A stretch of 33,118 nt of DNA from Lawsonibacter sp. GTDB taxonomy: Bacteria; Bacillota; Clostridia; Oscillospirales; Oscillospiraceae. Under the pieces are notes generated by a model. It was not told the DNA's origin. It did no database searches and saw nothing but the letters and a program-made list of their open reading frames with translations. Made by a program: the position numbers and the translations under genes. Numbering within the stretch: the first letter of the stretch is position 1; every line of letters starts with the position of its first letter. The stretch covers positions 1 to 33,118 of the forward strand of contig JAAWAD010000086.1 in the NCBI GenBank assembly GCA_022791995.1, given 5' to 3'. This document shows, one piece after another, positions 1-33,118 of this stretch.

Positions 1-719
1 CGGCCATAGACGGTGCAGGAGATGCCCTCCTTCTCCAGCCGCTGCTGGATACGCAGCTGGATGCCGTTGAGGAAGGCCTCGTGTGCGGAGGAGCGCCGGG
101 CCAGCTCCTCCTCGATCTCCTTATAGCCCACCGGGTCCAGATACCGCAGGGACAGGTCCTCCAGCTCCCACTTCAGCTTCTGCATCCCAAGGCGGTGGGC
201 GATGGGGGCGTAGATCTCCATGGTCTCCAAACTCTTCTCCCGCTGCTTCCGGGGGGTCTGATACTCCATGGTGCGCATGTTGTGCAGCCGGTCGCACACC
301 TTAATCAGAATCACCCGGATGTCCTGGGCCATGGCCATGAGCATCTTGCGCAGATTCTCCATCTGCTCCTCTTCCTTGGTGACATACTGCACCCGGGTGA
401 GCTTGGTGACTCCCTCCACCAGAACGGCCACCGGCTCGCCGAATTTTTTGGCGATGTCCTGATGGGTGGCGGCGGTGTCCTCAATGCAGTCGTGGAGCAG
501 CGCGGCAATCACCGAGTCGGTGTCCAGCTCCAGGTCGGCCACAATCTCCGCCACGGCGATGGGGTGGATGATATAGGGCTCGCCGCTTTTGCGCAGCTGC
601 CCGTGGTGAGAGGTGTCCGCAAAGGTGAAGGCGTTGAACAGCCGCTGGGTGTCCAGATTGGGGGTGTAGGCGCTGACCCGGTCCTCCAGGGCGTGATAGC
701 GCTCCAAGATGGGATCCAT
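1..719 (-). CDS. rel: (p)ppGpp synthetase/hydrolase, RelA/SpoT family (N-terminal part; gene runs off the left edge)
   Basis: This is the N-terminal 239 residues of a bifunctional Rel enzyme, which makes and degrades the stringent-response alarmone (p)ppGpp in the cytoplasm. The reading frame stays open to base 1, so the synthetase, TGS and ACT regions lie outside the window. Visible motifs belong to the HD hydrolase domain: RKSGEPYIIHP near residues 43-53, the metal-binding HD pair in LLHDCIEDT near 76-77, and VCDRLHNMRT. The sequence then runs into the start of the synthetase region (YAPIAHRLGM). The ATG at 717-719 is preceded on its strand by a GAGGTGA ribosome binding site. It lies about 88 bases downstream of recJ with no obvious promoter of its own, so the two are probably co-transcribed. 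Family assignment is firm; bifunctionality is inferred from the intact HD motif. Confidence 0.95.
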   Translation of the reverse strand, partial: MDPILERYHALEDRVSAYTPNLDTQRLFNAFTFADTSHHGQLRKSGEPYIIHPIAVAEIVADLELDTDSVIAALLHDCIEDTAATHQDIAKKFGEPVAVLVEGVTKLTRVQYVTKEEEQMENLRKMLMAMAQDIRVILIKVCDRLHNMRTMEYQTPRKQREKSLETMEIYAPIAHRLGMQKLKWELEDLSLRYLDPVGYKEIEEELARRSSAHEAFLNGIQLRIQQRLEKEGISCTVYG

Positions 720-807
720 GATTGTTCACCTCGGTTTGGGTTGATTGGGTGTCTGTAACGCGCCCCCGCGCACAAAACAGGAGGGCGGGGATACGGGGCG
801 GAGGCCC

Positions 808-2868
808 CTACCCCTCCTCCAGGGCCTGGCGCAGGCGCCGGAGGATGGAGGAGGCCTCCAAATCCACCTTATGCTCCAGGCGGCGGATGGTGATTTGAAA
901 GCGGCCCGTGCGCTCTTGCAGGTCAATCAGGCCCTGCTCCTCCAGCACATTCAGGCACAGCAGGGTGCGGGCGGGCACCTCCCACTGGCCGGAGCGCCGC
1001 TTGGAGACCCCTCTGGCGATGCGGGCCAGGGTATCCTCCACCACGGCGCCGGCGGCGGACTGGCGCTCCAGCCACCGCCACAGGTCCACGAACTCCCCCC
1101 GGCTGGGGAGGAGGAACCGGGCCTCCTGGGGGGTGAGGGGGTCCCCCTGGCAGAATTTGTCATAGATGGCCTGCTCCATCTGGGCCCGGGAGGGGGCCCG
1201 GCACAGATCCACAATTTGCAGCTGCACCGAACGCACGCCCCGGAACTCGTTGATCTGGGGATAGAAGGCCACATCCACCCGGCAGCCGGGGGTCAGACCC
1301 AGCTCTGTCCCGTCGGCGGAGAAGCAGATGGCCTCCAGACAGTCCCTCCGGGACTCCAGGCGCATTTTCAGGTGCCGGCCCCGGCCCACCTGGGTCATGG
1401 ACTGGACCTGGACTCCCTTTAAAAGGAAGACGGGGCGGGGGTTGCCGGCCCCCCAGGGCTCCAGACGGTCCAGGGACTCCACCGCCGGCACGGTGAGCTC
1501 GCCGGGGGTGACCACGGCGTCGGCCTCCAGCACGGAGGGCAGGGGTTCGCCCTGGCAGGCCTCGGCCACCGCCTGATGGATGGCCTGGGCCAGGGCGGGC
1601 AGGTTCTCCTCCCGGACGGTGAAGCCGGCGGCCAGGGCGTGGCCCCCGAAGTTCTCCAGCAGGGGGGCGCAGCGGTTCAGAATCTGGAACAGGTTCACCC
1701 CGCCCCAGGAGCGGCAGGAGCCCTTGCCCAGCCCCTGGTCCAGACAGACGAGAAAGGCGGGACAGCCGTACTTCTCCGCCAGGCGGGAGGCCACAATGCC
1801 CACCACCCCCTGGTGCCAGCCGCCGCTGGCCAGCACCACCGCCCCGCTCTGGGGGGCCATGTCCAGCCGCTGGACGGCCTGGCGGAAGATCTCCCCCTCG
1901 ATGGTCTGGCGCTCCCGGTTCAGCTCGCACAGCTCCCGGGCCAGCTCCTCCGCCCGCGCCGGGTCCCGGGCCAGCAGCAGCTCGGCGGCGGACTCCGCCC
2001 GGCCCATCCGTCCGGCGGCGTTGAGCCGGGGGGCCAGGGTGTACCCGATGGCCACCGAGGTAATGGGCTTGTCCTCCAGCCCGGCGCACCGGGCCAGCAT
2101 GTCCAGCCCCGGCCGGCGGGGCGGGTTCAGCCGGGCCAGACCCAGGCTGACAATGGCCCGGTTTTCCCCCGTCATGGGCATCACGTCGGCCACCGTGCCC
2201 ACGGCGGCCAGATCGCAGTAGGTCTGGAGCACCGGCTGCTCCGGGGCCACGGCCATCGCCAGCTTCAGGGCCACACCCACCCCGGCCAGCCCCTTGAACG
2301 GGTAGGGGCAGTCGGGCCGGTGGGGGTCCACCACCGCGGCGGCGGCGGGCAGCCGGTCCTTACAGGCGTGGTGGTCGGTAATCACCACGTCCACCCCCAG
2401 ACTGCCGGCAAAGACCGCCTCGTCCACGGCGGTAATGCCGCAGTCCACGGTGATAATCAGGCCCACCCCCTGTCCGGCCAGCTGGGCCACTGCCTCCCGG
2501 TTCAGGCCGTACCCCTCCTCCAGGCGGTCGGGGATGTAGGGGAGCACCTCTCCCCCCTGGCTGCGCAGAAACTCGGTCAGCAGGCAGGTGGCGGTGATGC
2601 CGTCCACGTCGTAATCCCCATAGACAGCGATGCGCTCCCCCCGGGACAGGGCCAGCCGGACCCGGTCCGCCGCCCGGTCCATGTCCTTCATGGCCAGCGG
2701 AGGCAGCACCGGCTCCCGGTCGGGGTGCAGAAGCCATTCGGCCTCCTCCAGCGTGGCGGCCCCCCGGGCGGCCAGCAGGCTGGCCAGCAGGGGCGGCAGC
2801 CCCTGGGCCTCCAGGGTGGCCCGGGCCCTTGGACAGAGGTCCGGCGTTTTCCACTGCTTGTATTTCAT
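808..2868 (-). CDS. recJ: Single-stranded-DNA-specific 5'-3' exonuclease RecJ
   Basis: A 686-residue RecJ, which degrades single-stranded DNA 5' to 3' in recombinational and mismatch repair. DHH phosphoesterase motifs appear in order: DYDVDG (residues 85-90), VDCGI (D142), TDHH (D165-H167) and VDPHRPDCPYP (D181). The DHHA1 half has the GSCRS segment (383-387) and FGGHALAAGF (GGH 408-410). An OB-fold region follows, and the last ~110 residues form an extra charged C-terminal tail of the kind seen in Clostridia. Length is somewhat above the 560-570 residues of enteric RecJ. The ATG has an AGGAGGGG ribosome binding site and a sigma-A promoter about 80 bases upstream. rel follows on the same strand, the common recJ-rel arrangement of Firmicutes. 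Confidence 0.96.
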   Translation of the reverse strand: MKYKQWKTPDLCPRARATLEAQGLPPLLASLLAARGAATLEEAEWLLHPDREPVLPPLAMKDMDRAADRVRLALSRGERIAVYGDYDVDGITATCLLTEFLRSQGGEVLPYIPDRLEEGYGLNREAVAQLAGQGVGLIITVDCGITAVDEAVFAGSLGVDVVITDHHACKDRLPAAAAVVDPHRPDCPYPFKGLAGVGVALKLAMAVAPEQPVLQTYCDLAAVGTVADVMPMTGENRAIVSLGLARLNPPRRPGLDMLARCAGLEDKPITSVAIGYTLAPRLNAAGRMGRAESAAELLLARDPARAEELARELCELNRERQTIEGEIFRQAVQRLDMAPQSGAVVLASGGWHQGVVGIVASRLAEKYGCPAFLVCLDQGLGKGSCRSWGGVNLFQILNRCAPLLENFGGHALAAGFTVREENLPALAQAIHQAVAEACQGEPLPSVLEADAVVTPGELTVPAVESLDRLEPWGAGNPRPVFLLKGVQVQSMTQVGRGRHLKMRLESRRDCLEAICFSADGTELGLTPGCRVDVAFYPQINEFRGVRSVQLQIVDLCRAPSRAQMEQAIYDKFCQGDPLTPQEARFLLPSRGEFVDLWRWLERQSAAGAVVEDTLARIARGVSKRRSGQWEVPARTLLCLNVLEEQGLIDLQERTGRFQITIRRLEHKVDLEASSILRRLRQALEEG

Positions 2869-2947
2869 AGCGCTCCCCTCCTGTCCCCGGGACCCCGCGC
2901 CGCCGGCGCCCCGTCCTGCGTCTTATGTCAATCGAAATGATTTTATC

Positions 2948-2977
2948 ATTATAGCACAGCTGACGGCCATTGCACAA
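2948..2977 (-). promoter_or_regulatory. Sigma-A promoter for recJ-rel
   Basis: On the minus strand, TTGTGC (2972-2977) and a perfect TATAAT (2948-2953) are separated by 18 bases. They lie about 80 bases upstream of the recJ start, in the divergent spacer shared with rlmB. Confidence 0.6.
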
Positions 2978-3056
2978 GAAAAATTATCAAATTCGGATAG
3001 AACGGGAATTCCTCCCCCCGGAAGGGCCCTCCAGAGGGGGGCGAAAAAATTGCCGC

Positions 3057-3085
3057 TTCCCCCCGCATGACAAGTGTGATATAAT
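3057..3085 (+). promoter_or_regulatory. Extended -10 promoter for rlmB
   Basis: TATAAT at 3080-3085 is preceded by TGA, giving the extended -10 form TGNTATAAT. The only -35 at 17-bp spacing is a weak TTCCCC (3057-3062). It lies 50 bases before the rlmB start. Confidence 0.55.
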
Positions 3086-3135
3086 GGCGCCGACTGACAC
3101 ACCACACAGCCAGACACAGCCAGGAGGAGAGCCAT

Positions 3136-3921
3136 ATGGACAAAAGACCCCCGCTGCGCCGGTCCGCGCCGGTCCAGACGGAGAACGACGGCGTCATCGA
3201 GGGACGCAACGCGGTCATCGAGGCCCTGCGGGCCAACGTCGCCATTGACAAGATTTTTCTCATCCGGGGCAGCGGCGACGCGGCCCTGGGGCACATCGCC
3301 TCCGCCGCCCGGGAGAAGGGCGTGGTGGTGGTGGAGGCCGACCGGCGCAAGCTGGACGCCATGAGCCGGACCCACGCCCACCAGGGGGTCATCGCCCAGG
3401 CCGCCGTGCGGGAGTACGCCTCGGTGGAGGACATTCTGGCCGCCGCCCGGGAAAAGGGAGAGGCTCCGCTGATTCTGGTGTGCGACGAGCTGTCCGACCC
3501 CCACAACCTGGGTGCGGTCATCCGCACCGCCGACGCCGCCGGGGCCCACGGGGTGATTATTCCCAAGCGGCGCTCCGCCGGCCTCACCGCCGTGGTGGGC
3601 AAGACCTCCGCCGGGGCGGTGGCCCACGTGCCGGTGGCCCGGGTACCCAATCTCACCGCCCTGCTCAAGCAGCTCAAGGAGGAGGGGCTGTGGATCTTCG
3701 GCGCGGCGGCAGAGGGCGCCGTCCCCCTGTACCAGGCGGACCTGAAGGGCCCGGCCGCCATCGTCATCGGCAGCGAGGGGGCGGGGCTGGGCCGCCTGGT
3801 GGCCGAGACCTGCGACGTGATGGTCTCCATCCCCATGCTGGGCAAAATCAACTCTCTCAACGCCTCAGCCGCCGCCGCCGTCCTCCTCTACGAGGCGGTG
3901 CGCCAGCGTCTGCACCCATAG
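3136..3921 (+). CDS. rlmB: 23S rRNA 2'-O-methyltransferase RlmB-type (SpoU/TrmH family)
   Basis: A 261-residue SpoU-family methyltransferase, predicted to transfer a methyl group from S-adenosylmethionine to a ribose 2'-OH of 23S rRNA (the RlmB position, Gm2251 in E. coli). Residues 18-95 form the small L30e-like RNA-binding domain (VIEGRNAVIEAL). The trefoil-knot catalytic domain shows all three SpoU motifs: DPHNLGAVIRTADAAG (121-136), VIGSEGAG (210-217) and IPMLGKINSLNAS (232-244). The ATG follows an AGGAGGAG ribosome binding site. The next gene starts 18 bases downstream behind its own AAGGAGG, so the two are probably one transcript. The exact target nucleotide cannot be read from sequence; YacO/TrmH-type paralogues look similar. 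Confidence 0.9.
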   Translation: MDKRPPLRRSAPVQTENDGVIEGRNAVIEALRANVAIDKIFLIRGSGDAALGHIASAAREKGVVVVEADRRKLDAMSRTHAHQGVIAQAAVREYASVEDILAAAREKGEAPLILVCDELSDPHNLGAVIRTADAAGAHGVIIPKRRSAGLTAVVGKTSAGAVAHVPVARVPNLTALLKQLKEEGLWIFGAAAEGAVPLYQADLKGPAAIVIGSEGAGLGRLVAETCDVMVSIPMLGKINSLNASAAAAVLLYEAVRQRLHP

Positions 3922-3939
3922 TCTGAAAAGGAGGCCGGC

Positions 3940-6120
3940 ATGAGCGGTCAGGACAAGAAACAACTGAATACTGACGGCCTGCTGGAAATCAAATCCCTGC
4001 TGGGCAACACGCCGCCGGCCTCCGCCTCCCTGGAGGAGATTCTGGCGGAGTTCCGGCCGGGCAAGACGCCGGAGGAGACCCAAGAGACCCCCCAGGAGAA
4101 GTCCGCCCCCCCTTCCGGGCCGCCCAAGCCGCCCCGCCCCGCCGGGGGCGAGAAGGTGGTGCCCTTTCCCGGGCAGCGGGCGGCCCCGCCCCCTCCGCCG
4201 CCGGAGCAGGCCGCGCCCCCCCCGCCCCCGGAGGAGCGGCAGGGGCCGGCGGTGCTCCACTTTCCCGAGGAGGAGAGCGCCCTCAAGGCCTTTTTGAAGG
4301 AGCTGAGCCGGAAGGCCAACAACTACGCCGACCAGATGTACCAGGACGACGAGGAGACCGACCCGGAGGAGGTCCGCCGTCTGGAGCGGCTGATTCCCGG
4401 CACCGACCGGGAGGAGGAGCCGGAGGAGGACGGGGAAGAGGAGGACGTCCCCCTGTTCCGCCGCCCCCGCCGCCGGGAGCCTCCGCCGCCCGACCTGTCC
4501 CCCCGGGAGCTGTCCTACCGCTGGAGCCGGGGACTTACCGGCCTGCGGGTGCGTGCCCTGCTGGTCCTTCTGCTGGCCGCCGCCGCCCTGGCCCAGGTGC
4601 TGGCCCCCGCCCTGGGCCTTGTCTGGCCGGAGGGGCTGGCCGAATACCCCCACTGGATTGCTGTCGCCCTGCTGGGGGCGGGAACCCTGCTCAGCGGGGA
4701 CGTGCTGCTTGCCGGACTGGGCCGTGCCCTCCGGCTGAAATTCGGCATGGACACCCTCTTCGCCCTGGCCTGCGCCTTCACCCTGGCCGACGGCGTTCTG
4801 CTGGCCCTGTCCGAGGCCCCCGCCCGCCTGCCCTATACGGCGGTGGTGCTGCCCGGGCTGTTCTGCCAGCTCCACGGGACCTATCACAAGCGGCAGGGCC
4901 TGCGCCTGTCCTGCCGGACGGCGGCGGCCTCCGCCTCTCCCTACCGGGTCACCCTGGATTTGGGCAAGTGGAACAACCGGGACGTCTACGTGAAGTGGCC
5001 GGGGGAGTGGGACGGCTTTGGCAGCCAGATCCAGACCGACGACGGGGCCCAGCGCGTCTACCGCCGGATGTGCCCTCTGCTGCTTCTGGGGACGGTGCTG
5101 CTGGCCGTCCAGTCCCCGGGGGCGGGGGAGCCGGAGCATCTGGTGTGGACCCTATCCGCCCTGTTCACCGCCTGCTCCGCCTATGGGGCCGCCCTGGCCT
5201 ATGGCCGGCCCTTTCACAAGGCGGCCCTGCGCCTGTCCCAGAGCGGCGCGGCCCTGGCCGGCTGGCCGGGCGTGGCCGCCTCCCGCCGGGGGGACCGGGT
5301 GCTGATTACCGACGCCGACCTCTTCCCCCCGGGATATGTGGAGCTGGGGGGCTATAAGATCATGCGGGACTTTCCTCAGGAGCGGGTGCTGGCCTACGCC
5401 GCCACCCTGATCCGGGACTCGGGCAGCGGCCTGGCCAGGCTGTTCCACGACCACCTCCGGGCCATGGGCGGGCTGCTCCGCCGGGCGGACAGCCTCCAGT
5501 GCCACGAGGGCGGAGGCCTTTCGGCCAACATCCGGGGGGATTCAGTGCTGGTGGGCTCCGCCGCCTTCATGAATCTGATGGAGGTCCCCCTGCCCCAGGG
5601 CCTCCACGTGAAAAACGCGGTGTTCTGCGCCATCAACGGGGAGCTGGCCGGCATCTTCACCCTGCACTACACCCTGCCCGACACCGTCTTCCCCGCCCTG
5701 GAGGAGCTGCTGGGCGCCCGAGTGGGCCCCGTGCTGGCCACCCGGGACTTCAATCTGATTCCCGCCATGCTCCAGCAGCGGTTCAAGCTGGCCGCCGACC
5801 GGATGGACTTCCCCCCGGTGGAGCGCCGCCGGGAGCTGTCTGACCCCGGCCAGCCCCACGGCGAGACCCTTGTGGCCCTGCTGTGCCGGGAGGGCCTGTT
5901 CCCCCTGGCGGAGGCCGTCACCGCCGCCAAGCGCCTTCGTTGGGCCGCCCGGACCGGGGCCGTGCTGTGCTGCGTCGGCTCCACCCTGGGCCTGCTCCTG
6001 TGCGCCTACCTCACCTCGGTGCGGGCCTACTCCTCCCTGTCCCCCCTGAATCTGCTCGTCTATATGCTCACCTGGCTGCTCCCCGTCTGGTTCCTGTCCG
6101 GCTGGGTCCACCGGTTTTGA
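3940..6120 (+). CDS. Degenerate P1B-type ATPase-like membrane protein (predicted catalytically inactive)
   Basis: I do not recognise this as a named family. The 726 residues start with ~190 disordered, acidic and proline-rich residues (poly-Pro at 83-97). About eight hydrophobic segments follow, near 203-228, 238-260, 268-290, 297-313, 378-391, 402-422, 672-694 and 702-722, with a soluble block at 430-665. Layout and soluble block match heavy-metal P-type ATPases: GAALAGWPGV leads to ITDADLFPPG (454-464) where DKTGTLT should be, GGGLSANIRGDSVLVGS (524-540) matches the N-domain glycine motif, GELAGIFTL (567-575) follows, and VLATRD (598-603) sits where TGD should be. The DKTGT lysine-threonine set, TGE, SEHP, CPC and GDGxND are all missing, and the actuator domain is reduced to ~60 residues. 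ATP-driven transport is therefore unlikely. A scaffold, sensor or partner role is only inference. It is co-directional with rlmB and has an AAGGAGG site. Confidence 0.7.
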   Translation: MSGQDKKQLNTDGLLEIKSLLGNTPPASASLEEILAEFRPGKTPEETQETPQEKSAPPSGPPKPPRPAGGEKVVPFPGQRAAPPPPPPEQAAPPPPPEERQGPAVLHFPEEESALKAFLKELSRKANNYADQMYQDDEETDPEEVRRLERLIPGTDREEEPEEDGEEEDVPLFRRPRRREPPPPDLSPRELSYRWSRGLTGLRVRALLVLLLAAAALAQVLAPALGLVWPEGLAEYPHWIAVALLGAGTLLSGDVLLAGLGRALRLKFGMDTLFALACAFTLADGVLLALSEAPARLPYTAVVLPGLFCQLHGTYHKRQGLRLSCRTAAASASPYRVTLDLGKWNNRDVYVKWPGEWDGFGSQIQTDDGAQRVYRRMCPLLLLGTVLLAVQSPGAGEPEHLVWTLSALFTACSAYGAALAYGRPFHKAALRLSQSGAALAGWPGVAASRRGDRVLITDADLFPPGYVELGGYKIMRDFPQERVLAYAATLIRDSGSGLARLFHDHLRAMGGLLRRADSLQCHEGGGLSANIRGDSVLVGSAAFMNLMEVPLPQGLHVKNAVFCAINGELAGIFTLHYTLPDTVFPALEELLGARVGPVLATRDFNLIPAMLQQRFKLAADRMDFPPVERRRELSDPGQPHGETLVALLCREGLFPLAEAVTAAKRLRWAARTGAVLCCVGSTLGLLLCAYLTSVRAYSSLSPLNLLVYMLTWLLPVWFLSGWVHRF

Positions 6121-6145
6121 CGCAGGCAGCTGCGGAAATTCCCTC

Positions 6146-6174
6146 TTGCGCATTGGGCCGCTTTCCTGTATAAT
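6146..6174 (+). promoter_or_regulatory. Sigma-A promoter for the pantothenate uptake/kinase pair
   Basis: TTGCGC (6146-6151) and TATAAT (6169-6174) are separated by 17 bases. This gives a leader of about 90 bases before the S-component gene. The leader ends in a small hairpin (GCTGC 6226-6230 with GCAGC 6250-6254, inner CCGT/ACGG) that directly abuts the AGGAGG ribosome binding site at 6255-6260. Confidence 0.7.
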
Positions 6175-6269
6175 GGCGCAGTCAAGGGGGCGGGAGCAAC
6201 GCGCCCTCGCCCTCTTCAAAATTGCGCTGCATCCGTGTTGGACGGAGCGGCAGCAGGAGGTAATGAAAT

Positions 6270-6917
6270 ATGAAAACCCGTAAGCACGACACCCGCTGGA
6301 TGGTAGGCACCGCCATGATGGCGGCCATCGTGGTCCTGTTGGCCAACACGCCCCTGGGACTGATTCCCCTGCCCATCATCAAGGCCACCACCACCCACAT
6401 CCCCGTCATTTTGGGCGCAATCCTTCTGGGTCCCCTGGCGGGGGGCATCCTGGGAGGGGTCTTCGGCATCTGCTCCATGGTCAACAACACCATCGCCCCC
6501 GCGGTGCTCTCCTTCGCCTTCTCCCCGTTTCTGGCCCTCAGCCTGCCCGGGGCGCTGAAGGCGGTGTGGGTCTCGGTGGGCTGCCGGGTGATGATCGGGG
6601 TGGTGTCCGGCTGGCTGTGGCTGGCTCTGCGGCGGCTGCATATCCACGAGGCGCTGGCCCTTCCGGTGGTGGGCTTCGTGGGCTCCATGACCAACACGGT
6701 GTGCGTCATGGGCAGCATCTATCTGCTCCTCCGGCCGGAGTACGCCCAGGCCATGGGCGTGGCCGCCGACGCGGTGCTGGGTCTGGTGCTGGGAGTTATC
6801 ACCGGCTCCAGCGTGCTGGAGGCCCTTGTGGCCCTGGTCCTGGTCACTGCCATCGGCCTGGTTCTGCTCCGGGTGCCCTATCTGCGGCCGGTTCAGACCG
6901 CGGGGGCGGACAAATAA
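6270..6917 (+). CDS. panT: ECF transporter S component, probably pantothenate-specific (PanT-like)
   Basis: A 215-residue, very hydrophobic protein with about six membrane helices, the size and character of energy-coupling-factor S components. These bind a vitamin and work with a shared EcfA/EcfA'/EcfT module encoded elsewhere. The segment IKATTTHIPVILGAILLGP (about residues 38-56), followed by a glycine-rich GGILGGVFG, is typical of the pantothenate/PanT-like group. Pantothenate specificity is supported by the next gene, coaX, 31 bases downstream, which phosphorylates pantothenate. The ATG has AGGAGG nine bases upstream. An earlier ATG at 6263 is out of frame. Substrate assignment is inference from family and neighbour; S-component class is solid. 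Confidence 0.8.
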   Translation: MKTRKHDTRWMVGTAMMAAIVVLLANTPLGLIPLPIIKATTTHIPVILGAILLGPLAGGILGGVFGICSMVNNTIAPAVLSFAFSPFLALSLPGALKAVWVSVGCRVMIGVVSGWLWLALRRLHIHEALALPVVGFVGSMTNTVCVMGSIYLLLRPEYAQAMGVAADAVLGLVLGVITGSSVLEALVALVLVTAIGLVLLRVPYLRPVQTAGADK

Positions 6918-6948
6918 AAAAGGGGGCTCCCCCCAGAGGTGAATGCCC

Positions 6949-7719
6949 ATGCTCCTCGCCATTGACATTGGAAACACCAACATCGTCCTGGGCGGCATCC
7001 AGGACGGCCAGATCGCCTTCGAGGCCCGGATTGCCACCGACCACATCAAGACCTCCGACCAGTACGGGGTGGAGATCAAAAACATCCTCAGCCTGTTCCA
7101 GACCGACCCTGCCGACATTCAGGACTGCATCATCTCCTCTGTGGTGCCGCCGGTGTTCAACTCGGTGCGCACCGGGGTGATGAAGGTCATCCGGCGCACC
7201 CCCATGGTGGTGGGTCCGGGGATCAAGACCGGCCTGAACATCCAGATGGACACCCCCTCTCAGGTGGGCAGCGACCGCATTGTGGTTGCTGTGGCCGCCC
7301 TGGCGGAGTACCAGCCCCCCCTGACCCTGCTGGATCTGGGCACCGCCACCACCATCGAGGTGGTGGGCCAGGGGAACACCTATCTGGGGGGGTGCATCAT
7401 CCCCGGCGTCCGGGTGTCGCTGGAGGCTCTGACCTCCCGGGCGGCGCAGCTGCCCGGCATCCGCCTGGACCGCCCCAAGCGGGTCATCGGAAAAAATACA
7501 GAGGATTCCATGCGCAGCGGCATCATGTACGGCACCGCCGCCCTGGTGGACGGAATGCTGGACCGGGTGGAGGAGGAGCTGGGCTGCTCTACCACTGTCG
7601 TGGCCACGGGAGGCATGGCCCAGTTCATTGTCCCCCTGTGCCGCCGGAAAATCATCCTGGAGAAGGATCTGCTCCTCAAGGGGCTGTACATCCTCTACCA
7701 GAAGAACCGCCGGAAATAG
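6949..7719 (+). CDS. coaX: Type III pantothenate kinase CoaX
   Basis: A 256-residue CoaX, which catalyses the first step of coenzyme A synthesis, ATP-dependent phosphorylation of pantothenate. It belongs to the ASKHA fold: the N-terminal phosphate motif DIGNTN lies at residues 6-11, the central LDLGTATTIEVV follows, and GGCIIPGV and ATGGMA come later. I chose the ATG at 6949 (MLLAIDIGNTN) over the in-frame ATG at 6943. The GAGGTG ribosome binding site ends at 6941, which is 7 bases before 6949 but only 1 before 6943, and the family normally starts this way. It is in one operon with the S component, coupling uptake to trapping, and ends at a bidirectional terminator. Confidence 0.95.
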   Translation: MLLAIDIGNTNIVLGGIQDGQIAFEARIATDHIKTSDQYGVEIKNILSLFQTDPADIQDCIISSVVPPVFNSVRTGVMKVIRRTPMVVGPGIKTGLNIQMDTPSQVGSDRIVVAVAALAEYQPPLTLLDLGTATTIEVVGQGNTYLGGCIIPGVRVSLEALTSRAAQLPGIRLDRPKRVIGKNTEDSMRSGIMYGTAALVDGMLDRVEEELGCSTTVVATGGMAQFIVPLCRRKIILEKDLLLKGLYILYQKNRRK

Positions 7720-7723
7720 AGGC

Positions 7724-7765
7724 AAAAAACGGACCGCTCTCCATTTGGGGAGCGGTCCTTCTTCT
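7724..7765. terminator. Bidirectional intrinsic terminator between coaX and the LysM gene
   Basis: A 12-bp stem (7731-7742 with 7747-7758, one G-T pair) closes an ATTT loop. It is followed on the plus strand by TTCTTCT and preceded by AAAAAA, which is a U-tract when read on the minus strand. It serves the two convergent genes on either side. Confidence 0.8.
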
Positions 7766-7772
7766 GTCCGGC

Positions 7773-8804
7773 TTACTTCGCGGGCAGGACGATAATCTGT
7801 CCGGTGTAGATCCGGTTGGCGTCCTGGATGCGGTCCCGGTTGCGCTCAAAGATGGCCTTATACTCCTGGGCGCTGCCATAGGCAGTCCGGGCAATGGCGC
7901 CCAGGGTGTCCCCGGACTGGACGGTATACAGGCTCTCTCCCGCGCCGGCCACGGCCTGGGGCAGGCGGGCGGCGTCGCCCAGGGTCTCGGGCAGGGTCAG
8001 GGTCATGCCGGGGACCAGCTTGCCGACGGTGGCCCGGAAGGCCTCGGCGTTGGCCTGGTAGAGGGCCTTGCTGTAGGCGTAGCTGCCATAGTAGTTCACG
8101 GCGATGTAGCCCAGGGTGTCCCCCTTCTGGACGGTGTAGTCCGAGACAGCGGGCTTCTCCGGGACGGGGGGCTCGGGCTGAACGGGAGTCTCGGGCTCGG
8201 TGGCCTCCTCCTTGGGCTCCTCGGCGGGAGCCTCAGGCTCGGTGGCCTCCACCTTGGGCTCCTCGGTGGGAGTCTCAGGCTCGGTGGCCTCTTCCTTGGG
8301 TTCCTCGGCGGGAGCCTCAGGCTCGGTGGCCTCCTCAGCGGGGGCGCTCTTCATGGCAAAGACCATCACGCTCTCGCCCTCCTGGATCTCCACCAGGTAC
8401 AGCGCGTCCCCCTCGTCCAGGGCCAGGAAGAAGCTCTCCTGCTCGGCGGCGGGGTTCTTCAGCTCCTCGGCCACGGCGGCCTCTGTGTCGGGGCTCAGCG
8501 TGATGACCCCCTCTGCCTCCTCCGCGGCCCGGACGGTGAAGGTGTAGTCCAGCCCTTCGGCAAAGAATTTGTTGATCTGTACGCCGGGCTTAAGGATGTA
8601 AACGGGAATCTCAGTCTCCTCGTACTTCAGGGTCTCCTGGCCCTCCAGGGCGTCAATGACCAGCTTTCCGCCGTTCTCCACCTCGACGGTGACGGCAGTC
8701 TCCTCCGCGGGGGCGGTCTCGTCCGCCGCCAGGGCGGGGGCGCAGGCCAGGCTGCACGCCAGCGCAGCGCTCAGCAGGATGGAGAGGGCTCTTCTTATCT
8801 TCAT
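7773..8804 (-). CDS. Secreted protein with two LysM domains and a Glu/Pro repeat linker
   Basis: A 343-residue exported protein. The N-terminus is a classic signal peptide (MKIRR, hydrophobic core, APALA cleavage region near residue 26-27). Residues 35-150 form an unrecognised domain of mixed strands. Residues 158-207 are a low-complexity linker made of about 3.5 copies of a 14-residue unit (EATEPEAPAEEPKE and variants). Two LysM peptidoglycan/chitin-binding domains follow, at about 223-271 (YTVQKGDTLGYIA) and 293-340 (YTVQSGDTLGAIA). It probably anchors to cell-wall glycan; no hydrolase domain is visible. The ATG has an AAGGAGGA site and an excellent promoter. What the N-terminal domain does is unknown. 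Confidence 0.85.
   Translation of the reverse strand: MKIRRALSILLSAALACSLACAPALAADETAPAEETAVTVEVENGGKLVIDALEGQETLKYEETEIPVYILKPGVQINKFFAEGLDYTFTVRAAEEAEGVITLSPDTEAAVAEELKNPAAEQESFFLALDEGDALYLVEIQEGESVMVFAMKSAPAEEATEPEAPAEEPKEEATEPETPTEEPKVEATEPEAPAEEPKEEATEPETPVQPEPPVPEKPAVSDYTVQKGDTLGYIAVNYYGSYAYSKALYQANAEAFRATVGKLVPGMTLTLPETLGDAARLPQAVAGAGESLYTVQSGDTLGAIARTAYGSAQEYKAIFERNRDRIQDANRIYTGQIIVLPAK
8184..8333 (-). repeat. 42-bp tandem repeat inside the LysM gene
   Basis: About 3.5 tandem copies of a 42-bp unit encode the 14-residue Glu/Pro/Thr linker unit. Alternate copies differ in A/T at two residues (EAPA versus ETPT), which suggests a higher-order 84-bp duplication. Confidence 0.8.
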
Positions 8805-8859
8805 AATCGGGTTCCTCCTTGTATTTGTGTTTTCGGCTGTACGCCTTTCGGTGGCCTGT

Positions 8860-8888
8860 ATTATACCCTATGCCAGGGGCAGTTTCAA
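8860..8888 (-). promoter_or_regulatory. Sigma-A promoter for the LysM gene
   Basis: On the minus strand TTGAAA (8883-8888) and TATAAT (8860-8865) are separated by exactly 17 bases, about 55 bases upstream of the ATG. Confidence 0.8.
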
Positions 8889-8947
8889 GGCTTTTTTGCC
8901 TGTTCCCCCTAAATATTGAAAAAAATCGGGGGAGTGGGGGCGTTGTT

Positions 8948-8982
8948 CGACCGTCTGTCCCGGAAAAACGACCGTCTGTCCC
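8948..8982. promoter_or_regulatory. Tandem 14-bp direct repeat, candidate activator site
   Basis: Two identical copies of CGACCGTCTGTCCC lie at 8948-8961 and 8969-8982. Their 21-bp period is two helical turns, so both face the same side of the DNA. The second copy ends 7 bases before the -35 box of the PstS-like gene. The geometry is that of a dimeric response-regulator or activator site; the binding protein is unknown. Confidence 0.55.
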
Positions 8983-8989
8983 CTTTGCC

Positions 8990-9018
8990 TTGCGCACGCC
9001 TGCCCTGTCTGGTATACT
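8990..9018 (+). promoter_or_regulatory. Sigma-A promoter for the PstS-like gene
   Basis: TTGCGC (8990-8995), 17-base spacer, TATACT (9013-9018). Transcription should start near 9025, which rules out the upstream in-frame ATG at 8916 as the start of the gene. Confidence 0.7.
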
Positions 9019-9041
9019 GGGGGCAGAAAGGAGAGAGGACT

Positions 9042-10283
9042 ATGAAAGCCTTTTGGAAAGAGTTTTCCCGGCGCCTTTTTCTGCTTGTTCCCGTTGTGCT
9101 CTTCGGGATGCTCGTTGCGCCTATCCCCCTTTTCATGCTGTATATGAGCACGCCGCCCTACCTGGCCAAGGTGCTGGTTCCGCTGCTGCTGGCCGGCTTC
9201 GGGGCCCTGTGCCTGTGCATCCTGGTGAATGCGGGGATCCGGCGGTGGGTGGGGCGGATCTATCTGGTCCTGTGTCTGGGGGCGGCAGTTTTCATCGTCC
9301 ACGGGGCCTGGGTGGACCACATCCCCACCATGCCCGACCGCCTCACCATGCTCCACGAGTACGAGCCCAACGCCCCGGACACCCGCGCGGTCCGTCTGGA
9401 GGAGGAGCCCACCCTGAAACTGGAGGGGCAGGTCCTGCCCTCTATGGACGGGGCCACCGCCCTGTACCCCGTCTATGCCGCCTTCGCCCAGGCGGTCTAC
9501 CCGGAGGGGGAGTACCCCCTGTACGGCGGCGGGGGAGGCATCGTGGTCTCCAAGGAGGCCACCGCCTACCAGGAGAAGTACAACCTTGTCACCTGCACCA
9601 ACACGGTCCACGCCTACGAGCGGCTCATCAACCGGGAGGTGGATGTGATCTTCGCGGCAGCCCCCTCCCAGGCCCAGCTGGACGCGGCGGAGGCGGCGGG
9701 GATGGAGCTGCACCTCACCCCCATCGGGCGGGAGGCCTTCGTCTTCTTTGTGAACAGCCGCAACCCGGTGGAGGGGCTGACGGTGGACCAGGTGAAGGGC
9801 ATCTACTCCGGGGCCATCACCAGCTGGCAGGAGGTGGGCGGAAAAAATTGGTCCATCCGCCCCTTCCAGCGCCCGGAGAACAGCGGCAGCCAGTCCGCCC
9901 TCCAGCGCCTTATGGGGGACACCCCCATTCTGGAGCCCCTGCAGGAGGACGTGGCCGGGGATATGGGGGGCATCATCTCTCAGGTGGCCAGCTACCGCAA
10001 CTATAAAAACGCCATCGGTTACTCCTTCCGCTTCTACTCCACCCAGATGGTGGAGAACAACCAGATCCGCCTGCTGGCCCTGAACGGCGTTCTCCCCACC
10101 CGAGAGACCATCCGGGACGGCTCCTACCCCATCTCCAGCCAGTTTTACGCCGTCACCGCCGCCCCCACCGGCATGTCCGCCCCCCAGGCGCGCAACGCCA
10201 AGCTGGCCGCCCTGCTGGACTGGATTCTCTCCCCCCAGGGGCAGTGGATTGTGGACAGGACGGGATACGTCAGCCTGGGATAA
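9042..10283 (+). CDS. Membrane-anchored PstS-like substrate-binding protein
   Basis: A 413-residue protein with three N-terminal membrane helices (about residues 12-36, 42-66 and 71-92), then a periplasmic-binding-protein-like domain (about 115-410). The domain resembles the phosphate-binding PstS group: DGATALYP, TPIGREAFVFFVNSRNP, VKGIYSGAITSWQEVGG and FQRPENSGSQSA, the last in the position of the PstS ligand loop. Canonical PstS has a lipoprotein signal, not three helices, and sits beside pstC, pstA and pstB. None of those is here. Either it serves a transporter encoded elsewhere or it acts as a sensor or anchored protein. The ligand is not proven. The ATG at 9042 follows a GGAGAGAGG site, downstream of the promoter. 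Confidence 0.75.
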   Translation: MKAFWKEFSRRLFLLVPVVLFGMLVAPIPLFMLYMSTPPYLAKVLVPLLLAGFGALCLCILVNAGIRRWVGRIYLVLCLGAAVFIVHGAWVDHIPTMPDRLTMLHEYEPNAPDTRAVRLEEEPTLKLEGQVLPSMDGATALYPVYAAFAQAVYPEGEYPLYGGGGGIVVSKEATAYQEKYNLVTCTNTVHAYERLINREVDVIFAAAPSQAQLDAAEAAGMELHLTPIGREAFVFFVNSRNPVEGLTVDQVKGIYSGAITSWQEVGGKNWSIRPFQRPENSGSQSALQRLMGDTPILEPLQEDVAGDMGGIISQVASYRNYKNAIGYSFRFYSTQMVENNQIRLLALNGVLPTRETIRDGSYPISSQFYAVTAAPTGMSAPQARNAKLAALLDWILSPQGQWIVDRTGYVSLG

Positions 10284-10315
10284 GCCCCCGCCGGCAAAAA
10301 AATGCCCAAAACACC

Positions 10316-10344
10316 TTGACAAGCCCTCTTTTGGGGGGTATAAT
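10316..10344 (+). promoter_or_regulatory. Consensus sigma-A promoter for rplJ-rplL
   Basis: Perfect TTGACA (10316-10321), 17-base spacer and perfect TATAAT (10339-10344), as expected for a highly expressed ribosomal protein operon. Confidence 0.9.
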
Positions 10345-10350
10345 ACACCA

Positions 10351-10487
10351 TGCGTTCAAAGACAGCAGGGGTCCGGCTTCCCGGGCATAATTCCTGCCGA
10401 GAGTGCTTTCAAAAGAATCCCTTTTGACGGTACATCCTCCTGTCCTTTGACGCGGAGGATTTTTATTTTCTGGAGGTGAATCCAAGT
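10351..10487 (+). promoter_or_regulatory. Ribosomal protein L10 leader with attenuator
   Basis: The untranslated leader contains GACAGCAGGGG (10361-10371) and TTCCTGCCGAG (10391-10401), which match the paired core of the Firmicutes L10 leader as I remember it. An intrinsic terminator follows: ATCCTCC (10434-10440) pairs with GGAGGAT (10454-10460), then TTTTATTTT. Excess L10 (or L10-L12) is expected to bind the core and favour termination. The 3' arm of the attenuator also carries GGAGGAT just before the true ribosome binding site GGAGGTGA (10472-10479). Confidence 0.8.
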
Positions 10488-11030
10488 ATGCCGAACGCAA
10501 AGGTACTTTCCGAAAAGAAGGCCATCGTGGCCGCACTGGAGGAACAGCTGAAAAACGCCGCCAGCGGCGTGCTGGTGGACTACAAGGGCATCACCGTGGC
10601 CGAGGACACCGCCCTGCGCCACGAGCTGCGGGAGAACGAGGTGCAGTACAGCGTGGTGAAGAACACGCTGGTCCGCTTCGCCCTGGACGCCGCCGGCCTG
10701 AAGGAGCTGGACGGGGTGCTCAGCGGCACCACCTCTCTGGCCACCAGTAGCGGCGACCCCATCGCCCCCATGCGTGTGGTCAACAAGTACGCCAAGCAGC
10801 TCAACGACCGCTTCTCCATCAAGGGCGGTTTCATGGACGGACGGGTGCTCTCCCTGGAGGAGATCAACTCCCTGGCCGAGCTGCCCCCCAAGGACGTGCT
10901 CCAGGCCCAGGCTCTGGGCATGATGCTGGCCCCCATCACCAGTCTGGCCATCGTCATCAAGGCCATCGCCGAGAAGCAGGGCGCTCCCGCCGGAGACGCC
11001 CCCGCCGAAGAGGCCCCCGCCGCCGAGTAA
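10488..11030 (+). CDS. rplJ: 50S ribosomal protein L10
   Basis: A 180-residue L10, the base of the ribosomal stalk that holds L7/L12 dimers and binds 23S rRNA. Recognisable segments are MPNAKVLSEKKAIV, VDYKGITVAEDTALRHELRE, VVKNTLVRFA and the C-terminal helix LASLAIVIKAIAEKQG-like region that docks L12, followed by an Ala/Pro/Glu tail. I take the ATG at 10488 and not the in-frame GTG at 10476. The GGAGGTGA site at 10472-10479 would overlap the GTG, and homologues start at MPNAK-like sequence. It is co-transcribed with rplL 72 bases downstream, under an L10 leader. Confidence 0.95.
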   Translation: MPNAKVLSEKKAIVAALEEQLKNAASGVLVDYKGITVAEDTALRHELRENEVQYSVVKNTLVRFALDAAGLKELDGVLSGTTSLATSSGDPIAPMRVVNKYAKQLNDRFSIKGGFMDGRVLSLEEINSLAELPPKDVLQAQALGMMLAPITSLAIVIKAIAEKQGAPAGDAPAEEAPAAE

Positions 11031-11102
11031 GCGGCCCGTTCCCCCTGCGTTCCGGGGATATTCAACCAAAACATACTACAATATACTGGAGGTAATTTCA
11101 TT

Positions 11103-11480
11103 ATGGCTAGCGAGAAAATCAATGCTCTGCTGGAAGAGGTCAAGGCCCTCACCGTTCTGGAGCTGTCTGAGCTGGTAAAGGCCCTGGAGGAGGAGTTCGG
11201 CGTGTCCGCCGCCGCTATGGCCGCTCCCGCCGCCGGCGGCGCCGCCGCTGAGGCCGCCCCCGAGAAGACCGAGTTCGACGTGGTCCTGGCCGGCTTCGAC
11301 GCCGCCGCCAAGATCAAGGTCATCAAGGCCGTCCGCGAGATCACCGGCCTGGGCCTGGCCGAGGCCAAGGCCAAGGTGGAGGGCGCTCCCCAGACGCTGA
11401 AGGAGGCCGTGTCCAAGGACGAGGCCGAGGAGCTCAAGAAGAAGCTGGAAGAGGCCGGCGCCAAGGTCGAGCTGAAGTAA
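11103..11480 (+). CDS. rplL: 50S ribosomal protein L7/L12
   Basis: A 125-residue L7/L12, the multicopy stalk protein that recruits translation factors. It shows the N-terminal dimerisation helices ([20 protein letters not shown]), an Ala/Gly/Pro hinge (about 37-55) and the conserved C-terminal factor-binding domain ([35 protein letters not shown]). The length is normal. The ATG lies nine bases after GGAGGT. A strong terminator follows at once. In most bacteria rpoB-rpoC come next; here they do not, so the stalk genes form a free-standing two-gene unit. Confidence 0.97.
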
Positions 11481-11492
11481 ACCAGACACAGC

Positions 11493-11530
11493 ATGGACCG
11501 GGCCGTTTGCGCCCGGTCCATATTTCTTTG
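11493..11530 (+). terminator. Intrinsic terminator of rplJ-rplL
   Basis: A perfect 11-bp stem, ATGGACCGGGC (11493-11503) with GCCCGGTCCAT (11511-11521), closes a 7-base loop and is followed by ATTTCTTTG. Confidence 0.85.
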
Positions 11531-11565
11531 CCCTGGCGGGCGTAAAATTTGGACAAAATTCCCTG

Positions 11566-11594
11566 ATGACAAGGCCGCCGCCCTGGAGTATAAT
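11566..11594 (+). promoter_or_regulatory. Sigma-A promoter for the HD-domain gene
   Basis: ATGACA (11566-11571), 17-base spacer, TATAAT (11589-11594), 46 bases before the start codon. Confidence 0.65.
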
Positions 11595-11640
11595 GAGGGC
11601 AACATAACGCTTTTACTCTGTCTGGAAAGGATGACTGCCC

Positions 11641-12129
11641 TTGAATCGCTACATGGAAGATTTTCTTCAGACCACCTGGGAGCTGCTGGGCTCCCCGGAG
11701 GTGCGCAGCATGGCCTCCTGGCGGCACCACGGCCCCATCACCACCCTGGACCACTCCCTGTTTGTGGCCTATTACTCCTACCGGGCCGCACGGGTCCTGG
11801 GTCTGGACGCCGCCGCCGCGGCGCGGGGCGGTTTGCTCCACGATTTGTATCTCTATGACTCCCGGGACAAATCCGCCCACCCCGGCCTGCAATGCTTCGA
11901 CCACCCCAAGGCCGCCGCGCGAAACGCCGCCCGGGTCACGCGCCTGTCCGACAAGGAGCGGAACATCATCCTCTCCCACATGTGGCCCCTGGGGGGCGCC
12001 CTGCCCCGCTCCCGGGAGGCCTGGCTGGTGGACCTGGTGGACACCCTGTGCGCCAGCCTGGAGCTGGCCCGCATCTGCCGCCCCATCCGCCTGCGCCAGC
12101 GCCTGGGCGTACTGCCCCTTGCCGCCTGA
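11641..12129 (+). CDS. Small HD-domain phosphohydrolase-like protein
   Basis: A 162-residue cytosolic protein of the HD superfamily of metal-dependent phosphohydrolases. The metal ligands can be seen in order: His in TTLDHSLFVA (about residue 38), the HD pair in GGLLHDLYLYD (about 66-67), a His in LSHMWPLG and the last Asp in LVDLVDTLCAS. This compact form is common in Clostridia as a stand-alone gene; its substrate is unknown. The start is a TTG at 11641, nine bases after AAAGGA. The first in-frame ATG (11653) is too far from that site. The gene has its own promoter and terminator, so it is monocistronic. Confidence 0.75.
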   Translation: MNRYMEDFLQTTWELLGSPEVRSMASWRHHGPITTLDHSLFVAYYSYRAARVLGLDAAAAARGGLLHDLYLYDSRDKSAHPGLQCFDHPKAAARNAARVTRLSDKERNIILSHMWPLGGALPRSREAWLVDLVDTLCASLELARICRPIRLRQRLGVLPLAA

Positions 12130-12138
12130 TTTTCCAGT

Positions 12139-12163
12139 GCCCCCTGTCAAAGGGGGCTTTTTT
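12139..12163 (+). terminator. Intrinsic terminator after the HD-domain gene
   Basis: GCCCCC (12139-12144) pairs with GGGGGC (12152-12157) around a 7-base loop and is followed by six T residues. Confidence 0.8.
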
Positions 12164-12384
12164 GTCCCTTTCTTGAAAGAAAGGAACCGAAAGAGCTTTC
12201 CATTTTGAATCCTATCAGGGGAACTCTCCCGTAAGGCTCCCTCTCTGAAGAAGGTTTTTCGCCTGCGGGCGGGCCGGGGGCGAGAAACCGTTGGAATGCA
12301 GGCATTTTTCCAAAAATCCAGATATATTTTGAAAATACTGGAAAAAATAATCGGATTTTTTCGCAAAAAATTTCATGGAAAAGG
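12164..12384. other. Intergenic region rich in palindromes, no gene seen
   Basis: I find no plausible protein gene here. The stretch holds a perfect short palindrome, CCTTTCTT (12167-12174) with AAGAAAGG (12177-12184), and a longer imperfect hairpin, GGTTTTTCGCC (12253-12263) with GGCGAGAAACC (12279-12289). From about 12295 the DNA turns very AT-rich, with an interrupted palindrome CCAG..TATTTT / AAAATA CTGG (12318-12341), leading into the glmU promoter. It may be a dispersed intergenic repeat followed by an upstream promoter region. Confidence 0.45.
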
Positions 12385-12412
12385 CTGACTTTTTTCAAGA
12401 ATATGCTATAAT
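12385..12412 (+). promoter_or_regulatory. Extended -10 promoter for the glmU-prs-pth-mfd cluster
   Basis: TATAAT (12407-12412) is preceded by TGC, an extended -10. A CTGACT at 12385-12390 gives a 16-base spacer. A-tract-rich DNA lies immediately upstream. Confidence 0.6.
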
Positions 12413-12474
12413 GGACTGCGGGCGGTGCAGGCCCAGCCGGACCGCCAGTCTGGAAACAGGAGGTTGCTGTAACC

Positions 12475-13158
12475 ATGAACGAGGATTCCGCCGCACTGGA
12501 GGCCAAGCGCGTACAGCTGCTGGAGGCGGGGGTCAAAATGATGGACCCAGCCGCCGTCTATGTAGAGGCCAGCGTCACGGTCGAGGGGGGCACGCTGCTG
12601 CTGCCCGGGACCATCCTGCGGGGAGAGACCGTAATCGGTCCCAACTGTCTGATCGGTCCCAACGTGATGCTCACCGACTGTCTGGTGGAGGAGGGCTGCA
12701 CCATCAACGCCTCCCAATGCGAGTGCAGCCGGATTGAGCGGGGCTGTCAGATCGGCCCCTACGCCCACATCCGGCCCCACTGCGTGGTGGGAGAGGGCTC
12801 GAAAATCGGGGCCTTTGTCCAGCTGAAGAACTGCACCCTGGGGGCGGGCACCAAGATGGCCCACCTGACCTATGTGGGGGACAGCGACGTGGGCGACCAC
12901 TGCAACTTCGGCTGCGGCACCGTCACCTGCAACTACGACGGCTTTCAAAAGTTCCGCACCACCATCGGAAGCCGGGTCTTCGTGGGCTGCAACACCAACT
13001 TTGTACCCCCCGTGACCGTGGGGGACGGGGCCTACATCGCCGCCGGTACCACCGTAACCGAGGACGTCCCGGTCAACGCCATGGCCATCGGCCGCTCCCG
13101 GCAGCAGGTCAAGGAGAACTGGGCCGCAGAAAATCGCAAGAGGAAAGGGAAGCAGTAA
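12475..13158 (+). CDS. glmU: Glucosamine-1-phosphate N-acetyltransferase domain of GlmU, without the uridylyltransferase domain
   Basis: A 227-residue left-handed beta-helix acetyltransferase that equals only the C-terminal half of GlmU (normally ~455 residues). It starts at the inter-domain helix (KRVQLLEAGVKMMDP), continues with hexapeptide repeats, and keeps the acetyl-CoA/GlcN-1-P site: HIRP (R100), K118, the catalytic His in KMAHLTYVGD (H130), CNYDG (N153, Y154) and PVTVGDGAYIAAGTTVTEDVP. The N-terminal nucleotidyltransferase with its LAAGxGTRM signature is absent. The upstream 345 bases do not encode it, and the gene has its own promoter and an AGGAGG site. It should make GlcNAc-1-P for UDP-GlcNAc and peptidoglycan. 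Neighbours prs, pth and mfd match the Bacillus gcaD locus, so this is a domain-reduced orthologue and not a random acetyltransferase. Confidence 0.85.
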   Translation: MNEDSAALEAKRVQLLEAGVKMMDPAAVYVEASVTVEGGTLLLPGTILRGETVIGPNCLIGPNVMLTDCLVEEGCTINASQCECSRIERGCQIGPYAHIRPHCVVGEGSKIGAFVQLKNCTLGAGTKMAHLTYVGDSDVGDHCNFGCGTVTCNYDGFQKFRTTIGSRVFVGCNTNFVPPVTVGDGAYIAAGTTVTEDVPVNAMAIGRSRQQVKENWAAENRKRKGKQ

Positions 13159-13182
13159 ATCAACACACAGAAGAAACAGATC

Positions 13183-13200
13183 GGGCGGCCTCTGCCGCCC
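13183..13200. repeat. Short GC palindrome before prs
   Basis: GGGCGGC (13183-13189) and GCCGCCC (13194-13200) form a perfect 7-bp stem around CTCT. It ends eight bases before the prs ribosome binding site. No T-tract follows, so it is not a clear terminator. Confidence 0.5.
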
Positions 13201-13220
13201 CTTGATTGGGAGGATGCTGT

Positions 13221-14204
13221 ATGATCGCACGCGGGAAGGACATCAAGGTCTTTACTGGCAATTCCAACCCCCAGCTGGCCCGGGACATCTGCCGGGAGCT
13301 AGGGGTGCCCCTGGGCAATTCCGAGGTGGGCGCCTTCTCCGATGGAGAAAACTATGTCTCCATTTATGAAAGCGCCCGGGGCTCCGACGTCTTCGTGGTC
13401 CAGTCCACCTGCTCCTTCGAGAAGGAGGGCCGGGCCGGCAGCGTGAACGACGCGCTGATGGAGCTTTTGATTATGATCGACGCCCTGAAGCGGGCCTCCG
13501 CCGGGCGGATCACCGCCGTGATTCCCTACTTTGGCTATGCCCGCCAGGACCGCAAGACCAAGCCCCGGGACCCCATCTCCGCCAAGCTGGTGGCCAACCT
13601 GCTCACCGAGGCCGGCGCCGACCGGGTACTGACCATGGATTTGCACGCCAACCAGATCCAGGGCTTTTTCGACATCCCTCTGGACAATCTGCTGGGCTCT
13701 CCCATCTTTGTGGAGTACTTTACAAACAAATACGCCAGCGTCCACGACGACACCATGGTGGTCTCTCCCGACGTGGGCTCGGTGGCCCGGGCCCGGGTCT
13801 TCGCCCAGAAGCTGAACATGCCCCTGGCCATCGTGGACAAGCGGCGGCAGAAGGCCAACTCCTCTGAGGTTATGAACATCATCGGCGACGTGCGGGATAA
13901 GCATGTCATCCTTCTGGACGACATGGTGGACACCGGCGGCTCCCTGTGCCACGCCGCCCGGGCCCTGGTGGAGATCGGCGGCGCACGGGACGTGTCCGCC
14001 TGCGCCACCCACGGCGTGCTCTCCGGCCCCGCCATCCGCCGCATCAACGAGAGCGTGCTGGACGAGCTGGTCTTCTTGAACACCGTGCCGCCCAAGCCCG
14101 GGGTGAAGTGCGACAAGCTGAAGTACATCTCTGTGGCCCACATGTTCGCTGAGGCCATCAGCCATGTGTACCTGGAGACCTCTGTTTCTCCTCTGTTTCT
14201 GTAA
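13221..14204 (+). CDS. prs: Ribose-phosphate pyrophosphokinase (PRPP synthetase)
   Basis: A 327-residue class I PRPP synthetase, which makes 5-phosphoribosyl-1-pyrophosphate from ribose-5-phosphate and ATP for nucleotide, His and Trp synthesis. Key motifs are FSDGENYVSI (flexible ribose-5-phosphate region), IPYFGYARQDRK (ATP loop), MDLHANQIQGFF, the DKRR segment and the PRPP-binding LLDDMVDTGGS. The length is slightly above the usual 315-320. I take the ATG at 13221 (MIARGKDIKVFTGNSN), 6-7 bases after GGGAGGA, over the in-frame TTG at 13206 that would precede that site. It lies between glmU and pth as in Bacillus; the ctc/L25 gene that Bacillus has after prs is absent. Confidence 0.96.
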   Translation: MIARGKDIKVFTGNSNPQLARDICRELGVPLGNSEVGAFSDGENYVSIYESARGSDVFVVQSTCSFEKEGRAGSVNDALMELLIMIDALKRASAGRITAVIPYFGYARQDRKTKPRDPISAKLVANLLTEAGADRVLTMDLHANQIQGFFDIPLDNLLGSPIFVEYFTNKYASVHDDTMVVSPDVGSVARARVFAQKLNMPLAIVDKRRQKANSSEVMNIIGDVRDKHVILLDDMVDTGGSLCHAARALVEIGGARDVSACATHGVLSGPAIRRINESVLDELVFLNTVPPKPGVKCDKLKYISVAHMFAEAISHVYLETSVSPLFL

Positions 14205-14213
14205 CGTGCCGGA

Positions 14214-14243
14214 GGCCCCAAATAGGGCGGCCCGAAACTTTTG
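14214..14243. repeat. Dispersed intergenic repeat, copy 1
   Basis: GGCCCC, an A-rich run of 5, GGGCGGCCC, then GAAACTTTTG. A closely similar sequence occurs at 29866-29896 between noc and soj. Both copies lie in spacers, not genes. Confidence 0.5.
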
Positions 14244-14256
14244 ATTGACCCGATAA

Positions 14257-14278
14257 GGGCCGCCTCCCGAGGCGGCCC
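14257..14278. repeat. GC palindrome before pth
   Basis: GGGCCGCC (14257-14264) and GGCGGCCC (14271-14278) form a perfect 8-bp stem with a 6-base loop and no following T-tract. Confidence 0.5.
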
Positions 14279-14299
14279 CTGCGAAGCGAGGAATGTTCC

Positions 14300-14893
14300 A
14301 TGCTCTTTTCCAAGGCCTCCGGGGGGGCCTCCTGGCTGCTGGTCTGCCTGGGCAACCCCGGGGAAAAATACGAAAACACCCGTCACAACGTGGGCTTTCT
14401 GGTGGCCGACGAGGTGGCGGAGCGTTGTCATGCCCCCATCCAGCGGCTGAAGTTCAAGGCCCTGACCAACCTGCTGTCCGTCGCCGGAGAGCGGGTGCTG
14501 GTGATGAAGCCCGTCACCTATATGAACCTGTCCGGGGAGGCGGTGGGAGAGGCCGCCGCCTTCTACAAAATCCCGCCGGAGCGGGTGCTGGTGGTATCGG
14601 ACGACACCGCCCTGGCCCTGGGCCGGCTGCGCATCCGTGCAAAGGGCTCCGCCGGGGGACACAACGGCCTGAAAAGCATCATCCAGCACTTGGGCACCGA
14701 CCAGTTCCCCCGCCTGCGGGTGGGGGTGGGGAAGAAGCCCCACCCCGATTACGATTTGGCCGACTGGGTCCTCAGCCGCTTCCAGGGGGAGGACAGGAAG
14801 ACCATCGACGCCGCCGTGAAGCGCGCCGCCGACGCCATCGAGTGCATCCTGGCCCACGGAGTGGACCAGGGCATGAGCCGCTTTAACGGCTGA
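14300..14893 (+). CDS. pth: Peptidyl-tRNA hydrolase
   Basis: A 197-residue Pth, which releases peptides from prematurely dropped peptidyl-tRNA. Signature regions are LGNPGEKYENTRHNVGF (catalytic His in RHNVG, about residue 37), KPVTYMNLSG (substrate Asn), VVSDDTALALGRLRIR (catalytic-base Asp region) and GSAGGHNGLKSII. The first ~10 residues before LLVCLGNPG are a short extension. The ATG at 14300 follows a GCGAGGAA site; a nearby ATG at 14293 is in another frame. It follows prs and precedes mfd, the conserved Firmicutes order (spoVC in Bacillus). Confidence 0.95.
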   Translation: MLFSKASGGASWLLVCLGNPGEKYENTRHNVGFLVADEVAERCHAPIQRLKFKALTNLLSVAGERVLVMKPVTYMNLSGEAVGEAAAFYKIPPERVLVVSDDTALALGRLRIRAKGSAGGHNGLKSIIQHLGTDQFPRLRVGVGKKPHPDYDLADWVLSRFQGEDRKTIDAAVKRAADAIECILAHGVDQGMSRFNG

Positions 14894-14902
14894 ACCGAAG
14901 AT

Positions 14903-14929
14903 GCAGGGGCGGCCACAGGCCGCCTCTGC
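14903..14929. repeat. Strong GC palindrome after pth
   Basis: GCAGGGGCGGCC (14903-14914) and GGCCGCCTCTGC (14918-14929) form a 12-bp stem with one G-T pair around ACA. The following CAACACACAGAA also appears near the 13183 palindrome (on its left side), which suggests related elements. Confidence 0.5.
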
Positions 14930-14943
14930 GCACAACACACAGA

Positions 14944-14978
14944 ACCGGGGGCAAATCTGCGCCCGGTAATTTCTATTT
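14944..14978 (+). terminator. Possible intrinsic terminator or attenuator between pth and mfd
   Basis: ACCGGG (14944-14949) pairs with CCCGGT (14962-14967), extended by two more pairs after a G-G mismatch, and is followed by AATTTCTATTTTC. It sits directly before the mfd ribosome binding site, so it may only tune expression. Confidence 0.4.
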
Positions 14979-14997
14979 TCTGTAAGGAGGTATCTCT

Positions 14998-17900
14998 ATG
15001 CGGCTGCTCACCGACGCTCTGCACCAGCTACCGGAGTTCCGGGACCTTCTGTCCGCCCTGTCCCAGGGGCGCACGCCGGCGGCGCTGTCCGGGGCGGCGG
15101 CAGTCCATCGCGCCCATCTGGCCGCCGGGGTGGGGCAGGCCACGGGCCGGCCGGTGGTGCTGGTGTGCGCCGACGAGGGAGAGGGGGAGCGGCTGGCCCG
15201 GGATCTGTCCGCCTTCTCCGGGCAGACAGTGCCGGTGCTGGCCTCCCGGAGCTTCACCTTCCACCGGGCGGCCACGGTCTCCCGCCAGTGGGAGCACCGG
15301 CGGCTGGCGCTGCTGCGCGCCCTGGTCCGGGGGGAGCTGCCCCTGCTGGTGGCCACGGTAGAGGGTCTGCTTCAGCGCACCCTGCCCCCGGAGGCGCTGG
15401 AGCGCAGCTGTCTGGAGCTGCGCCCGGGGCAGAGCTGGGCGCTGGAGGATTTGGCCGCACGCCTCACCGCCGCCGGGTACACCCGCTGTGTCCAGGTGGA
15501 GGGGGTGGGGCAGTTCGCCCTGCGGGGGGGCATCCTGGACGTATATGCCCCGGGGATGGAGGCCCCCGTCCGGGCGGAGTTCTTCGGGGACGAGCTGGAC
15601 GCCATGGGCCGGTTCGACCCGGCCACCCAGCGGCGGACGGAGAACGTGGACGCCGCCCTGCTGCTGCCTGCCGCCGAGGTGCTGCCCCATCTGGCCCCGG
15701 ATGGACTGTCCGGCCTGTGCGCCAAACTGAAGCGGCTGGCCGCCCGGGCGACCCGGGAGGGCCAGCGGGAGCTGGCCGCCACCTTGGAGCAGGACCGGGA
15801 GGCCCTGGAGGAGGGGGGGAGCTTCCCCGCCCTGGACCGGTATCTGGCCCTTATCTACCCGGAGCTGTCTACGGCGGCGGACTTCCTGCCGGAGAACGCC
15901 TGCGTCATCTTCTCGGAGTGCCCCCGGGTCTCTGACCGGGCCAAGACCTACCAGTGGCAGCTGGAGGAGGACGCCAAGGCCCTGCTGGAGCGGGGGGAGC
16001 TGGACGGCTCCTGCGCCATTCTGGCCCGGACCTTTCCCCAGCTGTGTGCCCGGCTGGAGCACTGGCCGGTACTCTATCTGGACTCCTTCACCACTGCCAG
16101 TGTCCCCACCCCGCCGAAGACCCTGCTGTCCCTCACCGCCAAACAGCTGCCCCCCTTCGGCGCCGCCCCCGAGGCGGCCGCCCAGGATCTGCTTCACTAC
16201 CAGGGGGCGGGCTTTGCCTGTCTGGTGCTGGTCTCCGGGGAGCAGCGGGCCCTGGAGCTGCAAAATCTGCTGCGGGAGCAGGGGGTGAAGTCGGCGGTGG
16301 ACTTTCAGCCCAAGGCCCTGCCCCGACCGGGACAGGTGCTGGTTACACTGGGGGGGCTGTCCGGCGGGCTGGAGTACCCCGGCATCCAGCTGGCCGTCCT
16401 CACCGAGGGGGAGAAGCACGCCTCCCGCCGCCGCCACACCCCGAAGGACGCCTCCAGCCGGCAGCGGCTGAAGTCCTACGCCGACCTGTCCCCCGGGGAC
16501 CTGGTGGTCCACGAGCACCACGGGGTGGGCCGCTATGTGGGCATGGTGAAAATGCCGGTGGACGGCATCGAAAAGGACTACGTCCAGCTGGCCTACGCCG
16601 GCAGCGACACCCTGTACGTCCCCGCCACCCAGCTGGACCTGATCTCCAAGTATATCGGCTCCGGGGCGGACGCCGCCGAGACGAAAAAGCTCAACCGCCT
16701 GGGGGGCGTGGAGTGGGAGAAGGCCAAGACGAAGGCCAAGAAGGCGGTGCAGGATCTGGCCCAGGGGCTGATTCAGCTCTATGCCCAGCGCCAGCGCCAG
16801 CCGGGGCACGCCTTCGCCCCCGACTCCCCCTGGCAGCGGGAGTTCGAGGAGCAGTTCGAGTACACCGAGACCGACGACCAGCTGCGGTGCATCGGAGAGA
16901 TCAAACGGGACATGGAGCGCCCGGTCCCCATGGACCGGCTGCTGTGCGGCGACGTGGGCTATGGCAAGACGGAGGTGGCCCTGCGGGCCGTAATGAAATG
17001 CGTGCTGGACGGCAAGCAGGCGGCTATCCTGGCCCCCACCACCGTGCTGGCCCGGCAGCACTATCTCACCGCCCTGCGCCGCTTCCAGAACTACCCCGTG
17101 TCGGTGGACGTAGTTTCCCGGTTCCGCACCCCCGCCCAGATGAAGCAGACCCTCCGCCGGGTGGCCGAGGGGAAGGTGGACATCCTCATCGGCACCCACC
17201 GCCTGTTCAACAAGGATGTGGTCTTCAAAGACCTGGGGTTGCTGGTGGTGGACGAGGAGCAGCGCTTCGGCGTGCAGCACAAGGAGAAGCTGAAGGAGCG
17301 CTTCCCCCAGGTGGACGTGCTCACCCTGTCGGCCACACCCATCCCCCGCACCCTGAACATGGCCCTGTCGGGCATCCGGGACATGTCCACCCTGGAGGAG
17401 CCCCCCGCCGACCGCCAGCCCGTGCAGACCTACGTCCTGGAGCACACCTGGGGGGTCCTGGCCGACGCCATGCGCCGGGAGCTGGAGCGGGGGGGCCAGG
17501 TCTTCTACCTCCACAACCGGCTGGAGACCATCCACCGCACCGCCGGGCGCATCCAGGAGCTGCTGGGGCCCGAGACCGTCCTAGGCGTGGTCCACGGCCG
17601 GATGACCCAGGACGCCATTGACGAGGTCATGAGCCGGATGACCGACGGGGAAATCCAGGTGCTGGTGTGTACCACCATCATCGAGACGGGCATCGACCTG
17701 CCCAACGTGAACACCCTTATCATTGAGGACGCCGACCACCTGGGCCTGTCCCAGCTCCACCAGATCCGGGGCCGGGTGGGCCGGTCGTCCCGGCGGGCCT
17801 ACGCCTACCTCACCTACCGGCGGGGGAAGGTTCTCACCGAGGTGGCCACCAAGCGGCTGGAGGCCATCCGCCAGTTTGCTGAGTTCGGCTCCGGCTTCAA

Positions 17901-18519
17901 AATCGCCATGCGGGACCTGGAGATCCGGGGGGCGGGGAACGTCCTGGGCCCGGAGCAGAGCGGCTTCCTCCTGTCGGTGGGGTACGACATGTACCTGAAG
18001 CTGCTGGAGGAGGCAGTGCTCACCCAGCAGGGCCTGCCCCTGCCCAAGCACACAGAATGCCTGGTCAATCTGCCGGTGCCCGCCTCCATCCCCGACCGGT
18101 ACGTCCCCTCCCCGGAGCAGCGGATGGATCTGTACCGGCGCATCGCCGCCGTCCGCACCCAGGCCGACAGCGAGGACCTGATTGACGAGCTGATCGACCG
18201 CTATGGCGAGCCCCTCCGGCCGGTGAACAACCTGATCTCCGTAGCCCTTCTCCGGGCCCAGGCCGCCCGGCTGGACATCACCGAGATTTCCCGGCAGAAT
18301 CACCTGCTCCTCCTCTCCCTGGGCCAGTTCGACCTAGAGACCATCTCCCGTCTGTGTACCGCTCCGGGATACCAGGGCCGCCTCCTCTTCTCCGCGGGGG
18401 AGAAGCCCTGCCTCTCCCTGCGTCTGAAGCCGGAGGAGGACGTCCTGCGCACCGCCCGCCAGCTGGTGGCCTTCTGGGGCACGCAGCAAACCCCGCCCGA
18501 GGAAAAAACCATCGGCTGA
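14998..18519 (+). CDS. mfd: Transcription-repair coupling factor Mfd
   Basis: A full-length 1173-residue Mfd, the ATP-driven translocase that removes RNA polymerase stalled at DNA lesions and recruits UvrA. The N-terminal ~350 residues are the UvrB-like homology modules (FTFHRAATVSRQWEHRRLALL, FALRGGILDVYAPG). The RNA-polymerase-interacting domain starts near residue 490 (SPGDLVVHEHHGVGRYVGM). The translocase has Walker A GDVGYGKTE (651-659), Walker B DEEQRFGV (752-759), TATPIPRTL, ETGIDLPNVNT and QIRGRVGRSSRRAYAYL. The TRCF C-terminal domain ends the protein. The ATG follows TAAGGAGGT. It is last in the glmU-prs-pth-mfd series and is followed by a strong terminator. Confidence 0.98.
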   Translation: MRLLTDALHQLPEFRDLLSALSQGRTPAALSGAAAVHRAHLAAGVGQATGRPVVLVCADEGEGERLARDLSAFSGQTVPVLASRSFTFHRAATVSRQWEHRRLALLRALVRGELPLLVATVEGLLQRTLPPEALERSCLELRPGQSWALEDLAARLTAAGYTRCVQVEGVGQFALRGGILDVYAPGMEAPVRAEFFGDELDAMGRFDPATQRRTENVDAALLLPAAEVLPHLAPDGLSGLCAKLKRLAARATREGQRELAATLEQDREALEEGGSFPALDRYLALIYPELSTAADFLPENACVIFSECPRVSDRAKTYQWQLEEDAKALLERGELDGSCAILARTFPQLCARLEHWPVLYLDSFTTASVPTPPKTLLSLTAKQLPPFGAAPEAAAQDLLHYQGAGFACLVLVSGEQRALELQNLLREQGVKSAVDFQPKALPRPGQVLVTLGGLSGGLEYPGIQLAVLTEGEKHASRRRHTPKDASSRQRLKSYADLSPGDLVVHEHHGVGRYVGMVKMPVDGIEKDYVQLAYAGSDTLYVPATQLDLISKYIGSGADAAETKKLNRLGGVEWEKAKTKAKKAVQDLAQGLIQLYAQRQRQPGHAFAPDSPWQREFEEQFEYTETDDQLRCIGEIKRDMERPVPMDRLLCGDVGYGKTEVALRAVMKCVLDGKQAAILAPTTVLARQHYLTALRRFQNYPVSVDVVSRFRTPAQMKQTLRRVAEGKVDILIGTHRLFNKDVVFKDLGLLVVDEEQRFGVQHKEKLKERFPQVDVLTLSATPIPRTLNMALSGIRDMSTLEEPPADRQPVQTYVLEHTWGVLADAMRRELERGGQVFYLHNRLETIHRTAGRIQELLGPETVLGVVHGRMTQDAIDEVMSRMTDGEIQVLVCTTIIETGIDLPNVNTLIIEDADHLGLSQLHQIRGRVGRSSRRAYAYLTYRRGKVLTEVATKRLEAIRQFAEFGSGFKIAMRDLEIRGAGNVLGPEQSGFLLSVGYDMYLKLLEEAVLTQQGLPLPKHTECLVNLPVPASIPDRYVPSPEQRMDLYRRIAAVRTQADSEDLIDELIDRYGEPLRPVNNLISVALLRAQAARLDITEISRQNHLLLLSLGQFDLETISRLCTAPGYQGRLLFSAGEKPCLSLRLKPEEDVLRTARQLVAFWGTQQTPPEEKTIG

Positions 18520-18535
18520 ACCCCCGCCATTGCGG

Positions 18536-18566
18536 ACCCCCCTCGGGGGGTTCTTTTTTTTCTTCG
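18536..18566 (+). terminator. Intrinsic terminator of mfd
   Basis: ACCCCCC (18536-18542) faces GGGGGGT (18545-18551), followed by TTCTTTTTTTTC. Confidence 0.85.
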
Positions 18567-18601
18567 ACAAAAATCCCTACCATCCGCGGCCCAGCCTGGG
18601 C

Positions 18602-18607
18602 TATACT
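18602..18607 (+). promoter_or_regulatory. Possible -10 box for the calcium-type ATPase
   Basis: TATACT lies 35 bases before the start codon. No convincing -35 exists at 16-18 bp (ACCATC at 17), so this is tentative. It lies downstream of the mfd terminator, where a promoter is expected. Confidence 0.35.
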
Positions 18608-18642
18608 GGGACAAGCTTTTTACATAAGGAGGGTGATGCCAG

Positions 18643-21300
18643 ATGGGCGACTGGCACAGCAGGCCGGTATCCCAGATCATGAAGGAGCTGGACAGCCGGG
18701 CGGGGGGGCTGTCCAGCCGGGAGGCGGCGGCGCGGCTGGAGCGGTACGGGCCCAATCAGCTGGAGGCGCCGCCCCGGCCCTCGCTGCTTCTGCGGGTGCT
18801 GGGGCAGCTGAAGGACCCCATGATTCTGGTGCTGCTGGCGGCGGCGGGGCTGTCGCTGGCGGCCAGCGGGGGAGAGGACTGGCTGGACGGGGCTATCATT
18901 CTGGTGATTGTGGTGGTGAACAGCGTGCTGTCCATCACCCAGGAGGACCACGCCCAGCAGGCCCTGGAGGAGCTGCGGCGGATGTCCTCCCCCATGGCCC
19001 AGGTCCTGCGGGACGGCCAGCGGGTGAAGCTTGCCGCCGCCGCCCTGGTCCCCGGGGACGTGATTCTGGTGGAGGCGGGGGACCAGGTGCCGGCGGACGC
19101 CCGGCTTTTGGAGTGCAGCCGGCTCCAGACCGACGAGTCGGCCATGACGGGGGAGTCCCTGCCGGTGGAGAAGGGGTGCCGGGACGCCCTTCCGGCGGAC
19201 GCCCCCCTGGGGGACTGGAGCAACATGGTGCTCTCCGGCTCTCTGGTGACGGCGGGGCGGGGGACCGCCCTGGTGACGGCCACCGGGATGGACACCCAGA
19301 TGGGCCGGATTGCCGGCCTGCTGCTGGAGGACCCGGAGGGGGAGACCCCTCTCCAGCGGCGGATGGCTGAAATTTCCCGCTCGCTGTCCTTTCTGTGTCT
19401 GGCGGTGTGCGCCGTCATGTTCGGGGTGGGCCTTCTGCGGGGGAAGGGTCTGCTGGAGATGTTCCTGATTGCTGTCTCGCTGGCAGTGGCCGCCATTCCC
19501 GAGGGCCTGCCCGCCATTGTCACCATCGTGCTGGCCCTGGGGGTGCAGCGGATGGCCGACCGGGGGGCCATTGTGAAGAAGCTCCCCGCGGTGGAGACCC
19601 TGGGCTGCGCCAGCGTCATCTGCTCGGACAAGACGGGCACCCTGACCCAGAACCGGATGACGGTACAGACCCTGTGGCTGCCCCCGGGGGGCCGGCGGCG
19701 GGAGGCCCTGACGGCGGGCTGTCTGTGCTCTGACGCCTGTCTGGTGTGGAAGGCGGGAGCTCCCACCGCCTCTGGCGACCCCACCGAGGCCGCCCTAGTG
19801 GTCTACGCCGCCCAGGGCGGGGTGGACCAGGGGCAGCTGAACTGCCCTCGCGCCGGCGACATCCCCTTCGACTCGGACCGGAAGTGCATGTCCACCCTCC
19901 ATCCCCGGGAGGGGGGCGGCTGGGTGGTGTACGCCAAGGGGGCCCCCGACGTGCTGCTGGAGCGGTGTACCCACGGCCCGGAGGGCCCCCTCACCCCGGG
20001 GCAGCGCCGGCGCATTCTCCAGGCCAACGAGGCCATGGCCCAGGACGCCCTGCGGGTTATCGCCGTGGCCCGGCGGGACCTGTCCGCCCTGCCCCCCCGG
20101 CTGGAGCCGGAGCAGGTGGAGCGGGGCCTCACCTTTCTGGGGCTGTTCGGTCTGATGGACCCGCCCCGGCCAGAGGTCCGCTCCGCGGTACATAAGTGCC
20201 ACCTGGCGGGGGTCCGGCCGGTGATGATTACCGGGGACCACCGCTCCACCGCCGCCGCCGTGGCCCGGGCCCTGGACATTCTCCGCCCCGGGGACCTGGC
20301 GGTGACGGGGGCGGAGCTGGACTTTATGCCCCAGGAGACCCTGGAGGAGGATATTGACAAGTTCTCTGTCTTCGCCAGGGTCTCTCCCGAGCACAAGATG
20401 CGCATTGTCCGGGCCTGGCAGAAGCGGGGCTGCGTGGCCGCCATGACGGGGGACGGGGTGAACGACGCCCCCGCCCTGCGGGCGGCGGACATTGGCTGCG
20501 CCATGGGCCGCTCGGGCACCGACGTGGCCAAGGGGGCGGCGGACATGATTCTCACCGACGACAACTTCTCCACCATCGTGGCCGCCATTGAGGAGGGCCG
20601 GGGGATCTACGCCAACATCCGCAAGGCCATCCACTACCTGCTCTCCTGCAACATTGGAGAGATTGTCACCCTATTCGCCGCCACCCTTCTGGACCTGGGG
20701 CAGACCCCCCTGGTTCCGGTGCAGCTGCTGTGGCTCAATCTGGTCACCGACTCTCTCCCCGCCCTGGCCCTGGGGGTGGAGCCGGTGGAGGAGGGGGCCA
20801 TGGAAAAACAGCCCCGGGATTCCTCCGCGGGGCTGTTCGACAGGGACTTTTCCATTCGTCTGGCCTGGCAGGGCCTGATGGTGGGGGGACTGACGCTGGC
20901 GGCCTATTTTCTGGGTCTGCTCTGGTTGGGGGCCCCGGGGCAGGAGGGGGCGGCGGCCAACACCATGGCCTTTGCCACCCTTACCCTGAGCCAGCTGTTC
21001 CACGCCTTCAACGTGCGCAGCGAGGACCGCTCTGTATTCGCCCTGGGCCTTTTCTCCAACGGGGCGATGAACAAGGCCTTCCTGGCCGGGCTGGCCCTTC
21101 AGCTGGCCGTTCTGCTGCTGCCCCCCCTCCAGGGGGTGTTCTCCACCGTCCCCATGGACGGCGCCCAGTGGCTGGCCGTTTTGGCTCTGGCCGCCGCTCC
21201 CATACCCATCTGCGAGGGGGCAAAAGCCCTGTCCGCCGCCCCCCGGGGGACGGCCGTCCCGCCGGCGGCGCGGGCAGAGCGGGCGGGGGCGGCCCGGTAA
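18643..21300 (+). CDS. P2A-type calcium-transporting P-type ATPase
   Basis: An 885-residue intact P-type ATPase, predicted to pump Ca2+ out of the cytoplasm. All catalytic motifs are present: MTGESLPVEK (TGES 169-172, actuator), PEGLP (286-290, helix M4), SDKTGTLTQNRM (phosphorylated D329), KGAPDVLLERC (nucleotide domain), MITGDH and MTGDGVNDAPAL (602-608). The ligand residues of a SERCA-like site are visible: Glu in PEGLP, NIGE in M5, and NLVTDSLPALALG in M6 (Asn, Thr, Asp). The N-terminus is a cation-ATPase N domain. The ATG follows AAGGAGGG by nine bases. It has no partner genes and converges on the next gene with a 3-base gap. Metal choice is by motif only; Mn2+ also fits some members. 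Confidence 0.93.
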   Translation: MGDWHSRPVSQIMKELDSRAGGLSSREAAARLERYGPNQLEAPPRPSLLLRVLGQLKDPMILVLLAAAGLSLAASGGEDWLDGAIILVIVVVNSVLSITQEDHAQQALEELRRMSSPMAQVLRDGQRVKLAAAALVPGDVILVEAGDQVPADARLLECSRLQTDESAMTGESLPVEKGCRDALPADAPLGDWSNMVLSGSLVTAGRGTALVTATGMDTQMGRIAGLLLEDPEGETPLQRRMAEISRSLSFLCLAVCAVMFGVGLLRGKGLLEMFLIAVSLAVAAIPEGLPAIVTIVLALGVQRMADRGAIVKKLPAVETLGCASVICSDKTGTLTQNRMTVQTLWLPPGGRRREALTAGCLCSDACLVWKAGAPTASGDPTEAALVVYAAQGGVDQGQLNCPRAGDIPFDSDRKCMSTLHPREGGGWVVYAKGAPDVLLERCTHGPEGPLTPGQRRRILQANEAMAQDALRVIAVARRDLSALPPRLEPEQVERGLTFLGLFGLMDPPRPEVRSAVHKCHLAGVRPVMITGDHRSTAAAVARALDILRPGDLAVTGAELDFMPQETLEEDIDKFSVFARVSPEHKMRIVRAWQKRGCVAAMTGDGVNDAPALRAADIGCAMGRSGTDVAKGAADMILTDDNFSTIVAAIEEGRGIYANIRKAIHYLLSCNIGEIVTLFAATLLDLGQTPLVPVQLLWLNLVTDSLPALALGVEPVEEGAMEKQPRDSSAGLFDRDFSIRLAWQGLMVGGLTLAAYFLGLLWLGAPGQEGAAANTMAFATLTLSQLFHAFNVRSEDRSVFALGLFSNGAMNKAFLAGLALQLAVLLLPPLQGVFSTVPMDGAQWLAVLALAAAPIPICEGAKALSAAPRGTAVPPAARAERAGAAR

Positions 21301-21303
21301 GCC

Positions 21304-21624
21304 TCAGCCCTGCTCCGACTGGAGCATCCGCTCGGTGTCCTTGGCCAGGGCCCGGACCAGCAGACGCATCCGATAGGGCCCGTCCTCCATGACGGAGCGG
21401 TATCCCTCCGGGTCCATGCGCTCATAGCGCAGACTGATGTTGCGGATTCTCTGCCGCAGGGCGTGCTCAGAGATATTCATCTCCTTGGCGACCTCTTTAA
21501 TCGACTGCTTGTACAGGTATGGCGCGTCCACATACCGCTCCACCATGGACAGCAGGGGGTCGTACCCCGCCATAGTTCTGGTAATGCCCCGCTCCAGCAG
21601 CGCCCTTTTGATTTGCTCTGTCAT
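21304..21624 (-). CDS. Stand-alone Spo0A C-terminal-like helix-turn-helix protein
   Basis: A 106-residue, all-helical protein whose middle resembles the DNA-binding effector domain of Spo0A. It has I..L...GI....AGYDPLL, then SIKEVAKEMNISEHALRQRIR, matching the Spo0A pattern of GI..H.KGY..L and I.....iAkkfn.t...veraIR. No receiver domain is present. It could be a sporulation-related regulator, but the match is by eye and a generic HTH protein is possible. I start at the ATG 21622-21624, five to six bases after GGAGGTG. The frame stays open for 21 more codons upstream, but they look non-coding. It ends 3 bases from the ATPase stop with no terminator between them. Confidence 0.6.
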   Translation of the reverse strand: MTEQIKRALLERGITRTMAGYDPLLSMVERYVDAPYLYKQSIKEVAKEMNISEHALRQRIRNISLRYERMDPEGYRSVMEDGPYRMRLLVRALAKDTERMLQSEQG

Positions 21625-21772
21625 CTCGCACCTCCATTCGCACCGCTGCCCCTGTCCGCCCTTCTTCCGGCGGAGGGGCTGTGTCAAAGCGCAAACTGCC
21701 GCGCCGGGACAGAGCGGTCCTCAGCGCGGCACATCCATGGTCTCATTTGCCTGGAGTTTCCAAAACCCAGTC

Positions 21773-21818
21773 GTCCCCCCTTGTAGCAGCGGGAATTTTG
21801 TGCTATACTTGGGGGGAC
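21773..21818. repeat. Inverted repeat flanking the plus-strand RNA promoter
   Basis: GTCCCCCC (21773-21780) and GGGGGGAC (21811-21818) lie 30 bases apart and bracket the -35 and -10 boxes. The inner ends also partly pair (GTAGCA with TGCTATAC). Confidence 0.5.
21781..21809 (+). promoter_or_regulatory. Promoter of the candidate small RNA
   Basis: TTGTAG (21781-21786), 17-base spacer, TATACT (21804-21809) preceded by TGC (extended -10). Predicted start at about 21816. Confidence 0.55.
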
Positions 21819-21975
21819 CATGGGCTCCGTTTACTCCGGTTGCTGAGGGTGGCTGTCACACCCGACGCAGGGGCCGGATGCTGCAACATCCGGTCCCGCC
21901 CGCGGCATTTTGCTCTCAAACCAGACCTGCGCCCGGCTCGAGCAGATGGTGCTTCCATCTGCTCTTTTATTATAC
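21816..21975 (+). ncRNA. Candidate structured small RNA, 6S-like rod (strand not certain)
   Basis: About 160 bases between a good promoter and an intrinsic terminator, with no open reading frame. It can fold as a rod. The 5' end ACCAT..GCTC (21817-21827) pairs with GAGC..ATGGT (21940-21950), GGTT (21838-21841) pairs with AACC (21920-21923), and a large internal bubble contains a small GGGTG/CACCC hairpin. An 11-bp apical stem (21871-21881 with 21888-21898) closes CTGCAA. A long rod with a central bubble is the shape of 6S RNA, but no conserved 6S sequence was recognised. The 5' arm and the terminator's 3' arm compete for the same partner. A minus-strand transcript of the same locus could form a similar rod. 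Confidence 0.4.
21940..21975 (+). terminator. Intrinsic terminator of the candidate small RNA
   Basis: A perfect 10-bp stem, GAGCAGATGG (21940-21949) with CCATCTGCTC (21955-21964), with a TGCTT loop, followed by TTTTATTATA. Confidence 0.75.
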
Positions 21976-21997
21976 ACCCATTGGGGAATGCTGTCAA
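21969..21997 (-). promoter_or_regulatory. Perfect consensus minus-strand promoter opposing the small RNA
   Basis: On the minus strand TTGACA (21992-21997), 17-base spacer, TATAAT (21969-21974). Its -10 box overlaps the T-tract of the plus-strand terminator. Upstream on its strand are three A6 tracts, two of them 10 bases apart. It would transcribe the complement of the candidate RNA and could read on to the Spo0A-like gene at 21624. Confidence 0.65.
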
Positions 21998-22102
21998 CAT
22001 CTGGAAGACATCATCTTTTTTGGTATTTTTTACAAGAAATTGGTTTTTTCCTGTCGCTCTGCCCAGAATTCGGTATTTTTCTGACATTTTTGGCATAATA
22101 TT

Positions 22103-22137
22103 GCAGTCTCCCCTCCCTCCCGGGACGGGGAGACTGC
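22103..22137 (-). terminator. Stable hairpin downstream of the DUF1846 gene, possible terminator
   Basis: GCAGTCTCCCC (22103-22113) and GGGGAGACTGC (22127-22137) form a perfect 11-bp stem. On the minus strand it is followed by AATATTATG, a poor U-tract, so termination is uncertain. Confidence 0.45.
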
Positions 22138-22212
22138 TGTCCTTTCCCCATGCGTCCCGCTCCGCATCCAGGGCGCGGAGTGGGACACGCACGGGCGGGG
22201 CGGGATTTCGCC

Positions 22213-23700
22213 CTATCCATGGAACAGCTGATTGGTCTGGTACCGGGGTTCGCAGGTGAGCTGAAGGCCCAGCTTCTTATAGGTCAGGCTGTCGGCGGGG
22301 GAGAGGATGACGGAGCAGTGGGCCTGACAGCCTTTGAGGGCGGCCAGGGACTCCAGGGCCCGGGCGGCCCGGGGGTCCAGGTTGGCGGAGGCGGCCAGGG
22401 CAGTCAGCACCTCGTCGCTGTGCAGCCGGGGGTTGCTGGAGCCCAGGTAGCGGACCTTCACGGTCTGAATGGGCTCGATGGCCGACTGGGCAATCAGGTG
22501 GACCCCGTGTCCTCCCGCGCCGGACAGGGCCTTCAGGGCGTTGAGCAGGGCGGCGGCGGAGCACCCCATCAGCTCTGAGGTTTTGCCGGTAATCAGCCCG
22601 CCGTCGGGCAGCTGGATGGCCATGGCGGGCTCGCCGGTCTCCTCCGCCAGGTGGTTGGCCGCCTCCACCACGGGACGGGCGGCAGAGGTGATGCCCGCCT
22701 GCTGCATCAGCAGTTCCAGCTTGTACACCGCCGCCTCAGACCCCTTGCCCTGGCGGCGCTCGCACTTGGCGTCGTAATACCGCCGGATAATCTCCTGAAG
22801 GGCGGCCTGCCGGCACAGTCCGTCGTCGGTGATGCAGTTCCCGGCCATGTTCACCCCCATGTCGGTGGGGGAGCGGTAGGGGCTGGCGCCGGTGATTTTC
22901 TCGAAGATGGCCCCCAGCACGGGGAAGACCTCCACATCCCGGTTGTAGTTCACGGCGGTCTGTCCATAGGCCTGAAGGTGGAAGGGGTCGATCATGTTCA
23001 CGTCGTCCAGGTCGGCGGTGGCCGCCTCATAGGCCAGATTTACCGGGTGCTTCAGGGGCAGGTTCCAGATGGGGAAGGTCTCGAACTTGGCGTAGCCCGC
23101 CGTCACCCCCCGCCGGTGCTCGTGGTACAGCTGGGACAGGCAGGTGGCCATTTTTCCGCTTCCCGGGCCGGGGGCGGTGACCACCACCAGGGGGCAGCGG
23201 GTTTCAATGTAGTCGTTTTTGCCGAAGCCCTCGTCGCTGACGATGGCGGTGATGTTGTGGGGATAGCCGGGGATGGGGTAGTGCCGGTACACCCGGACCC
23301 CCAGCCCCTCCAGCCGGGCCTGGAAGGCGTCGGCGGCGGGCTGTCCGGCGTACCGGGTGACCACCACGCTGCCCACATACAGCCCCCGGGAGCGGAACAC
23401 GTCGATGAGGCGGAGCACGTCGCTGTCATAGGTGATGCCCAGGTCCCCCCGGACCTTGTTCTTTTCGATGTCCCCGGCGTTGATGGCAAGGATAATCTCC
23501 GCCTTGTCCCGCAGCTGCTCCAGCATCCGTATCTTGCTGTCCGGCTCGAAGCCGGGCAGCACCCGGGAGGCGTGGTGGTCGTCAAAGAGCTTGCCGCCGA
23601 ACTCCAGATACAGCTTGCCCCCGAACTGGGCAATTCGCTCCTGGATGTGCCGGGACTGGGTCTGTAGATACTGCTGGTTGTCAAAGCCTGTCTGCGCCAA
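22213..23700 (-). CDS. DUF1846 family protein
   Basis: A 495-residue member of the conserved DUF1846 family, recognised from its N-terminal signature IAQFGGKLYLEFGGKLFDD (about residues 23-41) followed by HASRVLPGFEPDSKI. The biological role of the family is not established to my knowledge. A glycine-rich segment, GPGSGKMATCLSQLYHE (about 198-214), looks like a phosphate-binding loop, so nucleotide or phosphate binding is possible. The length is normal for the family. The start is TTG (23698-23700), backed by an AGGGAGGGG site six bases upstream and a promoter about 35 bases further on. It is transcribed alone, divergent from ymdB. Confidence 0.93.
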   Translation of the reverse strand: MAQTGFDNQQYLQTQSRHIQERIAQFGGKLYLEFGGKLFDDHHASRVLPGFEPDSKIRMLEQLRDKAEIILAINAGDIEKNKVRGDLGITYDSDVLRLIDVFRSRGLYVGSVVVTRYAGQPAADAFQARLEGLGVRVYRHYPIPGYPHNITAIVSDEGFGKNDYIETRCPLVVVTAPGPGSGKMATCLSQLYHEHRRGVTAGYAKFETFPIWNLPLKHPVNLAYEAATADLDDVNMIDPFHLQAYGQTAVNYNRDVEVFPVLGAIFEKITGASPYRSPTDMGVNMAGNCITDDGLCRQAALQEIIRRYYDAKCERRQGKGSEAAVYKLELLMQQAGITSAARPVVEAANHLAEETGEPAMAIQLPDGGLITGKTSELMGCSAAALLNALKALSGAGGHGVHLIAQSAIEPIQTVKVRYLGSSNPRLHSDEVLTALAASANLDPRAARALESLAALKGCQAHCSVILSPADSLTYKKLGLQLTCEPRYQTNQLFHG

Positions 23701-23735
23701 GGCGGTCCCCTCCCTTAAAATCGAATCTCTCCGCC

Positions 23736-23765
23736 ATTTTACCCCCTGGGAGGGGCTTCCGTCAA
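23736..23765 (-). promoter_or_regulatory. Sigma-A promoter for the DUF1846 gene
   Basis: Minus strand TTGACG (23760-23765), 18-base spacer, TAAAAT (23736-23741). Confidence 0.65.
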
Positions 23766-23815
23766 GGTTTTTTCACCCGTTCCCCCGCCGGGCGGCGGGA
23801 GGCGCCACTTTTCTG

Positions 23816-23844
23816 TTGCCATTTTTTCTGAAATACATTATAAT
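23816..23844 (+). promoter_or_regulatory. Sigma-A promoter for ymdB-yhaO-yhaN
   Basis: TTGCCA (23816-23821), 17-base spacer, TATAAT (23839-23844), 37 bases before the ymdB start. It rules out longer upstream in-frame starts. Confidence 0.75.
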
Positions 23845-23881
23845 AGGGCCAAAACGCCGAGAGGTCCGGGAGGGGAACGCA

Positions 23882-24658
23882 ATGCTGCTGCACATTTTGG
23901 CCGTGGGCGATGTGGTGGGAGAGGGCGGCCAGGACATCCTGGAGCGCCGTCTGCCCGGCCTGCGGGAGGAGACTGGGGCCCACTTTGCCGTGGTCAACGG
24001 AGAGAACGCCTCCGGGGTGGGCATCACCCCCGCCCAGGCCCGCCGGATTCTGGCCGCCGGGGCGGACGTCATCACCCTGGGCAACCACACCTGGAACCGC
24101 ATCCAGATCGGGGATTTCCTGGACAAGGAGCCCCGGATTCTCCGCCCCGCCAACTACGCCGGGCGGGTGCCCGGCCGGGGGATGGGGATCTACCCCTGCC
24201 AGGGCCTGCGCCTGGCCGTCCTCAACCTGATGGGCCGGGTGGAGCTCAACCCCAACCTGGACAGCCCCTTCAAGGCCGCCCGGGCTCTGCTCCAGGGCAG
24301 CGGGTTCGATCTGGCTCTGGTGGACTTCCACGCCGAGGCTACCAGCGAGAAGGGGGCTATGGCCTGGTTCCTGGACGGCCGGGCCCAGGCCGTGTGGGGC
24401 ACCCACACCCATGTGCCCACCGCCGACTGTCAGATTCTTCCCCAGGGCACCGGCTTCGTCACCGACCTGGGCATGACCGGCCCGGTGCGCTCCGTGCTGG
24501 GCATCAAGCCGGAAAACTCCATCAACCTCTTTCTGGGGGGGCTGCCCCGCCGGTATGAGGAGGCCCCCGGCTTCTGCAAGCTCAACGCCTGCCTCTTTAC
24601 CATCGACACCGAGAAAAAACAGTGTGTGTCCGTCCGCCGGGCGGATATCATGGAGTAG
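23882..24658 (+). CDS. ymdB: YmdB-type metallophosphoesterase (TIGR00282 family)
   Basis: A 258-residue calcineurin-like phosphoesterase of the YmdB family. The Bacillus enzyme hydrolyses 2',3'-cyclic nucleotides and affects biofilm and motility decisions. Metal-site motifs are in order: VGDVVG (D10), NGENASG (E41, N42), TLGNHTW (N68, H69), VDFHAEATSEK (H150) and GTHTHVPTAD (H175, H177), with TDLGMTGP near the end. The length is the usual 260-265. The ATG at 23882 follows a GGGAGGGGA site. yhaO begins 12 bases after the stop, so the genes share a transcript. In Bacillus ymdB lies near rny, not here. Confidence 0.93.
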   Translation: MLLHILAVGDVVGEGGQDILERRLPGLREETGAHFAVVNGENASGVGITPAQARRILAAGADVITLGNHTWNRIQIGDFLDKEPRILRPANYAGRVPGRGMGIYPCQGLRLAVLNLMGRVELNPNLDSPFKAARALLQGSGFDLALVDFHAEATSEKGAMAWFLDGRAQAVWGTHTHVPTADCQILPQGTGFVTDLGMTGPVRSVLGIKPENSINLFLGGLPRRYEEAPGFCKLNACLFTIDTEKKQCVSVRRADIME

Positions 24659-24670
24659 AGGGATTCCACT

Positions 24671-25765
24671 ATGCTGAACATCATTCACGGGGCGGATTTT
24701 CATCTGGACAGCCCCTTTTCCGGTCTGACGCCGGAGCGGGCGGCCCAGCGCCGGGGGGAGCAGCGGGAGCTGCTGGAGGACCTGGCCCGGCTGGCTCGGG
24801 ACCGAAACGCCGATCTGGTGCTGCTGGCGGGGGACCTGCTGGACTCTGAGCTGGTCTATCGGGAGACCGCCCAGGCCCTGGCCCACAGCCTGGGGCGCAT
24901 CCCCTGCCCGGTTTTTCTGGCCCCGGGGAACCACGATTTTTACTCCCCCCGCTCGGTCTACGCCACCCTGGACTGGCCGGACAACGTCCACATCTTCACC
25001 GCCGGGCCGGGACAGGAGGAGGGGGTGGACCTGCTCGGGCTGAACTGCACCATCTACGGCTGGGCCTTCCATTCCCCCCATCTGGAGGCCAGTCCCATGG
25101 CCGGCTTCCGGGCGGAGAGGGAGCCGGGACGGCTGAAGCTGGCCGTCCTCCACGGGGACGTGGAGGGAACGGGGGACTACGGCCCCCTCACCCGGGAGGA
25201 TATCGCCGGCAGCGGTCTGGACTATCTGGCCCTGGGCCACATCCACCAGTGCAGCGGCCTTCAGCGGGAGGGGGACACCTTCTGGGCCTACCCCGGCTGT
25301 CCCGCGGGCCGGGGCTTTGACGAGCAGGGGGACAAGGGGGTGCTCTGCCTGGAGCTTGAGCCGGGCCGGGCCCAGGCCCGGTTCGTCCCCCTGGGCCGCC
25401 GCCGGTACCGGGAGCTGACGGTGGACATGACGGGGGCAAAGGACCCCCTGGAGACCATTCTGGCCGCCCTGCCCCCGGACGTGTCGGGGGACATCTGCCG
25501 CCTGCTCCTCACCGGGGAGGGGCCGGCCCCCGACCTGCCCGCCCTGGAACGGGAGCTCAGCGGCCATTTTTACGGCCTGACCCTCCGGGACCACACCCGC
25601 CTGCCCCAGGATTTGTGGAAGCGCCGGGGGGAGGACACCCTCACCGGCCTGTTCCTCCAGGTGATGTGGGACCGGTGCCAGCAGGAGCCCCAAAGCCAGA
25701 CTGCCCAGCTGGCGGCCCGGTTCGGCCTGGCCGCCCTGGAAAACGGGGAGGACGCCGCCCTATGA
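24671..25765 (+). CDS. yhaO: YhaO-like DNA repair exonuclease (Mre11/SbcD-type metallophosphoesterase)
   Basis: A 364-residue nuclease subunit of the SbcD/Mre11 superfamily. Metal ligands can be read in GADFHLDSP (D9, H11), LLAGDLLD (D55), APGNHDF (N87, H88), VLHGD (H161) and LGHIHQ (H190, H192). A C-terminal capping region of ~120 residues follows. It pairs with the ATPase encoded next, whose ATG overlaps its TGA by 4 bases (ATGA), a sign of translational coupling. By analogy with SbcCD and Rad50-Mre11 it should process DNA ends or hairpins. The Bacillus YhaO/YhaN pair is poorly characterised. Ribosome binding site AGAGGGA. Confidence 0.88.
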   Translation: MLNIIHGADFHLDSPFSGLTPERAAQRRGEQRELLEDLARLARDRNADLVLLAGDLLDSELVYRETAQALAHSLGRIPCPVFLAPGNHDFYSPRSVYATLDWPDNVHIFTAGPGQEEGVDLLGLNCTIYGWAFHSPHLEASPMAGFRAEREPGRLKLAVLHGDVEGTGDYGPLTREDIAGSGLDYLALGHIHQCSGLQREGDTFWAYPGCPAGRGFDEQGDKGVLCLELEPGRAQARFVPLGRRRYRELTVDMTGAKDPLETILAALPPDVSGDICRLLLTGEGPAPDLPALERELSGHFYGLTLRDHTRLPQDLWKRRGEDTLTGLFLQVMWDRCQQEPQSQTAQLAARFGLAALENGEDAAL

Positions 25766-28008
25766 AAATCAAAGCCATGACCGCCACCTTTGGCCGGCTG
25801 GACCACGCCCGGCTGGAGCTGGGCCCCGGTCTGAACATCATCCACGCCCCCAACGAGGGGGGGAAGTCCACCTGGGCCGCCTTCTGGCGCATCATGCTCT
25901 ACGGTCTGGACACCCGGGAGAAGAACCGGAAGGGCGCCCTGGCCGACAAGAACCGCTACGCCCCCTGGTCCGGCGCCCCCATGGAGGGGGAGCTTGTTCT
26001 GGAGTGGCAGGACCAGGGCTTCACCATCCGCCGGGGCCCCCGGGGGAGCGTCCCTTTTGGCAGCTTCTCCGCCCTGCGCACAGGCACCGGGGACCCGGTC
26101 CCCGGTCTGGCCGCCGACAGCTGCGGCGAAATCCTCACCGGCGCGGGCCGGGAGCTGTTCGAGCGCTCCGCCTTCCTGTCCGGGGGCAGCCTGACCGTCA
26201 CCTCCGCCCCGGAGCTGGAGCGGCGCATCGCCGCCCTGGTCTCCACCGGGGAGGAGGGGACCTCCTTCTCCCAGGCGGAGGGCCGCCTGCGGGAGTGGCT
26301 GAACCGCCGACGGGTGAACCGGAGCGTGGGTCTCATCCCCAAGCTGGAGGGGGAGCTGGCCCAGGTGGACGAGGCCCTGGCAAATCTGCGCGCCGCCTCG
26401 GACGAGACCGCCCGCCTGGAGGAGGCCCGCGCCGCCCTGGAGGCGGAGCGGGACGCCCTGGCCGCTGAGCAGGCCGTCCACCGCCGTCTGGCCCAGCGGG
26501 CGCTGAACGGCCGCTTTGTCCAGGCGGACGCCGCCTGGCAGGAGGCCCAAAAGCAGCTGGACGATCTGGAGGCGGAGACCGCCCGCTTTGGCGTTCTGCC
26601 CCCCAAGGAGGAGCTGAAGGCCGCCCAGGGACAGCTGCAATACATCAAGGTCCTGGAGGAGGAAATCAGGACCCACGAGGCCCAGCTGAAATCCGCCCGG
26701 GAGGAGGCCGGGACCGCCCAGGCCGCCGCCCGGGACGAGCACTTTCCGAATCTGTCCGGGGAGGAGGCGGTGCAGAAGGCCGCCCAGGAAGCCGCCGCCG
26801 CCCAGGCCGATCTGGACAAGATAACAAAATGGGAGAAGGCCTCCTGGGGCCTTACCATCGCCTTCTCCATTCTGGACCTGCTCCTGATTGCTCTGGGCTG
26901 GTATTCCACCCACAACCTCCGGTTGTGCCTTGCACTCCTGTTGTGTGGCCCTGTCTACTTTGTTGTCCATACCCTGCTGAACAAAGGCCGCATCAAGAAA
27001 GCCCGGAAGCGCATCGCCGCCGTCCTGGAGCCCTACGGCGTGGACAGCCCGGAGGCCCTGACCGCCCTGGCCCAGGGCTTTCTGGCCCGGTGCCAGTCCG
27101 CCCAGGAGGCCCAGCGCCGGGTCCAGGACCTGGAGACCGCCCTGGACCAGCGCCGGGAGAAGCGGGAGGCCGCCCGCACCGGCCTGCTGGACTTTGTCCA
27201 CCGCTTCGCCCCCACCGTGAAGGACATGTTCGGCTGCTCTGCGGCCATCTCCCGCTCCCTCAATCTGGACCATGAGCTGGCCCAGGCCCGTACCGTGGCG
27301 GAGGAGCGCCGCCGCCGCCGGGACGACCTGGCCGCCCAGGGGGGACAGGCCCTTGACACCCTGGAGGCCCTCCGCCCCCCGGAGCGCTCCCCGGCCCAGA
27401 CCGACCAGGCCCTCTCCCAGGCGGAGGAGCGGCTCAACCAGCTCAAGGACGCCCTGAATCAGGCCCTGGGCCGGCAGACCGCCCTGGGGGACCCCGCCGC
27501 CCTGGCCGCCCGCCGGGAGGAGCTGGAGGGTCAGCTTGCCCGCCGCCAGGAGGAGTATGCCGCCATCTCCGCCGCCCTGGAGGCCCTGGAGGAGGCCAAC
27601 GCCCGCCTTCAGGAGCGGTTCTCCCCCGCCCTGAACCAGCTGGCCGGGGACTATCTGGCCCGCCTGACCGGGACCCGGTACGCCGGACTCACCCTGAACC
27701 GCCAGCTGGAGGGAGCCGCCCTCCGCCCGGAGGACGTGCTGCCCCGCAGCGTGCTCACCCTGTCCCGGGGAACGGCGGACCAGCTGTATCTGGCTGTGCG
27801 TCTGGCAATCTGCCGGCTGTGCCTGCCCGATAAGCCCCCCATCCTTCTGGACGACGCGCTGGCCACCTTTGACGACCAGCGCCTGGCCCTGGCCCTGGAG
27901 CTGCTCCGGGAGCTGGCCCGGGAACAGCAGATCCTTCTGTTTACCTGCCAGAGACGGGAGGCGGAGCTTCTGCAAGGCGCCCCGGATGTGGCGTTCTTGG
28001 AGCTTTAG
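25762..28008 (+). CDS. yhaN: YhaN-like SMC/Rad50-type ATPase with a central membrane hairpin
   Basis: A 748-residue ATPase partner of YhaO. The N-terminal Walker A is APNEGGKST (29-37). Two long Ala/Glu/Arg-rich coiled coils flank a hydrophobic pair of helices at about residues 361-408. The C-terminal ATPase half has the ABC signature LSRGTADQ (667-674) and Walker B ILLDDAL (694-700). SbcC and Rad50 have a CxxC zinc hook at the apex of the coiled coil; here two membrane helices take that place, as in the YhaN group, which would tether the complex to the membrane. It starts inside the yhaO stop codon. The DNA of the membrane hairpin is less GC-rich than its surroundings, as expected from its residues. 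Confidence 0.88.
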   Translation: MKIKAMTATFGRLDHARLELGPGLNIIHAPNEGGKSTWAAFWRIMLYGLDTREKNRKGALADKNRYAPWSGAPMEGELVLEWQDQGFTIRRGPRGSVPFGSFSALRTGTGDPVPGLAADSCGEILTGAGRELFERSAFLSGGSLTVTSAPELERRIAALVSTGEEGTSFSQAEGRLREWLNRRRVNRSVGLIPKLEGELAQVDEALANLRAASDETARLEEARAALEAERDALAAEQAVHRRLAQRALNGRFVQADAAWQEAQKQLDDLEAETARFGVLPPKEELKAAQGQLQYIKVLEEEIRTHEAQLKSAREEAGTAQAAARDEHFPNLSGEEAVQKAAQEAAAAQADLDKITKWEKASWGLTIAFSILDLLLIALGWYSTHNLRLCLALLLCGPVYFVVHTLLNKGRIKKARKRIAAVLEPYGVDSPEALTALAQGFLARCQSAQEAQRRVQDLETALDQRREKREAARTGLLDFVHRFAPTVKDMFGCSAAISRSLNLDHELAQARTVAEERRRRRDDLAAQGGQALDTLEALRPPERSPAQTDQALSQAEERLNQLKDALNQALGRQTALGDPAALAARREELEGQLARRQEEYAAISAALEALEEANARLQERFSPALNQLAGDYLARLTGTRYAGLTLNRQLEGAALRPEDVLPRSVLTLSRGTADQLYLAVRLAICRLCLPDKPPILLDDALATFDDQRLALALELLRELAREQQILLFTCQRREAELLQGAPDVAFLEL

Positions 28009-28078
28009 GGAAACAGGCCACGGGCGCGTATGCAAAGCGGACAGCGGGGCATTTTAAATCAGGAAAGGAGGCCGCGTT

Positions 28079-28702
28079 TTGGCCGAGGATTTTGAAGAGA
28101 GACAGGCGGGGGACTCCCCCGCCCCGGAGGAAAAAAAGCAGACCGCCCCTCCCAAGCGGTCGGGGGCCGGGCTGTACGAGTGGCTGCAAATGGTGCTGGG
28201 CTTCCTGCTGACGGTGGTGCTGGTGTTCAACTGCGTGGCCCGGCTGACTCGGGTGAACGGGGCCTCCATGGACTACACCCTTCAGGACGGGGAGATGCTG
28301 CTGCTCTGGTCCCTGGGCTATCAGCCAGAGCAGGGGGATATCGTGGTGTTGAACAAGACCACCGCCGAGTTTTTGGGCGGCGAGGGGGGCGAGGCCATTG
28401 TCAAGCGGGTCATCGCCACAGGGGGCCAGTCGGTGGACATCGACTATGTGACCAGTACGGTCTATGTGGACGGCCAGCCTCTGGACGAGCCCTATATCAA
28501 GGAGGCCATGTCCCTGAACACGGACCTGTTCATGCAGAACACCCACTGGGACGTGCCCGAGGGCTCCATCTTCGTCATGGGGGACAACCGGAACGCCTCC
28601 ACTGACAGCCGCCACGACCTTCTGGGCTGCATCGACTGCGGCTATATCCTGGGAAAGGTGGTCCTGGCCCTCTGGCCGCTGGACCAAATTGGCGTATTTT
28701 AA
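28079..28702 (+). CDS. lepB: Type I signal peptidase
   Basis: A 207-residue SipS-type signal peptidase, which removes signal peptides of exported proteins at the outer face of the membrane. A charged, Pro-rich N-terminus (1-30) precedes one membrane helix (about 33-55). The catalytic serine is S63 in NGASMDYTL (the usual Pro after SM is Asp here), the lysine is K109 in IVKRVIATGG, and box E is MGDNRNASTDSR. The start is TTG at 28079, seven bases after AAAGGAGG; no ATG fits. It lies 70 bases after yhaN, with no clear promoter between, so it may be read from the ymdB promoter. A hairpin terminator follows. Confidence 0.94.
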   Translation: MAEDFEERQAGDSPAPEEKKQTAPPKRSGAGLYEWLQMVLGFLLTVVLVFNCVARLTRVNGASMDYTLQDGEMLLLWSLGYQPEQGDIVVLNKTTAEFLGGEGGEAIVKRVIATGGQSVDIDYVTSTVYVDGQPLDEPYIKEAMSLNTDLFMQNTHWDVPEGSIFVMGDNRNASTDSRHDLLGCIDCGYILGKVVLALWPLDQIGVF

Positions 28703-28707
28703 GTCGA

Positions 28708-28752
28708 AACGGACCTCCCCTGCCGCAGGCAGGCGGGGTCCGTTCTGATTTC
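28708..28752 (+). terminator. Hairpin terminator after the signal peptidase gene
   Basis: AACGGACC (28708-28715) pairs with GGTCCGTT (28737-28744), with an inner stem CCTGCC (28719-28724) / GGCAGG (28728-28733). The tail CTGATTTC is only moderately T-rich. Confidence 0.55.
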
Positions 28753-28761
28753 CCGGAAAAT
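28748..28761. promoter_or_regulatory. Noc-binding-site-like palindrome upstream of noc
   Basis: ATTTCCCGGAAAAT matches 13 of 14 positions of the Bacillus Noc-binding site ATTTCCCGGGAAAT as I know it. It lies about 50 bases upstream of the noc -10 box. Function is inferred from the match and location only. Confidence 0.5.
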
Positions 28762-28806
28762 AAATTTTCTCTGCTCTGGAATTTCGACCGCTCTCGCCGC
28801 GTATTC

Positions 28807-28815
28807 TGGTAGAAT
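28807..28815 (+). promoter_or_regulatory. Extended -10 promoter for noc
   Basis: TGGTAGAAT (28807-28815) fits the extended -10 form with TAGAAT. No good -35 is present at the right distance. It overlaps the in-frame ATG at 28816, which therefore cannot be the start. Confidence 0.5.
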
Positions 28816-28848
28816 ATGGATATCAACAGGTTGAAAGGTGGTGCCGGC

Positions 28849-29682
28849 ATGGGACTGTTTTCCAAACGCACCCAAGCGGAGACTTTAAAGCTGCAATATG
28901 AGGGGGGGCGTGTCCTGCTGCTGCCGGTGGAGGAGATCCTGCCCAATCCCCACCAGCCCCGGGTGCTCTTCGCCCCGGGGGAGCTGGAGGAGCTGGCCGA
29001 CTCCATCCGGGCGCTGGGCATTCTCCAGCCTCTGACGGTGCGCCGGGGGGAGCTGGGCTGGGAGCTGGTGGCGGGCGAGCGGCGGCTCCGGGCGGCCCGG
29101 CTGGCGGGGCTGGAGCGAGTGCCCTGTCTGGCGGTGCAGACCGACGGGCAGTCCTCCTCCCTACTGGCCCTGGTGGAGAACCTCCAGCGGAAGGACCTGG
29201 ACTTCTGGGAGGAGGCCCTGGCTCTGCGGAAGCTGATTGACACCTTCCATCTCTCCCAGGATGACGTGGCCCGGCGCATCGGCAAAAGCCAGTCCGCCGT
29301 GGCCAACAAGCTGCGCCTGCTCCGGCTGGACGAGGAGGTTCTGACCCTGCTCCGGGAGGGGGGCTGCTCCGAGCGCCACGCCCGGGCCCTGCTCCGCCTC
29401 CCAGACCCGGACCAGCAGGCCCGGGCCGCCCGCCAGGTGGTGGACCGGGGCCTCACCGTAGCCCAGACCGAGGCCCTGGTGGAGTCCATGCTCTCCGCCC
29501 CGCCCCGGCGGAAGCGGGGCCGCCCTACCCTGATTGTCAAGGATGTGCGCTTGTTCCTGAACACCATCACCCACAGCCTGGACCGGATGCGCTCCGCCGG
29601 CGTGGACGCCCAGTGCAGTCGGGAGGACACCGACGAGGCTATCCTCCTCACCATCCAAATCCCCCGCCGGGCCAGCTCCTGA
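28849..29682 (+). CDS. noc: Nucleoid occlusion protein Noc (ParB family)
   Basis: A 277-residue ParB-family CTPase clamp. Noc binds its own sites around the chromosome and keeps the division septum off the nucleoid. N-domain motifs are NPHQPR, GERRLRAAR (77-85) and ENLQRKDL (110-117). The helix-turn-helix region reads GKSQSAVANKLRLL (146-159) and SERHARALL (174-182). The Q-S, N-K and E-R-H residues match Bacillus Noc as I recall it, whereas the Spo0J in this window has R-P, N-T and A-G-H at the same places. The N-terminus MGLFSKR is shorter than the membrane-targeting helix of Bacillus Noc. The ATG at 28849 follows AAAGGTG. A strong terminator separates it from soj. Confidence 0.88.
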   Translation: MGLFSKRTQAETLKLQYEGGRVLLLPVEEILPNPHQPRVLFAPGELEELADSIRALGILQPLTVRRGELGWELVAGERRLRAARLAGLERVPCLAVQTDGQSSSLLALVENLQRKDLDFWEEALALRKLIDTFHLSQDDVARRIGKSQSAVANKLRLLRLDEEVLTLLREGGCSERHARALLRLPDPDQQARAARQVVDRGLTVAQTEALVESMLSAPPRRKRGRPTLIVKDVRLFLNTITHSLDRMRSAGVDAQCSREDTDEAILLTIQIPRRASS

Positions 29683-29701
29683 CCCCTCCGATTCCTCCCT
29701 G

Positions 29702-29740
29702 AAATCCTCCACGCCCCCGGGTCTGGAGGATTTTTTCTTT
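29702..29740 (+). terminator. Intrinsic terminator of noc
   Basis: A perfect 10-bp stem AAATCCTCCA (29702-29711) with TGGAGGATTT (29724-29733), running into a TTTTTTCTTT tract. Confidence 0.85.
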
Positions 29741-29925
29741 GTTGGGCTTCGCCCTGGACCTGCCGCCGTCGCCGTCGAAAGCTGCGCTCTGGCCGGAACC
29801 GGCTTTGCCGGTTCCTCCTTCCGCTCCGCTTCCTCCGGCTCTCCACAAAATCTTCGATTTTGCGGGGCCCCAAAAAAGGGCGGCCCTAAATTTCTGCTAT
29901 AAACATAGAAAAATGGGAAAAACAG
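29741..29925. other. Palindrome-rich intergenic stretch between noc and soj, no gene seen
   Basis: After the noc terminator the spacer carries three clean stem-loops with tiny loops: GGGC TTC GCCC (29744-29754), GGAACCGGC TTT GCCGGTTCC (29795-29815) and CAAAATC TTC GATTTTG (29846-29862). A second copy of the dispersed repeat follows (29866-29896), then AT-rich DNA leading to the soj promoter. No protein gene is supported. Confidence 0.5.
29866..29896. repeat. Dispersed intergenic repeat, copy 2
   Basis: GGCCCC, A6, GGGCGGCCC, TAAATTTCTG; near-copy of 14214-14243. Confidence 0.5.
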
Positions 29926-29954
29926 TTGAAAAGCTTCCGGCCGGTTGCTATAAT
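29926..29954 (+). promoter_or_regulatory. Sigma-A promoter for soj-spo0J
   Basis: TTGAAA (29926-29931), 17-base spacer, TATAAT (29949-29954) with TGC before it (extended -10). Confidence 0.8.
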
Positions 29955-30010
29955 GAGGGGTTGTAAGCCCCCTCTGGGGCGCTACTACCCGTTGCAAGGA
30001 GGCCTCCCCA

Positions 30011-30778
30011 ATGGCTATGACCATCGCTGTTGTCAACCAGAAGGGCGGGGTGGGAAAAACCACCACCGCCGTCAACCTCACCGCCGCCCTGTGCGCTCTG
30101 GGCAAGCGGGTGCTGCTGTGCGATTTCGACCCCCAGGCCAACGCCACCTCCGGCATGGGGGTGGATAAGAACACCGCCTCCCCCAGCGTCTATGACGTGC
30201 TGATTCAGGGCGCTGAGCCGGCCCGGGCCGTGGTCCACACCAAATTCGGCGACGTGCTCCCCTCCAACAAGGCCCTGGCCGGGGCGGGCATCGAGATGAT
30301 CGACATGGACAGCCGGGAGCATCTGCTGAAAAAGGCCCTGGACGCCCTGGACAGCCAGTACGACTACATCCTCATCGACTGTCCCCCCTCCCTGGAGCTG
30401 CTCACCGTCAACGCCCTGTGCGCCGCCCGCTCTCTGCTGGTTCCCGTCCAGTGTGAATATTACGCCCTGGAGGGCCTGAGCGATCTGCTGGCCACCGTCC
30501 GTCTGGTGAAGCGGAAGCTGAACCCGGAGCTCTCTCTGGAGGGGGTGCTCCTCACCATGTTCGACAGCCGGACCAACCTGTCCCTTCAGGTAGCCGAGGA
30601 GGTGAAGCGCCACTTCCCCGGCCAGGTGTACGCCACGGTGGTCCCCCGGAATGTCCGCCTGTCCGAGGCGCCCAGCCACGGCAAGCCGGTGTCCGCCTAT
30701 GATCCCTATTCCCGGGGCACCGAGGCCTACGCCGCCCTGGCCAAGGAAATGGACGCCATCCACCAGAGCGGGAGTTGA
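30011..30778 (+). CDS. soj: Chromosome-partitioning ATPase ParA/Soj
   Basis: A 255-residue ParA-type ATPase that works with ParB-parS in chromosome segregation and, in Bacillus, controls DnaA activity. The deviant Walker A is QKGGVGKTTTA (10-20), followed by DFDPQANAT (A' motif), the Walker B-like ILIDCPPSLELLTVNAL, and the C-terminal VPRNVRLSEAPSHGKP typical of chromosomal Soj. The ATG at 30011 is eight bases after AAGGAGG; the second Met (30017) is too distant. parS site 1 overlaps its stop codon region, and spo0J follows 61 bases later. Confidence 0.97.
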   Translation: MAMTIAVVNQKGGVGKTTTAVNLTAALCALGKRVLLCDFDPQANATSGMGVDKNTASPSVYDVLIQGAEPARAVVHTKFGDVLPSNKALAGAGIEMIDMDSREHLLKKALDALDSQYDYILIDCPPSLELLTVNALCAARSLLVPVQCEYYALEGLSDLLATVRLVKRKLNPELSLEGVLLTMFDSRTNLSLQVAEEVKRHFPGQVYATVVPRNVRLSEAPSHGKPVSAYDPYSRGTEAYAALAKEMDAIHQSGS

Positions 30779-30794
30779 TGTTTCACGTGGAACA
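30779..30794. promoter_or_regulatory. parS: parS site 1
   Basis: TGTTTCACGTGGAACA is a full match to the Firmicutes parS consensus (TGTTNCACGTGAAACA on the other strand). It lies between soj and spo0J and starts at the first base after the soj stop codon. Confidence 0.92.
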
Positions 30795-30839
30795 TCGGGA
30801 GCGCTCTCCCGAATGAAAGGCAAACAATCGAGGTGTAAT

Positions 30840-31733
30840 ATGGCAAAACGAAAAGCAGAATTGGGGCTGGGCCGGGGTCTGAACGCCCTTCTGGGGGACC
30901 CGGACCTGCCCGACCAGAACGAGGGCTCCATCTCCCTGTCCATCTCCCAGGTGGAGCCGGGTCTGAATCAGCCCCGGAAGCGCTTCGACCAGGAGGCCCT
31001 GGAGGACCTGGCCGACTCCATCCGCACCCACGGCATCATCCAGCCCCTGACCGTCCGGCGGCTGTCTACCGGCTACTATCAGATCATCGCCGGAGAGCGG
31101 CGGTGGCGGGCAGCCAAAGCGGCGGGTTTGACGGAGGTCCCCGCCGTCATCATCGAGGCGGACGACCGGAAGGTGATGGAGCTGGGCCTGATTGAAAACC
31201 TCCAGCGGGAGGACCTGAACCCGGCGGAGGAGGCCCGGGGCTATCAGGTGCTGATGGAGGACTACGGTCTGACCCAGGAGCAGGTCTCTCAACGCATCGG
31301 AAAATCCCGCCCCGCCGTGGCCAACACCCTGCGGCTGCTGGCCCTCCCCGAGGACCTGCTGAAGCTGGTGGAGGAGGGGGCCCTGTCCGCCGGACACGCC
31401 CGGACCCTCCTGTCCCTACCCTCCTCTGGCCTTCAGCGGGAGGCGGCCAAAAAGGTCATTGACGGGCAGCTGTCGGTGCGCCAGACCGAGGCCCTGGTGA
31501 AGGCCCTTCTCAAGGGCAAGCCGGACAAGCCCAAGAGCGCCGGGGAGGACCTGTCCCTCTACCTTGGGGAGCTGGAGAAGGACCTGTCCGGCCGCCTGGG
31601 CCGGAAGGTGAAGATCGCCCACAAGGGCAAAAAGGGCAGAATTGAGCTGGAGTACTACGACAGCCAGGACCTGGAGGGCCTGCTTGCCCTCCTCCAGGGG
31701 CTGGACCGAGGGGAGGGCGGCTCCCATGTCTGA
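30840..31733 (+). CDS. spo0J: Chromosome-partitioning protein ParB/Spo0J
   Basis: A 297-residue ParB, the CTP-dependent clamp that loads at parS and spreads, recruiting SMC and stimulating Soj. Its N-terminal LGRGLNALLGD (about 9-19) is the ParA-stimulating segment. The CTP-binding boxes are GERRWRAAK and ENLQREDLNPAEEA, and the HTH region reads GKSRPAVANTLRLL with SAGHARTLL, which are the parS-type specificity residues. A C-terminal dimerisation domain ends the protein. I take the ATG at 30840 after GAGGTG; an in-frame ATG at 30813 has no ribosome binding site. It overlaps the next gene by 8 bases. Confidence 0.97.
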   Translation: MAKRKAELGLGRGLNALLGDPDLPDQNEGSISLSISQVEPGLNQPRKRFDQEALEDLADSIRTHGIIQPLTVRRLSTGYYQIIAGERRWRAAKAAGLTEVPAVIIEADDRKVMELGLIENLQREDLNPAEEARGYQVLMEDYGLTQEQVSQRIGKSRPAVANTLRLLALPEDLLKLVEEGALSAGHARTLLSLPSSGLQREAAKKVIDGQLSVRQTEALVKALLKGKPDKPKSAGEDLSLYLGELEKDLSGRLGRKVKIAHKGKKGRIELEYYDSQDLEGLLALLQGLDRGEGGSHV

Positions 31734-32286
31734 GGAGACCCAGAAGCCCCCGGAAAGCCCCGCCTCTCCCCCGCCCAAGCGCCCCACCCGCAGCCCCCGG
31801 TCCGTCTTCCAGTATATCGCCATCCTCTTCGCCGCCGCCTTCGTCCTGCTCCTCTTCACCCTTCTGGTGGAGAAGCGGCAGAATGAACGCCTCCAGCAGG
31901 TGAACCAGGACCAGCTCCAGCAGAATAATTCCGCCGTCCAGACCCTCCAGGGGCTGATGGACGAGAATGAGGAGCTCAAGGTGGATGTGGGGCACCTTCA
32001 AGCCCAGATTGACGCGCTGGAAAAAAAGGACGCGGAGACCCGACAGGAAAACAGCGGGCTCCAGATTCAGCTCAACATCGCGGAGGCCCAGGTCCAGGCC
32101 ATGACCTGGTTCTGGCAGCTAAACGACGCCTATGTGCGGGGAAACTTCAAGCAGTGCCGCGCCCTGATCGAGTCCATGGAGGCGGCCGAGCTTACCGGCC
32201 GGCTTCCCACGGAGAACACCGGCAGCGAGGACTACCTCTCCCCCGCGGACCGCTACGCGGAAATCTACGACCGCGTAATGCGCTGA
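31726..32286 (+). CDS. Small single-pass membrane protein with a coiled coil, unknown function
   Basis: I do not recognise a family for these 186 residues. Residues 1-28 are Pro/Ser-rich and probably cytosolic (SPPPKRPTRSPRS), one membrane helix spans about 30-50 (YIAILFAAAFVLLLFTLLV), and about 52-125 form a Gln/Glu-rich coiled coil. A small helical C-terminal domain follows (TWFWQLNDAYVRGNFKQC). The layout recalls division proteins such as FtsB/FtsL, but no motif proves this. It starts within the end of spo0J (8-base overlap, GGGGAGGG site), so it is translationally coupled to spo0J. serS follows 50 bases later. The position suggests a link to the segregation or cell-cycle machinery. Confidence 0.7.
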   Translation: MSEETQKPPESPASPPPKRPTRSPRSVFQYIAILFAAAFVLLLFTLLVEKRQNERLQQVNQDQLQQNNSAVQTLQGLMDENEELKVDVGHLQAQIDALEKKDAETRQENSGLQIQLNIAEAQVQAMTWFWQLNDAYVRGNFKQCRALIESMEAAELTGRLPTENTGSEDYLSPADRYAEIYDRVMR

Positions 32287-32289
32287 ACC

Positions 32290-32305
32290 TGTTTCACGTG
32301 AAACA
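32290..32305. promoter_or_regulatory. parS: parS site 2
   Basis: TGTTTCACGTGAAACA, a perfect 16-bp palindrome and exact parS, in the 50-base spacer before serS. Confidence 0.95.
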
Positions 32306-32336
32306 TTTTTGAGGAGAAAGAAAAGGAGACAAGACC

Positions 32337-33118
32337 ATGTTAGACATCAAATTTATCCGGGAGAACCCGGAGGCCGTCAAAGAAAATATTCGCAAGAAGT
32401 TCCAGGAGACCAAGCTCCCCCTGGTGGACCAGGTTCTGGCTCTGGACGAGGAGAACCGGGCCGCCATGACCGAGGCCAACGAGCTGCGCTCGGCCCGGAA
32501 CAGTTTGTCCAAGCAGGTGGGCGTGCTCATGGGACAGGCCAAGAAGGACCCCTCCAAGCTGGCGGAGGCGGAGGCTGCCAAGGCTCAGGTGAAGGCCAAC
32601 GCCGACCGGCTGGCCGAGCTGGAGGAGAAGGAGGCCCGCCTGGCGGAGGAGATTCGGAAGATTATGCTGGTCATCCCCAACATCATCGACCCCTCCGTAC
32701 CCATCGGTCCTGACGATTCGGCCAATGTGGAGGTGGAGCGCTTCGGAGAGCCCGCCGTCCCCGCCTTTGACATCCCCTACCACACCGAAATTATGGAGCG
32801 CTTCGACGGGGTGGACATGGACGCCGCCGGCCGGGTGGCCGGCAACGGCTTCTACTACCTGATGGGGGACGTGGCCCGTCTCCACGAGGCGGTGCTGGCC
32901 TACGCCCGGGACTTCATGATTGACAAGGGCTTCACCTTCTGCATCCCCCCCTTCATGATCCACGGCAACGTGGTGGAGGGGGTCATGTCCCAGACCGACA
33001 TGGAGGCCATGATGTACAAGATCGAGGGGGAGGATTTGTACCTGATCGGCACCAGCGAGCACTCCATGATCGGCAAGTTCATCGACCAGATCATCCCGGA
33101 GGCCTCCCTGCCCCAGAC
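32337..33118 (+). CDS. serS: Seryl-tRNA synthetase (N-terminal part; gene runs off the right edge)
   Basis: The first 260 residues of SerRS, which charges tRNA-Ser with serine. MLDIKFIRENPEAVKENIRKK is represented by the start MLDIKFIREN; the long antiparallel coiled-coil arm that grips the tRNA follows (about 30-100), then IPNIIDPSVPIG, GFYYLMGDVARLHEAV and FCIPPFMI (class II motif 1 region), and GTSEHSMIGK near the cut end. The ATG follows AAGGAGA. It sits at the end of the soj-spo0J-coiled coil run, only 50 bases after the previous gene, leaving no room for the T-box leader that often controls serS in Firmicutes. Confidence 0.96.
   Translation, partial: MLDIKFIRENPEAVKENIRKKFQETKLPLVDQVLALDEENRAAMTEANELRSARNSLSKQVGVLMGQAKKDPSKLAEAEAAKAQVKANADRLAELEEKEARLAEEIRKIMLVIPNIIDPSVPIGPDDSANVEVERFGEPAVPAFDIPYHTEIMERFDGVDMDAAGRVAGNGFYYLMGDVARLHEAVLAYARDFMIDKGFTFCIPPFMIHGNVVEGVMSQTDMEAMMYKIEGEDLYLIGTSEHSMIGKFIDQIIPEASLPQ

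Follow-up and report, generated by a model that had tools for sequence, protein, structure and literature searches.

A conserved family of P1B-type ATPase homologues without catalytic motifs is encoded beside rlmB in Oscillospiraceae and related bacteria

The P domain of P-type ATPases is itself HAD-like, and a HAD-type phosphatase is recognized by a DxD motif I plus an acidic motif IV. In P1B (heavy-metal) ATPases, GDGxND is the Mg-binding loop and the HP motif belongs to the N domain; among other P-type ATPases, CtpE keeps the catalytic Asp. Further landmarks are given in two papers: DKTGT carries the phosphorylated Asp and is the signature of P-type ATPases (PMC10654040), and the TGE of the A (actuator) domain, the CPC/CPx metal site in helix M4 and eight membrane helices are features of P1B ATPases (PMC10973460). 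Bacterial P-type diversity is stated to be incompletely described, with reference to the P6/CtpE ATPases, and CtpE is reported as a working Ca2+ importer (PMC10654040).

In this study, we analyzed a pseudo-P1B-ATPase gene from the gut bacterium Lawsonibacter sp., located in a stretch of 33,118 nucleotides (contig JAAWAD010000086.1) that is referred to as the window; all features given below lie on its + strand. The open reading frame of 726 codons (3940..6120) was characterized by comparing a family profile with PDB, by an AlphaFold2 model and by a fold search. It follows rlmB (3136..3921), encoding the 23S rRNA (G2251-2'-O)-methyltransferase (TIGR00186, 237.8 bits vs a cut-off of 160.15), with 18 bases between the rlmB stop codon and its ATG, and a ribosome-binding site, AGGAGG (3929..3934), is placed 5 nt upstream of this ATG. 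A scan of positions 2800-6400 for promoters and terminators found none. Between the pseudo-P1B-ATPase gene and coaX, the window further encodes a membrane protein of 215 amino acids (6270-6917), which by eye resembles an ECF-type S component and has no NCBIfam match at 1e-10.

The predicted domain order is that of a P1B pump, preceded by an N-terminal tail (residues 1-185, 3940..4494). Based on DSSP assignment of the model and on hydropathy, helices 1-4 (MA, MB, M1 and M2; residues 199-329, 4534..4926) are followed by a remnant of the A domain, a two-strand hairpin without TGE (residues 330-368, 4927..5043), and by helices 5-6 (M3 and M4; residues 369-435, 5044..5244), in which CPx is replaced. 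In the subsequent P-N-P block, aligned columns of 132 members place TDADLFPPG at DKTGTLTxG (residues 457-465, 5308..5334) and TRDFN at TGDxx (residues 601-605, 5740..5754). The N domain between them (residues 467-577, 5338..5670) has lost the HP motif and retains G526 and G539 of the former nucleotide site, while the remaining P domain (residues 606-652, 5755..5895) is shortened and without the stretch that bears GDGxND in pumps. Helices 7-8 (M5 and M6; residues 653-722, 5896..6105), assigned by DSSP, complete a membrane part that is well predicted. The sequence, the model and the composition of the tail bear out the intact frame with a good ribosome-binding site, the P1B-like architecture with about eight helices and the new acidic, proline-rich N-terminus proposed in the initial annotation; shrinkage of the actuator domain was likewise seen, to 39 residues instead of the ~60 estimated earlier.

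On its own, the window protein showed no match to Pfam, none in a PHROGs search and only sub-threshold NCBIfam matches to CopA/ZntA models, and Pfam models matched none of 21 order-wide members. The family profile, in turn, revealed homology to P-type ATPases in PDB, with copper pumps scoring above P1B-2 Zn/Cd ATPases, and the P-type fold was detected in residues 430-665 by profile, model and fold search alike. Homology in both sequence and fold takes in the membrane part as well as the P and N domains, placing the family among P1B-type proteins by descent from a heavy-metal pump; the homology first aligned by eye was therefore correct. In a tree of 16 of the 132 members and 20 pumps, the family forms one clade (100/100) on a long branch, a sampling that gives no root placement among CopA and CadA types.

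Motif counts refer to positions of an alignment of 132 distinct members, which were drawn from 166 loci. Since the window's own family is over-represented among these loci, order-wide conservation also rests on the set of 21 members. DKTG, TGD, HP, CP[CH] and GDG were each found in 0/132 members at the aligned place, and TGE is present in the aligned stretch of two members (L046 and L047), the window not being one of them. The family therefore does not carry the DKTGT, TGE, CPC/CPx, GDGxND and HP set of a P1B enzyme; the initial annotation had reported the loss of DKTGT, the altered TGD position and the absence of TGE, HP, CPC and GDGxND from the window protein, all of which holds, and no orthologue retaining DKTGT was encountered (0/132). 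Because an Asp is present at the aligned catalytic position in 10/132 members, total absence is not claimed there. As a positive control, all 20 non-family loci (L061-L080) showed CPC, DKTGT, TGE and GDGxND; the profile alignment of the family to LpCopA stops ahead of the GDGxND stretch. The CPx proline is retained at residue 414 in 14/21 order-wide members and is Ala in the window. No Cys column is conserved in at least 6/21 order-wide members, which argues against metal binding, and His reaches 6/21 at one column only. Judged by the role of the GDGxND loop and by the roles of DKTGT, TGE and CPC as given in PMC10973460 and PMC10654040, the pseudo-P1B-ATPase is predicted to lack activity.

Despite these losses, the gene is broadly retained. 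The order sample comprised 148 genomes, including the window's own, with all others at least 95% complete, from the order holding Oscillospiraceae, which we take to be GTDB's Oscillospirales. At E<=1e-40, the gene was found in 144/148 genomes and 90/92 genera, as a single match in 143 genomes and as two pieces on separate contigs in G288. Named relatives are Lawsonibacter, Flavonifractor, Pseudoflavonifractor and Intestinimonas, all Oscillospiraceae, plus uncultured kin. Across a class-wide sample of 195 genomes, the 10 from the order covered most of the profile with scores of 284-780 bits, whereas the other 185 reached at most 128 bits with partial profile coverage, among the matches listed; the 20 best non-family loci read from this search are true pumps, all 20 CPC-type. 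Among the matches listed, the gap between the weakest order member (170 bits, G359) and the best match outside (128 bits) is clear, not wide. In a phylum-wide sample of 199 genomes, two matched at E<=1e-38: that of the window itself and a second from its family. Another search of 60 genomes, the window's own included, left five without a match, yet one of these (G055) was found by the profile.

The dN/dS ratio (NG86 method) was 0.03-0.33 in the 40 lowest-dS pairs of 127 computed, and 0.30-0.38 between the window and its three nearest relatives (dN 0.18-0.21, dS 0.52-0.59). Thus, homology to an enzyme, family-wide loss of its catalytic residues, purifying selection and broad retention come together as in a pseudoenzyme, and the earlier reading of a maintained, not decaying, pseudo-enzyme family stands. 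A search for essentiality data on the gene found none. A link to sporulation was considered and rejected: Spo0A is missing in 5/148 genomes, all of which keep the gene, a comparison with little power, and the four genomes without the gene do have Spo0A.

The second conserved feature is the pairing with rlmB, which lies upstream on the same strand in 147/166 loci. Of the remaining 19, 17 have at most 367 bases of upstream sequence and two belong to one genome, G037, where the two genes are found on different contigs, so that the pairing is not absolute. In G037, the gene next upstream of the pseudo-P1B-ATPase is L033:71-1201. Within the order sample (E<=1e-40), 143/148 genomes carry both genes, four carry neither, one (G271) carries the pseudo-P1B-ATPase alone and none carries rlmB alone; of the 143 genomes, 138 have rlmB upstream in the same orientation on a shared contig, and the other five have it on another contig. 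The four genomes with neither gene represent three genera. Two of them (G275 and G285) show no methyltransferase match at 1e-10 and belong to one genus, which suggests true joint loss, and for the other two (G292 and G300), with weaker methyltransferase matches of 27-31% identity, one assembly gap may explain the absence of both genes. As adjacency eases joint loss, the four co-absences count as weak evidence.

The first in-frame start lies at most 50 bases from the rlmB stop codon in 81/116 measured loci, 7 of the 81 overlapping, and the pairing could reflect co-transcription only. Outer neighbours, scanned for 20 proteins, vary and include an Era-like GTPase, EF-G (3 loci), SpoIID, YebC, a dehydrogenase, a lyase and nitroreductases; the conserved unit is rlmB plus the pseudo-P1B-ATPase gene. 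The gene immediately following is EF-G-like in three families within the order (L034, L035 and L042), and L031 has an Era-like GTPase as a neighbour, which may also point towards translation.

The cytosolic tail is acidic, proline-rich and predicted to be mostly disordered (largely pLDDT <50), with short predicted helices at residues 12-20, 31-37, 114-138 and 142-150. Helix 31-37 coincides with a conserved motif that reads SLEEILAEF in the window (residues 30-38, 4027..4053) and [FY][ST]L[DE][DE]I[LM]AE[FY] in many relatives, not in each; order-wide, I34 and L35 are each found in 15/21 and E37 in 14/21 members. No docking of this helix is apparent in the model, where its pLDDT is about 60. The linker ahead of the catalytic domain of RlmB, EYASVEDILAAA, resembles the tail motif in SASLEEILAEF, and the likeness was found again in several order-wide pairs. 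It may represent mimicry letting the tail bind RlmB, or just a common helix N-cap. The motif was also examined, and rejected, as a tag common to other proteins: the strict pattern gave two matches in 12 genomes, both in the pseudo-P1B-ATPase gene, and of 46 relaxed matches, 30 were read as loci, four being this gene and none of the other 26 pointing to a second family. Among the loci read, an unrelated frame of 187 amino acids (L188) carries the loosely similar ISLEEIFADF, and L172 resembles the start of DivIVA. In some lineages, a much longer tail precedes the same core, giving proteins of 1169 and 1056 amino acids (L041 and L044). Three draft contigs (L029, L112 and L113) end in or near the proline-rich tail; a GC-rich tail stretch breaking assemblies may explain some cases of rlmB on another contig.

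The pump-shaped protein probably now serves a new function other than pumping, since it has no parts for ATP use or metal holding and its gene is kept beside rlmB. Given the conserved cytosolic platform, the tail helix and the lack of metal ligands and catalytic residues, we infer that a membrane scaffold is the most economical function. In full, our account describes a P1B pump turned into a non-catalytic, membrane-anchored scaffold or adaptor with docking sites, tied to rlmB, and we give it about an even chance of being right. An ancestral P1B pump, nearest by profile score to CPC-type copper exporters, would have been stripped of catalytic motifs and metal site at an early point in the history of the order holding Oscillospiraceae, and its gene would have become a fixed neighbour of rlmB. 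Eight helices would anchor the cytosolic platform of mini-A, P and N domains, the former phosphorylation pocket, now DxDxFPxG and TRDFN, would serve as a docking point for a cytosolic partner, and the flexible tail with its SLEEILAEF-type helix would provide the second. Judged by the gene pairing, on which this putative link is based, the most likely partner would be RlmB itself, a ribosome or an intermediate of ribosome assembly.

The main rival holds that the rebuilt pocket is a working site, in which DxD and TRDFN bind nucleotide, phosphate or a metal ion, making the protein a membrane receptor or even a new HAD-type enzyme. The signature is nearly invariant at the former phosphorylation site (D458 120/132, D460 119/132, F462 123/132, P463 125/132, G465 119/132) and at the former TGD site (T601 116/132, R602 104/132, D603 130/132, N605 125/132), where passive decay would leave less; most members have D-x-D, which is HAD motif I, T601 remains, and an Arg (R629) occupies the PxxK lysine place, as set by profile alignment, in 100/132. 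However, D458 sits one residue beyond the catalytic Asp in the ungapped profile alignment, just past strand 453-456 of the model, D460 is Glu in 9/132 and another residue in 4/132, and the GDGxND stretch is missing (GDG 0/132); an Asp after the last P-domain helix, D635, is found in 84/132 members. We consider a working site unlikely. Less probable still, the protein might act as a pseudo-subunit, binding a functional P1B pump in its own cell and modulating it, a reading favoured by the shared fold and by heavy-metal P-type ATPase matches (E<=1e-30) in 148/148 genomes, 146 of them over the family cut-off. Being universal, these matches make co-occurrence uninformative; no pump gene was found among the 20 neighbouring proteins scanned, and two genomes (G252 and G295) keep the gene while their best pump match, by E-values, is seemingly below the family cut-off. 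A passive transporter or channel using the old membrane path without ATP would fit the well-predicted eight-helix part and the proline kept at the CPx place in 14/21, but leaves the conserved soluble domains, the rebuilt pocket and the tail motif unexplained and is improbable. The metal sensor suggested in the initial annotation, which descent from metal pumps could favour, is disfavoured to the point of being very improbable by the lack of a Cys column, the single His column and CP[CH] in 0/132. Decay to a pseudogene, to which one in-frame TGA in 2/144 carriers (G268 and G057, among the matches listed) might point, has a negligible probability and is already contradicted at the family level by the 144/148 presence, the near-invariant signature and the dN/dS values.

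Carrying the scaffold account further, a copper-type pump might have become, across a bacterial order, a core, single-copy, non-catalytic platform in the membrane with a coupling to the modification of 23S rRNA, with the pocket as receptor and the tail docking RlmB or a ribosomal particle, perhaps via the helix resembling RlmB's own linker; we regard this extension as speculative and rather unlikely. Within the open-access literature searched, to the extent that its text was available, a maintained, catalytically dead P-type family was not found, which does not prove absence: the fold and the pseudoenzyme class of event are known, and new would be the order-wide instance, not found in print there. 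P-type ATPases are among the best-studied pumps, and a pseudo-P1B family that no Pfam model covers, in a large gut order, amounts to a natural experiment on what else a transporter fold can be used for after giving up ATP and metal. The pairing with rlmB offers a practical way into the question of whether ribosome maturation is linked to the membrane.

Among described systems, the P1B-1 copper-exporting ATPases (LpCopA 3rfu/4bbj, AfCopA 3j09, ATP7B and HMA4) match the family throughout the core in fold and in the order of their helices. In contrast to them, the family lacks DKTGT, HP, CPC and GDGxND, and TGE save in 2/132 members, has an A domain of ~40 residues and no conserved Cys, and has an additional long tail, in which one short motif is conserved. 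The P1B-2 Zn/Cd ATPases (ZntA 4umv and CadA 7qbz) show the same motif differences, with a weaker profile match than the copper pumps. HAD phosphatases resemble most of the 132 members in the D-x-D ending the first P-domain strand, offset by one residue in the family, but differ in their acidic motif IV stretch, which the family lacks, whereas the family carries an eight-helix membrane domain.
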